DNA from: Schaalia sp. lx-260
GTDB taxonomy: Bacteria > Actinomycetota > Actinomycetes > Actinomycetales > Actinomycetaceae
Direction of reading: 5' to 3'
Assembly: GCF_021083645.1 (NCBI RefSeq)
Contig: NZ_JAJNRQ010000004.1
Coordinates: 124,001-188,000, forward strand
Length of the DNA stretch: 64,000 nucleotides
The notes beneath the pieces are model-generated. The model ran no database searches. It saw only the letters and a program-made list of their open reading frames with translations, and was not told the DNA's origin. Below, piece by piece: positions 1 to 64,000 of this stretch; the stretch's first letter is position 1, and each line of letters begins with the position of its first letter. The position numbers and the translations under genes are program-made.

Positions 1-821
1 GCAATATACGGACAGCGTTGACCGAACTGCGCACACTCATTCCTCAAGCCACAGTTATCACAGCAAATATTCACCCCCAACACGCCGCCACCGTTGAAGG
101 AACGGATGAAATTATCCTCACCCGCCTCACTGCTTTACCTCTCACCATTGGTGGGCTTGATTTATTCCTGAGTCCCGGCTCATTCGTCCAAACAAATACG
201 GATATAGCAGGACAGTTGTACCAGCAAGTTCGCATGTGGGCGACACATCCTCTTCACGCATCCCACACTTCACATTCCGATGAGCCAACCAAAAAAACAC
301 CTGCACATACGCCTCGCACACTATGGGATTTGTACTGTGGGATCGGCGGCTTTGCCCTTCACTGCGCATACGCCGGAATTGAACATGTCACCGGAATTGA
401 ACTGTCACGTGAGGCTATACAATCCGCACGCTTGGCGGCACGCACAGCAGGTTTTGGACGAACACGCAGTAATTTCATTACCGCTGATGCGACACAATGG
501 GCACTTACCCAAGAAAAGGCGATATATCCGGATGTATTGATCGTTAATCCTCCTCGACGAGGAATCGGTCCCGAACTGTCACAGTGGATTAATTCCAGTG
601 AAATTCAGCGAGTCATTTATTCTTCATGCAACCCCGAAACTTTGGCAAAAGACCTGCATAATATGCCAAATTATCAGGTTGATTCTGGCCGTATTTTTGA
701 CATGTTCCCCCACACAAATCATGTTGAGACAGCATGTGTGCTGTCACGACGTTCATCATTACAGGTGACAAACACAGAAACTACTACCGAGGAAAAGAAA
801 TGTTTGATGTCACTCGCTTAG
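1..821 (+). CDS. rlmC: 23S rRNA (uracil-C5)-methyltransferase RlmC-like, 3' part
   Basis: The 5' end lies outside the window: the frame is open to the left edge, so the TTG at 18 is not a real start. About 272 residues remain. They carry the TrmA/RlmC/RlmD-type SAM-dependent RNA methyltransferase core: LSPGSFVQTN, the SAM motif DLYCGIGGFALH, GIELSREAI, VNPPRRGIG and the catalytic-cysteine motif YSSCNPETLAKDL, ending in DMFPHTNHVETACVL. The family methylates C5 of a uridine in 23S rRNA through a covalent Cys adduct. RlmC (U747) is preferred over RlmD because no TRAM-like extension is seen, but the N-terminus with its possible iron-sulfur cysteines is missing. The stop at 819-821 lies inside the next gene, a 22-base overlap. 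Confidence 0.85.
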   Translation, partial: NIRTALTELRTLIPQATVITANIHPQHAATVEGTDEIILTRLTALPLTIGGLDLFLSPGSFVQTNTDIAGQLYQQVRMWATHPLHASHTSHSDEPTKKTPAHTPRTLWDLYCGIGGFALHCAYAGIEHVTGIELSREAIQSARLAARTAGFGRTRSNFITADATQWALTQEKAIYPDVLIVNPPRRGIGPELSQWINSSEIQRVIYSSCNPETLAKDLHNMPNYQVDSGRIFDMFPHTNHVETACVLSRRSSLQVTNTETTTEEKKCLMSLA

Positions 822-1405
822 AGTGGATCAGGGAACCTAGCAAGTACCACATAAGTCCTGAACGTATTGAAATTACTACTCTTGCGCACACAGATTTATG
901 GCAGCGCACGTACTATCACTTCAGAAATGACAACGCGCCCGTATTGCAAATGAAAACATCGGAAAAATATTTTTCATTTGTCGTTCAGACTCATTTTGAC
1001 ACTCAGCATCGTTTCGACCAATGCGGCGTCGTTATGTACTTGGACAGCGAGAACTGGATCAAAGGCTCCATAGAATACGAAAATGAGGATTTTCAACATC
1101 TTGGCAGTGTTGTCACTAATCATGGGTACTCAGATTGGGCAACCACAGCGATTGATGCTTCTGTGAAATCCATGTGGTACCGCTTAAGTCGCAGGGAACA
1201 GGATTTTTGTATTGAATGTTCCGTTGACGGTATTACCTTCACACAGATGAGGATATGTCACATGTGGGAAGCACAGGATGAAATTTCCTTTGGAATCTAC
1301 GCGTGTAGCCCTGAAGATTCTTCTTTCACAGCGACTTTTACGCACATGGATATAACCGAATGTCGCTGGCTTGCACATGACGGGCAGCAACCCGACAAGG
1401 AATAA
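800..1405 (+). CDS. DUF1349 (concanavalin-like fold) protein
   Basis: A 201-residue cytosolic protein of the DUF1349 / YihN-like family, which adopts a concanavalin-A-like beta sandwich. Typical stretches are FSFVVQTHFDTQHRFDQCGV, a tryptophan-rich centre (ENWIKGSIEYEN) and DEISFGIYACSP near the end. The start is set at ATG 800 because GAGGAAAAG lies just before it and FDVTRLEWIREPSKY matches the expected family beginning; the longer frame from 734 would run deep inside rlmC. The start overlaps the end of rlmC by 22 bases, so translation is probably coupled. The biochemical role of the family is unknown; sugar binding has been suggested only from the fold. Confidence 0.8.
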   Translation: MFDVTRLEWIREPSKYHISPERIEITTLAHTDLWQRTYYHFRNDNAPVLQMKTSEKYFSFVVQTHFDTQHRFDQCGVVMYLDSENWIKGSIEYENEDFQHLGSVVTNHGYSDWATTAIDASVKSMWYRLSRREQDFCIECSVDGITFTQMRICHMWEAQDEISFGIYACSPEDSSFTATFTHMDITECRWLAHDGQQPDKE

Positions 1406-1734
1406 GCTTCGTGCACCTACTGGATTGCACGGACGCTCAGCGCCTAGTGTCACGCCAAAACACCCCACATTCAGCGTATTGACCGTATGTTTCTTGAATG
1501 TACGATCGTTAATTCACAGGTTCTACATGGGATTTTCGTAGGCTGTCACTGCGTCAGCAGGGTGTGTTATTCACGGCTGACATATCCAGCCGCCTGTATC
1601 AGTAAATTTCATCGTTTACTGGCTCTGTTATATACAGCCTACATACGCTGTTATATACGAGATTCTCGTAAACCGAATGTGACCTCTAACGAATGGGCAG
1701 ATACTTTCACAGGTTATTCATAGTTACGTCATAA
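1406..1734. other. intergenic region with operator-like repeats
   Basis: No convincing gene is seen. TGTTATATAC occurs twice with a 23-base period (1626 and 1649). The second copy runs into a perfect 6-base palindrome, TACGAG-ATT-CTCGTA, at 1656-1670. These could be regulator sites for the downstream GtrA-like gene; this is inference only. Confidence 0.35.
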
Positions 1735-2346
1735 ATGGCACATAAAAGCGCTGCGCACACTCAAAGTATGCAAAAAACAACGGGTATTCACAGCATATGC
1801 GTCAGCGCACAAACAGTGGTGCATCGTATCGCTCGACCTGTGCGCTACCTGGCTTCATCGTTGTCATCGACGGCTGCCGAATACACTATTTTGCTTACCT
1901 TGAATGCAATAACAGGTGGGGTTTTCGTGCCGGTAGTCATTGCACGGACTATTTCGTGCACAATTAATTACCTGATGAATAGGAAAGTTTTTACCTCGCA
2001 AGGCTCTGTCATTCGCACAGGTATCCGCTACGCCATCGTTGCTGCTGTTGTGATGATGCTGTCGTACACTTTCACAAATGCAGGCGTTATGGCGGGTTTG
2101 TCTTTATGGAGCGCAAGCGTCCTCACAAATAGTTCATTATTCATTGTGAATTACCTCGGACAATCATTTCTTGTCTTTGGGCGACCTTATGATGCTTTGG
2201 ACCGTGCGCGCACATTCATAAAGAATTACAGTACTTTCATAGCTAAAGTCCAGCAACAGGTCACACAGATTTTTGCTTGTCACTTACCGAAGTTTTCAGT
2301 TGAAAATACTGCTTTAGCGCATATTCATTTACCTCAGGCAGCATAA
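1735..2346 (+). CDS. GtrA-like polytopic membrane protein
   Basis: A 203-residue protein of the GtrA-like family, small four-helix membrane proteins linked to moving or flipping lipid-linked sugars for cell-surface glycans. Hydrophobic helices are visible at roughly residues 45-65, 67-85, 95-117 and 122-145. The family signatures ARTISCTINYLMNRKVF and SSLFIVNYLGQSFLVF are present. An N-terminal extension of about 35 residues and a C-terminal tail of about 55 residues fall outside the domain. No Shine-Dalgarno sequence precedes ATG 1735, so the true start could lie further in, for example at the second Met. The gene stands alone and no glycosyltransferase is next to it, so its substrate cannot be guessed. 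Confidence 0.75.
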   Translation: MAHKSAAHTQSMQKTTGIHSICVSAQTVVHRIARPVRYLASSLSSTAAEYTILLTLNAITGGVFVPVVIARTISCTINYLMNRKVFTSQGSVIRTGIRYAIVAAVVMMLSYTFTNAGVMAGLSLWSASVLTNSSLFIVNYLGQSFLVFGRPYDALDRARTFIKNYSTFIAKVQQQVTQIFACHLPKFSVENTALAHIHLPQAA

Positions 2347-2556
2347 TTTGGCCAGTCCTGAAGTGCAGACTCAAGGACACGAAAGAATCTCCGTCACCTC
2401 AAGCGGACACGCGTTTTTGCCCTTACCCACAAAAATACAGTGCAGCGTGTAGGCTCGTTATGCAGGTGTTTTACAGCATGTGCCTGCGAAACCGCGCGCA
2501 CCCTCACATGTATTTTCACGTAAGCCGCATATAACGCGTACACAAGGAGCCACCAC

Positions 2557-3045
2557 ATGAGCGTTGAGTTGATTACCGAGTCCTCCCCCGCACTTGTCCG
2601 CGCGATGGAAAGACTTATTCCGCAACTCTCACGCAGCGCGCAACCACTGGATGCAGAAGCTACTGCACGGTTTGTTGCCCAGCCTAGTGTTCACGTATTT
2701 GTTTTCCGCAGTGGCGAGGCTCCTGCTCCTACGTCTTGCGCTGACGCAAATGAGCGTGTTGAGGATGATTCTCGTCCTATCCTTGGCATGCTGTCGCTAG
2801 CCACATTTGAAATACCTACCGGTGTGCGCGCGTGGATTGAAGATGTTGTCGTTGACAGCGAAGCACGTGGCCAAGGAGCCGGGCAAGCCCTTGTAGAAGC
2901 AGCTTTGGCGCATGCAAAAAGCCTTGGAGCACGAACTGTGGACCTCACTTCCCGTCCTTCACGCGAAGCCGCAAATCGTTTGTACCGTCGGTGTGGTTTT
3001 GAGCAGCGTGAAACAAATGTTTATCGTGTGACGTTGGTGAAGTAG
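2557..3045 (+). CDS. GNAT family N-acetyltransferase
   Basis: A 162-residue single-domain GNAT acetyltransferase, which would transfer an acetyl group from acetyl-CoA to an amine. The acetyl-CoA binding motif A is seen as EARGQGAGQALVEAAL (the R/Q-x-x-G-x-G/A signature), preceded by the beta-4 strand AWIEDVVVDS and followed by ARTVDLTSRPSREAANRLYRRCGF, which carries the usual LYR-x-x-GF of motif B. AAGGAGCC lies just ahead of ATG 2557. The gene is monocistronic and convergent with the aldo/keto reductase. The substrate cannot be predicted. Confidence 0.85.
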   Translation: MSVELITESSPALVRAMERLIPQLSRSAQPLDAEATARFVAQPSVHVFVFRSGEAPAPTSCADANERVEDDSRPILGMLSLATFEIPTGVRAWIEDVVVDSEARGQGAGQALVEAALAHAKSLGARTVDLTSRPSREAANRLYRRCGFEQRETNVYRVTLVK

Positions 3046-3066
3046 GGTTCCAGATTCACGTAGCTT

Positions 3067-3912
3067 TTAGAATTCTTCATAAAACGCTGGGTCTTGGCCG
3101 GCCATTCGACCGTCGGGCAGGGAAAGCGCGTCGATACGTTCCATCTGTGATTGTGATAGCTCGCAATGGAAAATATTCGCATTTTCTTTTTGACGTTCAG
3201 GGTTCGCAGATTTTGGCAGCGGCACTGCACCGTGTTGATAATGCCACCGCAAGATGAGCTGAGCGGGGGTTAGACCTGTTTCTTCAGCGAGTGCGCAAAT
3301 AACTGGGGCGTGGACGAGTGCAAGTTTGCGGCCTAAAGGCGACCATGATTGCGTGCATATTCCCAGTTCATCGTGGAGTGCGCGCAGAGCAGATTGGTTG
3401 AAACGAGGGTGTAATTCCACTTGGTTCACGCTGGGGAGTACTCCTACGTGTTCTTTCAGCGTGTGCAGGTGCTCTGGCAGGAAATTACATACGCCGACTG
3501 AACGAATCAGGCCTGCTTCTTTCATATCTATGAGAGCTTGAAAAGCCTCCACGTAGGTTCCTCGGGCTGGGTTGGGCCAATGGATAAGGTATAAGTCCCA
3601 GTAGTCAAGACCCGCGCGGTATAAGGATTCATGCACTGTTGTTACTGCTTCGTCGTATTGTTGATGGCGGCCAGGCAGTTTTGATGTCAGTACTAGTTGT
3701 TCGCGCGGTATTGGTGAGCGACGGACAACTTCACCGATTGCACCCTCATTTTCATAGGTGAAGGCAGAATCAAGCAGGCGGTAGCCTATGTCAATTCCGT
3801 GCAGCATTGCTTGAACACCGGTAGGACCGTTGAGCCGGTAGGTTCCAAGTCCGATGAGCGGAATTTTTGTGCCATCGTTCAGTGTGCGCGTGGGGATATG
3901 CGTGTCAGTCAT
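3067..3912 (-). CDS. aldo/keto reductase
   Basis: A 281-residue NADPH-dependent oxidoreductase of the aldo/keto reductase family, close to the 2,5-diketo-D-gluconate reductase group. It begins with IPLIGLGTYRL. The catalytic tetrad is visible as LLDSAFTYENE (Asp and Tyr), VLTSKLPG (Lys) and LYLIHWPNP (His). The cofactor region LPKSANPERQKEN is near the C-terminus. It probably reduces small aldehydes or ketones in the cytosol. There is no Shine-Dalgarno; instead a TANNNT hexamer (TAACCT, plus-strand 3920-3925) sits 7 bases before the ATG, the arrangement of actinobacterial leaderless mRNAs. Convergent with the GNAT gene. Confidence 0.9.
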   Translation of the reverse strand: MTDTHIPTRTLNDGTKIPLIGLGTYRLNGPTGVQAMLHGIDIGYRLLDSAFTYENEGAIGEVVRRSPIPREQLVLTSKLPGRHQQYDEAVTTVHESLYRAGLDYWDLYLIHWPNPARGTYVEAFQALIDMKEAGLIRSVGVCNFLPEHLHTLKEHVGVLPSVNQVELHPRFNQSALRALHDELGICTQSWSPLGRKLALVHAPVICALAEETGLTPAQLILRWHYQHGAVPLPKSANPERQKENANIFHCELSQSQMERIDALSLPDGRMAGQDPAFYEEF

Positions 3913-3925
3913 ATTTATGAGGTTA
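3913..3925 (-). promoter_or_regulatory. leaderless-type -10 element for the aldo/keto reductase
   Basis: Read on the minus strand, TAACCT is followed by seven bases and then the ATG. This is the TANNNT layout of actinobacterial leaderless transcripts. Inferred, not demonstrated. Confidence 0.45.
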
Positions 3926-4164
3926 CGCGATTACATGATCTTTGGTGTGCGCTTGGGTGTCAGGCAGACCAAACACCATAAAAACCAACACGAAAAGTCC
4001 GCTAACCCAGATTTCTTTTCATAAGAAATAAGGCGGATAGTTTAGGGTTCTCCACAGAGTGTGCCCAGAAATGAGCTATACGCTGAAGGAGATACGCGGG
4101 ACGTAACCGAAAGCGGAGGATGCCTAAATGATTGCGATATAGGCTGTATTGAAGTGATACGCAG

Positions 4165-4197
4165 AACCCCCGCCGGTGGGTCTCACCGAGGGGGGCC
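4165..4197 (-). terminator. putative terminator after tRNA-Arg
   Basis: A GC-rich hairpin: a run of C/G with inner arms CGGTG and CACCG, five bases past the 3' end of tRNA-Arg on the minus strand. The following T tract is weak. Confidence 0.4.
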
Positions 4198-4201
4198 GCC
4201 G

Positions 4202-4274
4202 CGCGCTCGAAGGGACTCGAACCCCCAACCTTCTGATCCGTAGTCAGATGCTCTATCCATTGAGCTACGAGCGC
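4202..4274 (-). tRNA. tRNA-Arg (anticodon ACG)
   Basis: On the minus strand a 73-base cloverleaf starts GCGCTCGTAGCTCAATGG and ends with the matching acceptor strand CGAGCGC and discriminator G. The anticodon arm has stem TCTGA/TCAGA and loop CTACGGA, giving anticodon ACG (wobble inosine expected). The T arm GGGGGTTCGAGTCCC is standard. CCA is not encoded. Confidence 0.95.
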
Positions 4275-4550
4275 AGTGCCGTTTGGCTGGGAATAACTTT
4301 ACGCGGATAAGTGCCCTTGACACAAACTCACAGATAGGCAATAGATCACACCTAGGAGCTTTTCCACCTGTTATTACTGATTTTCACCATATGTCAGCAG
4401 CAGAAAGAGGCTTCATATACCCATGCCATGATGTTTACATCACATTTGTTGCATCTGAATATGGACTCAAATTCCATATATGCGGCAGTGGATTTTCACT
4501 GAAGCGCATTTCCTATTTCAGATAGTCAGCACAGATGGGGCTCTCCAACG
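4275..4550. other. intergenic region between two tRNA genes
   Basis: No gene or clear signal is seen. This is upstream of tRNA-Arg, so it should hold its promoter. The final part belongs to the terminator block of tRNA-Ser. Confidence 0.3.
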
Positions 4551-4582
4551 AAAAACCCCGTGATCTCAACGAAATCACGGGG
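4551..4582 (-). terminator. rho-independent terminator of tRNA-Ser(GCT)
   Basis: Read on the minus strand, a 9-base stem (CCCCGTGAT with ATCACGGGG, 9-base loop) is followed by five T. It lies 7 bases past the tRNA. The hairpin and its flank recur almost unchanged at 12818-12849 after the other tRNA-Ser. Confidence 0.85.
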
Positions 4583-4589
4583 CGTACTG

Positions 4590-4678
4590 CGGAGACGGCG
4601 GGATTTGAACCCGCGAGGGGCGTGAACCCCTACCTCCTTAGCAGGGAGGCGCACTCGACCGGACTATGCGACGTCTCC
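4590..4678 (-). tRNA. tRNA-Ser (anticodon GCT)
   Basis: An 89-base class II tRNA on the minus strand. Acceptor strands are GGAGACG and CGTCTCC with discriminator G. The anticodon stem CCTCC/GGAGG encloses loop CTGCTAA, anticodon GCT. It has a long variable arm and the T arm GCGGGTTCAAATCCCGC. CCA is not encoded. Confidence 0.95.
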
Positions 4679-5064
4679 TTAATGCCTATAGCCTATCGGT
4701 TTCAGGACAAACATGCGAATCAGTCCGAAATAACATCCACCACATCATTGCAGGTTGTGCATATCTACCCTCGCAACATTTCAATGCGTACAGCTACGTA
4801 TTCTCAACACCTATAACCGTAGCTCTGGGCACAGAGATTCAATCATCACAGATGTGCCGTTACGTTTCTGTACTGAGCACATTTAGCCATTGCTCCACTC
4901 AGCTCATGGCTTTAACAGGTAGCGGATGTGCGAGGTTTCTTACTGCAAGCAAGACAAGGATAAGCAGTGTTCACTCGCATAGTGAGTCCATCGCATGATA
5001 AACAGTGGGGCCAAGAAAACTTGACCCCACTGCCTATGTCACCTTATTCAGTTGTACATGGTGT
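4679..5064. other. intergenic region, no gene seen
   Basis: 386 bases between the 5' end of tRNA-Ser(GCT) and the 3' end of the giant surface-protein gene, both on the minus strand. It should contain the tRNA promoter. The near-palindrome at 5005-5036 (a TGGGGCCAAG and CTTGACCCCA pair) just after the surface-protein stop may act as its terminator. Confidence 0.35.
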
Positions 5065-8000
5065 TCACTTGGTTGAACCGTAACGACGACGAATCATCAT
5101 CACAGCAGCACCCATCAGGCCAGTCAGAATAAATCCAAACAGCAGGCCTGTGGGAACACCCGTGTGGCTCAGCTTGCCATGATGAGGCAGCTTGCCGCCT
5201 TGATGTGGTGCAGCATTTCGACGCAAGGAATCTGCACTACTCTCATTACTTTGTCCGCTGGCAGCACCATTGTTTTCAGGCTGTACAGGCGGGTACTTGG
5301 AACGTGAGTCATTCAATACTCGACCCTTATCAAGTGCGTCTTTCACTTGATCGACTGTCGCTGCTCGATCAATTTGATCTTTCAGCTCAGTTTTCTCAGG
5401 TTCCGTCAGATTCGGCAAAGCATCAATTGCAGCTTTTGCTCCTTCTTTATCCACACCAATAAGGGCGTTATCGTTTCGGTCACGCATTTCCTTCAGGATT
5501 TCCGCGATTTCTTCCGCAGAAGTGGCGGCATTAATCCGATCAGCAGCCTCAGTTTTTTCCTTATCACTAAGGTTCGGCAAAGTATTCACGGAACTAATCG
5601 CGTCATTCTTTGCAGCACCAAGACCGTCAGCTTGCGGATTACGGCCGTCATTTAGATCCCGAGAAGTATGAACAATTTCCTTGATTTCTTCAGGGTTCTT
5701 CGCGGCATCCACACTGGCTTTTGCGTCTTGCTTTTCTTTCTCAGTGAGGTTCGGTAGGGCCTCGATTTCGTCTTTCGCGTCATTCTTCACGTTGTCCAAG
5801 ACTTTGCCGTCATTGAGGGTGCGAGCTTTATCCACAGCGGCTTTTACCTCGTCGGTATTCGTCGCTCCTTCAATTTCGCTCTTAGCGGCAGCCTTTTCTT
5901 CCGGTGTCAGATTCTGCAAAGCGTCGATTGCTTTCTTTGCTTCCTCTTTGATCTGAGGAAGGTCAGAATTAGCAGGAACTTTAGAGTCGTTCAAAGTCCG
6001 CGCACTTTCCACGGCAGTATGAACATCCTCAACGCTCCCCGCCGCATCAACCACAGCCTTAGCGTTCTCCTTCTCCTCATTCGTCAGATTCGGAAGATGA
6101 GTGATCTCATCCTTCGCTTTCTGCTTAGCCTCATCAAGAGCCTTACCAGCAGTCTTGGAGTCATTCAAAGTCCGCGCGCTATCCACGGCAGTATGAACAT
6201 CCTCAACGCTCCCCGCCGCATCAACCACAGCCTTAGCGTTCTCCTTCTCCTCATTCGTCAGATTCGGAAGATGAGTGATCTCATCCTTCGCTTTCTGCTT
6301 AGGCTCATCAAGAGCCTTACCAGCAGTCTTGGAGTCATTCAAAGTACGAGCATCATCAAGGGTTTTCCGGATAGTGCCAAGATCAGTGGCCTGATCGATC
6401 GCTGCTTTAGCGTTTTCTTTCTCCTCATCCGTCAGGTTCGGGAGTTTGCTGATTTCGTCCTTTGCCTTGGCTTTGGCTTGGGTCAGCAGCTTCTCGTCAT
6501 CAATCGTGTTACGTGAATCATTGAGGTCACGGGCATCGTTGAGGCTCTCATCGACCTTAGCTGTGGAGGTAGCTTTGTCAATGTGATCCTTAAATTCAGC
6601 TTTTTCCTCATCTGACAGGTTCTTCAGCGCATCAACCTCAGCTTTAGCTGCTTCCTTATGGTTTTCTGAGGATGGTTGTGCGCCAGTTGTTTCGTCCTGT
6701 TTCTTCGCGTTATTGACGATGTCCTCGATTTCGCCGCGAGTTTCGGCTTTATCGATATCTTCCTTTACTTTATTGCGATCGCTTTCAGGAAGATTGGTGA
6801 GCTTGCCAATTTGTTCCTTCGCTTTTTCGCGTTCCTCGTCGGTCGGCTTTTCACCGCGCAACTGAGTATTCGCTTCCTCAGCTTCCTTGATGATACGGGT
6901 AATTTCATCATGGCTATTCGAGGCGTTGATTCGCTCGATGTACTTATCTTTTTCAGCTTGAGGCAACAGGCTCAGATCATTCACCTTTTGAGTTGCGTCC
7001 TTACGAATATTATCCAGACCATTCAAAGCATCTTTAGCTTCATTGATTGCTGTGATAGCAGCTTCAATTTCTGCCGAAGTAGCATTTGGGTTCTTCAGTA
7101 GGTTTTCCCCAGCTGCAACAGCTTCCTCGTAGGCCTGTTTTTTCTCAGGATCAGCGTATGTGAAATTATCTGATCCACGAACCGATGGTGCTTGTGCGGT
7201 GGCTTCTATGAGCTTGGCACGTGACACTACGCCATTTACTTCGTCAATGGTCTGCGCCTTATTGATGTCATCTTTTAAGGTTTCTTTGTCAGATTCTCCG
7301 ACAGTTGGCAGATCAGTGATATGAGCATTGGCTTCTTCCTTTGCCTTATCAAGGTTTTCTTTGTCTTTACTGTCAGCTTCGTTTACAGCAGCGGTAATCG
7401 TGTCGTTATCTAAAGCCTCGTCAATCTTTTCTTCGATTGCCTTTTTGTCTTTCTCGCTCAGATTCGGCTTGGCTTCAACGTGAGCTTTAGCAACGATCTT
7501 GTCGATTTCTCTCTCACCTGCGGCGCGCGCATCATCAATCTGACCTAATAGGTATACAATGCCTTCCCTTCGCAGATTTGCTTTGGCTTTTGCTGCGGCC
7601 TCATCAATTTCGCTTTCAAAAGCCTTCTTTTGGTCGGGTGTTAAACCTTCCAAAGCATTGATGGTTTCTTTTGCTGCAGTAGCCTTTTCGTCAATCGCTT
7701 TCAGGGCATGTACTCGGGTGGAAGCTGATTCTGCGTCAAAAACATCCCCGCGAATACTATTCAAACCATCATCGCGAGCAAGATTTTCGTTCACACGAGC
7801 GAGAACATCCTCGGGAATGTCAGTCAATCCCTCAATAACTTTGCGAGCAAGATTGCGGAAAGATTCGATAACCTCTGCTTTATTTGCTTTTGTCGCAATA
7901 TCATTTTTTGCTGCTTCTTTAGCGGAATCATCAAGAACTGGCAATGACTCAATAAGCGTCTTGGCTATTTCTTTGAAAATTGCTAATTCCCCAGCAACTG

Positions 8001-11000
8001 TCGTAGCTTCCAGTTCATGTGCAGCAGCAGTCTCGATGTCAGCTTTTTTCTCAGCTGCCAGATCAGCAATTGCTTTTAATGCACGTTCTTGCAACTTCGA
8101 TTTTTCTGGATCTCTCATCCATTCATCGAGTTGTTGACCGATGATAATTTCAGCAGAACTTGCCGCAGCAGCGATCCTGATTTTCGCTGGTTCACGATCA
8201 ATGGCGAGTATGCCCGCATCACGTGCAGCATTCACTTTATCTGTGCTGTCAGTTTCGCTCTTGTTAATCTCAGCTTTTGCAGCAGTTGCTTTGTCAGCAA
8301 TTGCTTGAATAGCATGAGCGCGCTCATCTGCGGAGATGTGACCCATCGCTTTTTCTACTTTTGCTGTGTCCTCGGCAGCTTTCGCATCAATTTCAGCTTG
8401 AGCACGAGCCTTATCGATTGCGAGTTTTGCTTCGGTTACAGCAGTATTAATTGCGTTTTCGGTGGAATTTGGGTCATTGATTACCCTGAGCGCCTGGTCA
8501 CGGGCAGCTTTAATCGCATCATCATATGCCTGTTTTGCTTCAGGAGTAAGTCCCGCAGGCTTGCTTTGAGCAGCATGATTCACCGTGTCCAACGCATGAT
8601 CGGCGTAGGTATCCACATCTGTCCGCGCGTTATTTCGAGAGTTATCGGAAGCAGCATCAACCAGGGCTGCCCGTCGAGCAGCTAGGTTCTCTGTTGCCGC
8701 ATTGATAGCAGTCACTTGATCGGCAACTTCTTGATCGCTGGCTGACACGTTATCGCGGACTGTTTCACCGGCGCTCTTAGCGGTTTGAGCGGCTTGCTCT
8801 TTTTCCCTGTAGGCAGCGACAGAGTCCTGTGTTTTGCCTGCAACTGTCGCAGGATTAGCTGCGTGAGCAAGTTCTTCTTGCAGTCGCCTCAGGGCCTCGT
8901 TCAGAGCAGCTTTATCTGCTTCAACACCGTCGAGTGCAGTACGCGCATTTTCAGTTTTAATGCGGGCGGCATCAATCGTCGGTTGTGTCGCATTTGGATC
9001 AGCTTGGACGGCTTTTGCTTCAGCAAGCGCATTATCGTAAGCGGTTTTCTTTGCTGAATCCGCACGAATGTACTTCACATCAGCTTTAGTGGCGTTTTCC
9101 TTGGCGATTTCGCCATTCAGAGCAGTCTTATCTGGTTGCACACCATCTAAAGATTCACGTGCAGTAACTAATGCGTTTAGGGCATCATTTACTTCACTTT
9201 GCGTGGCAGAACCATTGTTTAGGACACGATTTGCTTCCGCTAGATCAACGTCGTACTTCTGCTTTGGTGTGTCTGTGCCAAAAATGTAAGCGGGGGAAGC
9301 TTTTACATCGTTGCTCTTACCCACTTCAGTTCGCAGAGCATCCTTATTCACTGCGGGAGTCACATCATCAACACCGTCGAGTTCACGAGCTGCTGTTGAT
9401 AGACGTTCAATAAGACGTTCCACGTCACCGGTGTCTAATGCATTCTGATCGCCTGTCGCATCGGACGGGGTCACAGCTTTGGCTTGGTCAAGAGCTTCAT
9501 CAAATGATGTTTTCTTGTCCTGAGCGGCATTGGTGTAAGCGGGGGTATTCTTTTTGGCTTCCGCGCGAGTCTGTGCTTCTTTCAAGCGTCCCATAGCGGT
9601 ATTCAGCGTTTCAGCTTCGCCAAGGATATTCCCCAGTTCTGCAGCACTGTCGGCAATAATGGTTTCAGAACCATCAGTATTGGTGTATTTAATTCGTGAG
9701 ATCAACGAGTCTTTTTGAGCTCGGTTGAGGTGCTCGTAATTGTTGATTTTGTTGATCGCGTCGTTGATTCGCTCAGTGTTTTCTGCGCGGAAAACAATAT
9801 TGTCAAGCTCATCAGTTCTCTTAGCTGCCTCTATTTCAGCGAGGAATTTATCTTTTTCTGATTGCGGCAGGTTGGTTGCGTTCACGCGGTCACGTGCGCT
9901 TTGTTTTGCAGCTTCTGCTTTTGCTTTTTCCAGTTCAGCGTAGGCGTTAGCAGCACTGGTTGCAGCATCGACATTACGCAGGAATTCTGCTTCTTTGTCG
10001 GCAGGTAGGTTAAGTTCACGTATACCGGCTTTTGCTTTGTTTTTCGCGTCTTCAAGGCGGGCAGCTTGAACTTGTTCTTCTACGCCTGCAGCATCACCAG
10101 CTTGGTCAATCAGCGGCTTGTATTTATCTTGAATTGCTTGGTCAAGGTCAGCAAGGTTCTCTTTTGCTTTTTGCTTAAGAGCGGTAAGATCATCAGCTTT
10201 TGCCTGATTAACTATCCGGTCAATATCTGCTTGAGTATGCGTTGGATAGGTTAAAGCATCAATTGCAGCCAGAGCGTTTTTCTTTGCCTCTGGGCTTAGA
10301 TTGCGTAAAGCGTTGATGTCTTCTCGGGCTTTTTGTTTTGCTTTTTCAAAAGCAGCTTTAGCGGCTTCCTTTTCTGCATTCTTCTTGATTGCTTTATCGA
10401 TAGCTGCATTGATTTTGTCTCGCGTGTCAGCGTTTTGAATCTCAGTGTTGAACTCCTCTTTTTCATTTGGAGTTAACAGGGGCTGAGAGTTCACTGTCGC
10501 TTTGGCTTTGTCACGTTCTTCTTGACTGATCGGAGCTTCAGTGGGTGTCGTACCAGCGTCAGTCAGTTCAACAAGGTCACTCAGAGGAATATTCAAATAA
10601 TATGCATCGGGATACCACCTATCCCTAATGGTTAATGTTGATCTGGAATCTTTGAGCTGGTTATTGGAGTATGGACCTGCACCTGTCCCCACTCGGAAAC
10701 TCGTCGGAGCTGGGCTGCTTGGTGGATATAAGTTAACCATGTCGCCATTAGGTTCGTTGCACTTCATAAAAGCTTGACGAATTTCTGTGCGGATCTTTTC
10801 CGCTTGTCCTTCGGATTGACCATTTGTACGGCCGAGTACTAAATCTCCATCGCTCGTTGTGTAGCGCAGTTTAGGTTGGGGTACCTTGACTGTCCAGAAT
10901 TGGCCGCTATTGTCTTTTTTCCGTAGAGGGGTGCATGTTCGCTCCACAGTATTGTTATCCGGTGGAGTGACTACGGGTTCAGGTTTCCTTTCACGAACTA

Positions 11001-12078
11001 GGGAGGACCCTGCTATGACATCGGTTGTATCATCCGCGTATGTCACGGTGGTTGTACCATTGTCATCGGTCGTCACGGTTTTGATGATTCCGTTCGTGAT
11101 GAGGTCACTGTTAGCTTGTTTTACCTTATTTTCAACCGTGGTCTTTTCGTTACTGCTGAGGTTATTCGCGTGTTCAACCTCAGTCATTTCAGGAAGTTTT
11201 GGCTCATTGACAGTGTTCAACGGAGCTGGATCACCGGGAGTGACTGACCATTTGCCGTACTGCATATTCCATGATTTGAAGCGCTGGTTGATACCACCGA
11301 GAATAGGTGCGTCTAAGTTCTTGTCTTTAACTTCAGCGGCGTAGCGAATGTTCACGGTACGACTGCCTGCACTGTATCGTGTGACGTAGATGCTACGGCT
11401 CTTGTCTCGAATCGCCAGCAGCGTATTCTTTGTGTTACCGGCATTATCGTAGTTACCTAAACCGGCCATTTTGTTAAATTCGGCGTCAAAATCGCTGCCG
11501 CCGGAGTCAGATTCGCCGGTTCGCTCATTGATGCGTCCATGCCCTGTATCACGGGTCCGTACCCAGCGTCCACGGCCGGATGATTTCCATGCATTGAGTT
11601 TTTCCCAGCCCTCATAAACTTTCCACTCATCATTGTCAGTTTGAGTTTGGATTTTGTAGGGCTCATTAAGGGCAGTAGGAACGGTGAACCAGAAGAATGG
11701 GCTGCCACCCCAACGTTCATGCGCCATGTTGAATGAGTAGGCTACACAGGCCACATCTTTTGTTACGACTGTTCCTACGGGCACGCACCAATCTAAGTTT
11801 TGTGGTGAGGTTTCGCCTTTTCGGATGTAGTAAATATCGCCGGTAACGTAGTTTCGAATCAGGTTATCGGTACTTGCCTTGTAGTTATACGCATATTGGC
11901 CATCGTTGTACTCACCTGCAGCTTGAGCTTGTGGAGTACCGATAAGCACTGTTCCACCAAAAATCAGTGCGACCGCTAAAAAGATACCGGTAGCGCTCTG
12001 ACCTATATGTTTAAGTCGGCTTTGCGACTTTACAACAGTTCTACTCATACGTTTACCTGTTCTCGTAAGAATCTTCAT
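5065..12078 (-). CDS. giant cell-wall-anchored surface protein (FIVAR/GA-like repeats, LSHTG)
   Basis: A 2337-residue secreted adhesin candidate. Residues 1-53 form a signal peptide (hydrophobic core about 30-47, cleavage after AQA). Residues 54 to about 300 are a head region I do not recognise, with cysteines at 98 and 111. A short Rib-like stretch and a second unassigned globular part follow. From about 510 on, the protein is almost all alpha-helical three-helix modules: FIVAR-type units (ending LDGV..DK.AL) and GA/Ebh-like units. The last eight units share an LPNLT..EK core and end in LND. The C-terminus carries LPHHG (2297) and LSHTG (2303), a hydrophobic helix and RRR: a cell-wall sorting signal. 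Comparable proteins (Ebh, Embp) bind host matrix or stiffen the surface; binding here is not shown. No clear Shine-Dalgarno precedes the start, and Met11 (12048) is an alternative. Confidence 0.88.
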   Translation of the reverse strand: MKILTRTGKRMSRTVVKSQSRLKHIGQSATGIFLAVALIFGGTVLIGTPQAQAAGEYNDGQYAYNYKASTDNLIRNYVTGDIYYIRKGETSPQNLDWCVPVGTVVTKDVACVAYSFNMAHERWGGSPFFWFTVPTALNEPYKIQTQTDNDEWKVYEGWEKLNAWKSSGRGRWVRTRDTGHGRINERTGESDSGGSDFDAEFNKMAGLGNYDNAGNTKNTLLAIRDKSRSIYVTRYSAGSRTVNIRYAAEVKDKNLDAPILGGINQRFKSWNMQYGKWSVTPGDPAPLNTVNEPKLPEMTEVEHANNLSSNEKTTVENKVKQANSDLITNGIIKTVTTDDNGTTTVTYADDTTDVIAGSSLVRERKPEPVVTPPDNNTVERTCTPLRKKDNSGQFWTVKVPQPKLRYTTSDGDLVLGRTNGQSEGQAEKIRTEIRQAFMKCNEPNGDMVNLYPPSSPAPTSFRVGTGAGPYSNNQLKDSRSTLTIRDRWYPDAYYLNIPLSDLVELTDAGTTPTEAPISQEERDKAKATVNSQPLLTPNEKEEFNTEIQNADTRDKINAAIDKAIKKNAEKEAAKAAFEKAKQKAREDINALRNLSPEAKKNALAAIDALTYPTHTQADIDRIVNQAKADDLTALKQKAKENLADLDQAIQDKYKPLIDQAGDAAGVEEQVQAARLEDAKNKAKAGIRELNLPADKEAEFLRNVDAATSAANAYAELEKAKAEAAKQSARDRVNATNLPQSEKDKFLAEIEAAKRTDELDNIVFRAENTERINDAINKINNYEHLNRAQKDSLISRIKYTNTDGSETIIADSAAELGNILGEAETLNTAMGRLKEAQTRAEAKKNTPAYTNAAQDKKTSFDEALDQAKAVTPSDATGDQNALDTGDVERLIERLSTAARELDGVDDVTPAVNKDALRTEVGKSNDVKASPAYIFGTDTPKQKYDVDLAEANRVLNNGSATQSEVNDALNALVTARESLDGVQPDKTALNGEIAKENATKADVKYIRADSAKKTAYDNALAEAKAVQADPNATQPTIDAARIKTENARTALDGVEADKAALNEALRRLQEELAHAANPATVAGKTQDSVAAYREKEQAAQTAKSAGETVRDNVSASDQEVADQVTAINAATENLAARRAALVDAASDNSRNNARTDVDTYADHALDTVNHAAQSKPAGLTPEAKQAYDDAIKAARDQALRVINDPNSTENAINTAVTEAKLAIDKARAQAEIDAKAAEDTAKVEKAMGHISADERAHAIQAIADKATAAKAEINKSETDSTDKVNAARDAGILAIDREPAKIRIAAAASSAEIIIGQQLDEWMRDPEKSKLQERALKAIADLAAEKKADIETAAAHELEATTVAGELAIFKEIAKTLIESLPVLDDSAKEAAKNDIATKANKAEVIESFRNLARKVIEGLTDIPEDVLARVNENLARDDGLNSIRGDVFDAESASTRVHALKAIDEKATAAKETINALEGLTPDQKKAFESEIDEAAAKAKANLRREGIVYLLGQIDDARAAGEREIDKIVAKAHVEAKPNLSEKDKKAIEEKIDEALDNDTITAAVNEADSKDKENLDKAKEEANAHITDLPTVGESDKETLKDDINKAQTIDEVNGVVSRAKLIEATAQAPSVRGSDNFTYADPEKKQAYEEAVAAGENLLKNPNATSAEIEAAITAINEAKDALNGLDNIRKDATQKVNDLSLLPQAEKDKYIERINASNSHDEITRIIKEAEEANTQLRGEKPTDEEREKAKEQIGKLTNLPESDRNKVKEDIDKAETRGEIEDIVNNAKKQDETTGAQPSSENHKEAAKAEVDALKNLSDEEKAEFKDHIDKATSTAKVDESLNDARDLNDSRNTIDDEKLLTQAKAKAKDEISKLPNLTDEEKENAKAAIDQATDLGTIRKTLDDARTLNDSKTAGKALDEPKQKAKDEITHLPNLTNEEKENAKAVVDAAGSVEDVHTAVDSARTLNDSKTAGKALDEAKQKAKDEITHLPNLTNEEKENAKAVVDAAGSVEDVHTAVESARTLNDSKVPANSDLPQIKEEAKKAIDALQNLTPEEKAAAKSEIEGATNTDEVKAAVDKARTLNDGKVLDNVKNDAKDEIEALPNLTEKEKQDAKASVDAAKNPEEIKEIVHTSRDLNDGRNPQADGLGAAKNDAISSVNTLPNLSDKEKTEAADRINAATSAEEIAEILKEMRDRNDNALIGVDKEGAKAAIDALPNLTEPEKTELKDQIDRAATVDQVKDALDKGRVLNDSRSKYPPVQPENNGAASGQSNESSADSLRRNAAPHQGGKLPHHGKLSHTGVPTGLLFGFILTGLMGAAVMMIRRRYGSTK
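5297..6657 (-). repeat. eight tandem LND-terminated helical repeats in the surface protein
   Basis: Eight consecutive protein units of about 54-60 residues each contain the core (L/I)-x-x-L-x-N-L-(T/S)-x-x-E-K and end in (R)-x-LND-x-(K/R). They resemble the GA-type three-helix modules of staphylococcal Ebh. They form the wall-proximal stalk of the giant surface protein. Confidence 0.8.
6008..6355 (-). repeat. two near-identical 174-bp tandem repeats
   Basis: Two adjacent copies (6008-6181 and 6182-6355) match almost base for base over one 58-residue unit, while the neighbouring units have diverged. This is a recent in-frame duplication inside the surface-protein gene, and a likely site for unit gain or loss by recombination. 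Confidence 0.9.
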
Positions 12079-12464
12079 AACATCAAAAATGTCGAAGCAA
12101 GGACATACAAAACAGAATGCAGCATATATCTCGTACCCCCCCCCCGCACTAATCAGATTTAACCTTTTATTTAATGAGGGTGGGTATAAATTGAGGTATT
12201 TTTCATGAGCATTTGGTGAAACAAGTACCGTCGTTGCAGAAGTTCGGAGGCTGAAAAAAAATATAGGACCTTAGACATATGCCTTATATTTCGGGGCTTT
12301 CAGTCAAAATCATTTAAGTTTCAAAAACACAATATTCGCATTATTAAAGCGCGAGCGTTTTCCTTCTAAGCATTGCTTGTCTAAAATTTTTAGACAAAAA
12401 TTAGAAGAAAAAGTCTCATAATCTGAGATCTGTTGAACTTCTTTTCTGGCTCTATTACAGGCAT
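12079..12464 (-). promoter_or_regulatory. upstream region of the giant surface protein with a 10-base poly-G tract
   Basis: 386 AT-rich bases with no gene. On the minus strand a run of exactly ten G (plus-strand C at 12136-12145) lies 57 bases before the ATG. Immediately downstream is TACGAGATATATGCT, which contains -10-like hexamers (TATATG, TATGCT). The tract would therefore fall in the spacer between -10 and -35. Slippage in such tracts changes promoter strength in other bacteria; here this is inference from position. Confidence 0.5.
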
Positions 12465-12734
12465 TCAGAGGATTTTTTTAATGTTTTGAAAAAAGATTCT
12501 TTGTCTAAATAGGGGATAATGCCCGCCTGAAGCAAGAAATAACTCTACCCCTCCTGGGTGATACGTACTGCTCGGTAGTTTCCAGCGCTTGCGGGTTAAT
12601 AACTCCACCTCCCCTGGGTAATACCCTCCCCCAGCACCATCAGCATCTTCAGCCAGCACCACTCGACGACCATGAGAATCAACCGAAAAACTACTCACAA
12701 CACGCCGCTGCTCAGACGTATAAACAACCTTCAT
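12465..12734 (-). CDS. hypothetical protein, 89 aa
   Basis: I do not recognise this protein. A translation start is well supported: AGGAG lies 6 bases before ATG 12734 (the preceding GTG is a possible alternative). It begins MKVVYTSEQRRVVSSFSVD and contains two related segments, YYPGEVELL and YHPGGVELF, encoded by an imperfect direct DNA repeat at 12539-12565 and 12598-12624. The last 15 residues are of low quality and may be read-through of a decayed end. There is no signal peptide or membrane segment. It sits between tRNA-Ser(TGA) and the surface-protein promoter. It could be a real small gene or the remnant of a longer one. Confidence 0.4.
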   Translation of the reverse strand: MKVVYTSEQRRVVSSFSVDSHGRRVVLAEDADGAGGGYYPGEVELLTRKRWKLPSSTYHPGGVELFLASGGHYPLFRQRIFFQNIKKIL

Positions 12735-12817
12735 CACAGTCTCCTAAAAACTCCAAGAAACTGTCCGAACCCCCAAATGGCCAATAAGCCAATAAGCCCA
12801 GATGGGACTCTCCAACG

Positions 12818-12849
12818 AAAAACCCCGTGATCTCAACGAAATCACGGGG
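12818..12849 (-). terminator. rho-independent terminator of tRNA-Ser(TGA)
   Basis: The hairpin CCCCGTGAT/ATCACGGGG plus T5 on the minus strand, identical to the one after tRNA-Ser(GCT). The shared block extends past the T tract: 12799-12849 matches 4532-4582 with a single difference. Confidence 0.85.
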
Positions 12850-12856
12850 TGCGCTG

Positions 12857-12943
12857 CGGAGAGCGAGGGATTCGAACCCCCGGTGCCATTGCTGACACAA
12901 CGGTTTTCAAGACCGTCACCTTCGGCCACTCGGTCAGCTCTCC
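12857..12943 (-). tRNA. tRNA-Ser (anticodon TGA)
   Basis: An 87-base class II tRNA on the minus strand, with acceptor strands GGAGAGC and GCTCTCC and discriminator G. The anticodon stem ACGGT/ACCGT encloses loop CTTGAAA, anticodon TGA. It has a long variable arm and T arm CGGGGGTTCGAATCCCTCG. CCA is not encoded. Confidence 0.95.
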
Positions 12944-13382
12944 TGACTCACCCATTCTAACCGAATATCCGCTCTCATCAAATACACACCCATGCGGAAC
13001 AGCACACAAATGCACTCTTGCGTCCTATGCACGTACTTCAAAGCCGCACAAAAACACTAAGAGACATGCAGGGGACCTCCACTCAATTCAATCTCAAAAC
13101 CAGAGCCAACAACGTGCGCCTCAATGCAACACTCGCACACACGCCTTCACACACCACCCACTACAAATGACTGGTATCAATCGGCACACCTTCATAATCC
13201 ACTGTCGTATCAAAACCAGATAAACCATCATGACGAGACCTCACATATCCACAACAAATACACGGCCTTTCGTCCTTTTTCTCCTCCGCATTTCGTCGCT
13301 CACCCCGATATAAGGCCATCCTTCATCCCTCAATACGGGCATAACCCCCCTCAGCCTGACCCAGCATGACACACTGTTATTT
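12944..13382. other. intergenic region, no gene seen
   Basis: 439 bases between the 5' end of tRNA-Ser(TGA) and pgm. Open frames here have unusual composition (rich in His, Thr, Gln) and no ribosome binding site. It should hold divergent promoters for the tRNA and pgm. Confidence 0.3.
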
Positions 13383-15059
13383 ATGCATGAAAGAGCTGGC
13401 ACAGTTGCACTTCCGGATGACCTTATTGACGTTAATGAAGTCACTTCCGCCTACTACGACATCGAACCAGACCCTGCACATCCTGGGCAACAAGTCGTTT
13501 TCGGAACATCTGGACACCGAGGCTCATCTTTAGATGGCGCTTTCAATGAGGCACACATTGTTGCCACAACTGCCGCAATTATTGAATACCGTGCCGCACA
13601 AGGCATTGACGGTCCTCTATTTATCGGACGAGACACTCACGCGCTTTCTGAACCCGCATGGCGTACCGCTTTAGAAGTCCTTGCCGCCGCTGGCGTTCAC
13701 GTCAACATTGACTCACGCGGTTCATACACGCCAACTCCCGCCGTATCCGTCGCTATTTTGTGCGCAAATGGCGCCCCCGGCCCCGTCCGAACCACAGGTA
13801 GCGGACTTGCTGATGGCATCGTGGTTACGCCCTCACATAATCCTCCACGTGACGGCGGATTCAAATACAACCCCCCTCATGGTGGGCCAGCAGATTCCGA
13901 CGCGACCGGCTGGATTGCTTCTCGGGCAAATGAAATCCTGTCAGCTGGATGGCAGTCAGTTCCTCGCATTACCGGGTCGGCGCTTTTTGAACACCCATGC
14001 ATTCACGCATACGACTATTTAGATAACTACGTCAGCCAGCTTGAACAAGTGATCGACATTGACGCTATCCGTAAAGCCGGGGTTCGTATTGGCGCGGACC
14101 CACTTGGCGGCGCCTCGGTTGATTATTGGGCGGCAATTGGTGAACGATACGGGCTGGAATTAACGGTCGTTAACCCGTCAGTTGACCCATCATGGCCGTT
14201 CATGACTTTGGACTGGGATGGCAAGATCCGCATGGACTGTTCTTCGCCTTATGCGATGGCTTCTTTGCGTCACATCATGACTCCTGACGATCAAGAACGA
14301 ACACCCTATGACATTGCCACAGGTAATGACGCAGATTCTGACCGTCATGGCATTGTCACAGCGGATGGGTTAATGAATCCAAATCATTACCTCGCTGTCG
14401 CTATTGAGTATTTAATGACTCATCGCCCCCAGTGGCCAGCGAATGCGGCAGTTGGTAAAACCTTGGTGTCCTCATCGTTGATTGATCGTGTTGTTGCTTC
14501 TTTAGGGCGCACGCTGATTGAGGTTCCTGTGGGCTTTAAGTACTTTGTCCCAGGATTATTGGATGGCTCTGTTGGTTTCGGTGGTGAAGAATCTGCTGGA
14601 GCGTCTTTCTTACGTAAAGATGGCAGCGTATGGTCCACTGATAAAGACGGTATTATCTTGGCTTTGCTGGCTTCAGAAATCCTTGCTGTCACAGGTAAAA
14701 CACCTTCCCAGTTACATGAGGAACAGGTTGCACGTTTTGGTGCTTCCACATATGCGCGCATTGACGCAGCTGCTTCACGTGAAGAAAAAGCAAAACTAGC
14801 AGCTTTAGATCCCTGTGATGTGAGCGCAACAGAGCTTGCTGGGGATCCGATCACAGCTAAATTAGTGCGCGCCCCCGGTAATGATGCGTCTATTGGTGGC
14901 CTTAAAGTGACAACTGACTTTGCATGGTTTGCAGCGCGGCCATCGGGAACTGAGGACGTGTACAAGATTTATGCTGAGTCATTCCGCTCAGATGAGCATT
15001 TACATCAGGTTCAAGAAGCCGCAAAAGCGCTTGTGTCACAGGCATTAGGGCGAGGCTGA
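13383..15059 (+). CDS. pgm: phosphoglucomutase (alpha-D-glucose phosphate-specific)
   Basis: A 558-residue alpha-D-phosphohexomutase that interconverts glucose 1-phosphate and glucose 6-phosphate, linking glycolysis with glycogen and cell-surface sugar nucleotide synthesis. All four family signatures are visible: the N-terminal [12 protein letters not shown], the phosphoserine loop [16 protein letters not shown], the metal-binding [12 protein letters not shown], the sugar-binding [13 protein letters not shown] and the phosphate-binding [13 protein letters not shown]. The length is normal. The start [17 protein letters not shown] matches the family N-terminus. No strong Shine-Dalgarno precedes it, so the mRNA leader may be very short. 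Monocistronic. Confidence 0.95.
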
Positions 15060-15410
15060 ATATCTGAGGAGGAATCTGGGCACGAGCACGTTAATTGACT
15101 GAAACAAGAACAGTTTAAGTCACACGCACACTGCCGCTTTTTCTTAATCACACGCCCTCTGTACCGGTCCTCACATTGACTGATACAGAGGGTTCATCAT
15201 GTACTGCAACTTACAAGCGAATACAGGGTGTTCGCAGGAAGTTCATGCAGTTTTCTTGCGCTCTCCACAGTCCTTACACGCAGCACGAATGCGAGCGTCA
15301 CGCACATCACATCATGTACTCACATCAGCACAGTATCGCAATAACAGTGCGAGAAAAAACACGCACTCATGCGAAGCCATGCCAGTGCCTTCCACATAGG
15401 ATGTTTATAT
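15060..15410. other. intergenic region with an inverted repeat
   Basis: 351 bases with no supported gene. A 9-base inverted repeat (CCCTCTGTA at 15155-15163, TACAGAGGG at 15184-15192) has a 20-base loop and no T tract. It could be a weak terminator for pgm or a regulator site. Confidence 0.35.
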
Positions 15411-16643
15411 ATGTTTTCAGCGTATTCGCAGATATTAAAAATCCCCGGAGCGGCACGTTTTAGCCTAGCTGGGGCAGTTTTACGTACCCCCATGTCAATG
15501 ATGGGGATTTCTACTATTTTGTCCGTTAAAGCAATTTATGGAAATTACACGATTGCAGGCCTCCTCACAGCATCAAGTATTGTCGCCGCCGCAATAACGG
15601 CTCCGATCTTGGCCCGCCTCGTTGATCGACATGGGCAACTACGCACAATGGGACCTTCCCTCACTGTTTGCGGCATATCCGTCATCGCCCTTATTACCTG
15701 TTTTTTCTTGGCAGCACCTCTGTGGCTTGTTTTTATTTTCAGTATCATCAGCGGAGCAACATCAGGGTCGCCTGGAGCTTTAGTACGCTCACGATGGCTG
15801 AAAGTCACGGCATCTTCACCAACGCACTTGCCAACCGCCTACGCCCTCGAATCAGCAATTGATGAGCTGATTTACATTGTTGGACCAATCTTGGCAACAA
15901 TATTAGGCGCGTCAATCCATCCCACAACAGGTTTGGTTTTATCTGCACTATGCACATCGGTCGGCGGTTACGCTTTCCTATCGCAACGCAGTACAGAACC
16001 CACACCTATGACACACACAGATGAGCACACTTCGGCTCCATCGGTGCTACGTGACCCTGCTGTTATTGTCCTTGTGCTGACTTATATAGGTGCGGGCGCT
16101 CTTTTTGGAGCAAACGATGTTTCTGTCATTGCATTCGCTGAAGAACAAGGGGCACCAGCCTACTCAGGTATATTGCTGGCAGTTTTCGCTTTAGGTTCAC
16201 TATGCGCTGCTTTGATCTACGGGTCACGCACATGGTTGCACCCTCTGTGGAAATTATTCGCTGTAGGTGTTTTCGCACTTGCCTTGGGTGTGAGCACTTT
16301 CCTTTGTGCGAATAACCTGTGGGTTCTTGGCACAGTTATGCTCATCAGTGGCCTTACTTGTGCGCCAACACTGACAAATGTCAACATGATTATTACCAAG
16401 ATTGTGCGCCCTCAGCAGCTCACTGAAGGGCTTGCGTGGATGAGTACGTCTTTGACTTTAGGCGTCTCTTTAGGTTCTGCCGTCGCCGGACCGGCAATTG
16501 ATTCATCGTCGTCTTATGGCGGCTTTATTGTGATGGTGATTTTTGCGTGGATCATGGTTGCAGTCATGCTTGCAGGTTTGTCACGCCTACGCCGCGGGGT
16601 CGAAAAACCTGCTATGCAACCCTCAGATCTCCTCGACGCTTGA
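15411..16643 (+). CDS. MFS transporter
   Basis: A 410-residue major facilitator superfamily protein with about twelve predicted helices. The loop between helices 2 and 3 carries the family motif as PILARLVDRHGQLRTMGP. A longer hydrophilic central loop (about residues 190-210) separates the two halves. The start at ATG 15411 is preferred over the longer frame from 15369, since AGGA lies 8 bases upstream and FSAYSQILKIPGAARFSLAG is a normal cytosolic N-terminus. The shape resembles drug or sugar-efflux members, but no residue identifies the substrate. It stands alone between pgm and the App1-family gene. Confidence 0.85.
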   Translation: MFSAYSQILKIPGAARFSLAGAVLRTPMSMMGISTILSVKAIYGNYTIAGLLTASSIVAAAITAPILARLVDRHGQLRTMGPSLTVCGISVIALITCFFLAAPLWLVFIFSIISGATSGSPGALVRSRWLKVTASSPTHLPTAYALESAIDELIYIVGPILATILGASIHPTTGLVLSALCTSVGGYAFLSQRSTEPTPMTHTDEHTSAPSVLRDPAVIVLVLTYIGAGALFGANDVSVIAFAEEQGAPAYSGILLAVFALGSLCAALIYGSRTWLHPLWKLFAVGVFALALGVSTFLCANNLWVLGTVMLISGLTCAPTLTNVNMIITKIVRPQQLTEGLAWMSTSLTLGVSLGSAVAGPAIDSSSSYGGFIVMVIFAWIMVAVMLAGLSRLRRGVEKPAMQPSDLLDA

Positions 16644-16834
16644 TGCGTCACGACTTACTCATCGTCTGCGAGCCGACAGGGCCTGCACGATATCACTCAT
16701 GAAATGTCGCTCATACGATTTTGACGTGAATATCAACAGATAACATCTGTCATACATCAACATGCGCTGGACTACCATGGTGACTAGAATCAACCATCCG
16801 ACACGTTATAACGATCCATACTACGAGGTTCCAC

Positions 16835-17974
16835 GTGAGAGCAGATCTTCTCATTGATGACGAAACCCCCTCACCCCTGCTTTCTTTCATTAACTACATG
16901 GGTGAGTCATGTTCATCTGCCATTGCTCACGCACTCATTCCTCTAGGGTTCCGCACAGGTGTCGTAGGTTTTGGCGGGCAAGGCAGCACGCAGCAGGCAC
17001 GTATCCTTGGCCGAGTTATTATGGACCGTACAGACGACCAGCGGCTCTGGTTGAAAAACAAACGCGGATGGCGTCAATTCTTTGACGCACAAGTTCCCCG
17101 ACAACCCGTTATCGTTACCGTTGGTCGCACCCGCACCATGACATATGCGGATCGCGGAGGCTACATTGACCTCGTGATTCACAACCACGGACTCACACCC
17201 GGTTGGCATACTGCATGGATTCAGGTTCTCCACCCTCAGGATATGAAAAATCTGAGCGCACGCCCCCAAGGTATGCGTACAGGAAAAATACGTGCACGTC
17301 ACCCCGTCCCTATTGCTTTGCGTATCATCGGCCCTGACGAAAAAATCGGTGTTATCTCTGACATTGATGATACTGTGATGGTTTCGATGGTTCCTCGCGT
17401 GTTGATCGCAGCGAAACACTCTTTTATTGACCATGTATCTGAACGTGAAGCGGTGCCTGGTATGCCAGAGCTACTGCGTGCATTGACTTTGGGTTTTTCT
17501 GGAAATCCAAAGGCTGTACATCCCCCCGTTTTATACCTGTCCACAGGTGCGTGGAATGTTCTGCCTACTGTGCGTGACTTTTTAGAACGTGCTGGATACC
17601 CGCACGGGGGATTCTTGATGACAGATTTTGGCCCATCCAATACCGGCTGGTTCCGTTCAGGTCCAGAACATAAACGCCGTGAATTACGCCGTCTTGCCAC
17701 AGAATATCCGCATATGAAATGGTTCCTTGTTGGTGATGATGGGCAACGCGATCCAGAAATTTACGCAGAATTTGCCCGTGAGCATCCCACTAATGTTGCT
17801 GGCATAGCGATTCGTTCACTCTCTCACTTTGAACAGTTCATGTCCCATTATTCTTTTGAATCAATGGTCCCACAGGCTCTAAAAAACGTGCCCGACAGCA
17901 TTCCTGTGTGGTTTGGTCGGGACGGTTTTGATTTGCTACGTGAGGTGTCCACTCATTCAAGCCATCGCACGTGA
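16835..17974 (+). CDS. App1 family protein (DUF2183 phosphatase-like)
   Basis: A 379-residue protein. Its C-terminal half is the DUF2183/App1 domain, a HAD-like fold related to the phosphatidate phosphatases of fungal App1 and lipins. The catalytic signature is [16 protein letters not shown] (DxDxT type), followed by [22 protein letters not shown] and the acidic motif [17 protein letters not shown]. The N-terminal half is an actinobacterial extension of unknown role. The start is GTG 16835 with GAGG seven bases upstream. Activity on phosphatidic acid is known for the yeast protein; in bacteria it is inferred. No signal peptide is seen. Confidence 0.85.
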
Positions 17975-18329
17975 TTCTTTTATAACCCGATGAATGAGGG
18001 CGAAATATTTTTACCTATGTCACATGATCCGTGTTACTCGACATTCATCATATTCACTGTGACATGTATGAACCCTGCCTTAGTCCATACCAAGGACAGG
18101 CCTAAAGTCGCACAAAATCAATGTTTCTTTCATTAATAGCAGACATTTTCGAAAGGAATTTATCAAATCTTTGCAATGTGATGTTATCGCTTTGCGATAT
18201 TCTGTTATCTCTTTGCAATCATCAGATAATGGACAAGAAAAAGGCAGATTCTACTGCTCATTTACACTCAACAATGTACGCAGGATATCTCGAAACCGAG
18301 ATGACCTTTCCTCAATACAGGAGACATAC
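17975..18329 (+). promoter_or_regulatory. upstream region of the peptide transporter with three 21-bp repeats
   Basis: 355 bases without a gene. CTTTGCAA or CTTTGCGA occurs at 18169, 18190 and 18211, exactly 21 bases apart (two helical turns), with related flanks of TATC and TGTT. This looks like a multi-site operator for the transporter genes that begin at 18330. Confidence 0.5.
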
Positions 18330-19928
18330 ATGAAATTCAAGAGAATGTGGATTGCAGTTCCCACTGCACTTGCTCTTGCACTTACCGCTTGCTCCGGCGG
18401 CACTTCTTCAAATACTGCAGCCAGTGGCGAAACAGCCGGGGATCCAACTCGACTCATCAAAGCATGGTCTGGCGAACCGCAGAACCCACTCATTCCAGCA
18501 AATACGAATGAAGTGAACGGGGCAAAAATCATTAACCAGGTCATGGCTGGTTTGGTTTACTACGACCTCACAGGTAAAACCAAGATGGATGTCGCTGAGT
18601 CCATCACCTCTGACGATGACACCCTGTGGACCGTTAAGTTGCAAAAGGACCGCAAATTCTCTGACGGCACACCTGTAAAAGCTCATAACTTCGTTGACGC
18701 ATGGAAGATGGGCGCAAAGGAAGCGATGCTTTCTGCCAGCTTCTACGCTGATATTGAAGGTGCCGACGATGAAGGTAACGGTGACCTCACTGGCCTTAAC
18801 GTTGTCGATGACTACACTTTCACCATCAAACTCAAGCAACCAGTTTCCGACTGGCCTGACCGTATGGGTTATGCCGCTTACTTCCCGTTGGCAGATTCCA
18901 CACTCACAGATCCTGAAGCCGGTGGCGAAAAGCCCGTAGGTAACGGCCCATACATGCTTGAATCATGGACTCACCAAGTGGGCGCGAAGCTACTTCCAAA
19001 CCCACACTACGTCGGTGACAACAAGCCGAAGAATAATGGTATTGACTTGGTGTTCTACACCTCTCTTGACGCTGCCTATCAGGATCTATCCGCTAATAAC
19101 CTGGACATCTTGGATGCCATTCCGGATTCAGCATTCACCAGCTACATGCAAGACCTCCAAAACCGTGGCTTGAATCAGCCATCCGCTGTATTCCAAGCAT
19201 TCACCATTGGTGGTCTTGACCACTTCACCGGCGAAGAAGGTAAACTCCGTCGCCAAGCTATCTCCATGGCAATCAACCGTGAAGAAATCACTGAAGCAAT
19301 CTTTGCTGGTACACGTACACCTGCTAAAGACTTCACCTCTCCGGTTGTTGATGGTTTCAATGACAAGATCCCCGGTAACGAGGTCCTCAAGTACAACCCT
19401 GAAAAGGCAAAGGAACTGTGGGCAAAGGCTGACGCCATTTCACCGTGGTCCGGCTCTTTCAAGATTGCTTACAACTCTGACGGTGGCCACCAAGCATGGG
19501 TTGATGCAGTCGCCAACCAACTCAAGAACACCTTAGGAATTGACGCTGGAGGCAATCCCTACGCTGACTTCAAGTCATTCCGTAGCGATGTCACTAAGCG
19601 CTTAATCACCACAGCTTTCCGCGCAGGCTGGCAAGCTGACTACCCAGGGCAGTACAACTTCTTAGCTCCGTTGTACGGAACCGGTGGTAGCGCAAATGAC
19701 GGCGACTACTCCAACCCTGAAGTTGACTCTCTGCTGAAGCAAGTATTCGCAGGCTCACACGAGGATTCCATCAAGACCCTCGAAAAGATCCAGCAGATCC
19801 TCTTTACAGAGCTTCCATCCATTCCGTTGTGGTACGCGAATACAACCTCAGGTTGGTCAGCTAATGTCGAGAACGTGAAATTCAAGTGGGACGGTGTACC
19901 GGACTACGTGAATATCACCGTGAAGTGA
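18330..19928 (+). CDS. peptide ABC transporter substrate-binding lipoprotein (OppA/DppA type)
   Basis: A 532-residue extracellular binding protein of the SBP_bac_5 family. It has a lipoprotein signal with lipobox LTAC and Cys at about residue 22, so it is tethered to the outer face of the membrane. The mature protein shows YYDLTGKTKMDVAESIT, the KPVGNGPYMLESW stretch and RRQAISMAINREEI, all typical of oligopeptide and dipeptide receptors. ATG 18330 is chosen because AGGAGA lies six bases upstream and the signal peptide begins there; the frame extends further upstream only by chance. It heads a four-gene transporter cluster and is separated from the permeases by a strong hairpin, which would favour more binding protein than channel. 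Confidence 0.93.
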   Translation: MKFKRMWIAVPTALALALTACSGGTSSNTAASGETAGDPTRLIKAWSGEPQNPLIPANTNEVNGAKIINQVMAGLVYYDLTGKTKMDVAESITSDDDTLWTVKLQKDRKFSDGTPVKAHNFVDAWKMGAKEAMLSASFYADIEGADDEGNGDLTGLNVVDDYTFTIKLKQPVSDWPDRMGYAAYFPLADSTLTDPEAGGEKPVGNGPYMLESWTHQVGAKLLPNPHYVGDNKPKNNGIDLVFYTSLDAAYQDLSANNLDILDAIPDSAFTSYMQDLQNRGLNQPSAVFQAFTIGGLDHFTGEEGKLRRQAISMAINREEITEAIFAGTRTPAKDFTSPVVDGFNDKIPGNEVLKYNPEKAKELWAKADAISPWSGSFKIAYNSDGGHQAWVDAVANQLKNTLGIDAGGNPYADFKSFRSDVTKRLITTAFRAGWQADYPGQYNFLAPLYGTGGSANDGDYSNPEVDSLLKQVFAGSHEDSIKTLEKIQQILFTELPSIPLWYANTTSGWSANVENVKFKWDGVPDYVNITVK

Positions 19929-19979
19929 CATATGACCACCAAAATCGTCATGAATAAATAATTCGTGGTGATTACTTCC

Positions 19980-20027
19980 AAAGGTGTGGCGAGCATGGCA
20001 ACATGTTCGCCACACCTTTATTTTCAC
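19980..20027 (+). terminator. hairpin between binding protein and permease genes
   Basis: An 18-base stem (19980-19997 with 20002-20019, one G-T pair) closed by the tetraloop GCAA and followed by ATTTTCAC. It is probably a partial terminator or a 3'-end stabiliser for the binding-protein mRNA. Confidence 0.75.
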
Positions 20028-20317
20028 TTCATGTTTCGATATGTAGAAGATTCTTTTACAGCCGCATACATAATCAAATATCAATCGCACACAAAATTTG
20101 TGGGACAATGCCCAAAAAATCACGGGAAAAGAGGATTTTCTCTCCTCAATAGTGTGGCTCATGCCATTTAATGTGCCGTTTGCGCAATTTTTACCCTATG
20201 CTATCCACGTGTGCTTTAAGTAAACTCACTTACACACGCCGACCTCGTACTAGGTCGAAATCGACAGCACATTCAGCGGAGGATTCTGCTGAATTCCCCA
20301 TCCCGAAGGACTTGTCC

Positions 20318-21244
20318 ATGGCGCGCTACATCGGACGGAGGCTCCTACAGACCATCCCGGTCTTTTTCGGAGCAACGTTTCTGATCTTCGCAATGGTCTA
20401 CCTGATGCCAGGTGACCCCGTTGCTGCCCTTGGTGGCGATAAAGGCCTCTCTGAGGCCGCTACTGCCCGAATCAAAGCAGAACATAACCTCGACAAACCC
20501 TTCTGGCTACAGTACCTGCTGTACCTCAAAGGCGTTTTCACCCTTGATTTTGGTAAAACATTCTCCGGTCAAGACGTCATATCGGTTATGGCACAAGCCT
20601 TCCCCGTTACCTTGCGTTTAGCGATCTACGCGCTGCTCATCGAAGCGATTCTTGGTATCGCCCTAGGCGTGATCGCAGGTATGCGACGCGGCGGCATTTT
20701 TGACTCCACCGTGCTTGTCCTCTCACTGTTGGTCATTTCTGTACCAACATTCGTTATCGGCTTCGTCATGCAGTTCATATTCGGCGTGAAACTCGGCTGG
20801 TTCCCCACAACGGTCACATCATCGGTTTCCGTTTATTCACTCACAATGCCAGCCATCGTTCTAGGCGCTGTTTCCCTAGCCTACGTCCTACGCTTGACAC
20901 GTCAATCTATCTCCGAAAACGTCACCGCAGATTATGTGCGCACCGCACGCGCAAAAGGACTCCCCAACGGTCAGGTCATGCGTCGCCACATTCTGCGCAA
21001 CTCCTTGATTCCTGTTGCAACATTCCTTGGCGGTGACTTAGGTTCCCTGATGGGCGGAGCAATCATCACCGAAGGTATTTTTAATATTAAAGGCGTAGGT
21101 GGCACCCTATGGATCGCCATTACTAAAGGTGAGCCTTCCACAGTTGTCTCTGTGACAACGCTGCTTGTCCTCGTATATATCCTCGCCAACTTGCTTGTTG
21201 ACCTGTTATACGCCGTGCTTGACCCAAGGATCCGCTATGAGTGA
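20318..21244 (+). CDS. peptide ABC transporter permease (OppB/DppB type)
   Basis: A 308-residue inner-membrane permease with six expected helices. It starts with the family-typical RYIGRRLLQTIPVFFGATFLIF and has MPGDP soon after. The EAA loop that contacts the ATPase is seen as ADYVRTARAKGLPNGQVMRRH. The start ATG 20318 follows GAAGGA by seven bases; the upstream extension of the frame has no membrane character. Its stop overlaps the start of the next permease by eight bases, so the two are translationally coupled. It forms the channel with the product of the following gene. Confidence 0.93.
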   Translation: MARYIGRRLLQTIPVFFGATFLIFAMVYLMPGDPVAALGGDKGLSEAATARIKAEHNLDKPFWLQYLLYLKGVFTLDFGKTFSGQDVISVMAQAFPVTLRLAIYALLIEAILGIALGVIAGMRRGGIFDSTVLVLSLLVISVPTFVIGFVMQFIFGVKLGWFPTTVTSSVSVYSLTMPAIVLGAVSLAYVLRLTRQSISENVTADYVRTARAKGLPNGQVMRRHILRNSLIPVATFLGGDLGSLMGGAIITEGIFNIKGVGGTLWIAITKGEPSTVVSVTTLLVLVYILANLLVDLLYAVLDPRIRYE

Positions 21245-22208
21245 CCACATTCCCTCCGCGAATATCGCACGTACACGTGCTGGACAAAAGCACTACGTTT
21301 CCGACATTGATGAAACAGGCCTCGGCGCAGTTGATGCCGTAGCAGATGAATCAGCCCCTTCATCTATGTGGGGTGAAGCTTGGAAGAACCTACGCAAGAG
21401 GCCCCTGTTCTGGCTGTCATCCATCATCATTTTCTTTGCTATCATGATTTCGCTGTTCCCGCAGCTATTCACAAGTCTTGATCCGCAATTCTGCGAACTT
21501 GGAAATTCATTAAAACCAGCTACTTCAGGACACTTTTTCGGTTTCAACCGTCAAGGATGCGACATCTACGCACGAGTAATCTACGGTGCTCGCGCCTCGG
21601 TCACCGTCGGAGTTTTCACCACAATCCTCGTTGTCATTATCGGTGCTACTTTCGGCGCACTCGCAGGTTTCTTTGGCGGCTGGCTTGATTCGCTGCTCAG
21701 CCGCATTACAGACATATTCTTTGCAATCCCACTGCTGTTGGCCGCTATCGTCGTCATGCAAATGTTCAAAGAACACCGCAACGTGTGGATGGTCATATGC
21801 GTCCTCGCGGCTTTCGGTTGGACACAGATTGCCCGCATCACTCGCGGCGCTGTCCTATCAGCAAAGAACGAAGAATACGTGACTGCAGCCAAGGCCACTG
21901 GCGCTTCAAAAGCGCGTATCCTGCTCAGCCACATCCTGCCTAACTGCATGGCCCCAATCATCGTGTACGCCACAATTGCTTTGGGTACTTTCATTGTTGC
22001 TGAGGCTTCCCTGTCCTTCATGGGTATCGGTCTGCCATCATCAGCCGTGTCATGGGGTGTTGACATTTCACAAGCCCAGCAATCCCTACGCACACAACCA
22101 ATGGTTTTGTTCTACCCTGCATTAGCTTTGGCGCTCACTGTTTTGAGCTTCATCATGATGGGTGACGCTGTACGCGAAGCCCTTGACCCGAAGGCGCGGA
22201 AGAAGTGA
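21237..22208 (+). CDS. peptide ABC transporter permease (OppC/DppC type)
   Basis: A 323-residue permease. A cytosolic N-terminal tail of about 45 residues is followed by the first helix WLSSIIIFFAIMISLFPQLF, an extracytosolic loop with HFFGFNRQGCDIYARVIYGAR (the usual GTDxxGRDVxSR position), and five more helices. The EAA loop is EEYVTAAKATGASKARILLSH, and the C-terminus DAVREALDPKARKK is typical. ATG 21237 overlaps the preceding gene by 8 bases; the stop overlaps the next start in a GTGA quadruplet. Confidence 0.93.
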   Translation: MSDHIPSANIARTRAGQKHYVSDIDETGLGAVDAVADESAPSSMWGEAWKNLRKRPLFWLSSIIIFFAIMISLFPQLFTSLDPQFCELGNSLKPATSGHFFGFNRQGCDIYARVIYGARASVTVGVFTTILVVIIGATFGALAGFFGGWLDSLLSRITDIFFAIPLLLAAIVVMQMFKEHRNVWMVICVLAAFGWTQIARITRGAVLSAKNEEYVTAAKATGASKARILLSHILPNCMAPIIVYATIALGTFIVAEASLSFMGIGLPSSAVSWGVDISQAQQSLRTQPMVLFYPALALALTVLSFIMMGDAVREALDPKARKK

Positions 22209-24139
22209 ACGAGCATATGAATGACACTCCCCTCAACGATGACGCATTAGAAGCAGCCGTCACACGTACCGTCCTTGGCGAAAACGCTGAGGCAACCTCA
22301 GCACATGAGGAAACAGGCGACATTCATCCTGATGATGCGCAACCCCTGCTGAAAATCACAGACCTTGAAGTTACATTCACAACATCAACAGGTGTTGTCC
22401 CCGCTGTTCGTGGCGCTAACCTTGTCATCTACCCTGGCCAAACCGTCGCAATCGTCGGTGAGTCAGGTTCCGGAAAATCAACAACCGCTGCCGCTGTTAT
22501 CGGCCTTTTGCCCGGCACAGGCAAAATCACAGGCGGTTCCATCGAATTTGACGGAAAAGACATCACAAGTCTCAGCCAGAAAGAATGGGAATCCCTGCGT
22601 GGTTCAGGTATCGGGTTAGTTCCTCAGGACCCCATGACAAACCTGAATCCTGTACTCCGCATCGGTAAGCAAGTCAGCGAATCACTGGTCGCTAACCACG
22701 TGGTACCAAAAAGCGAAGTCGGCCGCAGAGTCTCAGAACTCCTCGCTGAAGCTGGCCTACCTGACGCTGAACGACGCGCAAAACAATACCCCCATGAATT
22801 TTCTGGCGGTATGCGACAGCGTGTACTTATTGCCATTGGCATGGCTGCACGTCCAAAACTTCTGATTGCAGACGAACCTACCTCTGCTTTAGATGTCACC
22901 GTCCAACGTCGTATTCTGGATCACTTGGAAACCCTCACAAAGGACTTAGGAACAGCGGTCCTATTCATCACCCATGACCTCGGTTTAGCGGCTGAACGCG
23001 CCGAACAACTGGTTGTGATGCACCGTGGACGTATCGTGGAGTCTGGTCCCGCATTAGAGATTTTGCAGCACCCACAGCATCCGTACACGAAACGTCTGGT
23101 TTCCGCTGCCCCGTCCTTAGCATCAGCCCGTATCGAATCAGCTCATGCGCAAGGAATCTCTGTCACTGAGGAAGAACTCACCGGTTCTGGTCTGGGTTCC
23201 AGTTCCACCGAAGAAATTATCCGCGTTGAAAACCTCACCAAAGTTTTCGACGTTCGTGGTTCAAAAGGTGAAGCCAAGAAACTCATTGCAGTTGATGACG
23301 TGTCATTTGCGTTGCGTCGCGGAACAACCCTTGCCGTGGTCGGTGAATCAGGTTCAGGTAAATCAACTGCTGCGAACATGATTTTGCAGCTATTTAAGCC
23401 TACTTCCGGCAAAATCTACTTTGACGGGCAAGATACCTCGCAGATGAGCGAAAAAGAACTTTTCGCTCTGCGTCGTCGGCTACAGGCCGTATTCCAGAAC
23501 CCTTACGGGTCACTGGATCCCATGTATTCGATTTTCCGTGTCATCGAAGAACCTCTGCGGGTCCACAAGTACGGGACCTTAGATTATGCACGCCAAGAAG
23601 TCGCGCGTGCTGAAAGCACAAATCGTAAGCCAGCTGAGTGGGCACAGATCCTCGTGGAAGCCGCAAACTCAGGTCGTCAGCTCACATCCCAAGAAAAACG
23701 TGATTTGGACCCACGACGTATCCGTGTACGTCGCGTTCAAGAGCTGCTGGACTTGGTTGCTTTGCCTCGTTCTGTTATGCGTCGCTATCCGAATGAACTT
23801 TCAGGTGGTCAACGTCAGCGTGTCGCTGTAGCCCGCGCTTTGGCATTAAGCCCTGAAGTTGTTATTTTGGATGAGGCAGTATCTGCATTGGATGTTCTGG
23901 TACAAAACCAGATCCTTTATCTGCTTAACGACCTGCAAGCGCAACTTGGTTTGTCTTACCTGTTCATCACGCATGACTTGGCTGTGGTCCGCCAGATCGC
24001 TGATGATGTCGTCGTCATGGAACATGGAAAACTGGTTGAAGCTGCAAGTTCCGATGATCTTTTTGCTCACCCGGTTCAAAACTACACGCGGGAACTTATT
24101 GACGCGGTTCCTGGACGTAAAATTCAGCTCAACCTCTGA
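22205..24139 (+). CDS. peptide ABC transporter, fused OppD-OppF ATPases
   Basis: A 644-residue protein with two complete ATPase domains in one chain, replacing the usual separate D and F subunits. Domain 1 (about 45-300) has Walker A GESGSGKSTT, signature FSGGMRQRVLIAIG and Walker B LLIADEPTSALD. Domain 2 (about 340-640) has GESGSGKSTA, LSGGQRQRVAVARAL and VVILDEAVSALD. Each is followed by the oligopeptide/dipeptide C-terminal extension (HPQHPYTKRLVSAAP and HPVQNYTRELIDAVPG). Domain 2 carries an insertion of about 50 residues between the Q loop and the signature. GTG 22205 overlaps the preceding stop by four bases. It powers peptide import. Confidence 0.93.
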   Translation: MNEHMNDTPLNDDALEAAVTRTVLGENAEATSAHEETGDIHPDDAQPLLKITDLEVTFTTSTGVVPAVRGANLVIYPGQTVAIVGESGSGKSTTAAAVIGLLPGTGKITGGSIEFDGKDITSLSQKEWESLRGSGIGLVPQDPMTNLNPVLRIGKQVSESLVANHVVPKSEVGRRVSELLAEAGLPDAERRAKQYPHEFSGGMRQRVLIAIGMAARPKLLIADEPTSALDVTVQRRILDHLETLTKDLGTAVLFITHDLGLAAERAEQLVVMHRGRIVESGPALEILQHPQHPYTKRLVSAAPSLASARIESAHAQGISVTEEELTGSGLGSSSTEEIIRVENLTKVFDVRGSKGEAKKLIAVDDVSFALRRGTTLAVVGESGSGKSTAANMILQLFKPTSGKIYFDGQDTSQMSEKELFALRRRLQAVFQNPYGSLDPMYSIFRVIEEPLRVHKYGTLDYARQEVARAESTNRKPAEWAQILVEAANSGRQLTSQEKRDLDPRRIRVRRVQELLDLVALPRSVMRRYPNELSGGQRQRVAVARALALSPEVVILDEAVSALDVLVQNQILYLLNDLQAQLGLSYLFITHDLAVVRQIADDVVVMEHGKLVEAASSDDLFAHPVQNYTRELIDAVPGRKIQLNL

Positions 24140-24150
24140 GAGCTTACACC

Positions 24151-24200
24151 CAGTGCGGTTTGCGGAAGTTATCGAGAGTGTACTTCCGCAAACCGCACTG
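24151..24200 (+). terminator. perfect 19-bp inverted repeat after the peptide transporter
   Basis: CAGTGCGGTTTGCGGAAGT (24151-24169) is exactly repeated in reverse complement at 24182-24200 with a 12-base loop. There is no T tract. It lies between convergent genes and could stop transcription from either side. Confidence 0.65.
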
Positions 24201-24243
24201 CTGTATCATCTGCGTATCGCCCTCACATGAGGACTCATCGTGT

Positions 24244-24930
24244 TCACGTCAAAACACGCCAATCGGCGTATTGCCACGGCTTATCTTCACGCACGTACGT
24301 ATCGTCATACGCAGCCCACACATCCCACCATGGGCGAAAGACTTCACCGTCACGTGTTATCGCACGTTCTTTGCGGCAAGCTGCCCCTTGCTTCGCTTCC
24401 ACCCAAATTACCCTGTCAGCATACTGAGCTGTTCGGGCTGTCACTATCGCGCACCCTTCAACGATGAGCGGTTGTAAAGGATTCAGTAAGCGAACAGCAT
24501 CAGCTAGCTGCCTATCCCAATTCCACGTGTAATGTCCCAAACAGTTTCCCCGAGGTGCTGACATCAATAGTGGCGCTGACATCAATAAAGGCTGGCCGTG
24601 CGAACGAAAAGGTTGATGTGTTCCTGTGAGCATATGTTCAAGTGTTGCGCCACCAGATTCAAAGCCATGCCACCCGGGATACCAGTCATCTGCTCGAAGC
24701 ACCTGTGCGTGTACTCCTGCCATACGCATCCCTTGGTATAAAGCATTCGTTAGCGTTGTTTTTCCAGCACCGGATTGACCTGAAATCAAAATCAACGGAC
24801 GCAACCAACGTCCTTTTTTGCATCTGCCACGTACACGTTTCCCTCGCTGATGAATAGCAACAGAAAGGACATCACGTAAAACAGGGGCCGGCAGCAAAGA
24901 CCCATCCCATTGATACTCAATCACCAACAA
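24244..24930 (-). CDS. P-loop kinase-like ATP-binding protein
   Basis: A 228-residue protein with a uridine-kinase-like P-loop fold. Walker A is LILISGQSGAGKTTLTNALY at about residues 46-65. VLRADDWYPGWHG is at the place where nucleoside kinases bind substrate (a DDFY-like motif), and PLIVEGCAIVTARTAQYADRVIWVEA follows. An 18-bp in-frame tandem duplication (24557 and 24575) doubles the residues LLMSAP. Its start (TTG 24930, or GTG a few codons on) lies inside the end of the ThiQ gene, so it is translated with the thiamine transporter and sits under its TPP riboswitch. A role in phosphorylating an imported thiamine-related compound is attractive but is pure inference; the fold also fits uridine or other small-molecule kinases. 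Confidence 0.7.
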   Translation of the reverse strand: MLVIEYQWDGSLLPAPVLRDVLSVAIHQRGKRVRGRCKKGRWLRPLILISGQSGAGKTTLTNALYQGMRMAGVHAQVLRADDWYPGWHGFESGGATLEHMLTGTHQPFRSHGQPLLMSAPLLMSAPRGNCLGHYTWNWDRQLADAVRLLNPLQPLIVEGCAIVTARTAQYADRVIWVEAKQGAACRKERAITRDGEVFRPWWDVWAAYDDTYVREDKPWQYADWRVLT

Positions 24931-26248
24931 CCACCGGGCATTGCCTCACATCAATAGAAATAACAACAGAACTTCCCACACTCAACACGTGTTGGGATTG
25001 CTGGGGCTGCGAAATATCAGTACCGGAAACCTGCGCCGATATGCAAAGGCCTTCTGTTTCACTGCGCAACGGATTTTCCGTGCGAATAACGACATCACCT
25101 ACACGTACTTCGCTGAGGAAATATCCCCGAGCAGTGCGTACAGATAACACGACCCCCTGAATATACACTGTATCTTCTGTGAGGTTACGTGTCGCCTGAG
25201 ATAAAATTTCACGTATATCTGCGTGGGAAATACATACTTTTGTACCTTCACACGTATCGGCCAGTCCGACAATTCGACATGCCACAGGCGATAAAGCCCG
25301 CCAATATGTGGGCTGTGAATCAGAAATATCCCCTGTGCCCTTATGAGAGCACGAAGTACTCTCAGCCGCATGATGCTGAGGCAGTGCGTGAGGGAACAAA
25401 GGAATATGCGGGCCGTACCCAAGGAATTCCGCAACATCTTTACGATCAGGATTTGCCCATAGTTGAGCCGGAGGTTTATAGGCAATAACCTGTCCCTCGC
25501 GCATAACCGCCACATAATCAGCAAGCGCAAATGCCTCATCCTGATCGTGCGTGACGTACACACCTGTACTGTGTGTTTCACGAAGAATACGACGAATATC
25601 TGCGCATAAGTGTTCACGCAAAGCACGATCAAGAGCTGACAATGGCTCATCCAGCAAGATCACTTGCGGCTGAGGAGCTAAAGAACGTGCCAGGGCAACA
25701 CGTTGCGCTTGCCCACCCGACAGGGTTGAAATTTGCCTGTGAGCATACTGTTCCATACCGACAATACGTAGAACTTCCAACACACGTTCCCTGCGTTGTT
25801 CTCGTGTCATATGCCGTAATCCGTAGGCCACATTTCCAGCAACATTACGGTGAGGAAATAGTTGCCCATCTTGGAACATTACGCCAAATCCTCGACGATG
25901 TACCGGCACATTAACGACACTGCGGCCCTGCCAGTAAATATCACCTGTTGCCACGGGTTCAAGACCTGCGATAGCCCGCAAAAGGGATGATTTTCCTGAA
26001 CCTGAAGCTCCAACGAGCGCGACAATACACCCTGCTGGAACTGTCATACTCACATGGTCAACAGCTGTTAGCGAACCATAACGTACACTCACCGACTCAA
26101 GGACAAGTCCTTCTGTTTCCCCTGCCGCATCATGAGAATCCACCAAGCCAAAAGATTCATTTCCTGATGAGGCGGCACAAATACGTGAAGTGAACACTTG
26201 AGTATCTGCTGTTTTTTCAGGCACCTGATTGGATGGGTGGGACATCAC
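24917..26248 (-). CDS. thiQ: thiamine ABC transporter ATP-binding protein (ThiQ-like)
   Basis: A 443-residue ATPase. The ATPase domain (about 50-280) shows Walker A VALVGASGSGKSSLLRA, Q-loop FQDGQLFP, signature LSGGQAQRVALARSLA, Walker B VILLDEPLSALD and switch histidine VYVTHDQDEA. ThiQ of Escherichia coli stops near residue 230. Here a further stretch of about 160 residues ends in a TOBE-like beta domain (GVVLSVRTARGYFLSEVRVG), as in FbpC/PotA-type ATPases. The start GTG 26248 overlaps the ThiP stop as GTGA (ATG 26245 is an alternative). Substrate assignment rests on the adjacent ThiB and the upstream TPP riboswitch. Confidence 0.85.
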   Translation of the reverse strand: MMSHPSNQVPEKTADTQVFTSRICAASSGNESFGLVDSHDAAGETEGLVLESVSVRYGSLTAVDHVSMTVPAGCIVALVGASGSGKSSLLRAIAGLEPVATGDIYWQGRSVVNVPVHRRGFGVMFQDGQLFPHRNVAGNVAYGLRHMTREQRRERVLEVLRIVGMEQYAHRQISTLSGGQAQRVALARSLAPQPQVILLDEPLSALDRALREHLCADIRRILRETHSTGVYVTHDQDEAFALADYVAVMREGQVIAYKPPAQLWANPDRKDVAEFLGYGPHIPLFPHALPQHHAAESTSCSHKGTGDISDSQPTYWRALSPVACRIVGLADTCEGTKVCISHADIREILSQATRNLTEDTVYIQGVVLSVRTARGYFLSEVRVGDVVIRTENPLRSETEGLCISAQVSGTDISQPQQSQHVLSVGSSVVISIDVRQCPVVVGD

Positions 26249-28002
26249 ATACCTCCGGTTGTGTCAGGACGAGCGTGTTCCACGCAGACCATCATGGTTG
26301 CAGCCACCACAGCAAGTAATACCGCTGCGGCGAGCGCTACCCCTTGTTCAGCAGCGCTTGGACGAGAAATCAGGCGGTAAATGATGACCGGCAAAGTTGG
26401 GTGAGTTGGGCGCGCTAAGAATGCGGTCGCACCAAATTCACCAAGTGATGTTGCGCAAGCAAAACCTGCGGCGACTGCGCCTGCTCGAAGCACATACGAC
26501 CCATCAATGGTGAACATTGCGCGTAAGGGAGTGGCCCCTAAAGTTGCTGCAGCTTCACGCAGACGCGGATCAATTGCTCGTAAAACTGGAGCGATCACTC
26601 GTACAACAAGAGGAATTGCTACCACTGCTTGCGCTATGGGAATCAAGAGGGGCCATGAACGTAAATCAAATGGTGGTTGCGTGAGCGTCACAAGGAAACC
26701 AAAACCTACTGTCACAGCAGACACACCCAAGGGGAGCATGAAAAAGGATTCCACCATATGCATGGCTGCGCGTCCCCCTGCAAAGCGTGGCTGACGGGTA
26801 ACGACTAAAGACACCATCACACCGATGATGAGGGCGATACTTGCTGCTTGAATAGCGATAAGAACAGAATGTCCAAGTGCTTCGAGGGCGCTCACGCGGA
26901 TTGCCGGTGAGACATCTGCTGAGCCTAAATCCAGCCAGTTTGCCCACGTGAACTGTCCGTTTCGTTGAAAAGAACGCCATATGAGGGCAAGAAGCGGGCT
27001 TAAAAGAAGGCCAGCTATAACGAGGGCAGTAATTACGAAAGGCGCGAGGTCACCTCGTGTTATTGAGTGTTCAACGGGAGCTGCACGTAACGCGAGTGCG
27101 CGTTCACCTTTTTTACGTGCGTAGCCTGCCGTAATCAAAGCAGCAGTGATAACGACAAGTTGAACAACAGATAAAACTGCTGCGCTACGTAAGTCAAGGA
27201 AAGCGGTAGTGAGGATGTAGATTTCAGATTCGATGGTCGATAAATCTGAGCCGCCGAGGATGAGGACAATTCCGAAAGCTGTCGCACAAAATAGAAAAAC
27301 CACGCAAGCCACAGAAGCAATTGCTGGAAGTATGCACGGCAATGTTACTGTCAACCAGATACGTGCGGGTCGGGCACCAAGTGTGTGAGCAGCTTGAACC
27401 ATACGCGGGTCAAGTCGTGACCATACTGCACCTACTGTGCGTACAACCAGTGAATAGTTGAAAAAAACCATTGCAGCGATAACTGAGGCTACACTCCCAT
27501 CCACATGTAAAAATTCTAACCAGCCGCCTCTGGCGACAAGGGAACGGAAAGCAACACCAACCACAACACTCGGCAGCACGAAAGGAACCGCGACGATTGC
27601 TCGCGCAATGGCACGCCCTGGGAAACGACAGCAGTAAAGAATGTACGCACCGGGGATTCCAAGAAGGAGTGAAAGCACGGTCGCACACGTTGCCATACCA
27701 AGGGTCAGGCCGATGATCCGTAGTGTGCGTGGGCGTGAAAAAACTTCAGAGAATCCACTGAGGTCATAGGCACCTGCCTGGTCGATAAATCCTCGGGCGA
27801 TAAGGGTCGCTGCTGGCCAGGCAAAAAAGATCAGCAGAAAAATAAGCGGAATGGCTATGAAAACACCCAGAATAGTAACGTGGAGTAAAGAAAAAGACAG
27901 GCGCGGCGTGCGGGTGAGTGTCTTTATGTGGGATGTGATCTGTTCCCATGTCATGACGTTTTCACCTGCCGCCTGCTCCTGTCCTTTACCTGTTTTCTTC
28001 AC
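26245..28002 (-). CDS. thiP: thiamine ABC transporter permease (ThiP-like, fused double permease)
   Basis: A 585-residue membrane protein made of two fused BPD_transp_1 permease domains, about twelve helices in all, as in ThiP and FbpB. The first EAA loop is MVQAAHTLGARPARIWLTVTL and the second is LREAAATLGATPLRAMFTIDG. It forms the whole channel for ThiB-bound substrate. The start is uncertain: the GTG at 28002 lacks a good ribosome binding site, and ATG 27954 (before TWEQITSHIKTL) is a reasonable alternative. It begins 30 bases after the ThiB stop and overlaps ThiQ by four bases, so the three form one operon. Confidence 0.88.
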   Translation of the reverse strand: MKKTGKGQEQAAGENVMTWEQITSHIKTLTRTPRLSFSLLHVTILGVFIAIPLIFLLIFFAWPAATLIARGFIDQAGAYDLSGFSEVFSRPRTLRIIGLTLGMATCATVLSLLLGIPGAYILYCCRFPGRAIARAIVAVPFVLPSVVVGVAFRSLVARGGWLEFLHVDGSVASVIAAMVFFNYSLVVRTVGAVWSRLDPRMVQAAHTLGARPARIWLTVTLPCILPAIASVACVVFLFCATAFGIVLILGGSDLSTIESEIYILTTAFLDLRSAAVLSVVQLVVITAALITAGYARKKGERALALRAAPVEHSITRGDLAPFVITALVIAGLLLSPLLALIWRSFQRNGQFTWANWLDLGSADVSPAIRVSALEALGHSVLIAIQAASIALIIGVMVSLVVTRQPRFAGGRAAMHMVESFFMLPLGVSAVTVGFGFLVTLTQPPFDLRSWPLLIPIAQAVVAIPLVVRVIAPVLRAIDPRLREAAATLGATPLRAMFTIDGSYVLRAGAVAAGFACATSLGEFGATAFLARPTHPTLPVIIYRLISRPSAAEQGVALAAAVLLAVVAATMMVCVEHARPDTTGGM

Positions 28003-28032
28003 TGATTCTGTGCGTGTTTTACGCGGCTTTTA

Positions 28033-29130
28033 TTAGCCTTGCACAGCGTCTTGCCACATGCGTAACCATTCTTCAGCATGAGCAGCAATGTCTTGAGCTG
28101 GGATGACAACAGGTTTTTCTGATAGCGCGCCAAATTTCACGAGATCTGCGGGCGCATGTGCTTCACTCACTGTTGGATGCATGTATGTGACGGCCGAAAT
28201 TGCTTCTTGAACTTTCGGTGTGAGCATAAATGCTAAGAATTTTGCGGCGGCATCTGCATCTTTAGTGCCTTTGAGGACACCTGCGTATTCCACCTGTCGG
28301 TAGCAGGTTGCGGGTAAGGAAGCTGTTGTCGTGTCATTACCATCTTTTGTTACCGAGAAAGCAGGGGAAGAACCATAGGACACCATCATCGGGTAAGGCC
28401 CAGCTCCTTCACCTGCAGAGTAGTCAACAGCGAAAGCATCTGACCAGCCTTGCGTCACTTTCATTCCGTTATTTTTTAATGATTTCCAGTATTGAATCCA
28501 GCTTTCTTGGCCGTAGTGGGCGATTGTGGCCAGCATGAAAGCCATACCTGGGGTTGAAGTTGCAGGGCTCATTGCTACCAGCATGTCTTTGTATTCGGGG
28601 GAGGCAAGGTCCTCAAAGGTTTGTGGCGGGGTGAGTCCTTTATCTGCGAACCATTTTTTGTCAAGATTGACGCATACATCACCTTCATCAATGGGGATCA
28701 GACCGTTTTCACCTGTGAAATTCAAGGTTTTATCCGGTGATTGGACCGTGGTAGGAGCAATCACATCTTTCCCGGCTAAACGGTAGGACACGGTGTTGTC
28801 TAGCCCGTACACGACATCTCCCAGCGGCGCGTCTTTTGATAGGACCAGTTGGTTTGCTAGTGCGCCGCCGTCACCTACCGCATGAATTGTGACGTTAATA
28901 CCTGTTTCTTTAGCAAATTCATCAAGTAATTCTTGAGGGAAATCGAATGAGTCATGTGAGACAACAACGATAGATCGTTTTCCGCTTACTTGATCTGCGG
29001 TCGCAGATTGGGCTGATTGGTGCGCACCACCTGTGGATGTGGAACAGCCGGCGAGGGCCAGCACTGCCGTTGCGAGTACTGCTCCTGTGGCGCTTAATTG
29101 GTATGCGCGATACCTGAATGTGTTTTTCAT
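28033..29130 (-). CDS. thiB: thiamine ABC transporter substrate-binding lipoprotein ThiB
   Basis: A 365-residue thiamine-binding protein. The signal peptide ends in lipobox LAGC with Cys at about residue 29, so it is membrane-anchored outside. Family features of ThiB are clear: VVSHDSFDFPQELLDEFAKE, DEGDVCVNLDKKWF, the PEYKDMLVAMSPATSTPGMA stretch and GAGPYPMMVSYGSSPAF. In this family the aromatic and YSS-type residues cradle thiamine and its phosphates. AGGAGGA lies directly ahead of ATG 29130. It is the first gene after the TPP riboswitch, which should shut the operon off when thiamine pyrophosphate is plentiful. Confidence 0.93.
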   Translation of the reverse strand: MKNTFRYRAYQLSATGAVLATAVLALAGCSTSTGGAHQSAQSATADQVSGKRSIVVVSHDSFDFPQELLDEFAKETGINVTIHAVGDGGALANQLVLSKDAPLGDVVYGLDNTVSYRLAGKDVIAPTTVQSPDKTLNFTGENGLIPIDEGDVCVNLDKKWFADKGLTPPQTFEDLASPEYKDMLVAMSPATSTPGMAFMLATIAHYGQESWIQYWKSLKNNGMKVTQGWSDAFAVDYSAGEGAGPYPMMVSYGSSPAFSVTKDGNDTTTASLPATCYRQVEYAGVLKGTKDADAAAKFLAFMLTPKVQEAISAVTYMHPTVSEAHAPADLVKFGALSEKPVVIPAQDIAAHAEEWLRMWQDAVQG

Positions 29131-29190
29131 TGAGAATTCCTCCTCTGCATAAGCGGGAGGGGTTCAGTCACACGAATATGACCAGAGATT

Positions 29191-29280
29191 GCGACTTCCT
29201 ACGCCGGTACTAACCGGTTCAGGTGTAAGGGTCTGCGTTCGCACTCTCAGCTCCCTACCAATGCTGGTGGGTGCTCCCCT
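29191..29280 (-). promoter_or_regulatory. TPP riboswitch (THI element)
   Basis: On the minus strand the conserved THI elements appear in order: a GGGGAGCACCC opening stem, GCTGAGAGTGCG, ACCCTTACACCTGAACCGG, then TTAGTACCGGCGTAGGAAG. It ends about 60 bases before thiB. The GC-rich CCCCTCCCGC stretch near the thiB Shine-Dalgarno could pair with it and block translation, the common mechanism in actinobacteria. Confidence 0.95.
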
Positions 29281-29654
29281 GTCTTGCTCTTTGAGTCTAG
29301 CAAGTCCCTACACAGACTCATAGCCTGTTCACCCAATTACAGATGTGTCATATGGCGCAGATAATCATTCAGGCCCTTTTCTAGGCTTTCCTTATCTGTA
29401 CAGCTATTCACCATCAAGTAAGAAGATAAGGAAGCGCGCCCACAGATTCTGCTTAAGTCATTCACAGGTATTTCTCATACTTGCACTGTACTTTTCCTAT
29501 GAACTCAGGGAAATCCCTGAAGAAACATCCGCTATCAGGGTAATCCCTTATAGCGCACCTCGTTACCGTTCAGTTAGTCTGAATGACAGGAAAGAAACCA
29601 CTATGCGTGACATCAGCCATGTGTATGTCTCGCGTACTATTGAAGGAAGAACAC
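29281..29654. other. intergenic region between divergent genes
   Basis: No gene is supported. It must hold the promoter of the riboswitch operon (minus strand) and that of the DUF4190-type gene (plus strand). I see no outstanding repeat. Confidence 0.3.
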
Positions 29655-30200
29655 ATGTCAAACCCTTACGCAGCGCCTACACCGGATAACAACCACGACG
29701 TGGAAACAACTGCTCCAACAACAAGCGCGCAAGCCCAACCTTCTGCTTCTGAAACTGCTTACGAGCAACCACAGTACGGACAGGCCGCACCTCAACCTGA
29801 ATACGCACACAGCGCACCTCAAACGCCTTACGGACAACCGCAATACGGCCAGCCCCAATATGGGTACACCCAACCGATTTACACCACCCCTAGCCCAAAC
29901 TATGTGGATGTTGAATCCTTAAAATCAAATGCCACAATTGCTTTCATCTTGTCCCTCTTAGGGATTATCGGCATCATCCCCTTTATCGGCCCTATCATCG
30001 GATGGGTGTGGGGTAGCAGTATCGTAAATAAGGCCATCGCTGCAGGTATTCCTGTTGAGGCAGTTCAGCAGGCAAAATGGGCGAAAATCCTCGGCATTAT
30101 CGGTGTTGCTCTGTGGACATTCCTCATTATCCTCCTCATAGTTTTCACCTTTATTTTCATTGTCACATTTGCAAGCCACGCCCCCATGTGGATGCACTGA
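29655..30200 (+). CDS. DUF4190-type membrane protein with a QYGQ-rich tail
   Basis: A 181-residue protein. The first 90 residues are a disordered, cytosolic Pro/Gln/Tyr-rich tail with the repeat QYGQPQYG. Two transmembrane helices follow (about 100-125 and 150-175), joined by a loop holding SSIVNKAIAAGI, the usual arrangement of DUF4190 proteins. Tails of this kind are common in actinobacterial membrane proteins of unknown role. ATG 29655 is preferred to the upstream frame start because GAAGGAAGA lies just before it. A strong terminator follows, so the gene is monocistronic. Confidence 0.8.
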   Translation: MSNPYAAPTPDNNHDVETTAPTTSAQAQPSASETAYEQPQYGQAAPQPEYAHSAPQTPYGQPQYGQPQYGYTQPIYTTPSPNYVDVESLKSNATIAFILSLLGIIGIIPFIGPIIGWVWGSSIVNKAIAAGIPVEAVQQAKWAKILGIIGVALWTFLIILLIVFTFIFIVTFASHAPMWMH

Positions 30201-30220
30201 TTTTCAGCGCCACACTCTCT

Positions 30221-30265
30221 GTGCCCGAGTTACGTTTTCCTGCGTTACTCGGGCACCATGTTTTA
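30221..30265 (+). terminator. terminator after the DUF4190-type gene
   Basis: A 14-base stem (GTGCCCGAGTTACG with CGTTACTCGGGCAC, one mismatch, 8-base loop) followed by CATGTTTTA. Confidence 0.75.
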
Positions 30266-30503
30266 GCCCCCTCTCCCCACGGGACACTCCCATCACCGAT
30301 GCGGGGGCGACAAGAACATTTTCCACATGCCTGGCCCCTCACGGGACAGTCCCATCACAGTGGGGACACTCATTTTCACAGCTCGCCACACCTCACCCGC
30401 ACCCTACTTGCAACACACTTTTACGTCATACCCATCTGAAACGCGCTACCCCTCAGATTCTTTTCATTCGCGCAGACACAGCGAACTCACATACTCTTGT
30501 CCT
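30266..30503 (+). promoter_or_regulatory. upstream region of the ABC-class ATPase, direct repeat and leaderless-type -10
   Basis: CACGGGACACTCCCATCAC (30278-30296) and CACGGGACAGTCCCATCAC (30340-30358) differ by one base and are 62 bases apart; the second contains the perfect dyad GGGAC-A-GTCCC. TACTCT at 30492-30497 sits six bases before the ATG, a leaderless-type TANNNT box. Confidence 0.45.
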
Positions 30504-32270
30504 ATGACACCCGCTCCTTTCGCCAGCCCTCAACGTTCACATGAGCGCACTATCCGACGACGCGTCGGCACAGACGAAGAACTCATTTCATCTTTACATC
30601 GACTCGACAATCGAAACTACGGCTCCTATAAATCAGTAATTGGCACATGGGATTACGGTGATTTCACTATCGCGATTGACCACATTCAAGCGGATCCTTA
30701 TGCGCCGCCTTCATCTGTGCGACTACTGGCCAACCCTTCACATATGGGACTACCCGATGAATCCTTAGCAAGCCACCATGCTCGCGTCGCCACCGCCGAC
30801 TTCCTAATTCGTACTTTCATAGCAAAACTAGGTGCGCACAATTCTCAAGGTGCCATACATATTGCCCGCATCGGACAAGAAATCCTTCAACGCTCCACAG
30901 CAACTGTTACTTCCGATCGCGTGGAAATTCGTTTCCAGGTGCAACTGCCTGCACGTGGCCGAACAATTATGGGTCACGCTGCCGCGCGTCTTTTTGACGA
31001 AGATATCCCTGATCTTGCTTTAGATTTATGTGACTTTATCTCTGACAATGCTGACGTTCACAAAAAAACCGCGGACCTACTCACTCACATCCACACATAC
31101 CTTGACCACCAGCATCTGCAAACAGAACTGACCCGAAAAAAATGGGTAGCTTTTATTGCTGATGGCGCGATGCTTGCCCGACGCAGCGGTGTTTCACAGG
31201 AGCCCTTAGCAGATGGCGTTCCCTTTACGTCTCCCGACACGTTACGCGCACATGTTGACCTCCCTTACGCAGGTCGCATTAGCGGAATGGCAATCCCTGA
31301 AGGAGTCACCATCATCGTTGGCGGTGGCTACCACGGGAAATCCACTCTTTTATCCGCAATACAACGCGGCGTATACGCGCATATTTACGGTGACGGTCGT
31401 GAACTAGTCGCAACACTTCCTGATGCCATGAAGGTACGGGCCGCAGATGGGCGAGCCGTTACCGGCGTGGATGTGTCCCCTTTCATTAGTCACCTTCCGG
31501 CGGGCACAGATACACGAGATTTTTCAACCGTCAATGCTTCAGGCTCCACCTCACAAGCCGCAGCGATTATGGAAGCTATCGAATTTAACGTTCCTGTGCT
31601 GCTATTAGATGAGGACACGTGCGCAACTAACCTGCTGATTCGTGACTCGCGTATGCGGGCACTGGTCGAAGCTGACCGTGAACCGATCACCCCTTTCGTT
31701 GATCGAGTCAGATCTTTTGCTCACGATTACGGGGTATCAACGATTATGGTGATGGGTGGTTCAGGGGATTATCTTGATGTGGCCGATCATGTCCTCATGC
31801 TCGATACCTACCACTGCTACGACGTGACCAATCGGGCACGCGAAGTAGTTACACAGATGCCGCGACCTGTCACGCACCTCGATGTCGCAGATATTTCGCT
31901 GGCACGCACACCTTTACGTTCACGCGGTTCAGGTGATAAACCACGAACAAAAGTCAGCGGGACAACACATATTCAGCTCGATAAGCAAAATGTTGATTTA
32001 TCAGATCTGGAACAGATAGTCGATCAAGGCCAAACTGAAGCTATCGCATGGGGCATCCGGATGGTGCTTGAACATCTCGCAGACGCTAAAACCCCCTTAT
32101 CTGAACTGTTAGTTCGTATGGAACGGCTCATAAATTCTGAAGGTTTAGATACATTAACCAAAGCCGGAGCACGACCCTATCCGGCATTTTTAGCTAGACC
32201 ACGCCGCGTAGACCTTGGAGCTGCAATCAGTCGGGTACGGCATTTGACATTGGTACGACACGACATCTAA
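30504..32270 (+). CDS. ABC-class ATPase domain protein (PF09818 type)
   Basis: A 588-residue soluble protein of the family annotated as predicted ATPase of the ABC class, whose function is unknown. The P-loop GGGYHGKSTLLSAIQRGVY is near residue 275. The signature-like NASGSTSQAAAIMEAIE, Walker B VLLLDEDTCATNLLIRD and a late STIMVMGGSGDYLDVADHVLML follow in family order. The start is ATG 30504, directly after a TANNNT box, which argues for a leaderless mRNA and against the longer frame from 30327. There is no membrane segment and no transporter partner nearby. RNA-related functions have been suggested for the wider family, without proof. Confidence 0.87.
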   Translation: MTPAPFASPQRSHERTIRRRVGTDEELISSLHRLDNRNYGSYKSVIGTWDYGDFTIAIDHIQADPYAPPSSVRLLANPSHMGLPDESLASHHARVATADFLIRTFIAKLGAHNSQGAIHIARIGQEILQRSTATVTSDRVEIRFQVQLPARGRTIMGHAAARLFDEDIPDLALDLCDFISDNADVHKKTADLLTHIHTYLDHQHLQTELTRKKWVAFIADGAMLARRSGVSQEPLADGVPFTSPDTLRAHVDLPYAGRISGMAIPEGVTIIVGGGYHGKSTLLSAIQRGVYAHIYGDGRELVATLPDAMKVRAADGRAVTGVDVSPFISHLPAGTDTRDFSTVNASGSTSQAAAIMEAIEFNVPVLLLDEDTCATNLLIRDSRMRALVEADREPITPFVDRVRSFAHDYGVSTIMVMGGSGDYLDVADHVLMLDTYHCYDVTNRAREVVTQMPRPVTHLDVADISLARTPLRSRGSGDKPRTKVSGTTHIQLDKQNVDLSDLEQIVDQGQTEAIAWGIRMVLEHLADAKTPLSELLVRMERLINSEGLDTLTKAGARPYPAFLARPRRVDLGAAISRVRHLTLVRHDI

Positions 32271-32457
32271 GAAAAGCAGGTGCAGGAACTGTACCCGCTT
32301 CCTTCAAAGATATTTATTGTGAGTATTAATCCTTGATTTACCTCAAAGGAGGCCACCCTCACGAATTAAAGAACAGCACAGCCTCAGGGAATATTCAGGG
32401 GCGCTTCAGGGGCTACCCTACTATCATTTCAAACGTTTATGACATGCAATAGTACAC

Positions 32458-33177
32458 ATGAGTATTACACCAGTTGTACGTTTACAGTCAGTATCGAAAA
32501 TCTACGGTTCCGGTGAAGCACAAGTCATCGCTTTAGATAATGTCAGTGTCGACTTTGCTCCACGTGAATTCACAGCCATCATTGGTCCCTCTGGATGCGG
32601 TAAATCAACAATGCTGCACACCCTGGCAGGCCTCGACCATGTCACCAGTGGAAGTGTTACCGTTGATGGAGTAGCCCTCGATAGCCTCAATGACAATGCT
32701 TTAACAGAGCTTCGACGCGACCGTATTGGATTCATTTTTCAAAGCTTTAACCTAGTCCCTACCCTTGATGCTCAAGCAAATATTTTGCTACCACTACGCC
32801 TAGCAGGACAAAAAGCTGACAATCAATGGTTCCAATCCATTGTTAAAATTCTTGGCCTTGAAAAACGCCTCACACACAGGCCCCATGAATTATCCGGCGG
32901 GCAACAACAACGTGTAGCTGTCGCACGGGCACTCATATCACGCCCAGCCGTACTTGTCGCTGACGAACCAACAGGTAACCTCGATTCACAAGCTTCCCGT
33001 GAAGTGCTCGGACTTTTACATTCTGCCGTGAAAGAACTCAACCAAAGCGTCATCATGGTGACTCACGACCTTACATGCGCCGAAGCTGCCGATCGTGTAC
33101 TCGTCATGCGCGACGGCCACATCGTAGAGGATATGCGTCACCCACAAGCTGAAGCATTGCAGGAGGCTTTACGATGA
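32458..33177 (+). CDS. ABC transporter ATP-binding protein (MacB/LolD type)
   Basis: A 239-residue ATPase of the MacB/LolD group, which works with FtsX-type permeases to export lipoproteins, peptides or drugs. Seen are Walker A GPSGCGKSTMLHTLAGL, Q-loop FIFQSFNLVPTL, signature LSGGQQQRVAVARAL, Walker B VLVADEPTGNLDSQAS and VIMVTHDLTCAEAADRVLVM. The NLDS after Walker B is typical of this group. Its stop overlaps the permease start by four bases (ATGA), so they form a two-gene operon. No Shine-Dalgarno is obvious before ATG 32458. Confidence 0.93.
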   Translation: MSITPVVRLQSVSKIYGSGEAQVIALDNVSVDFAPREFTAIIGPSGCGKSTMLHTLAGLDHVTSGSVTVDGVALDSLNDNALTELRRDRIGFIFQSFNLVPTLDAQANILLPLRLAGQKADNQWFQSIVKILGLEKRLTHRPHELSGGQQQRVAVARALISRPAVLVADEPTGNLDSQASREVLGLLHSAVKELNQSVIMVTHDLTCAEAADRVLVMRDGHIVEDMRHPQAEALQEALR

Positions 33178-35672
33178 ATCAGCTCCTACGAGCAAATCTG
33201 CGCACCCACGCACGCCGTTACATTGCCACTGGACTTGCCGTTGTTATTTCAACCGCTTTCATTATGACGTGCTTATCTTTAGGCGCAGGATTACAAAACT
33301 CTTTAACCCAAAGAATTACTGATCGTTACCACAGCACTGCTGCTATCGTCTCTTACTCAGTCGATAGTTCCCACGAAAATTCTGCTTTCAAGGACATGGA
33401 TCAAGTCGCAGATGCCATACAAACTATCGACGGTGTGAAAAATATTCACAAGTACTGGATGTTCCCAGCTTCTGCCATAACAGGAGAGGAAAAATTCCCA
33501 GTATTTTTAACAACTCTTGCGACCGAACCTTTCACTCAACCGCACATTGTGGAAGGAAAAGTACCAGCCAAAGCCTCAGAAATCACTATAGACAGCGCAC
33601 AAGCTTCCTCTTTCAACCTTCACGTGGGTGACAGCCTCACCATAACTATTGACAGTGCCGGCGTACAAGCAGCAAAAAACGTCATGACCATCAGTGGTAT
33701 CACCAAAGAGCCACTGGGAGCCTTTCCTTCAGCGGTGGTCTTACCTGAAGGCGCCAAGTTAATTCTCGGCTCATTCCAACCCCACGAGTTACTCATATCC
33801 GACGGAAATGTTCAGCCCAGTGCTGATACGCAAAAAAACCTTGTTGAACGTATTGAAACACGACTGGGAAAAAATAGCGGATTCACCGTACAAACAGCAC
33901 ACGCTGCTTTAGAAAAGGAGTTAGAACAAGCACGTATGGGTGGTAATACATCCTTGGCTATGATCCTTGTATTCCCACTCATCGCCGCAGCCGTCGCCAT
34001 TATCGTCGTGAGCACAACTTTCCAAGTGGTCATGACTCAACGCCGCCGCGAGTTTGCTTTACTGCGAGCAATTGGGGCGAAAACTCGGCAAGTACGATCC
34101 CTGGTCATCTGTGAAGCAGTGATGATCGGAGTTATTTCTGCTCTCATTGGCGTACTCTGTGGCGCAGCACTCGGGGCAGGTATTCTGGCTTACTTTGACC
34201 TCGTTCACTTGAGTCTTTCAACCTTATTCCCCGTCACCTCAATGGTTATTACGTGGGCGAGCGCAACATTCGTGACATTACTTGTTGCTTTACGTCCCGC
34301 ACTGAATATGGCGCGTATTTCACCTGTAGCAGCACTGTCACCTCTGGAAAACTACAATACAGAAGCCAAAAAATCACGCCGCATATTCCTCATAATATTC
34401 ACTCTGGTTTTTCTGGCCTCTGCCGCTTCAATGTCCTGGTTCGCTTTTAGCAGTACCAACGATCATGCTTTCATTTTCGCGTTAGCCAGTGGCTTCGTGG
34501 CCCTGATCGCCTCAATGATCCTATGCGCCGCCCTACTTCCCTACGTCGCATACGGTTTAGGGCGATTGACCCGCGGAATCATCCCCCAGATAGCACGTGA
34601 AAATATCATCCGTTCAACCGGACGTTCAGGAGCAACAGCGGTTGCCATCACCATTGGTGTCACCCTCATGACAATGATGGCTTTAGGCGCGTTCTCTGTA
34701 CAAAAAACCCTGATTACTGAGGTTGACACGCAACGCCCTTACGACCTTAATGTGTCCACAGAAAACACAGAAATCAGCAGTGACCTACAACAACGTATTG
34801 CAACAACTCGCGGTGTTCAAGTAACTGTCCCTGTACGTCAAATCAACGCCACACTGTCGCAAGCACACAAACAGTCAGATGCTGAGGTCATGCAATTCAT
34901 CCTGCGTGGCTATCCTGATTTGAATTCCGTCGCACATTCACCTGTAGAACCAATAGCGGATGATACTGTGCTGCTACCTGACATGGATTTTCACGTAAAT
35001 GATGGCGATAAAGTCACAGTGTGCGTCACCGAGAATACATGCGCAACACTCACCGGGCATATTCAAAAAAACGTGTACGACGGGGTTCTGCGCGTATCAG
35101 AACGCACACTCACATCATTAAGCCCCCAGGCTCCAGTCGGCATGGTTATTGTGAAACTGGCATCTGACGCGGACGCTATCACCGTTCAATCAGACTTAGC
35201 TTCCATTGATTCCTCATTATCAGTTGATGGAGCCGCCATTGAACGCGCCATGTACATGAAAATAATTCACGTTATTTTGATGATAGTCCTCGGATTGCTA
35301 GGGATTTCCGTTATCGTCGCACTGGTAGGTGTCACAAACACCCTGTCCTTATCCGTACATGAAAGAACACGTGAAAATGGGTTGCTTCGTGCCCTCGGTA
35401 TGAAACGGAAAGATATGCGCTGGATGCTGGCCGTTGAAGCCCTGCTTATCGCCTGTGCTGCAACGCTGACCGGCATTATCTTGGGCACGGGATTTGGTAT
35501 CGCAGGTGTGTACGCTTTACCAATATCTACTGACCATACCCTCATTGTTTTCCCGTGGGGCATCGTTGCAGGTATGTCGGCTTTAGCTATCGGTGCCGCA
35601 TTGGTGGCTTCATGGTTGCCAGGCCGCCGAGCTTCACGAACCAGCCCAGTGGAAGCATTGGCTCATGAATAA
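33174..35672 (+). CDS. FtsX-like ABC transporter permease
   Basis: An 832-residue permease with the double FtsX layout of actinobacterial exporters. An N-terminal helix (about 18-40) is followed by an extracytosolic MacB-type domain to about 255. Three helices form the first FtsX domain with RRREFALLRAIGAKTRQVRSL. Further helices near 400-460 lead to a second extracytosolic domain (about 500-690) and the second FtsX domain with HERTRENGLLRALGMKRKDM. The C-terminus LPGRRASRTSPVEALAHE is classic. It partners the preceding ATPase. No two-component system is adjacent, so this is not a typical bacitracin-resistance module; the substrate is unknown. Confidence 0.92.
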   Translation: MNQLLRANLRTHARRYIATGLAVVISTAFIMTCLSLGAGLQNSLTQRITDRYHSTAAIVSYSVDSSHENSAFKDMDQVADAIQTIDGVKNIHKYWMFPASAITGEEKFPVFLTTLATEPFTQPHIVEGKVPAKASEITIDSAQASSFNLHVGDSLTITIDSAGVQAAKNVMTISGITKEPLGAFPSAVVLPEGAKLILGSFQPHELLISDGNVQPSADTQKNLVERIETRLGKNSGFTVQTAHAALEKELEQARMGGNTSLAMILVFPLIAAAVAIIVVSTTFQVVMTQRRREFALLRAIGAKTRQVRSLVICEAVMIGVISALIGVLCGAALGAGILAYFDLVHLSLSTLFPVTSMVITWASATFVTLLVALRPALNMARISPVAALSPLENYNTEAKKSRRIFLIIFTLVFLASAASMSWFAFSSTNDHAFIFALASGFVALIASMILCAALLPYVAYGLGRLTRGIIPQIARENIIRSTGRSGATAVAITIGVTLMTMMALGAFSVQKTLITEVDTQRPYDLNVSTENTEISSDLQQRIATTRGVQVTVPVRQINATLSQAHKQSDAEVMQFILRGYPDLNSVAHSPVEPIADDTVLLPDMDFHVNDGDKVTVCVTENTCATLTGHIQKNVYDGVLRVSERTLTSLSPQAPVGMVIVKLASDADAITVQSDLASIDSSLSVDGAAIERAMYMKIIHVILMIVLGLLGISVIVALVGVTNTLSLSVHERTRENGLLRALGMKRKDMRWMLAVEALLIACAATLTGIILGTGFGIAGVYALPISTDHTLIVFPWGIVAGMSALAIGAALVASWLPGRRASRTSPVEALAHE

Positions 35673-35991
35673 CTGGTGAGGTGACGGAGTGGCGACGCGG
35701 TAGCATGATGGAACAATGGCGCGCTAGCGCACCATCTTGAAGCACAAGCTCTTTCGCCACTCCCAACCTCGTGAAACAGCTGAAGCGTCATCTTGCAACA
35801 AAATCCCTTTCAGACAACCTCATGAAAGGGCTAGGCGCTGCCCTGAAGTAAAAGCACAGATGAGCGAGGAGGCGGGGCGGGTGTGTGGCACAATGGCAAG
35901 CCACACACCCGCCCCCGCATATTCGCCTCACCACTCACAGTCGGCCACCTCATGAACATTCAATGCCCCACACATGGCACCCTAGAAGACG
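35673..35991. other. intergenic region with two hairpins
   Basis: No gene is seen. A perfect 16-base stem (35874-35889 with 35900-35915, 10-base loop) is the main structure. A smaller one, CCCTTTCA/TGAAAGGG, is at 35805-35830. A near-palindrome around GCGCTAGCGC is at 35716-35733. None has a T tract. They may end the exporter transcript. Confidence 0.45.
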
Positions 35992-38235
35992 ATGACACTT
36001 TCACATTCCTTTACTGCCGAACACCAACCGATACAGGTTCACCCCCACAACGCGGCACACCCACCTCAAGCGCGTAAGAAAACAGGCTACCGAGTACGCG
36101 ATATTCACGGTGACCATTTTGACGACCCGTGGGACTGGCTGCGCGACAAAAATAACCCTGAAGTCATTGCTCATATGGCAGCAGAAAATACGTGGACAGA
36201 TCACGTATGCGCACCGATACGTGATTTCAGTGACCGTATTGCCAACGAAATTCGTTCTTTCACAGTCCTCACAGATGCTACTGTCCCTATCCGATACGGC
36301 CATTACTGGTGGTTTTCCCGCTGGAATAAAAACCAGCAATATCGCACACACTATCGCCTGTATGCCTCAGCACATCAGGACAGGCCCCCTCAAATTGACG
36401 CACACTGCGTCGGAGCGCAAGAAGAACTAGTCCTCGACGAAAATGCTCACAGCTTCGGTCATGAATATTTCCGCCTGGGTGAGCTTATTCCCAGCCCATG
36501 CGGTCGTTTTGTGGCATGGTCATGTGATACTTCAGGAGATGAACGATGGGATTGGACAATTCATGAGCTAAGCACAGGACGTGTGATTGACACGACCATA
36601 ACAGGAACAGGTACAGGTTTTGCTTGGTCATCTGATTCATCCGCTTGTATTTATACCCGCGTTGACCACGCATGGCGCCAGCATGAAGTATGGGTACACA
36701 CCGTAGGGGATCAAGCCCAAACAGATCGCGTGTTACTTCATGAAGATGATGAAGGTTTTGACCTGTGGTTTTCCCCCTCACCTGATCCTGCGCATGTAGC
36801 TATCCATGCGACCTCACCCACAACAGGACAAGCATGGCTGTGGTACACAGATCACCCATATACGCCACCACTGTGCATCACCCCGCGTGAAAAAGATGTC
36901 ATGGTCACCGTTGAGCCTGCGGGCGATCATCTGGTCCTCGTTCACACGCGGCATAACCAAGAAGGCACCGTCGCACTTGCCCCTCTACCTATGGCCCAAC
37001 CCGCCGGTCACACGCAAAACACACGCCCCTTTGCCTCACCTGATACCTGGGTTACTTTACGTGAAGCCGGGGCCGGCGAGCGCATACTTGACGTTGAAGC
37101 CTACCGTGATTTCCTTGTTCTTTCTTTACGTTCAGGTTCACTGCCACATGTTGAATACTGCCAACGACTCAGCCCACCTCAGGTAAAGAAAGGTCATCGC
37201 CTACAGGACATATGGGGGCAGTGGACACGGATCTCCACTGATTCACCTGTGCGCACACTCATGCCCAGTCATTGTGGCCCATTCGATACACGTTCTTTAC
37301 GTATCGCGCATCACAGCATTACTGTGCCGCCCACATGGGAACTTATCACCCCATCTACAGGCGAACGCGTCCACTTGAAAACACTGGAAGTACCTCATTG
37401 GGATCCTTCTGATTTCGTAGAACAACGTGTATGGGTTCAGGCACGGGATGGAAAAACACGTATTCCTGTCACCATTGTTTATCCGAAAGATGCCACACCT
37501 GATGGCTCACATGCGGCTTGGTTGCACGGGTACGGTGCCTATGAAGTCAGTTTCGATGCCGAATTTGATACGGGCCTACTGCCTGCCCTGACACGCGGAG
37601 TCATTCATGTGATTGCGCATGTGCGTGGAGGCGGTGAATGCGGACGCGCATGGTATGAGGACGGGAAGAAAAGCTCAAAAATTCACTCATTCACAGATTT
37701 TCTGGATGTCGCACAATGGCTCATTGACACAGGTTGGGCGCATCCAGATCGTCTGATCGCGCAGGGGCGTTCTGCCGGCGGCCTGCTCATGGGGGCGGTT
37801 ATGAATGAAGCTCCTCAGCTTTTCCGTGTCGTCTTAGCTGGGGTTCCTTTCGTTGATGCTCTCACCACTATTTTGGATGCTTCGTTGCCGCTGACATCTG
37901 GCGAATGGGAAGAATGGGGTAATCCGATAACGGACCGGCACATATATGAGCTTATGCGAGCGTACTCTCCATACGAGAATGTACGTGATCGCGTAGCTTA
38001 TCCTGCGTTAATGGCGACCACATCTATGAATGACACTCGCGTGTTTTTTGTTGAACCAGCGAAATGGGTGCAGCGAATACGTGAGGCAACGATTTCTGAC
38101 CCGCTGCTTTCACCTGTTGTTTTACGGACAGAAATGGTTGCTGGTCACGGTGGTCCATCTGCACGTGAGGAACGGTGGAAAGCGCGGGGTGAAGAATCAT
38201 CTTTTGCGCTTTCGCTCGTAGGTATCCGTCATTAG
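35992..38235 (+). CDS. prolyl oligopeptidase family serine peptidase (S9A, oligopeptidase B-like)
   Basis: A 747-residue cytosolic peptidase. The N-terminal segment (KKTGYRVRDIHGDHFDDPWDWLRD) and a beta-propeller (about 80-430) precede the alpha/beta hydrolase domain. The catalytic triad is visible: Ser in AQGRSAGGLLMGAVMNEAP, Asp in MATTSMNDTRVFFVEPAKW and His in EMVAGHGGPSAREERW. Members cut short peptides after proline or basic residues; the oligopeptidase B branch (after Lys/Arg) is favoured from the overall pattern. The start is uncertain: ATG 35992 has only a weak ribosome binding site and the first 30 residues are low-complexity. Together with the S33 peptidase and the peptide importer it suits peptide scavenging. 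Confidence 0.9.
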   Translation: MTLSHSFTAEHQPIQVHPHNAAHPPQARKKTGYRVRDIHGDHFDDPWDWLRDKNNPEVIAHMAAENTWTDHVCAPIRDFSDRIANEIRSFTVLTDATVPIRYGHYWWFSRWNKNQQYRTHYRLYASAHQDRPPQIDAHCVGAQEELVLDENAHSFGHEYFRLGELIPSPCGRFVAWSCDTSGDERWDWTIHELSTGRVIDTTITGTGTGFAWSSDSSACIYTRVDHAWRQHEVWVHTVGDQAQTDRVLLHEDDEGFDLWFSPSPDPAHVAIHATSPTTGQAWLWYTDHPYTPPLCITPREKDVMVTVEPAGDHLVLVHTRHNQEGTVALAPLPMAQPAGHTQNTRPFASPDTWVTLREAGAGERILDVEAYRDFLVLSLRSGSLPHVEYCQRLSPPQVKKGHRLQDIWGQWTRISTDSPVRTLMPSHCGPFDTRSLRIAHHSITVPPTWELITPSTGERVHLKTLEVPHWDPSDFVEQRVWVQARDGKTRIPVTIVYPKDATPDGSHAAWLHGYGAYEVSFDAEFDTGLLPALTRGVIHVIAHVRGGGECGRAWYEDGKKSSKIHSFTDFLDVAQWLIDTGWAHPDRLIAQGRSAGGLLMGAVMNEAPQLFRVVLAGVPFVDALTTILDASLPLTSGEWEEWGNPITDRHIYELMRAYSPYENVRDRVAYPALMATTSMNDTRVFFVEPAKWVQRIREATISDPLLSPVVLRTEMVAGHGGPSAREERWKARGEESSFALSLVGIRH

Positions 38236-38303
38236 TTTGCTGCGTTATCGTAAACTTTGCCTGTAAAACACGGATGACAAAGCAAGGAAAATCACAGAAA
38301 GGC

Positions 38304-38315
38304 TACGATTTCCCT
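38304..38315 (+). promoter_or_regulatory. leaderless-type -10 box for the RNase HI gene
   Basis: TACGAT (38304-38309) followed by six bases and then ATG 38316. It has the same geometry as the boxes before 30504, 39326 and 60061. Confidence 0.45.
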
Positions 38316-39293
38316 ATGACACTGACAGTAGCGGTTGATGGCTCATCTTTAGGGAACCCAGGTGCTGCAGGATGGGCGTGGGTACTTTCTGAGCAATGTT
38401 GGGATGCAGGCGGCTGGGAAATTGGGACAAATAATTTAGGTGAACTCAACGCCATTCGTGAACTACTCCGTGCCACGGAAGCTGCCGGACTTGCCGACCA
38501 GCCACTGCATATCCTCGCCGATTCACGCTACGCCATTGACGTGGTGACAAAATGGCGGCACGGGTGGAAGAAAAACGGCTGGAAAAAATCCGACAAACAA
38601 CCCATTAAGAATCTGGAACTTATTCAAGATATTGACGTACTGATCGCAGGACGCACAGTGGAGTTTACGTGGGTGAAAGGCCATGCTGGTCATCCTTTAA
38701 ATGAACAAGCTGATGCGCGTGCGCGAGCTTGTGCTCAGGCCTATCAGGATGGCACTGAGCCGCCAACTGGCCCTGCTTTCCGCCATTTTTCAACGCAAAC
38801 CCCGGGTAGCCTCGCAAATATTGACTCTCAGATCACAAGTCCTCATTCACACGTGCCCGCACCAGCCGATGACGCTTCCTCAAAAGAAGTATCAGTGCAG
38901 GCTTGCTCGAAAGCAGATGACGATATGCTTCGCGTTATCCGTGACACGCATACGTTGTTCTTACAAGCGTGGATTAATGGGGATCAAGACGCTGTGAATC
39001 AGTTGTGCGCTCCACGCTGCCATCGTGTGTGGCCCAATGGTCAGGTAACAGAAAGTATGAGTGGTCCTGTTCCTTCGTCGTTATCTGTTGGTCGAGTGGA
39101 TGTGCGTCCTCTTGGTGAAAGCGCGTGGTTGGTGTGTCACCGTATTCAGTGGGACTCAGGTTCGGCTTTCGATCTCGCTGTGTGGGAACAGAAAAAATCA
39201 CATGATACGCCTTCTTTGGGGCGCGCAGATATCCCGACTTCACGACCTGTGTATTTAGTTCACTATCAATCCACACCCATTACTTTGTCCTGA
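38316..39293 (+). CDS. rnhA: ribonuclease HI with a C-terminal NTF2/SnoaL-like domain
   Basis: A 325-residue two-part protein. Residues 1-150 are an RNase HI that cuts the RNA strand of RNA-DNA hybrids: VAVDGSSLGNPGAAGWAWV (first Asp), LGELNAIRELL (Glu), LADSRYAIDVVTKWRHGWKK (second Asp and the basic protrusion), VKGHAGHPLNEQADARAR (His and last Asp). After a 60-residue linker, residues from about 210 (LRVIRDTHTLFLQAWINGDQ) look like an NTF2/SnoaL or DUF4440-type domain. That fusion is unusual, since RNase HI normally ends near 155. ATG 38316 is preferred to the longer frame because of a TANNNT box six bases upstream. Confidence 0.88.
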   Translation: MTLTVAVDGSSLGNPGAAGWAWVLSEQCWDAGGWEIGTNNLGELNAIRELLRATEAAGLADQPLHILADSRYAIDVVTKWRHGWKKNGWKKSDKQPIKNLELIQDIDVLIAGRTVEFTWVKGHAGHPLNEQADARARACAQAYQDGTEPPTGPAFRHFSTQTPGSLANIDSQITSPHSHVPAPADDASSKEVSVQACSKADDDMLRVIRDTHTLFLQAWINGDQDAVNQLCAPRCHRVWPNGQVTESMSGPVPSSLSVGRVDVRPLGESAWLVCHRIQWDSGSAFDLAVWEQKKSHDTPSLGRADIPTSRPVYLVHYQSTPITLS

Positions 39294-39313
39294 TTTTCCC
39301 CTCACTGACACGT

Positions 39314-39325
39314 TAGGTTTACGTT
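39314..39325 (+). promoter_or_regulatory. leaderless-type -10 box for the prolyl aminopeptidase
   Basis: TAGGTT (39314-39319), then six bases, then ATG 39326. No Shine-Dalgarno sequence is present. Confidence 0.5.
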
Positions 39326-40720
39326 ATGCGCACCTCAACATATCGGCAGCATGGATGCACCATTCACGAACACCGTTTCACTGTTCCTTTAGATCACCGT
39401 GCTCAGGCTCATACTGCTTCTGGTACCGCTGAACAAGAATCAGCAAAGGCAACGTCCATTCGGCCTACCCACAATGAAAGCATTGAAATTTTTGTTCGTG
39501 AAGTAGTCCCAGAAGGCGGCGAAAACTTTCCTTACCTGTGTTATTTACAAGGCGGACCTGGCTATGGTTCACCGCGGGCCGGTGATTTCCGTGACGGATG
39601 GTTAGGGTTCTTGCTGAAAAAATACCGTCTGGTCCTTCTGGATCAGCGCGGCACCGGACAATCAGGTCGTTTAGATGCGCGTAGCCTATGTGAAGATGAT
39701 CGTTTCAGGACATCTGATGGGAACCTTGACGCGCAAGCTTTAGCGGATTACCTCATGTTTTTCCGTCAAGATCAGATTGTCTACGACGCAGAATACGTGC
39801 GACACGCATTGGCTGGCGGCAAACCTTGGACCACGTTGGGGCAAAGTTTCGGCGGATTCATTACCACATCATACTTGTCGTTAGCTCCCGAGGGTTTAGA
39901 GAAGTGTTTTATCACCGGTGGTCTACCAGGATTTACCCATGTCGATGACATTTACCGCCTCACATATCAACAGACAGCTGCACGTAACCGCATGTACCTG
40001 CGTATGTACCCTTCAGATGAACGTACTATCCGCGAAATAGCTGCTCATGTGCGTGACACGGAAGAATTCTTACCTACAGGTGAACAATTAACTTCTGACC
40101 GTTTCCGTATGATTGGTCTGGGGCTTGGTACTCAAACACGTACAGACATGCTGCATTACCTACTTGAGGGGCCGTGGGTAAATATTCGAGGGCAGCGACG
40201 TTTATCGCATCAATTCCTTGAAGATATCTCCAACGAGTTAGCTATCGCCCCCATGTACGCGGTTCTCCATGAAACTATTTATGCTGGAACAATCCGTGAC
40301 ATATCTGACCGTGCAACAGGCTGGTCTGCTGATCGTTTAGCTCAGCAAATCCGTGGCTTTGTTCCTGATGCTGACCCGTTAGATATGGGCGAACCTTATT
40401 ATTTGACCGGTGAACATATGATGCGTTCTCTGTATCAGACCTGCCCTGCACTGCAACCTTTCGCTGAGGCTGCCGACATTTTGGCTCAGCGTACAGACTG
40501 GCCCTGCGTGTATCGTCCTGAGGTTTTGGCTGATAATGATATTCCTGTAGCAGCAACCGTGTACTACGACGACATGTTTGTTCCACGGGAACTGTCAATG
40601 GATACTGCGGCGCTCATTCGTGGGACACGCACATGGGTTACTAATGAGTATCAGCATGATGGTCTACGGGCTTCTGGTACACGTGTCCTCGAATATATGG
40701 CCTCGCTCTTGGAGGATTGA
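39326..40720 (+). CDS. prolyl aminopeptidase (S33, alpha/beta hydrolase)
   Basis: A 464-residue cytosolic hydrolase of the proline iminopeptidase family, which releases N-terminal proline from peptides. The oxyanion motif LCYLQGGPGYGSPR and VLLDQRGTGQSG are followed by the nucleophile elbow TLGQSFGGFITTSYLS and a long cap domain. The likely catalytic Asp is in YYDDMFVPREL and the His in EYQHDGLRASG. The length fits the larger, actinobacterial and tricorn-associated type rather than the 310-residue form. It lies 32 bases after rnhA but has its own leaderless-type promoter box. Confidence 0.9.
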   Translation: MRTSTYRQHGCTIHEHRFTVPLDHRAQAHTASGTAEQESAKATSIRPTHNESIEIFVREVVPEGGENFPYLCYLQGGPGYGSPRAGDFRDGWLGFLLKKYRLVLLDQRGTGQSGRLDARSLCEDDRFRTSDGNLDAQALADYLMFFRQDQIVYDAEYVRHALAGGKPWTTLGQSFGGFITTSYLSLAPEGLEKCFITGGLPGFTHVDDIYRLTYQQTAARNRMYLRMYPSDERTIREIAAHVRDTEEFLPTGEQLTSDRFRMIGLGLGTQTRTDMLHYLLEGPWVNIRGQRRLSHQFLEDISNELAIAPMYAVLHETIYAGTIRDISDRATGWSADRLAQQIRGFVPDADPLDMGEPYYLTGEHMMRSLYQTCPALQPFAEAADILAQRTDWPCVYRPEVLADNDIPVAATVYYDDMFVPRELSMDTAALIRGTRTWVTNEYQHDGLRASGTRVLEYMASLLED

Positions 40721-40927
40721 TCGTATCGGACGTATCGCTCCTTTGTTGGCTTGTGATCGTCACTGGGCTGGCTCCAGCCGGCCCAGATTTCACGGCTTTA
40801 TGCCGGAATCTGTCCACGCTGTGTTCATGTATCTGCTTTTTGTTTCTTTCCAGCAGCGCTCAGCAGATAACACCGGTAGTCTTTTCTATAAATGCTTATA
40901 TGAACCCCTCCTACAACTGACGGAGAG

Positions 40928-41557
40928 ATGATGAGTACCTTGTCTTTGCCTTTAACTTCAGCGGCTGTCCGTGATTTTGTCGCCGAAAACCCGCAGGCTC
41001 TTAAAGATGCAGCAGCGGCTGCAGGCACTGTTTTCGCCTGGTATTCCATGCCTGATTTCGTGCGTTCGCGTTCTCTTCGTTTCATCGCTAAAACTGCTGT
41101 ACTTGCAACGCAAGTAGTGGTTGCTCAGCGTAGTGTGGCAAATCAGACCTGCGCAGATCCTTGGTTAGAGGACGTGGAAGAAGAACATGTTCCCGATACT
41201 CCTACGGATTCCTCAGATGTCTTACAGGCAGAGCACTCCGATTCTGAAACTTCTCATGAGTGTGGCTGCTCGCACGATCAAAGCGTGTGCTGCAGTCAGG
41301 ATTTACCTGAAGATTTCATGTCACAGGTAAAAGAAAATCCTTTGCCTTTTGTTGCTGCTGGCCTTGCCCTTACAGGTGCGGGTATTGCTGCCTCTGTTGC
41401 TGGTGAAAAATGGCTGTTCCGTCGCGCAGAACGCCGTCGATTCTCTGGAAAGAAGCTGGCTCATACTGCGCAGGCCCTGCCTTTGGCTCTGCTCACTGGC
41501 GCCTGTTCTTTAGCTGCGAATGCTTTCCTCAGTAATTGCGCATACGATCAGGATTAG
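40928..41557 (+). CDS. hypothetical protein with Cys/His cluster and C-terminal hydrophobic segments
   Basis: A 209-residue protein I do not recognise. GGAGAG lies a few bases before the start, which may be ATG 40928 or the next codon. An alanine-rich helical N-terminus is followed by an acidic central region (DPWLEDVEEEH) and a cysteine-histidine cluster, HECGCSHDQSVCC, at about residues 110-122. Two hydrophobic segments follow (PFVAAGLALTGAGIAASVAG and ALPLALLTGACSLAANAFL) around a very basic loop (FRRAERRRFSGKK). It may be a membrane protein with a metal-binding or redox loop. The cluster lies 290 bases upstream of nrdF; any link to iron or manganese supply is speculation. Confidence 0.6.
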   Translation: MMSTLSLPLTSAAVRDFVAENPQALKDAAAAAGTVFAWYSMPDFVRSRSLRFIAKTAVLATQVVVAQRSVANQTCADPWLEDVEEEHVPDTPTDSSDVLQAEHSDSETSHECGCSHDQSVCCSQDLPEDFMSQVKENPLPFVAAGLALTGAGIAASVAGEKWLFRRAERRRFSGKKLAHTAQALPLALLTGACSLAANAFLSNCAYDQD

Positions 41558-41788
41558 CCTCAAATCTTGAAGGCTTGTGCTCCCATTTATCCATCATGTG
41601 ACGCTGCTCGTGAAATAGCTGCATGAACGCACAATATCGTGTATGCGTTTATCGCCTCATATCCGCGGTGCGCGTGGCATACAGGTGAGGATTCCACATT
41701 TTTCTTTGTTACTTTGACGGTGAAGAATATCAAGCAACGCAACCCTGCATGATGTGTGAAGCTCTAAGGCTGCTGGGCGTTAGGCTGA

Positions 41789-42805
<1,017 letters not shown>

Positions 42806-42924
42806 TCGACACGCAACGCGGTAGCGAACAAGTGACGAATGCATTACCTGTCCACCTGCTTTTCATTACGAAAATGCGGTGGTCAGGTACGTATATTTGC
42901 CACGTATCATAGAGGGAAGTCATT

Positions 42925-43764
42925 GTGGAAAATCAGCTGGATAAATGCGGTGATACCCTGACCATTACCCACTGGAACCAATGGCGTAGCAAACGCACAC
43001 AGGCCCTGAAGGAACCCCACGGCTGGTTATCATTGACATCACTGACCTGGCTATCAGATATTCCTTCACCCATACCTCATTTCCCAGGTTTATGGTCTGT
43101 CATTTTTTCACCGGAAAACAACGTATTCATTGTGAACGTTCATGCGGATAGTGATACAGAATTTTTCCGTGATGGTATGCCTGTGCGTGAGGCAACATTC
43201 GTGTTATCACGGGGCGAATCCGATATGTCACTGAGCTACAAAGACCAAATCGCGGAGGTTGCGCAGCGAGGCGAAGGCTCCCTCATCCGCATACGCGATC
43301 CACATTCTGCCCTGCGCACGTCATTTACCGGTGTCCCTGTCTGGGATTTCACTCCCACATGGATTTGCCCGTGTGTGCCGATGTGGGATGAGGAAACTTC
43401 AGTAATTACTGTGACCAGTGCTCAAGAAAATTTAACGACATCCCTTACTCGTGTGGGAACTGTCCGCGTTTCTTTACCTGATGGCTCACACATTACTTTA
43501 ACTGTGACTGGCAGTGTCAATGAGCCTTCCGTTATTTTCCACGATCACACAAATGGTGTTGATACTCCACTGTGGCGTGTAGCCCCTCTTGTGTACTGCA
43601 CATCTGAGGGGAATATTTCAGGCGACCAATGGTTTATTAATTTCAATTGTTCCCAAGTATTTCCCAGCCATTTCACACCTTTTGGCACATGCCCTATGCC
43701 ACCAGCAGGCAACAAAATTCCCCTGCGAGTAGAAGCAGGTGAGAAATCACCAATCCTGTCGTAA
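42925..43764 (+). CDS. DUF1684 family protein
   Basis: A 279-residue protein of the DUF1684 family, common in actinobacteria and without a proven function. Recognisable parts are WRSKRTQALKEPHGWLSLTSL at the start, the central RIRDPHSALRTSFTGVP, and the C-terminal signature FTPFGTCPMPPAGNKIPLRVEAGE. No signal peptide or membrane helix is present. GTG 42925 is preceded by AGGGAAG. It follows nrdF by about 120 bases in the same direction and may share its transcript, though no functional link is known. Confidence 0.85.
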   Translation: MENQLDKCGDTLTITHWNQWRSKRTQALKEPHGWLSLTSLTWLSDIPSPIPHFPGLWSVIFSPENNVFIVNVHADSDTEFFRDGMPVREATFVLSRGESDMSLSYKDQIAEVAQRGEGSLIRIRDPHSALRTSFTGVPVWDFTPTWICPCVPMWDEETSVITVTSAQENLTTSLTRVGTVRVSLPDGSHITLTVTGSVNEPSVIFHDHTNGVDTPLWRVAPLVYCTSEGNISGDQWFINFNCSQVFPSHFTPFGTCPMPPAGNKIPLRVEAGEKSPILS

Positions 43765-44246
43765 AAAACCTTCCTGTAGGCCCACCAGAAGCTCTGCCGA
43801 ATTCTTTTACCTAGGGAGCACACATGAAATGCGTAGCTTCCATTCCGATACGACACCCACGAAAGTCCTCGTTTACAGTACGGATAATCGGAAGTACAGC
43901 CCATATCTTCAGTTTTATATTTTTGAGGCACATACGGAACATACCCGTCACAGTTTCATGTCCTACACCCCATGATTGATGAGGAGCAGAGCGCACACAA
44001 GCACGCACTCCTACTGAACCATTAAGAAAAGTCACACACACTGTTTTTATAGGCACATTTCAGCAAAGCGCCACATTTCAATGATTTTGCTGAAAATAAA
44101 GGCGAAAGAAGGGAAATACAAAAACTTTACCGACAGATTTTAGGTTCAGAATACACCTCAATGTGGACTTGACCGTTAGACTGGCGGTGGGCCAAGTGTC
44201 AACATATGACTACGATAGTCAGATACACCCAGTGTAAGGAGACGAG
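43765..44246 (+). promoter_or_regulatory. upstream region of the fhaA-pknB operon
   Basis: 482 bases with no supported gene. A 10-base inverted repeat (TTTCAGCAAA 44058-44067, TTTGCTGAAA 44086-44095, 18-base loop) and two CACATTTCA copies lie about 160-190 bases before fhaA. A -10-like TACGAT at 44211 and AAGGAGA just before ATG 44247 complete the region. Confidence 0.4.
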
Positions 44247-44954
44247 ATGAGCATCTTTGACCGCTTCGAAAACGCAGTCGAACGCGGACTCAACGGCGCT
44301 TTCTCGCGCGTATTCAAATCTGGAATAAAAGCAGTTGATATTAATTCAGCTATCCGGCGCGCACAAGACGAAAACCTTCACGAAGTCTCCACTGATCGCA
44401 CAGTCACACCAAACCATTTCCTCGTGCGTCTTTCCTCCTCTGATCTAAGCAATCTCAGTCATGATCTTGATGCACTCGCCGCAGAATTTGCTGAACAAGC
44501 CACTCAACACGCTTCCGCCAGTGGATACGCGCTTCTTGGGCCTATTTCTGTCGAATTTTTCGCAGACGAAACAGAAACAACCGGCCATCTCACCGTGGAA
44601 GCCTCCAGCGTACGCGGCCATGTTGCGCCAGCAACAAATGTGGCACCGTCACCCGAACACCCCATTGTTGAAATTGATGACCGCCGGTGGCTACTCACAG
44701 AAATCGTCACTGTTATCGGGCGAGGCTCTGAATGTGACATCGTTGTGAACGACACTGGCGTGTCACGTCGTCATCTTGAACTTCGTATTACCCCCACCGG
44801 AGTAATTGCCACAGATCTCGGCTCAACAAACGGAACTTTCGTTGAAGGACACAAGATTGACGCCGCCACACTGGTAGACGGAAATGAAATCGTCATTGGC
44901 CGCACCCCTATCCTCTTTTGGACACATACCAGTGAAAGTGAGTCGCATATATGA
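44247..44954 (+). CDS. fhaA: FHA domain protein FhaA (DUF3662 + FHA)
   Basis: A 235-residue cytosolic adaptor. Residues 1-110 are the DUF3662 domain (FDRFENAVERGLNGAFSRVF, then an AIRRAQDENL helix). Residues about 150-230 are an FHA phosphothreonine-binding domain with GRGSECDIVVNDTGVSRRH and DLGSTNGTFVEG. In mycobacteria FhaA binds phosphorylated partners such as MviN/MurJ-type and PknB-regulated proteins, tuning peptidoglycan synthesis. The protein is shorter than mycobacterial FhaA because the long disordered linker is reduced to about 30 residues. AAGGAGA precedes ATG 44247. First gene of the seven-gene operon; overlaps fhaB by four bases. Confidence 0.93.
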   Translation: MSIFDRFENAVERGLNGAFSRVFKSGIKAVDINSAIRRAQDENLHEVSTDRTVTPNHFLVRLSSSDLSNLSHDLDALAAEFAEQATQHASASGYALLGPISVEFFADETETTGHLTVEASSVRGHVAPATNVAPSPEHPIVEIDDRRWLLTEIVTVIGRGSECDIVVNDTGVSRRHLELRITPTGVIATDLGSTNGTFVEGHKIDAATLVDGNEIVIGRTPILFWTHTSESESHI

Positions 44955-45451
44955 CATCTGATCTCACATTCACAGTCTTACGTTTAGGATATTTGGCTCT
45001 CATGTGGATCCTTGTCCTTGGGGCTGTTTCTCTTTTACGCCGTGACATTTTCGGCACAATCGTCCTGCCTCGCGGTAAAGGACGAAAAGATCACGACGCG
45101 CGACGACGCGAATCCCGTAAAGACCGCCGCAATGCTGATCGCAAAGGCCACATTTCAACTCCACATAACTTGCTGGTTACTTCAGGGTCACTTGTTGGAA
45201 CCCTTATCCCACTGGGTTCTTCCCCTATTGTCATTGGCCGCTCACACGCGTCCACACTGGTCCTCGAAGACGAATACGCATCTGGCAGCCACGCACGTTT
45301 AACACCTGATAATCAGGGGAACTGGTGGATCGAGGACTTAAATTCACGTAACGGAACAATTGTTGATGGGGAAAGACTAGTTGACCCTCGACAATTACAG
45401 ATGGGACAGACCGTACACATCGGTCAAACCACACTGGAGTTGGTGAGGTAG
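44951..45451 (+). CDS. fhaB: FHA domain protein FhaB (FipA-type)
   Basis: A 166-residue protein. One N-terminal transmembrane helix (about 7-27, LRLGYLALMWILVLGAVSLL) is followed by a strongly basic segment (RGKGRKDHDARRRESRKDRR) and a C-terminal FHA domain (about 90-165) with IGRSHASTLVLEDEYASGSH and EDLNSRNGTIVDGERL. In mycobacteria this protein (FipA) helps FtsZ-FtsQ interaction and is read by PknA/PknB phosphorylation. The ATGA overlap with fhaA shows coupled translation. Length and layout are normal for the family. Confidence 0.93.
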   Translation: MTSDLTFTVLRLGYLALMWILVLGAVSLLRRDIFGTIVLPRGKGRKDHDARRRESRKDRRNADRKGHISTPHNLLVTSGSLVGTLIPLGSSPIVIGRSHASTLVLEDEYASGSHARLTPDNQGNWWIEDLNSRNGTIVDGERLVDPRQLQMGQTVHIGQTTLELVR

Positions 45452-45453
45452 CA

Positions 45454-46776
45454 ATGGTCTCCGATGTCGTTGAATTTAATTGTGCTGCTCGTTCTGATGT
45501 AGGCCTACTGCGGGCAAGTAACCAAGACTCCGCTTACGCTGGCTCTCACCTGCTGGTCCTTGCTGACGGAATGGGCGGCCATGCGGGAGGCGACATTGCT
45601 TCCTCTGTAGCAGTAGCACATTTCGCGCCCCTCGACACGGACACGCACCCCGCTGACTCTTTACTGCCTTTACTGAATAAAGCCCTCGCGCAAGCTCATG
45701 AAGACCTCACTGAGCGTTCCCACCTTGATCCAGAACTCATAGGTCTAGGCACAACAGTCATAGCCCTCATGCGTTCCGGTAATAAACTGGCAATGGTTCA
45801 TATCGGAGACTCGCGCGCATACCTACTCAGGGACCATGCACTTGTGCAAGTCACTACGGATCACTCGTTTGTCCAATACCTCGTAGACACTGGGCAAATC
45901 ACGAAAGAAGAAGCTGAGCATCACCCGCAACGTAACGTTGTGATGCGTATTCTCGGTGATTCCGACACCGATTCCACGCCGGATGAAACAATTCGTGAAG
46001 CTGTCATCGGTGACCGTTGGCTGTTGTGTTCAGATGGTTTAAGCGGTGTCGTCTCTGACGAAACTATTGCCAATGTTCTTGCAGAAATCTCAGACCCCGG
46101 TGAGTGCGCGGAACAGCTCATTCAGCTTGCACTACGCGCAGGTGGACCCGATAACATTACCTGCATAGTGGCGGATGTGGTTCCGACAGGAACTCAGACT
46201 TTCACGCAGCCACAAATCGTTGGCGCGGCCGCTGTTGACCACGCAGCCCCTTCACGCGGCGGAACAGGAGCAGCCGCACGCGCCGCAGCGTTACGTCCCA
46301 CACCTGCCCTGACCTCCACACATAATGACACCCCCATTTCACGGCGACGCAACTGGAAAGCCCCTGCTCTTGCTTTCTGTCTGAGCGTAATTCTTGTAGT
46401 AGCAGGCTGGCTTGGCTGGGCATGGACGCAAACCCAGTACTATGCCCTCGCTGTCAACGGTTACGTTGTTATCCACCAAGGAATCCCTCAATCTATCGGG
46501 CCGTGGAAGTTTTCCCATCCGGTTGTTGTGACAGATATTCGTACTCAGGATCTCACCCCTGTTGATAGGCAACGTTTAACTGAACCGGTGACTCGTTCCT
46601 CACGTGAAGACATTGATTCGTATATTTCACAATTGCGGCTTTCCAGCCAAAAATCTATGAAGGAAAGCACCCCACGCACTGGTCAATCTGGGGCTGATAC
46701 ACGAAATACGCAGTCATCTGAGATAGGTGAGTCAGATTCCCAGCAAAACACGCCTCAAAGTGAGGCTGTGTCCTGA
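45454..46776 (+). CDS. pstP: Ser/Thr protein phosphatase PstP (PP2C)
   Basis: A 440-residue membrane phosphatase that reverses PknA/PknB phosphorylation. The PP2C domain (about 8-240) shows the metal-binding motifs ARSDVGLLRASNQDSAYAG, LVLADGMGGHAGGD, GTTVIALMRSGNKLAMVHIG, DRWLLCSDGLSGVV and AGGPDNITCIVAD. A disordered Ala/Pro/Thr linker leads to one transmembrane helix (about 300-322) and an extracytosolic tail of about 115 residues ending in a Ser/Gln-rich stretch. GAGG lies just ahead of ATG 45454; the stop overlaps the rodA start (TGATG). Position two in from fhaB is standard in actinobacteria. Confidence 0.95.
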   Translation: MVSDVVEFNCAARSDVGLLRASNQDSAYAGSHLLVLADGMGGHAGGDIASSVAVAHFAPLDTDTHPADSLLPLLNKALAQAHEDLTERSHLDPELIGLGTTVIALMRSGNKLAMVHIGDSRAYLLRDHALVQVTTDHSFVQYLVDTGQITKEEAEHHPQRNVVMRILGDSDTDSTPDETIREAVIGDRWLLCSDGLSGVVSDETIANVLAEISDPGECAEQLIQLALRAGGPDNITCIVADVVPTGTQTFTQPQIVGAAAVDHAAPSRGGTGAAARAAALRPTPALTSTHNDTPISRRRNWKAPALAFCLSVILVVAGWLGWAWTQTQYYALAVNGYVVIHQGIPQSIGPWKFSHPVVVTDIRTQDLTPVDRQRLTEPVTRSSREDIDSYISQLRLSSQKSMKESTPRTGQSGADTRNTQSSEIGESDSQQNTPQSEAVS

Positions 46777-48164
46777 TGGCTACCGTGACGATCGCGCCCG
46801 CACGCCCACGACGATTCCTCGAAATGCTCCTGATGCTACTGGCACTTGCTGTCGGCGTCGGCGGTTACATACTCACCTCCGTGAACCGCACAGGTGAAGT
46901 ACCCTCTGACCTGGTCGTACACGTCAGTATTCTTGTTGCCTTTGCAATCATTGCTGAAGTTGGTGTCCACTTTTTAGCGCCCTACGCTGACCCCGTTATT
47001 TTGCCGATTACAGTCGCTTTAACAGGTATCGGTTTAGCGATGATTCATCGACTGGATCAGTCCTATGCCCTCATCGGAGGAAATATTGTCGGTCGTCGGC
47101 AACTCATTTTCGTAGGTCTAGCGATACTTTTGGGCGCGCTTGCCCTCATTGTCTTACGCGATCATCGTAAATTACGTCGCTTCACGTACACATGTGGAGC
47201 ATTGTCACTGATACTCCTTTTACTTCCCATGACCCCAGGGCTTGGTCATGAAACTTTCGGCGCAAAAGTATGGATTCGTATAGGCTCGCTTTCACTGCAA
47301 CCCGGAGAACTCGTCAAAATCACTCTTGCCATATTTTTTGCAGGCTATTTAGTAGCTAACCGTGACAATCTTGCTATCGGAGGCCCGAAGGTACTGGGCC
47401 TACGCCTGCCCCGTATCCGTGACCTTGGGCCGATCATGGTTATATGGCTGCTGGGAATCGCTATCTTGGTTCTGCAACGCGACCTTGGGACGTCCTTGTT
47501 GTTTTTCGGATTATTTGTTGCTGTCTTATACGTGGCAACAAATCGAGTCTCATGGCTTGTCCTCGGTTTCGTCCTTTTCACACCGGCTGTCCTTTTAGCT
47601 ATCCGTATCTTTGGGCATGTACGTGCCCGTTTCACTATCTGGTTACACGCGTTAGATCCTGCGATTTACGAACAAAACGGGGGATCATTCCAGTTGGTCC
47701 AATCTTTCTTTGGACAAGCCTCCGGTGGGCTGATGGGAACCGGTTGGGGACGCGGATACCCTCAGTTGGTACCCCTAGCAAATTCTGATTTCATTTTGTC
47801 GTCTCTAGCTGAAGAACTCGGATTAACTGGTCTTTTCGCAATTTTATTGCTCTACGTGATTCTGATTGAACGAGGCTTCCGCGCCGCAATTGGGGTCCGT
47901 GACGGTTTTGGGAAACTCCTTGCAGCCGGTTTAAGTTTTTCTTTGGCTTTGCAACTTTTCGTGGTACTTGGAGGTGTGACCGGACTTATTCCGCTCACAG
48001 GGCTGACAGCGCCATTCTTGGCTGCGGGAGGTTCCTCCATGCTGTCCTCGTGGATAACAGTTGCTTTACTGCTGCGCATATCTGACGCAGCCCGACGACC
48101 CGCCACCCCAACTCCTTGGTCAGATTCTGGTCAAATTCCAGCAATGGCAGGAGGTACGCAGTGA
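46776..48164 (+). CDS. rodA: FtsW/RodA/SpoVE family peptidoglycan glycosyltransferase (RodA)
   Basis: A 462-residue SEDS protein with about twelve helices. SEDS proteins polymerise lipid II into glycan strands together with a class B penicillin-binding protein. Conserved regions are GAKVWIRIGSLSLQPGELVKI, LQRDLGTSLLFFGLF with the essential Asp loop, SFQLVQSFFGQASGGLMGTGWGRG and DFILSSLAEELGLTG. The neighbouring pbpA is its transpeptidase partner. The start overlaps the pstP stop by one base; the stop overlaps the pbpA GTG. RodA is chosen over FtsW from its place in this operon. Confidence 0.94.
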   Translation: MATVTIAPARPRRFLEMLLMLLALAVGVGGYILTSVNRTGEVPSDLVVHVSILVAFAIIAEVGVHFLAPYADPVILPITVALTGIGLAMIHRLDQSYALIGGNIVGRRQLIFVGLAILLGALALIVLRDHRKLRRFTYTCGALSLILLLLPMTPGLGHETFGAKVWIRIGSLSLQPGELVKITLAIFFAGYLVANRDNLAIGGPKVLGLRLPRIRDLGPIMVIWLLGIAILVLQRDLGTSLLFFGLFVAVLYVATNRVSWLVLGFVLFTPAVLLAIRIFGHVRARFTIWLHALDPAIYEQNGGSFQLVQSFFGQASGGLMGTGWGRGYPQLVPLANSDFILSSLAEELGLTGLFAILLLYVILIERGFRAAIGVRDGFGKLLAAGLSFSLALQLFVVLGGVTGLIPLTGLTAPFLAAGGSSMLSSWITVALLLRISDAARRPATPTPWSDSGQIPAMAGGTQ

Positions 48165-49618
48165 ATAATCAGCTTCGTAAACTTTTTGTCGTTGTGCTCC
48201 TGATGTTCTGTGCTTTAGGTTTAGCTGTAACACATAATCATGTACTTCGTGCGCCACAGCTCAATGCTGATTCGCGTAATGCGCGCTCAATTTTGCATGC
48301 AGCAGAAACTGATCGTGGACCAATTATTGTGGATGGAATTGCTGTTGCTTCCTCATCAAAAATTGAGGACACAAGGCGCTATCAACGCACCTATTCTGAA
48401 GGCCCTCTTTACGCACCTGTCACAGGCTACTTTTCCTCAACATTTTCCCAATCCACAGGCATAGAAGCCGCGGCCTCACAAGTACTCAGCGGTGATTCTT
48501 CTGCACTTCTGATACAGCGCATACGTAACTTATTTACAGGGAATACTCGTCAAGGCGGAGGAGTTGCCCTCACACTTGACCCACAACTTCAACGTATTGC
48601 CGCCGAAAAACTTGGCTCACGTAAAGGCGCTGTTGTCGCTCTCGACGCACAAACAGGAGCTATTCGCGCGCTGTATTCTTCCCCCTCCTACGATCCAAAT
48701 ACGCTTGCCGTACAAGATGGTGCCGCAGCAGAAGCAGCATATGAAGCCCTCGTTGCGGATCCGTCAAGGCCCTTGTATAACCGTGCTATCGCCGGTGACC
48801 TGTACCGCCCTGGTTCATCCTTCAAAGTCCTCACCACCATCGCGCTACTGCAAAAAGGTGTTGCACAGCCAGATACACATATGGATTCGCCTACAGAAGC
48901 GACTCTACCCACAACAAGGACTTCTATTGAAAACTACGGGCATTCTGCGTGTGGCAATGGGAACCCTACACTCGCTGAAGCATTTGCGCGCTCATGCAAT
49001 ACTACTTTTGTCCTTGCGTCTGCATCATTGACTCACGATGATTTAGCTGGCCTGACACAAAAATTCGGTTTCGGTGATTCTCTTGAAATTCCACTGAAAG
49101 TCACGCCCTCGATTTTCCCAGAGAAAACAGACCCCGCGCAGCTAGCATTGACCACGATCGGTCAATTCGATGTGAAAGTCACGCCCTTACAGATGGCTCA
49201 GATTGCGCAGGCTATCGCAAACAACGGCGAAATGATGAAACCGTATCTCATCAACGAAATACTCGATGCTGACCTACAAACCCAGTCAAAAACTTCACCC
49301 ACATCTTTAGGAGCGCCTATAAGTGCAGAGGTCGCCCACGCTTTAACACGCATGATGCGTGATGTCGTGGAAGCTCCTTACGGGACAGCACGCAGCCTTT
49401 TAGGACTCCCTTTCCCTATTGCTGTTAAAACTGGAACAGCGGAAAACGGGGATGAACACAAACGAACAACAGCCTCAGTGATGGGTTTTGCTCCAGCTGA
49501 TAACCCTCAGATAGCTTTCGCAATCTTTGTTGAAGGTGATGATGCTGACCCTCAACCCACAGGAGAATCCGCAGCAGGCCCGATCTTGCGCGCACTACTG
49601 GAGGCGGGAATCAAATGA
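48161..49618 (+). CDS. pbpA: penicillin-binding protein A (class B transpeptidase)
   Basis: A 485-residue D,D-transpeptidase that cross-links peptidoglycan, anchored by one N-terminal helix (about 9-24). The three active-site motifs are present: SSFK near residue 219 in YRPGSSFKVLTTIALL, SCN in FARSCNTTFVLA and KTG in IAVKTGTAENGDEHK. The start is GTG 48161, preceded by AGGAGG at ideal distance and overlapping the rodA stop; the longer frame from 48116 lies within rodA. Mycobacterial PbpA is regulated by PknB, in line with the operon. It overlaps pknA by four bases. Confidence 0.95.
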   Translation: MNNQLRKLFVVVLLMFCALGLAVTHNHVLRAPQLNADSRNARSILHAAETDRGPIIVDGIAVASSSKIEDTRRYQRTYSEGPLYAPVTGYFSSTFSQSTGIEAAASQVLSGDSSALLIQRIRNLFTGNTRQGGGVALTLDPQLQRIAAEKLGSRKGAVVALDAQTGAIRALYSSPSYDPNTLAVQDGAAAEAAYEALVADPSRPLYNRAIAGDLYRPGSSFKVLTTIALLQKGVAQPDTHMDSPTEATLPTTRTSIENYGHSACGNGNPTLAEAFARSCNTTFVLASASLTHDDLAGLTQKFGFGDSLEIPLKVTPSIFPEKTDPAQLALTTIGQFDVKVTPLQMAQIAQAIANNGEMMKPYLINEILDADLQTQSKTSPTSLGAPISAEVAHALTRMMRDVVEAPYGTARSLLGLPFPIAVKTGTAENGDEHKRTTASVMGFAPADNPQIAFAIFVEGDDADPQPTGESAAGPILRALLEAGIK

Positions 49619-51363
49619 CACATTCAGGATCACAGCACCCTACTACGCTTACTGGCCGCGTCCTAGCAGGCCGCTACACGTTACTTGCGCATGTTGCACA
49701 AGGTGGCATGGGTGAAGTATGGAAAGCGCGTGACCGTGAAACTGGGCGTCTTGTTGCAGCAAAGATCCTGAAATCTGAGTTTTCCGGTCAAGAAATCTCG
49801 CTGTCGCGCCTACGAATTGAAGCCTCAAATGCTATGCGCATCACTCACCCTAATGTTGCTAACGTGTACGATTCCGGAGAGGCTAACGGGCGCGGCTGGA
49901 TCATCATGGAATTAGTTGATGGTCGTCCACTGACTGATTACCTAGCCAATAATTCCCGCATTGCTGTAGCAGATCTTTTACCTGTTCTTATGCAGGTCGC
50001 TATGGCTTTAGATGCCGCCGAAAAAGCCGGTGTCGTTCATCGTGACATTAAACCTGCCAATATTTTGGTTCGTGACGATGGCATTGTGAAACTTACTGAT
50101 TTTGGCATTTCACGCACACATGACCAAGTGAATTTAACAGTCGATGGCATGGTCATGGGAACCGCCCAATACTTACCGCCTGAACAAGCGATGGGCAAAG
50201 ACGCCACACCATTGGGCGACCTATACGCCCTCGGGATTATCGCCTATGAAGCACTTGCAGGGCAGCGTCCATATACAGGTCAATCTCAGGTAGATATCGC
50301 ATTCGCACATGTCAATGACCCGTTACCTCCCCTGCCTCGTGATATTCCTGAACCTATTGCGAATGTGGTTTTGCACCTGCTAGAAAAAGAACCTGAACGT
50401 CGGCCTTCCTCTGGTACTGCGCTTGCCCGTGAACTCATGAATGCGGCAACACAGCTTCACCTTGATCTGCAGCCGCATCCATTACCTTTACCTGAAAACT
50501 CTGAACGTGACATGCCACTAACCGCGTCACAACCTGTCGTTGCTCCAGTGCGTCACACACCTCATACACGCTTGCCAGCAAAGTATCTTGAGCCTGTGGA
50601 TATGGATGTGCAGCTACCTGACGTGCCACGTATTTCCAGTAGTATGCGTTTTTCTCCTTCAGGTGACCGCACAAGGCAATCGACCACACCTGCACCTCAT
50701 GTGAGCCATGAAGATACATATTCTGGCTCACCAAGACACGCATCTTCACCCCATGATTTATCAGGTGAAACTGTTTCACCTGCCGCCCCCACACATACGG
50801 GAGGACAGCTCCCAGATTTTCGTCGGCGGACCGTACAGCCTCATCCGCCCTCATCGGAACATTCTGTTCATACAACGGCTTCGGATACGATCTTTCCTGG
50901 CCCTTCATCAGTAAAATCTCAACAAAGAAGGCATGGCCGCCCTTCTTTTGTCCCTACAAAGCGTGCTTCTTCAGCAGAGGCAAACCCCGAGCAGCGTCAC
51001 TTCTCGTTGCCTCGTACTTCGCGTCCTGATTCAACGCGCCGAGCAGCCAATCCGGCATTACGCGCGGAGCCTTTTATGTGGCCCGACACACGCGCTACGT
51101 CGCATATGCGGCGTACCCATGATAACACCCATGGTGTACAGTCCCTATCTACTAAATACAATCGTTCGGTGGTATCCCCACCCACGCCTTTAAGTCACAG
51201 AATCGGAAAATGGGTAGTGATCGCACTGTTCATGCTCACTGTGATGCTGGTTGTGGCCGCCACCATCCATCACAGACTCGGTTTTTCCACACTTATCAGC
51301 GGTACTCAGACCGCGACAATGGAGGAGGTTAGAACATGGCTGAGCACATGGCACGCCGTTTAG
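49615..51363 (+). CDS. pknA: Ser/Thr protein kinase PknA
   Basis: A 582-residue membrane kinase. The kinase domain (about 20-275) has the glycine loop AQGGMGEVWKARD, ATP-binding Lys50, VVHRDIKPANIL with catalytic Asp144, DFGISR at 162 and the activation segment with GTAQYLPPEQ. A Pro/Ser/Thr/His-rich, probably disordered region of about 250 residues follows, far longer than in mycobacterial PknA. One transmembrane helix lies near 532-551, with a short outer tail and no PASTA domain. It phosphorylates division and wall proteins. ATG 49615 overlaps the pbpA stop. Its 3' end overlaps pknB by 28 bases. Confidence 0.94.
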   Translation: MTHSGSQHPTTLTGRVLAGRYTLLAHVAQGGMGEVWKARDRETGRLVAAKILKSEFSGQEISLSRLRIEASNAMRITHPNVANVYDSGEANGRGWIIMELVDGRPLTDYLANNSRIAVADLLPVLMQVAMALDAAEKAGVVHRDIKPANILVRDDGIVKLTDFGISRTHDQVNLTVDGMVMGTAQYLPPEQAMGKDATPLGDLYALGIIAYEALAGQRPYTGQSQVDIAFAHVNDPLPPLPRDIPEPIANVVLHLLEKEPERRPSSGTALARELMNAATQLHLDLQPHPLPLPENSERDMPLTASQPVVAPVRHTPHTRLPAKYLEPVDMDVQLPDVPRISSSMRFSPSGDRTRQSTTPAPHVSHEDTYSGSPRHASSPHDLSGETVSPAAPTHTGGQLPDFRRRTVQPHPPSSEHSVHTTASDTIFPGPSSVKSQQRRHGRPSFVPTKRASSAEANPEQRHFSLPRTSRPDSTRRAANPALRAEPFMWPDTRATSHMRRTHDNTHGVQSLSTKYNRSVVSPPTPLSHRIGKWVVIALFMLTVMLVVAATIHHRLGFSTLISGTQTATMEEVRTWLSTWHAV

Positions 51364-53309
51364 GAGAGCGGTATGAAGTGCGCTCACTTATTGGGCGAGG
51401 AGGTATGGCGGAAGTCCACCTTGGTTTTGATACGCGGCTATCACGTATCGTCGCTATCAAAATGCTTCGAGAAGAACTGGCAAAAGATTCTGTATTCCAA
51501 GCTCGTTTTCGCCGTGAAGCACAATCGGCTGCTTCATTGAACCACCCAAATATTGTCGGGGTATATGACACAGGTGAAGATCCCGTAGTTTTGCCTGGTG
51601 GTCACACGCTTGCTGTACCTTACATCGTGATGGAATACGTTGAAGGCCACACGGTGAAAGACTTACTGGCTGACGGTACTCCTGTGCCTATTGATGAAGC
51701 GATTGACATTATTTCTGGCGTTTTGTCAGCTTTAGAGTATTCCCACTCTAAAGGCCTAGTGCATCGTGATATCAAGCCCGGTAACGTCATGTTGACCACG
51801 CAGGGTGAAGTGAAAGTCATGGACTTTGGTATTGCCCGGGCTTTGACTGATTCGCAGTCCACAATGACTCAAACAAATGCTGTTGTGGGAACTGCGCAAT
51901 ACCTGTCGCCTGAGCAAGCCCGAGGTGAGCAGGTTGATACGCGCTCAGATTTATATTCAACCGGCGTGGTGCTTTTTGAGCTGCTCACCGGTCAACCGCC
52001 TTTTAAGGGTGATTCAGCAGTTTCTGTGGCTTACCAGCATGTGCAGCAGTTGCCTCCTACTCCTTCACATTTAGCTTCAGATATTCCAGAGGCGCTGGAT
52101 CGTATCGTCATGAAAGCAATGGCGAAAAACCCTGATGATCGTTATGTCACGGCTTCGTCAATGAAAGCTGATTTAATCCGTATGCTCTCAGGTAGCCAGG
52201 TCACCGCACCTGAGACATCCGTGTGGGCTTCACAAACAACTCAGATGTTGCCCACTCCTGCTTCAGGTCCCCACACAAGTATGTTTTCACCTCAAGGAAC
52301 ACAGGTGATGACCGCTGTGCCTTCACCTGAAACTCCTGAAAAGAAGAAGCGTGGCCCTGTTATTTTGAGTATCAGCCTTATCGTGATTGCTCTGTGCATG
52401 ATTATGGCGATTGTGTGGGCTTTATCTGGGGGTCAAAGCACTCAGTCAGCAACTGCTGTGGTGCCTAATGTTGTCAGTATGACCCAGCAAGAGGCAAAAA
52501 CGACTCTTGAAGCAGCAGGATTCAAATGGAAGCTCGGTGAGCCGGAGCCTTCCGACACGGTACCTGCTGAGTCTGTGGCGCGCACTGATCCTCCTGGTGG
52601 TGATAATGCTGAGGTAGGTTCCACCGTGACCTTGTTTTTATCGTCGGGGCCAAATTCTGTGAAGATTCCTGACGGTTTGATCGGAATGACACCGGATGAA
52701 GCGAAAGCTGCTGTAGAGGCTTTAGGTTTGGTCTGGAAACTTTCAGATACCAAAGAGGCTTCTGATGATGTGGCTGAAGGCAAAATTGTCCGCGTGAATC
52801 CTTCCTCAGGTGGGAAAGTGAAAGTGGGTAGCACTGTCACTGGCTACGTGTCCTCTGGTTCAGAAAAGGTGCTTGTACCTGATTTGTCTGGGATGACTCA
52901 AGACCAAGCGCGTGAAGTTTTACGTTCTGCTGGTTTGAGTTTCGGCAACGTGTTGACGAAGAATAGTTCAACAGTTGCTGAGGGGCGCGTGATTTCTACC
53001 GAGCCTGCTGCTGGTACTGAACTGAAGAAGGGCGATGAGGTTGGTTTAACGTTATCTGATGGCAAGGTGACGATTCCGACAGGCTTGATTGGCGCGCAAA
53101 AAGACGCGGTAATCCGCTCACTTGTTGACGAGTTGGGTTTGACTGTGACGGCTTCTGAGCATTATGACGTGAATGCGGATGCTGGTGTGGTTACACAATT
53201 GTCGGTAGCTGAGGGCAGTCAAATTCCGCAGGGTTCCAAGGTGACGATTATGGTGTCGAAAGGTCCAAAACCTGAAGAACAGCCACGTTCGTCCTCAAGT
53301 CGGAATTAA
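51336..53309 (+). CDS. pknB: Ser/Thr protein kinase PknB with PASTA domains
   Basis: A 657-residue receptor kinase. The kinase domain (about 12-270) has IGRGGMAEVHLGFD, Lys42, LVHRDIKPGNVM with Asp145, DFGIAR at 163 and the Thr-rich activation loop STMTQTNAVVGTAQYLSPEQ, the sites autophosphorylated in mycobacterial PknB. After a juxtamembrane linker comes a helix (about 345-367). Four PASTA repeats (about 375-650) follow, which bind muropeptides and lipid II outside the cell. GGAGGAGG precedes ATG 51336 at good distance, so strong translation starts inside the end of pknA. It closes the seven-gene operon, before a terminator at 53321. Confidence 0.96.
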   Translation: MAEHMARRLGERYEVRSLIGRGGMAEVHLGFDTRLSRIVAIKMLREELAKDSVFQARFRREAQSAASLNHPNIVGVYDTGEDPVVLPGGHTLAVPYIVMEYVEGHTVKDLLADGTPVPIDEAIDIISGVLSALEYSHSKGLVHRDIKPGNVMLTTQGEVKVMDFGIARALTDSQSTMTQTNAVVGTAQYLSPEQARGEQVDTRSDLYSTGVVLFELLTGQPPFKGDSAVSVAYQHVQQLPPTPSHLASDIPEALDRIVMKAMAKNPDDRYVTASSMKADLIRMLSGSQVTAPETSVWASQTTQMLPTPASGPHTSMFSPQGTQVMTAVPSPETPEKKKRGPVILSISLIVIALCMIMAIVWALSGGQSTQSATAVVPNVVSMTQQEAKTTLEAAGFKWKLGEPEPSDTVPAESVARTDPPGGDNAEVGSTVTLFLSSGPNSVKIPDGLIGMTPDEAKAAVEALGLVWKLSDTKEASDDVAEGKIVRVNPSSGGKVKVGSTVTGYVSSGSEKVLVPDLSGMTQDQAREVLRSAGLSFGNVLTKNSSTVAEGRVISTEPAAGTELKKGDEVGLTLSDGKVTIPTGLIGAQKDAVIRSLVDELGLTVTASEHYDVNADAGVVTQLSVAEGSQIPQGSKVTIMVSKGPKPEEQPRSSSSRN

Positions 53310-53320
53310 TAATGGCATCA

Positions 53321-53354
53321 AAAGGCCGGTCTGGTTTTTCAGGCCGGCCTTTTA
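53321..53354 (+). terminator. terminator of the fhaA-pknB operon
   Basis: The stem AAAAGGCCGG (53321-53330) pairs with CCGGCCTTTT (53345-53354) over a 14-base loop. It has A and T runs on both sides, so it can also serve the convergent trpG gene. Confidence 0.88.
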
Positions 53355-53429
53355 TGTATGTGCATGTGATTCTTTGTTGACGCCCCTTTTAATGTGTCGT
53401 CCTTTCAGGGGCCTGAGCTTTAGTGGGTT

Positions 53430-54074
53430 TTATGCTTGTAGTTGACGTTGAGCGACTATTGGTGCCAGAGAGCGTGCGCGCACTGGGGCTTCTGTTTCAC
53501 CGCATTGGGCTAGCCAGTTCGCAAGCATGAGGTGACCGTGTTCAGTCATAACGGATTCTGGGTGGAATTGCACGCCCTCTAAAGGAAGGGTGCGGTGTCG
53601 TAACCCCATGATGATTCCGTTATCGGTGTATGCGGTGGCAATCAGCTCATCAGGCATTGTCGCAGGGTCGACTGCTAATGAGTGGTATCGAGTAACTGTC
53701 AGCGGTGAAGGAACTCCGCGGAACAGTCCTTGCATATCGTGTGTGATAACGGAGGTTTTTCCGTGCATGAGTTCTGGAGCGTGGGTCACTGTGGCACCGA
53801 AGTATTCACCTAATGCTTGATGGCCTAGGCACACTCCGCACATAGGTATTGACCGTTCAGCGCAGTCCTCAATGACTTGAAGTGAGGCGCCCGCGCCTTT
53901 AGGATCGCCTGGTCCCGGTGAAATAAGCACACCGTCGTATTGACCTTGAGCCCACCAGTGAGGATCAACGCGGTCGTTACGAATAACATCCACTTCAGCA
54001 CCCATATGACGCAGGTAGCCGACGATAGTCCACACGAATGAGTCGTAGTTATCTACGCAAAGAATCCGTGTCAT
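53430..54074 (-). CDS. trpG: glutamine amidotransferase, anthranilate/aminodeoxychorismate synthase component II
   Basis: A 214-residue class I glutamine amidotransferase that supplies ammonia to TrpE or PabB. The catalytic triad is seen as MCGVCLGHQALGEYFG (Cys) and GVQFHPESVMTEHG (His and Glu); ISPGPGDP forms the oxyanion loop and CVDNYDSFVWTIVGYL is the family N-terminus. ATG 54074 is chosen because GGAAGG lies just upstream; the 33 extra codons before it are not conserved in type. No synthase partner is in the window, so use in tryptophan or folate synthesis, or both, cannot be decided. Lying beside pknB is typical of actinobacteria. Confidence 0.92.
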   Translation of the reverse strand: MTRILCVDNYDSFVWTIVGYLRHMGAEVDVIRNDRVDPHWWAQGQYDGVLISPGPGDPKGAGASLQVIEDCAERSIPMCGVCLGHQALGEYFGATVTHAPELMHGKTSVITHDMQGLFRGVPSPLTVTRYHSLAVDPATMPDELIATAYTDNGIIMGLRHRTLPLEGVQFHPESVMTEHGHLMLANWLAQCGETEAPVRARSLAPIVAQRQLQA

Positions 54075-54230
54075 ATCCGTACCTTCCTTATATGCTGGCG
54101 AGCAGGTATTGTGAGCGCACAGCGGCTGAGTTCCTTTGTTTGATGTCACCATCACAGGCGATGGTGTCCTCATATTGAGGAAAACTTTTATCGCCTGTCT
54201 TTACTTTTATTGATCGTGTTAGCCACTAGG

Positions 54231-54386
54231 TTAGCCAACGTTAGCGTCACCAATGTTGAGGTAGCTTTGTGCCCAAGGGAATACCCATACGAATAGGGCA
54301 GCGACGATGGCTGCTATCAGGATCAACGATTCAATGATTTTAAGCCATGTGGGTCCAGGCAGGTGACGGAAAATCCAGTTGTACAT
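54231..54386 (-). CDS. small conserved-type membrane protein, 51 aa
   Basis: A short gene reading MYNWIFRHLPGPTWLKIIES, then a transmembrane segment (LILIAAIVAALFVWVFPW, about 21-38) and a short polar tail ending DANVG. It starts 16 bases after the sortase stop on the same strand, so it is very likely co-expressed with it. The pattern of W-(I/R)-x-x-LPGP-x-W-x-K before a single helix matches small proteins I associate with this actinobacterial locus; the family has no known function. The Shine-Dalgarno is weak (AGAGA about 10 bases upstream). A helper of sortase E or a division-related peptide is possible but unproven. Confidence 0.75.
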   Translation of the reverse strand: MYNWIFRHLPGPTWLKIIESLILIAAIVAALFVWVFPWAQSYLNIGDANVG

Positions 54387-54402
54387 TCTGTGTCATTCTC
54401 TT

Positions 54403-55191
54403 TCATTCAAGCGGAGGTTCGCCTACCAGAGCTGAAGGAACTCCAGAGGATTTCTTGGTCCATGATTTGTACTTGAGGTGAACGATGTAACGTTCCCAGT
54501 CTCCCCAGTCAGGGTTACATGTGGTCATTGTCATCCAACGTTCAGTGGGCACTTCCTTAAAAGTCAGGTCGCCGGGAACTGGGGCAATGACCTTAACATT
54601 CGTCTCATCGTAGGCTGAGTAAATTGCGTAACTATCTACTTCGTAGACAACGTATCGGTCGGATAGTTCAACAACAACAGGGTCGCCTTTTTCTAGTTCG
54701 TTGATTCGTAGGAAGCTGTTACCAAATGTCCGTCGGTGCGCGGCGACAGCGTAGTTTCCAATTTCACCAGCAAATGCGGTGTCTCTGTAGTGTCCTGCCC
54801 ATCCGCTGTTGAGGACATTCATTTCGGTTCCTTCAGCTAGGGGCATACGGTTCCAATCCCATTTGGGAATGTGGAGGACACCGTAGATTTGCCCTGGGCT
54901 GAGGGTTTCGTCAAATTTCGGGGGGTCGCCTTCTTCTGATACGCCTTCGTCTTTGGTAACGGGTGCGTTTTCTTCCAGGTATTTAACAACTGCGGCTTTA
55001 CGCGGTGCTTCAACTTGGACGTTGGTCCATACGACCTGCCAGAAAGCAAAAAGAGCCAATACAATCGCTGCCGTGATGAGCAGCTCACCGATGACTCCAA
55101 GGATTTCGTAGAAAATCTTGGAGCCACGTGATGCTTTACGAACATGCGAGCCCAAATCAATCCACCACTTTCGCATAAGAGAGCGTGACAT
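54403..55191 (-). CDS. srtE: class E sortase
   Basis: A 262-residue membrane-bound transpeptidase that links secreted proteins bearing a sorting signal to the cell wall. A cytosolic N-terminus and one helix (about 30-55) precede the sortase domain, with catalytic His152 in VAAHRRTFGNSF, Cys225 in TMTTCNPDWGDW and Arg234 in ERYIVHLKYK. The TTCNP motif and the crgA/DUF881/trpG neighbourhood are those of class E. AAGGA precedes ATG 55191 and the gene overlaps DUF881 by 35 bases. Class E enzymes elsewhere recognise LAXTG; the giant surface protein at 5-12 kb, with LSHTG, is a candidate substrate. Confidence 0.94.
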   Translation of the reverse strand: MSRSLMRKWWIDLGSHVRKASRGSKIFYEILGVIGELLITAAIVLALFAFWQVVWTNVQVEAPRKAAVVKYLEENAPVTKDEGVSEEGDPPKFDETLSPGQIYGVLHIPKWDWNRMPLAEGTEMNVLNSGWAGHYRDTAFAGEIGNYAVAAHRRTFGNSFLRINELEKGDPVVVELSDRYVVYEVDSYAIYSAYDETNVKVIAPVPGDLTFKEVPTERWMTMTTCNPDWGDWERYIVHLKYKSWTKKSSGVPSALVGEPPLE

Positions 55192-55957
55192 CTTGCGATG
55201 TCCTTGGCATGTGGAGGGAATTATCTACCTTCATTTCCCAGCCTAAACCATACAGTGCCACATACTGCAGGTAGTTTGCTACCCGAGGATCAGCGTAAAC
55301 AGCTCGTGTCAGAGCTTCCGGATTACCTATAGCAGCTATGGTGTAGGGAGGTGAGTATGATGTTCCATCGACTAAAATAACGTTTCCGATGCACCGGATA
55401 ACAGTTCGTGAAGTCACTCGGATTCCTTGTACTGTCATACTTTCTGCGCCTCCACTCCACAGTGCGTTCATCACATCTTCAATGTCTTGTTGGTGGATGA
55501 CAAGGTCATTCGCTGTGAGTCCTTCATGGGGGGTGTGGTTCATCGAATCTGTGAGCGTAATGACAACTCCTGGTCCACTGAGTGACTGCTTTGTGGACAC
55601 CTGTGAGGAGGTTTCTGTGGTTTCAGGTTCAGCCAACTCTGTGAAAGATTGGACGTGATCTGCCAGAGCGTTGTGTTCTTTTTCTAGTTCGTTCACACTA
55701 TTTTGTCGGCTACGGACTAGGTTCACTAGGTCACCATCAGTGGTGTTGTCATTGTGGAATGCGAGGCGTGCAGGCAGGATGAAAAGGAACCCTGCCGCTA
55801 AAGTCACGATAAAAACCGTGATTTTGTGACGGAGGGTGACATATTTCCTGTGGGGAACATGTGATCTACGTTTGAGTATTTTCTGTGCTGATGTGTCGGA
55901 TATATTGGTCGGAGGTTGCACAGACGGTGTAAGATCATCTTTTAGTTCGTGCGTCAT
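55157..55957 (-). CDS. DUF881 family protein
   Basis: A 266-residue protein of the DUF881 family, found beside sortase E and crgA across actinobacteria. A cytosolic N-terminus of about 45 residues leads to one helix (about 47-66), a coiled-coil segment (RSRQNSVNELEKEHNALADHV) and the extracytosolic domain with GPGVVITLTDS, LVIHQQDIEDVMNALWSGGAE and TYSPPYTIAAIGNPEAL-like motifs. In family terms it resembles the cell-division-associated YlxW/DUF881 group; the role is unknown. AAGGAGGTGA precedes ATG 55957. Transcribed with srtE and the 51-aa gene, divergent from crgA. Confidence 0.88.
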   Translation of the reverse strand: MTHELKDDLTPSVQPPTNISDTSAQKILKRRSHVPHRKYVTLRHKITVFIVTLAAGFLFILPARLAFHNDNTTDGDLVNLVRSRQNSVNELEKEHNALADHVQSFTELAEPETTETSSQVSTKQSLSGPGVVITLTDSMNHTPHEGLTANDLVIHQQDIEDVMNALWSGGAESMTVQGIRVTSRTVIRCIGNVILVDGTSYSPPYTIAAIGNPEALTRAVYADPRVANYLQYVALYGLGWEMKVDNSLHMPRTSQDVTLSYAKVVD

Positions 55958-56079
55958 GTCACCTCCTTGCGTAGGGCTTTACGAGTTCTCTCTCTGAGAC
56001 TAGGCGAGGTGCGGTGTCATTGCTCGTTACACACGCCTAGGACTTTCATCTATGGAAGCTTTGATTGGGAAGGATTACC

Positions 56080-56343
56080 GTGCCTGAGTCTCGGAAACGT
56101 CAAAAGAACGGTCATGACGCCGCTGAAGATACCTCTATTCCATCGTGGACGGATGGTATTCCTTTGTCGCCTAGCTGGTGGGCTCCCACTTTTATTACAT
56201 TGCTGCTTATAGGTTTGGTATGGCTGCTGGTGTATTACATTTCCGGTGGTTTGTATCCAATTCCTCACATTAACTGGTGGAATTTAGTGATCGGTCTTGG
56301 TGTCATGATGGTTGGTTTCATTATGACAATGCGTTGGCGCTGA
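56080..56343 (+). CDS. crgA: cell division protein CrgA
   Basis: An 87-residue membrane protein that regulates FtsZ-ring maturation and recruits PBPs at the septum in actinobacteria. The cytosolic N-terminus (PESRKRQKNG) is followed by SPSWWAPTFITLLLIGLVWLL (helix 1), GGLYPIPHINWWNLVIGLGV (helix 2) and the short tail TMRWR, which together match the family end to end. GTG 56080 is chosen since GGAAGG lies eight bases upstream; a TTG at 56065 lies before that signal. Monocistronic with a strong terminator. Confidence 0.94.
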   Translation: MPESRKRQKNGHDAAEDTSIPSWTDGIPLSPSWWAPTFITLLLIGLVWLLVYYISGGLYPIPHINWWNLVIGLGVMMVGFIMTMRWR

Positions 56344-56362
56344 TAACGTACTACTCGTAGTG

Positions 56363-56398
56363 AAGGGCACCGCAGACGCGGTGCCCTTTGTTGTTTTC
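56363..56398 (+). terminator. terminator after crgA
   Basis: An 11-base perfect stem AAGGGCACCGC/GCGGTGCCCTT with a four-base loop, followed by TGTTGTTTT. Confidence 0.93.
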
Positions 56399-56461
56399 TG
56401 CGGTTTATTACCGAGCGTGCATGGGAGAGCGCAAAGCACCTCACATTCACCTGACACATAG

Positions 56462-56482
56462 TTATCCACAGGTTTATGCACA
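56462..56482 (+). promoter_or_regulatory. pair of DnaA boxes
   Basis: TTATCCACA (56462-56470) and TTATGCACA (56474-56482) both fit the TTATNCACA consensus exactly. They share one orientation and are 12 bases apart, in the crgA-rhomboid gap. Two boxes alone do not make an origin. Confidence 0.6.
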
Positions 56483-56557
56483 GTTGAGGATAAATAACAC
56501 GGATGTATTTCCGCTGTTTATCCCCTATGCAAACCTACATGACAGATGATTGAGGGT

Positions 56558-57448
56558 TTAGGAACCCAATACCTCAAATATCACCCGATATATCAGCGCA
56601 ATCAGCGCGCACATGGCAACAATCATGCCGACAGACGCTAAAGCTGAACGTATCTCTTGCTGACGAGCGGTTAGACCTGGGCGAGGCTGCATCAACATAA
56701 TAAGCACCCACGCCACCAACAATCCGGTGAGCATTCCTCCCGCATGGGCCTGCCACGAAATATTGGGAGCGATAAAACCATATAAAAAGTTCACCACAAG
56801 CAAGCCGATAATTGACCTCGTATCTAAACCTGCTCGCTTTTGTATAACAAAAATCGCCGCGAAAAGCCCGAAAACCGCACCTGAAGCACCGACCGTTATC
56901 TGGTTATACGTACCCGGCGCAAATAGCACCCACGCCAATACAACCGCAGAACCGCCGATAGCACTCAAAACGTACAGGATAATAAAACGCCACTTACCAA
57001 GGATTTGCTCAAGCGACATGCCAACAAAGTACAGCGCTGACATATTGAACAAGAGATGCACGATGCCGCTATGCAGGAAAGCAGTGCTCAAGAAACGCCA
57101 CGGCTGAATCAGCCCCACCAGTGGTGTGAAAGCCATGTATTGCCATAGGAGCGGTGATATCACTCCGCACACATACACCACAACACATGCACCCATCAGC
57201 GTGTAGGTGACATACGGTGTCGTATGACGGATCTGTACTCGTTTCTGTCCTGAACATTCCACGCAGATGGAACGTACCTCTGTTGGAATTGCACAATCAA
57301 CGCACATTGGCCGATTGCACCGTTTACAGTAGTCAACGGAACGTACCGATGGGTGTCGTGGACACGGTGGCGCGGCAGAATAATTTGACCGCTGACCGTA
57401 AAGCGCAGAACCGTTCACATGTTTTCCTTTCACTCGTATATCCATCAT
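56558..57448 (-). CDS. rhomboid family intramembrane serine protease
   Basis: A 296-residue protein. A cytosolic N-terminal zinc-finger-like part (CPRHPSVRSVDYCKRCNRPMC, VDCAIP, CVECSGQ, about residues 29-67) precedes six helices. The first lumenal motif is FLSTAFLHSGIVHLLFNMSALY, the catalytic Ser is in ITVGASGAVFGLFAAIF and the catalytic His in SWQAHAGGMLTGLLVAW. It cleaves transmembrane segments within the membrane. Location between crgA and the cyclophilin is conserved in actinobacteria. The start ATG may be either of two adjacent codons (57448 or 57445). Confidence 0.93.
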   Translation of the reverse strand: MMDIRVKGKHVNGSALYGQRSNYSAAPPCPRHPSVRSVDYCKRCNRPMCVDCAIPTEVRSICVECSGQKRVQIRHTTPYVTYTLMGACVVVYVCGVISPLLWQYMAFTPLVGLIQPWRFLSTAFLHSGIVHLLFNMSALYFVGMSLEQILGKWRFIILYVLSAIGGSAVVLAWVLFAPGTYNQITVGASGAVFGLFAAIFVIQKRAGLDTRSIIGLLVVNFLYGFIAPNISWQAHAGGMLTGLLVAWVLIMLMQPRPGLTARQQEIRSALASVGMIVAMCALIALIYRVIFEVLGS

Positions 57449-57490
57449 GAGCTACAAGCCAACATATCCGCATGTTTTACACATAAATAA

Positions 57491-57519
57491 GTGAGGCCGG
57501 AGCAGCTCCCCGACCTCAC
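57491..57519 (-). terminator. terminator after the cyclophilin gene
   Basis: Read on the minus strand, GTGAGGTCGG and CCGGCCTCAC-like arms with nested GGAGC/GCTCC form a hairpin followed by TTATTTATG. Confidence 0.75.
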
Positions 57520-57564
57520 TGACATGACTTCACGCGTAGGAAATCCTTGCGGAAGTATGCGTTT

Positions 57565-58086
57565 TTATTCATTCACCTCAACTGAAGTGATACGAACTTC
57601 TTCAATAGGACGATCATTACGACCGGTAGGAACAGAAACAATCGCGTCCACTACTCGCTTGGATTCTTCATCAATGACACGCCCAAAGATCGTGTGGTTT
57701 CCGTGCAGCCATGGCGTAGGTGCAACTGTGATAAAGAATTGTGAACCGTTTGTCCCTTGTCCCATACGCTTACCAGCATTTGCCATTGCGAGGAGGTAAG
57801 GCTCATTGAAAGTAAGCTCTGGACTAATTTCATCATTGAAAGTGTAACCAGGGCCACCTGTGCCGGTTCCTAAGGGATCACCACCTTGAATCATGAATCC
57901 AGGGATTACTCGGTGAAAGATCACTCCATCATAAAGGGGACGCGAGGTTTTCTGACCGGTAGCAGGGTCCATCCATTCGCGCTGGCCAAGGGCAAGATCC
58001 ACGAAGTTTTTTACCGTGTAAGGAGCTTGCTTTGGGAAAAGTTCAATGCGAATATCACCAAGAGTGGTGTGAATAATAGTTTCCAT
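57565..58086 (-). CDS. ppiA: peptidyl-prolyl cis-trans isomerase (cyclophilin)
   Basis: A 173-residue cytosolic cyclophilin that speeds proline isomerisation in folding proteins. Seen are TTLGDIRIELFPKQAPYTVK, the catalytic FHRVIPGFMIQGGDPLGTGT, MANAGKRMGQGTNGSQFFIT and TIFGRVIDEESKRVVDAI. There is no signal peptide. ATG 58086 is chosen as METIIHTTLGDI is the family-like N-terminus; a TTG at 58107 is possible. Divergent from the gene at 58260, with its own terminator. Confidence 0.93.
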   Translation of the reverse strand: METIIHTTLGDIRIELFPKQAPYTVKNFVDLALGQREWMDPATGQKTSRPLYDGVIFHRVIPGFMIQGGDPLGTGTGGPGYTFNDEISPELTFNEPYLLAMANAGKRMGQGTNGSQFFITVAPTPWLHGNHTIFGRVIDEESKRVVDAIVSVPTGRNDRPIEEVRITSVEVNE

Positions 58087-58259
58087 GTACTCAATCGTCG
58101 CAGACAAATAGCTTTTTCGACGAGCAGCACATAATCTCTTGTCTCACTTAGGCTGCATGTCACACTTCTTCAAGGCACAATAGAGAGTGTTCGTGTTGGC
58201 TTGCGCGCTCATTGAGGTTTTCCACCCTCGGCGCACAACATACGAGGAAGGCAAACCTT

Positions 58260-58877
58260 ATGGCAAAGACTCCACCGACCGACAAATTAAAAACAGAAGC
58301 ACTGCAACTACGTGACACTGTTGCTTTACATGCTGGACGTGTTGCTGTTGCTGCAACAGATCTGGCTGAGCAGGGCCTTGATTGGGCTGCCCCACGCGCA
58401 CAAGCCGCCCTTGAAGAGGCCATTAAACGCGCGACACCACTGGTTGAGTCAGCTGCTGACAAAGCCATTGATGTTGCCGAACGCGTAAAGCCTACCGTTG
58501 AAGAAGCTCGTCACAATGTTGTTGACGATTACCTGCCGCGTATTAATCGCGCAGTTGAAGAATCCGCATCCGCACTGAAAAGAGATATTCCCTTGACTGA
58601 CCGCGCCGAACTTGCCCGTAAAGCATCCGTTACCGCTTTAACAACTCCCACACGTAAAGTACGCCGCAAGCGCCGTTTCCTGCGCACCCTCGGTTGGACC
58701 GCAGCTACAGGTGTTGTTGTAGGAGCCGGTTATTTACTGTGGAAACGTAGCCAGCCTATTGAAGACCCTTGGGCAGAAGAATACTGGGCTGACTTAGATT
58801 CTGAGAGCGTTGTTCCTTTAACGGAGGCTGAAAAATTAGAGGATCTGGACGAAATTCCTGCCGCTGAAGACGAGTGA
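58260..58877 (+). CDS. conserved actinobacterial protein with a helical amphipathic region and one membrane helix (DUF5324-like)
   Basis: A 205-residue protein. The first 140 residues are Ala-rich amphipathic helices (DLAEQGLDWAAPRAQAALEE, RVKPTVEEARHNVVDDYLPR), followed by a basic stretch (RKVRRKRRF), one transmembrane helix (LGWTAATGVVVGAGYLLW, about 155-173) and an acidic tail. Similar proteins (DUF5324) sit beside the cyclophilin and rhomboid genes in actinomycetes, which supports the assignment by context; their role is not known. GAGGAAGG precedes ATG 58260. Monocistronic. Confidence 0.65.
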   Translation: MAKTPPTDKLKTEALQLRDTVALHAGRVAVAATDLAEQGLDWAAPRAQAALEEAIKRATPLVESAADKAIDVAERVKPTVEEARHNVVDDYLPRINRAVEESASALKRDIPLTDRAELARKASVTALTTPTRKVRRKRRFLRTLGWTAATGVVVGAGYLLWKRSQPIEDPWAEEYWADLDSESVVPLTEAEKLEDLDEIPAAEDE

Positions 58878-59022
58878 TCCTGCTTATCAGCATATTTCTT
58901 TGCATCTTTTCACATATGGGGTGAGCGTGACATTCGTGTGACGTTTGCCACATATGCGCATTGTTGCGGACCGTAGGTTCTTCTGTGGATATTCGCTTTT
59001 CCTCGCACGCGCCGTAATTGAT

Positions 59023-59898
59023 TCAGTCAATTCCCAGCAAATGACGAGTAACGCGCAACACCCCATCCTCGTTATTTGAAGGCGCAATAAAACGAGCAGC
59101 ATCAATCACATCAGGGTGAGCATTCGCCATTGCGAAAGACCAGTGGGCAGCTTGAAGCATACTGATGTCATTATGGAAGTCACCGAAAACAAGGGTATGT
59201 TCAGGACCTATTCCTAAGTGCTGCTGTAGGGCACGGACAGCGCTCCCTTTATCAACACCCTTCATTTGCAGGTCTGCCCAGTTGTGTCCAGAAATCGCGT
59301 ACTGGTGCGTGTCAGCAAATGGCTGCAATGCGATCTGCGCAATTGGGATAACCGCGTCAAAGCAAAAAACCGCTAATTTAATGACATCATCATCAAGGTC
59401 CCCTGATTCCATGCGGTCCAATATTTCGCACTGATCTGTAACGATACGTGTCCGGTGATAGTAGGGAATACAGGAGCGAATAAATTCATCATCACCACGT
59501 TCAACGTAGCCACTCACTTTACCGCACATCATCAGGCCCGCATTCACGCCTGTGGCTACACATTCACGTACTCGACGAATAACTTCACGCACGGTTGCAT
59601 GATCCATTGCAGCTGAAGAAACCTCCGCTCCATCACGCAGGACAATCGCACCATTTTCAGCAATTACCGTCATAGGTTCGCGTACACGTTCAAACATGTC
59701 CAGAAGCGTCCAGCATTGCCGGCCAGAGGACGGAGTGAAAATCACATTGCGTTCAGATAGTTCACGCAGAAAAGACCACATTTGTTCAGGCATTGACTTG
59801 TCATCATGCAGCAGTGTGCCATCCATATCGATCGCTACAAGTCGAATATCCACATCGCGCGGTAAGGACTCATAAGGGAAAGCAGGTGACGCACTCAT
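59023..59898 (-). CDS. HAD family hydrolase (Cof type)
   Basis: A 291-residue phosphatase of the Cof/IIB haloacid dehalogenase group. Motif I is LVAIDMDGTLLHDDK (nucleophile Asp), motif II TPSSGRQ, motif III Lys in MKGVDKGSAVRALQQHLGI and motif IV VFGDFHNDISMLQAAHWSFA. The cap domain is of the C2B type between motifs II and III. Members dephosphorylate sugar phosphates or related metabolites; the substrate is unknown. ATG 59898 follows GGGAGA by eight bases. Divergent from the SAHH-like gene. Confidence 0.9.
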   Translation of the reverse strand: MSASPAFPYESLPRDVDIRLVAIDMDGTLLHDDKSMPEQMWSFLRELSERNVIFTPSSGRQCWTLLDMFERVREPMTVIAENGAIVLRDGAEVSSAAMDHATVREVIRRVRECVATGVNAGLMMCGKVSGYVERGDDEFIRSCIPYYHRTRIVTDQCEILDRMESGDLDDDVIKLAVFCFDAVIPIAQIALQPFADTHQYAISGHNWADLQMKGVDKGSAVRALQQHLGIGPEHTLVFGDFHNDISMLQAAHWSFAMANAHPDVIDAARFIAPSNNEDGVLRVTRHLLGID

Positions 59899-60048
59899 GT
59901 ACTCATTCTCCCAGAATCTGTAAGACACTTCCCTTACACACAAAGCCATTTCGCATCGCTTTAATACAGCTCACATTCCCTGTAAAAACAGGAACACATA
60001 TGTTCCACAGTGAACGTTCCTCCTTTGGCTTTAGGCACACATTCTTGC

Positions 60049-60060
60049 TACGGTCATGGC
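60049..60060 (+). promoter_or_regulatory. leaderless-type -10 box for the SAHH-like gene
   Basis: TACGGT (60049-60054), six bases, then GTG 60061 in frame. This decides for 60061 over the in-frame GTG at 60010. Confidence 0.45.
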
Positions 60061-61737
60061 GTGTCACTTCCACGCTTATCTTCCACAGTTGGAGCAATCC
60101 CAACTCCACACCCGCATACATCAGCTTCTGGGCGCGTAGCACAGGTCCTCCTACGCACGTGGGCTGCCGCTACGAACCTTCTGATCTGCGGAAGACGTTT
60201 CCTCCTCCTGACACCGCCCGAATCTGAGCAAACGAATTATCAGGGATACGTGCCTATTGCGGATGCCCTTGACGATCTGCTCACAGGTTTAGGGGCCCAT
60301 GCGCATCACGGGCACGGCCTCAATGATGCCCCACTGCCACTTGCGCACTACGCAGCTATTTTCGATTTCACGGGCCTTATAGAAAAACATCCTGAAACTA
60401 CTGTCGTACACGCTCACTCTACGACGGATATCCATGTCATCGGCCCTGATAATACTGAATTACAGGATCCTCACAGCTCTTGTCCTGCCAGCGCTCAGGC
60501 ACGTATCGCTTGGGCGCGAGCGCATATGCCTGTCACAACTGCTGCCGTTCAGCGTTTAGCTGAGCGGGGGACCTTAATGGATCAACGTATTGGATTGTCG
60601 CTGGTCCTTGAACCTAAAACGGCTGTTCTTGCGCTGCTCCTTCATGAGGCTGGTGCTACGGTCAGTGTTTTTGGTCATGCTGATGAAATCCGTGATGATG
60701 TTGCGCACTACCTGCGTCATCAGGGAATACCTGTCTACGGGTATGCGCAGATGAGCGTGCAAGAGGAAAAACATGCCGCTGTCGATTTTCTTTCTCAGCA
60801 GCTCACAGTCCTATTGGATGATGGGTCACATCTCATTCGGATGGCCCATGAGGACGCGTACGCGCCTGTTGCTTTACGGCACATGATTGGTGCAGCGGAA
60901 GAAACAACTTCCGGTTTGCGTCCTTTGAGGATTATGGAACGCGATTCCGCTTTGAAAATACCTGTTGTTGCCAGTAATGATGCACGATCGAAAACACTTT
61001 TCGATAATGCGTATGGGACAGGGCAGTCCTGTCTCTTTACCATTATGGATCTACTGGATGCGAACCATGAGGGGTTACATATGGGTGGCCTGCATGTGCT
61101 CGTTATTGGTTATGGTGACGTAGGGCGAGGCTTTGCGCGCCTTATCCGTGCTTTCGGTGCCAAAGTAACGATCTGTGATACGGATTCAGTGCGCCTTCTT
61201 CAAGCGTATATGGATGGATATGAGGTATGTATTTCACCTGATGCGGTAGCTGAAAATATGCAGTGGATTGTGTCGGCTACTGGAGTACGTCATACCATCA
61301 ACAGTTCTGTACTTGCTTGCGCACCTGATGGCTGTGTCCTTTCGGTGATCGGTGGTGTCGCACAGGAAATCGCGTTAGAGGAAGCCATTGCAGCAGGTGC
61401 ATCATGGGAGCCTACGGGTGATCGGGCTGTGGATATTCTGCGTTTTGCTGATGGTCGTGGACTGAAAGTTATGGATAAGGGCGGGTGTATTAATTGCACA
61501 GCCGGTGAAGGTAATCCTATAGAAATCATGGATATGTCATTTGGTGTCCAAACAGCGGCGGTGGAATATTTACTTACCGGTATGAATGCGCGAGAGTCTC
61601 GTTTGCATGCTCTCCCCGCTACGCTCGATCATGGGATATCTCAGATGGCTCTTAAGTTTTTTGCTCCTAGCGCTTCTGTTTTATCTGATTTTTCACTCAA
61701 ACATGATGCTGAGGGCCGCGATACTTTACGGACGTGA
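60061..61737 (+). CDS. S-adenosylhomocysteine hydrolase-like protein (S-inosylhomocysteine hydrolase type?)
   Basis: A 558-residue NAD-dependent enzyme of the adenosylhomocysteinase superfamily with an extra N-terminal region of about 150 residues. Core motifs: LVLEPKTAVLALLLHEAGAT, LTVLLDDGSHL, AEETTSGL, SNDARSKTLFDNAYG (both catalytic Lys and Asp) and the NAD loop VIGYGDVGRGFARLIRAFG. It departs from true SAHH. The substrate motif HxTx(E/Q) is replaced by VLE, as in the HxE subgroup but with His lost. The NIGHFD histidine is replaced in SVIGGVAQEI. The C-terminal KPDHYRY is absent. SAH hydrolysis is therefore doubtful. An amidohydrolase follows, which suggests a deaminated substrate (S-inosylhomocysteine) or another nucleoside thioether; this is inference. 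Confidence 0.75.
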   Translation: MSLPRLSSTVGAIPTPHPHTSASGRVAQVLLRTWAAATNLLICGRRFLLLTPPESEQTNYQGYVPIADALDDLLTGLGAHAHHGHGLNDAPLPLAHYAAIFDFTGLIEKHPETTVVHAHSTTDIHVIGPDNTELQDPHSSCPASAQARIAWARAHMPVTTAAVQRLAERGTLMDQRIGLSLVLEPKTAVLALLLHEAGATVSVFGHADEIRDDVAHYLRHQGIPVYGYAQMSVQEEKHAAVDFLSQQLTVLLDDGSHLIRMAHEDAYAPVALRHMIGAAEETTSGLRPLRIMERDSALKIPVVASNDARSKTLFDNAYGTGQSCLFTIMDLLDANHEGLHMGGLHVLVIGYGDVGRGFARLIRAFGAKVTICDTDSVRLLQAYMDGYEVCISPDAVAENMQWIVSATGVRHTINSSVLACAPDGCVLSVIGGVAQEIALEEAIAAGASWEPTGDRAVDILRFADGRGLKVMDKGGCINCTAGEGNPIEIMDMSFGVQTAAVEYLLTGMNARESRLHALPATLDHGISQMALKFFAPSASVLSDFSLKHDAEGRDTLRT

Positions 61738-61830
61738 GTATTTTTTCATACTTCCCGTCCCTGTGAAACAGGTCTTTTGGGTGCGAGCGCACAGCAACAA
61801 AAGCCATGTATCGTTTTACACTCATACACG

Positions 61831-63261
61831 ATGATGTTCACACACAGAAAGCCTTCACTTGTGAATACTTCCTCCGTATCTGAACGTAGTCAGGTGCCAG
61901 CTAATGTCCATCTGTGGTCCGCTGATCTTGTTGTCCCTATTACCGCCCCTTCTGTCCTTGGGGGGGCTGTTGCCGTATTAAATGGCCGTATTGAACATAT
62001 TGGGTCACGCGATTGGGTTATCGCCACTTTACGTGAGCGCGGTATGACGTACACGGAAACTCATGTTCCTGGTGTCCTGTTACCTGGCTTTGTGAATGCG
62101 CATACTCATTTGCAGTACACGAATATGGCTGAGGTGGGGTTGCGTCAGTATGATGGTTTCCCTTCGTGGATGGCCGCATTTGATGCTATTTACGATGCGG
62201 GGCCTTTAGATTGGGAGACTTCCGCAGCACAGGGTGCCGAGTATATGCTTCGTTATGGAGCTACGTGTGTTGCTGACGTGGTAACGGACCCTGAAGCAGC
62301 GAGCGCCCTCCATGATGCGGGGCTGCATGGCGTGGCCTACTGGGAGGTCATGGGTTATTCAAATGAGGAGTGGGCGCAGCGCGGTGTTAGTTCTGTCCAT
62401 TCGGCCCTTGAAAAAATGCCGACACCCCCTGCGATTGGGATATCACCTCATGCTCCGTATTCTTTAGAAGTTGCTCCCCTGCTGGAAATACCTGATTTAG
62501 CGCGCCGTCGTGGTTTACGTTTGCATATTCATTTAGGTGAGGCACAGATGGAAGCCCGTTGGGATGATGTGGAAGGTGGCGCGGCTTTAGCAGATTTGTG
62601 GCGCAATGAAAAATCGGCTTCTTTTACTTCCATACGTCAAGCTGGTGTTGGTTTTTCTGCAACTGAATTTGTCGATCAGTTAGGGGTTCTTGGCCCTGAC
62701 TGTCATATTGCACATGGCGTGTATATGACTGCGGATGATCGTCGTCGTTTGCGGGCGCGTTCAACAGCTGTTGCTTTGTGTCCGCGTTCCAATGCTGTGA
62801 TTGGTTTGGATGAGCCTCCTGTGGCGGCGTATTTGAGTGAGGGGAATCTAATTGCTGTCGGTACGGATTCTCTGTCGTCTTCGCCTAGCCTCGATATTTT
62901 GGAAGATGTAGCGCTTTTGTATGATATTGCTCGTCGTCAAGGGTATGGAAGTTCAGATTTAAGTCGGCGCTTGTTACAAGCTGCCACGCTGGGTGGGGCA
63001 ACAGCTCTTGGTTTAGCGACCGGACAGCATCGTGTAGGGCAGCTTCAAGCGGGCGCGTTGGCTGATATGGTGGTAGTTGATGTGCCTGTCACAGATGTGA
63101 TGAGCACTATCGAGTGTGTGGTGCGTGAAGGTGCTGGACGTCAAGTAGCAACAATCATTGAGGGACAGTTGCGTTATGCGGCCACAAATTTTCCTCATGA
63201 TGATGTTGCAGGTCATTCTGCGGATTCTTCAGTTTTTCCTACGCATACGGTGAAAGGGTGA
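61831..63261 (+). CDS. amidohydrolase family protein (SAH/MTA or aminofutalosine deaminase-like)
   Basis: A 476-residue metal-dependent amidohydrolase of the ATZ/TRZ-DadD group, which includes deaminases of S-adenosylhomocysteine, methylthioadenosine and aminodeoxyfutalosine. Metal ligands are visible in LLPGFVNAHTHLQYTNMAEVG (HxH), LRLHIHLGEAQMEARWDD (His and Glu), CHIAHGVYMTADD (His) and IAVGTDSLSSSPSLDIL (Asp). The composite N- and C-terminal beta domain is complete (LADMVVVDVPV). ATG 61831 is preferred to the GTG at 61777: a TANNNT box, TACACT, lies eight bases upstream. The gene lies between the SAHH-like gene and a cupin, all in one direction, suggesting a joint pathway. Confidence 0.82.
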   Translation: MMFTHRKPSLVNTSSVSERSQVPANVHLWSADLVVPITAPSVLGGAVAVLNGRIEHIGSRDWVIATLRERGMTYTETHVPGVLLPGFVNAHTHLQYTNMAEVGLRQYDGFPSWMAAFDAIYDAGPLDWETSAAQGAEYMLRYGATCVADVVTDPEAASALHDAGLHGVAYWEVMGYSNEEWAQRGVSSVHSALEKMPTPPAIGISPHAPYSLEVAPLLEIPDLARRRGLRLHIHLGEAQMEARWDDVEGGAALADLWRNEKSASFTSIRQAGVGFSATEFVDQLGVLGPDCHIAHGVYMTADDRRRLRARSTAVALCPRSNAVIGLDEPPVAAYLSEGNLIAVGTDSLSSSPSLDILEDVALLYDIARRQGYGSSDLSRRLLQAATLGGATALGLATGQHRVGQLQAGALADMVVVDVPVTDVMSTIECVVREGAGRQVATIIEGQLRYAATNFPHDDVAGHSADSSVFPTHTVKG

Positions 63262-63270
63262 GGCTTTATC

Positions 63271-63726
63271 ATGTCTGCGGGTTCTCATATTTCTTCTGCA
63301 CGTGTCCGTGATCTTGCGCGTCTGCATGATCTTCAACCTCATCCAGAAGGCGGCTGGTATAAACGCACGTGGACTGCGCCAACACGTGTGGAAACAGCGC
63401 GCGGCAGCCGGGCAACAGCGTCAGCGATTATTTTCTTACTGGATCAGGATGAAGAAGCTGCTTGGCATGTGGTCCTCTCAGATGAACTGTGGTTGTGGCA
63501 TGGCCCAGGCCGTTTAGAGATTCATCGGGGAGGCACCGGTGACTTTCCTCAAAAAGATCCTGACCCTGTGGTTTTGTCAGGTGAAGATGGGAATTTGCAG
63601 GTGTTAATTCCTGCGGGTACATGGCAGCGCACTTTCGCTCGTGACGACGTGACTTTTGCCACCTGTATTGTTTCTCCTGAGTTTTCTTTTGATGATTGGA
63701 CTCTTGCTCACAGCGCAGATAAATAG
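63271..63726 (+). CDS. DUF985 family cupin
   Basis: A 151-residue single-domain cupin of the DUF985 family. Seen are the HDLQPHPEGGWYKRTWTAP opening, the strand ASAIIFLLDQDEEAAWHVVL, the core DELWLWHGPGRLEIHRGG and the late LQVLIPAGTWQRTF, then TFATCIVSPEFSFDDW. Members bind a metal or sugar-like ligand; activity is mostly unknown. TGAGG lies six bases before ATG 63271 and only nine bases separate it from the amidohydrolase, so they are co-translated. Confidence 0.9.
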   Translation: MSAGSHISSARVRDLARLHDLQPHPEGGWYKRTWTAPTRVETARGSRATASAIIFLLDQDEEAAWHVVLSDELWLWHGPGRLEIHRGGTGDFPQKDPDPVVLSGEDGNLQVLIPAGTWQRTFARDDVTFATCIVSPEFSFDDWTLAHSADK

Positions 63727-63905
63727 AAAATCCTGAAATATCAAAGGAAATCTCGCTTTCTGCATACCTGGTGGCGAATGTTCCCGATGTCAAAATGTGG
63801 GTCACATAGCATGTTGCATAGTCTCACTGGATTGACCCTGTTGTATATGCGTCTGCGTATAGCACTAGGCTCACATAGTGCGCGTACACGAAAGGAATCG
63901 CGTCA

Positions 63906-63931
63906 CTGAAAAACTCCCCGGAGTTTTTCAG
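63906..63931 (+). terminator. perfect palindrome with A/T runs before the last gene
   Basis: CTGAAAAACTCC and GGAGTTTTTCAG form a perfect 12-base inverted repeat with two bases between, 32 bases upstream of ATG 63964. It may terminate the preceding transcript or attenuate the next gene. Confidence 0.6.
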
Positions 63932-63963
63932 CCCGTCATGTCAACTAACACATAGGACGATCC

Positions 63964-64000
63964 ATGACTCGCTTGAAAACTTTCTCTGCCCTCGCTGCTG
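63964..64000 (+). CDS. start of an exported protein, truncated by the window end
   Basis: Twelve codons are visible: MTRLKTFSALAA. A positively charged start and an Ala/Leu run point to a signal peptide. AGGA precedes the ATG by about 8 bases. It may be a solute-binding lipoprotein, but nothing else can be seen. Confidence 0.5.
   Translation, partial: MTRLKTFSALAA

Follow-up and report, generated by a model that had tools for sequence, protein, structure and literature searches.

A candidate salvage operon for a 5'-modified adenosine in Schaalia, centred on a divergent SAHH-family protein and its linked amidohydrolase

We analysed a 64,000-nucleotide stretch of DNA from Schaalia sp. lx-260 (the window) and focused on a group of plus-strand genes at its end. 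Open reading frames and Pfam matches above cut-off confirm the cluster named in the original prediction, an SAHH-like gene followed by an amidohydrolase and a cupin. The first gene encodes a SAHH-family protein, here named B-type (60010–61737; 575 aa from a GTG at 60010), which is recognized by Pfam (AdoHcyase, 61 bits; AdoHcyase_NAD, 82 bits), motifs, tree position and fold; the original prediction used the in-frame GTG at 60061 as its start. The amidohydrolase (61777–63261; Amidohydro_1, 120 bits) likely starts at ATG 61831 or 61834, and Pfam, family models, a tree and metal-site residues place it on the aminofutalosine-deaminase branch. The third gene is a DUF985 cupin (63271–63726; Cupin_5/DUF985, 105 bits). 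Gaps of 39 bp between the SAHH-like and amidohydrolase genes and 9 bp between the amidohydrolase and cupin genes, all on the plus strand, suggest a single transcript for the three. The original prediction missed the importer that follows the cupin. A SBP_bac_3 solute-binding lipoprotein gene begins on the same strand (63964–64000) and continues past the window end, with the permease and ATPase of this ABC importer downstream, outside the window (L067:8997-10627). About 4 kb past the importer genes, on the opposite strand, lie genes for a Pfs-like nucleosidase and LuxS. A search for riboswitches and other known RNAs upstream, both here and at 20 related loci, found none.

The SAHH-like and amidohydrolase genes travel together. 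In a whole-protein search of 35 genomes of the genus, independent of the peptide patterns described below, both genes are present in the same 23 genomes and missing from the same 12; across 213 genomes of the wider family, close relatives are restricted to the genus, plus one broken copy elsewhere. A wider scan with two peptide patterns, limited to a single genome for each species, found 71 loci in Schaalia/Actinomyces, Bifidobacterium, Microbacterium, Leucobacter, Mycetocola, Mycobacterium, Nocardia, Propionibacteriaceae and Rhizobiales, among others. Two thaumarchaeal loci (L169 and L170) hold a different SAHH pair and no linked amidohydrolase, and are excluded from the B-type counts. In the other 69 loci, all bacterial, where gene calls are open reading frames rather than curated genes, the amidohydrolase is always on the same strand as the SAHH-like gene (69/69) and lies within 600 bp of it in 56. 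Conserved linkage was one of the points on which the original prediction was to be judged, and it held throughout; together with the identical presence and absence, it indicates that the pairing is not due to chance. The cupin had been proposed as a third player and does adjoin the pair, but it is present in only 44 of the 69 loci and is thus accessory. Importers, assigned by their proximity to the SAHH-like locus, are of the SBP_bac_3-type ABC class in 48 loci, sugar-type ABC in 8 and ECF in 6, with none seen in 7.

The amidohydrolase contains the expected HxH, H225, H252, H310/H313 and D364 residues. Four family models match it below their cut-offs: TRZ/ATZ (115 bits), aminofutalosine deaminase (110), 5'-deoxyadenosine deaminase (89) and MTA/SAH deaminase (44). 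Because the aminofutalosine deaminase model scores above the latter two and the tree agrees, DadD or MTA/SAH deaminase is not the best match, and the DadD-type assignment made originally is imprecise. In the tree, the 69 SAHH-linked amidohydrolases form a clade beside 16 homologues, 13 of which adjoin MqnC and UbiE. The two groups have metal ligands and many invariant positions in common, and the window protein resembles aminodeoxyfutalosine deaminase (MqnX), its nearest clade, in its metal site (HxH, H, H, D) and in nearly all invariants. It differs from MqnX in its SAHH-like partner, in the lack of menaquinone genes and in one column, where SAHH-linked proteins have Tyr139 and 14 of the 16 in the MqnC-linked group carry Arg. 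The enzyme could be a plain aminofutalosine deaminase of menaquinone synthesis in an incidental neighbourhood, as the 110-bit match and the MqnC/UbiE-adjoining outgroup would allow. We consider this very improbable, since the SAHH-linked clade is separate, the SAHH-like linkage recurs in all 69 loci, and family searches found neither MqnA nor MqnD in the organism's own genome; the last result led us to reject a menaquinone/futalosine role. The natural reading is an enzyme that deaminates 5'-extended adenosines and has a new substrate; it probably descends from aminofutalosine deaminase or is its sister.

We then compared the B-type protein with human SAHH residue by residue. The NAD-binding loop (GYGDVGRG, 61108–61131) is present in the ORF translation, and the K-x-x-x-D motif (60991–61005) supplies the equivalents of Lys186 and Asp190, which serve the redox step. 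Asp131 is kept within DDGSHLIR (60817–60840), and the equivalents of D131, E156, K186, D190 and N191 are retained in all 70 B-type proteins. Counting seven residues on from the first D of DDG, one reaches an Arg that is invariant in B-type proteins only. In the motif H-x-T/E-x-E/K, replaced here by VLEPK (60604–60618), the E and K of HxExK (human T57/E59 positions) are present in 70/70, and the His (human His55) is V in the window protein. Among the 70, this His is V in 50 and I in 20, a count that is not unbiased because one of the two peptide patterns included VLEPK; the 20 proteins with I came through the other pattern, and the G, N and R replacements fall outside both. The G-H-F molecular gate is replaced by GGV (61351–61359), so that the equivalent of His301 is G in 70/70 and F302 is kept in none of the 70. 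The original motif readings (VLE, conserved K186/D190, loss of the NIGH histidine and of the C-terminal K/Y tail) were right by this comparison. A further loss had escaped them: GNP replaces GHP (61510–61518), and the His353 equivalent is N in all 69 proteins with a letter at this position.

B-type proteins form a single clade (support 100/99; 70 proteins in a tree of 89 rows), set apart from canonical SAHH, a Rhizobiales A paralogue and the thaumarchaeal pairs. The predicted structure of the window protein is confident (pLDDT 92.1, pTM 0.91), and its core superimposes on P. furiosus SAHH with bound inosine (7r37) with a Z of 40.6 and an rmsd of 1.6 over 392 residues. The NCBI model NF004005 (adenosylhomocysteinase) matches B-type at 308 bits (cut-off 275), but this database name is probably wrong for these proteins.

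Enzymes with HxExK prefer S-inosylhomocysteine (SIH) and use the E and K of the motif to contact hypoxanthine at N1 and O6 (PMC10978960). The retained E-x-K therefore supports the base-recognition half of the proposed likeness to the SIH subgroup, a likeness that fails at the His of the motif. SIH-preferring SAHHs (M. jannaschii, P. furiosus and T. maritima) share with B-type the fold (Z about 41), the NAD and redox residues, the E-x-K pair for hypoxanthine, a short C-terminus and a deaminase in the genome. B-type differs in having V/I for the H of HxExK, GG for GHF, GNP for GHP, the extra invariant Arg, a decayed N-terminal SAHH domain and an operon with importers. In published SAHH structures the gate His lies in contact with the O5' atom of inosine (PMC10978960), and neither of the 5'-site histidines, H55 and H301, has a kept equivalent in any B-type protein (0/70).

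These residues bear directly on whether the operon carries out true salvage of S-adenosylhomocysteine (SAH), in which SAH would be deaminated to SIH and B-type would hydrolyse SIH to inosine and homocysteine. The E-x-K motif typical of SIH-preferring enzymes (PMC10978960) fits this route, the amino-acid-class SBP_bac_3 importer adjoining in 48 of the 69 loci would suit SAH, and a Pfs-like nucleosidase gene is found close to the operon both in this genome and in three Bifidobacterium loci. We nevertheless regard SAH salvage as unlikely. Both 5'-site histidines and the gate are missing in 70/70, and AgmF cannot do without the corresponding H56 and H299 (PMC8599513). The own genome, in which a separate Pfs had been suggested as something to look for, already has LuxS and a Pfs-like gene to handle SAH. 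That route has no chemistry in common with the operon and proceeds by depurination, then LuxS. Canonical SAHH also occurs alongside B-type in 10 of 20 other sampled genomes, which led us to reject B-type as a substitute for it there. The lost histidines, the LuxS and Pfs-like genes and the co-occurring canonical SAHH together make SIH itself a doubtful substrate. Of the two-step path originally proposed, deamination followed by processing is upheld by the linkage and the E-x-K pair, whereas SIH hydrolysis as the second step is not; the alternative offered with it, a new nucleoside-thioether pathway, is the better fit.

The retained redox residues and lost 5' acid/base residues would also fit an enzyme that stops earlier, either an AgmF-like dehydratase or lyase giving a 4',5'-unsaturated nucleoside or a 3'-oxidoreductase or epimerase using the redox half only. 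AgmF, the angustmycin dehydratase, is a precedent: a SAHH relative that has gone from SAH metabolism to another nucleoside and does not accept SAH (PMC8599513). However, it depends on both histidines, which it retains, its substrate is angustmycin C, and no deaminase partner is described in the part of its report considered here, whereas the B-type proteins (70 compared) have V/I and G in place of His56 and His299. The inosine hydrolase found in some clusters further suggests ordinary ribose as the end product, and we think an early-stopping enzyme unlikely. Judging by its residues, the 5' chemistry of B-type would be unlike that of any characterised SAHH-family member we found. Loss of three conserved active-site histidines, together with B-type's own decayed N-terminal domain, could instead indicate a pseudoenzyme that only binds NAD or nucleoside, as a sensor or as a partner of the amidohydrolase. 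The invariance of Lys186, Asp190, Asp131, Glu156 and Asn191 would be unexpected for a dead enzyme, and with the strict co-occurrence of B-type and deaminase it makes such a role quite improbable.

The unusual N-terminal extension noted in the original prediction is real. The fragment (60136–60480, plus strand; motif AQVLLRTWAAATNLLICGRRF) resembles a SAHH NAD domain without GxGxxG, is conserved within the genus and is modelled with pLDDT about 91–97. In Mycobacterium, Nocardia and Microbacterium, a separate upstream gene of 215–290 residues (some longer by open frame) takes its place, and the B-type protein directly downstream of it has no extension of its own. In hhalign, the fused extension (window protein and relatives) matches the separate gene family at 98.3% (E 1.9e-14), and profile comparison puts that family on the SAHH NAD domain (95.5%). 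A model of the separate protein (pLDDT 80.6) finds SAHHs alone among its best 50 PDB matches and aligns to nearly the whole SAHH chain with a Z of about 16. In two Rhizobiales loci this position upstream of B-type is held by a full-length SAHH, the A paralogue, with all histidines present (HLEAK, GHH, GHP). A mis-called start was rejected as an explanation, given the conservation, the confident fold and the separate gene elsewhere. From these sequence comparisons we read the extension as a decayed member of a tandem SAHH pair, probably filling the role that the adjacent subunit has in the SAHH dimer; the direction of decay is inferred, since similarity and position, rather than a dated tree, connect the small gene with the A paralogue.

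Neighbouring genes offer clues to the substrate. An inosine-uridine nucleoside hydrolase (IU_nuc_hydro) accompanies the Rhizobiales and Microbacterium clusters and is absent from the Schaalia/Bifidobacterium operons. Microbacterium clusters also encode an NtaA/DmoA-family monooxygenase (458 bits, cut-off 280), and one Mycobacterium cluster encodes an SsuD-like monooxygenase (434 bits, below its cut-off of 518). Both belong to sulfur-associated families, a hint that the substrate is a sulfur compound.

The deaminase partner, the E-x-K pair, three unrelated importer types and the occasional inosine hydrolase suggest uptake and salvage through an inosine form, and we propose with moderate confidence that the genes form an operon, linked to an importer, that salvages a 5'-modified adenosine. 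The tight linkage of deaminase and SAHH-like gene, with the kept E-x-K, makes deamination first, then processing of the inosine compound, the best reading. To judge from gene order, the ABC importer (ECF or sugar-type ABC in other lineages) would take up the nucleoside, and the amidohydrolase, by its family, would turn adenine to hypoxanthine with the 5' substituent retained. B-type may then bind the inosine form through the E-x-K pair; its conserved residues suggest that tightly bound NAD would oxidise C3' using Lys/Asp, and that Asp would take the 4' proton with release of the 5' substituent in an NAD-dependent C5' elimination. With both 5'-site histidines and the gate missing, the reaction would have to depart from that on SAH or SIH either in its leaving group or in what becomes of the 4',5'-ene; the leaving group may need no protonation or be bulkier than homocysteine. 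In some lineages, inosine-uridine hydrolase would cleave the inosine, and the group set free may be converted further by FMN-dependent monooxygenases. Several observations count against this salvage reading: the His loss could mean no 5' chemistry whatever, importers of different classes could serve other solutes, and the Schaalia/Bifidobacterium operons are without the inosine hydrolase.

More tentatively, B-type may represent a new SAHH catalytic class, acting without 5' histidines on a 5'-modified inosine other than SIH, and not on SAH, with a precursor that is imported, and derived from a heteromeric pair whose first subunit decayed stepwise. Such a series would run from the full-length Rhizobiales protein through the shrunken gene of Nocardia, Mycobacterium and Microbacterium to the ~110-residue fused domain of Schaalia, in which the decayed first subunit would have become a structural partner. 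The locus would then be a clean example of a SAHH paralogue decaying to a partner domain. A published model of Bifidobacterium takes SAH to homocysteine by way of a gene named adenosylhomocysteinase (PMC8660834); if that gene is B-type, this step would be doubtful there. For oral and gut actinobacteria, the operon would define a testable nucleoside-scavenging pathway.

In Schaalia suimastitidis the amidohydrolase is split into two overlapping frames (locus L040, 8109-9556), and in a second genus (G184) both the SAHH-like gene and the amidohydrolase are split (L066, 6370-9459); these splits represent either frameshifts, decay or sequencing error. At three Bifidobacterium loci (L146, L150 and L161), the gene for the DUF985 cupin precedes that for the SAHH-like protein rather than following the amidohydrolase gene. 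Records L111, L112 and L124 are titled Xylanimonas cellulosilytica 352_XCEL, Sanguibacter keddieii 250_SKED and Trueperella pyogenes 331_TPYO, respectively; they group with Schaalia and are part of the same genus set in this analysis, and their titles look wrong.

Among relatives of the amidohydrolase, Actinomycetia MAGs (L090-L105) keep the gene order MqnC, aminofutalosine-deaminase-like, UbiE and geranylgeranyl-reductase-like, a block that adjoins nuo genes.

A Rhizobiales operon carries SAHH paralogues A and B, both full-length (L136, 5959-8429), together with genes for a LacI-type regulator, an inosine hydrolase, a sugar ABC importer and the amidohydrolase. Agrococcus and Mycetocola have, on top of canonical SAHH and the B-type protein, an additional SAHH-like clade (L198, 706-1881; L199, 700-2079) with the motif HLEPKT or HVEPKT and with D131 replaced by N, D190 by E (human SAHH numbering) and GHP by GNS. 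Thaumarchaeal MAGs contain a tandem SAHH gene pair (L169, 5941-8484; L170, 761-3259), in which the histidine of the HxT motif is replaced by Q in the second protein (QLTPET); these tandem SAHHs are an independent paralogous pair.
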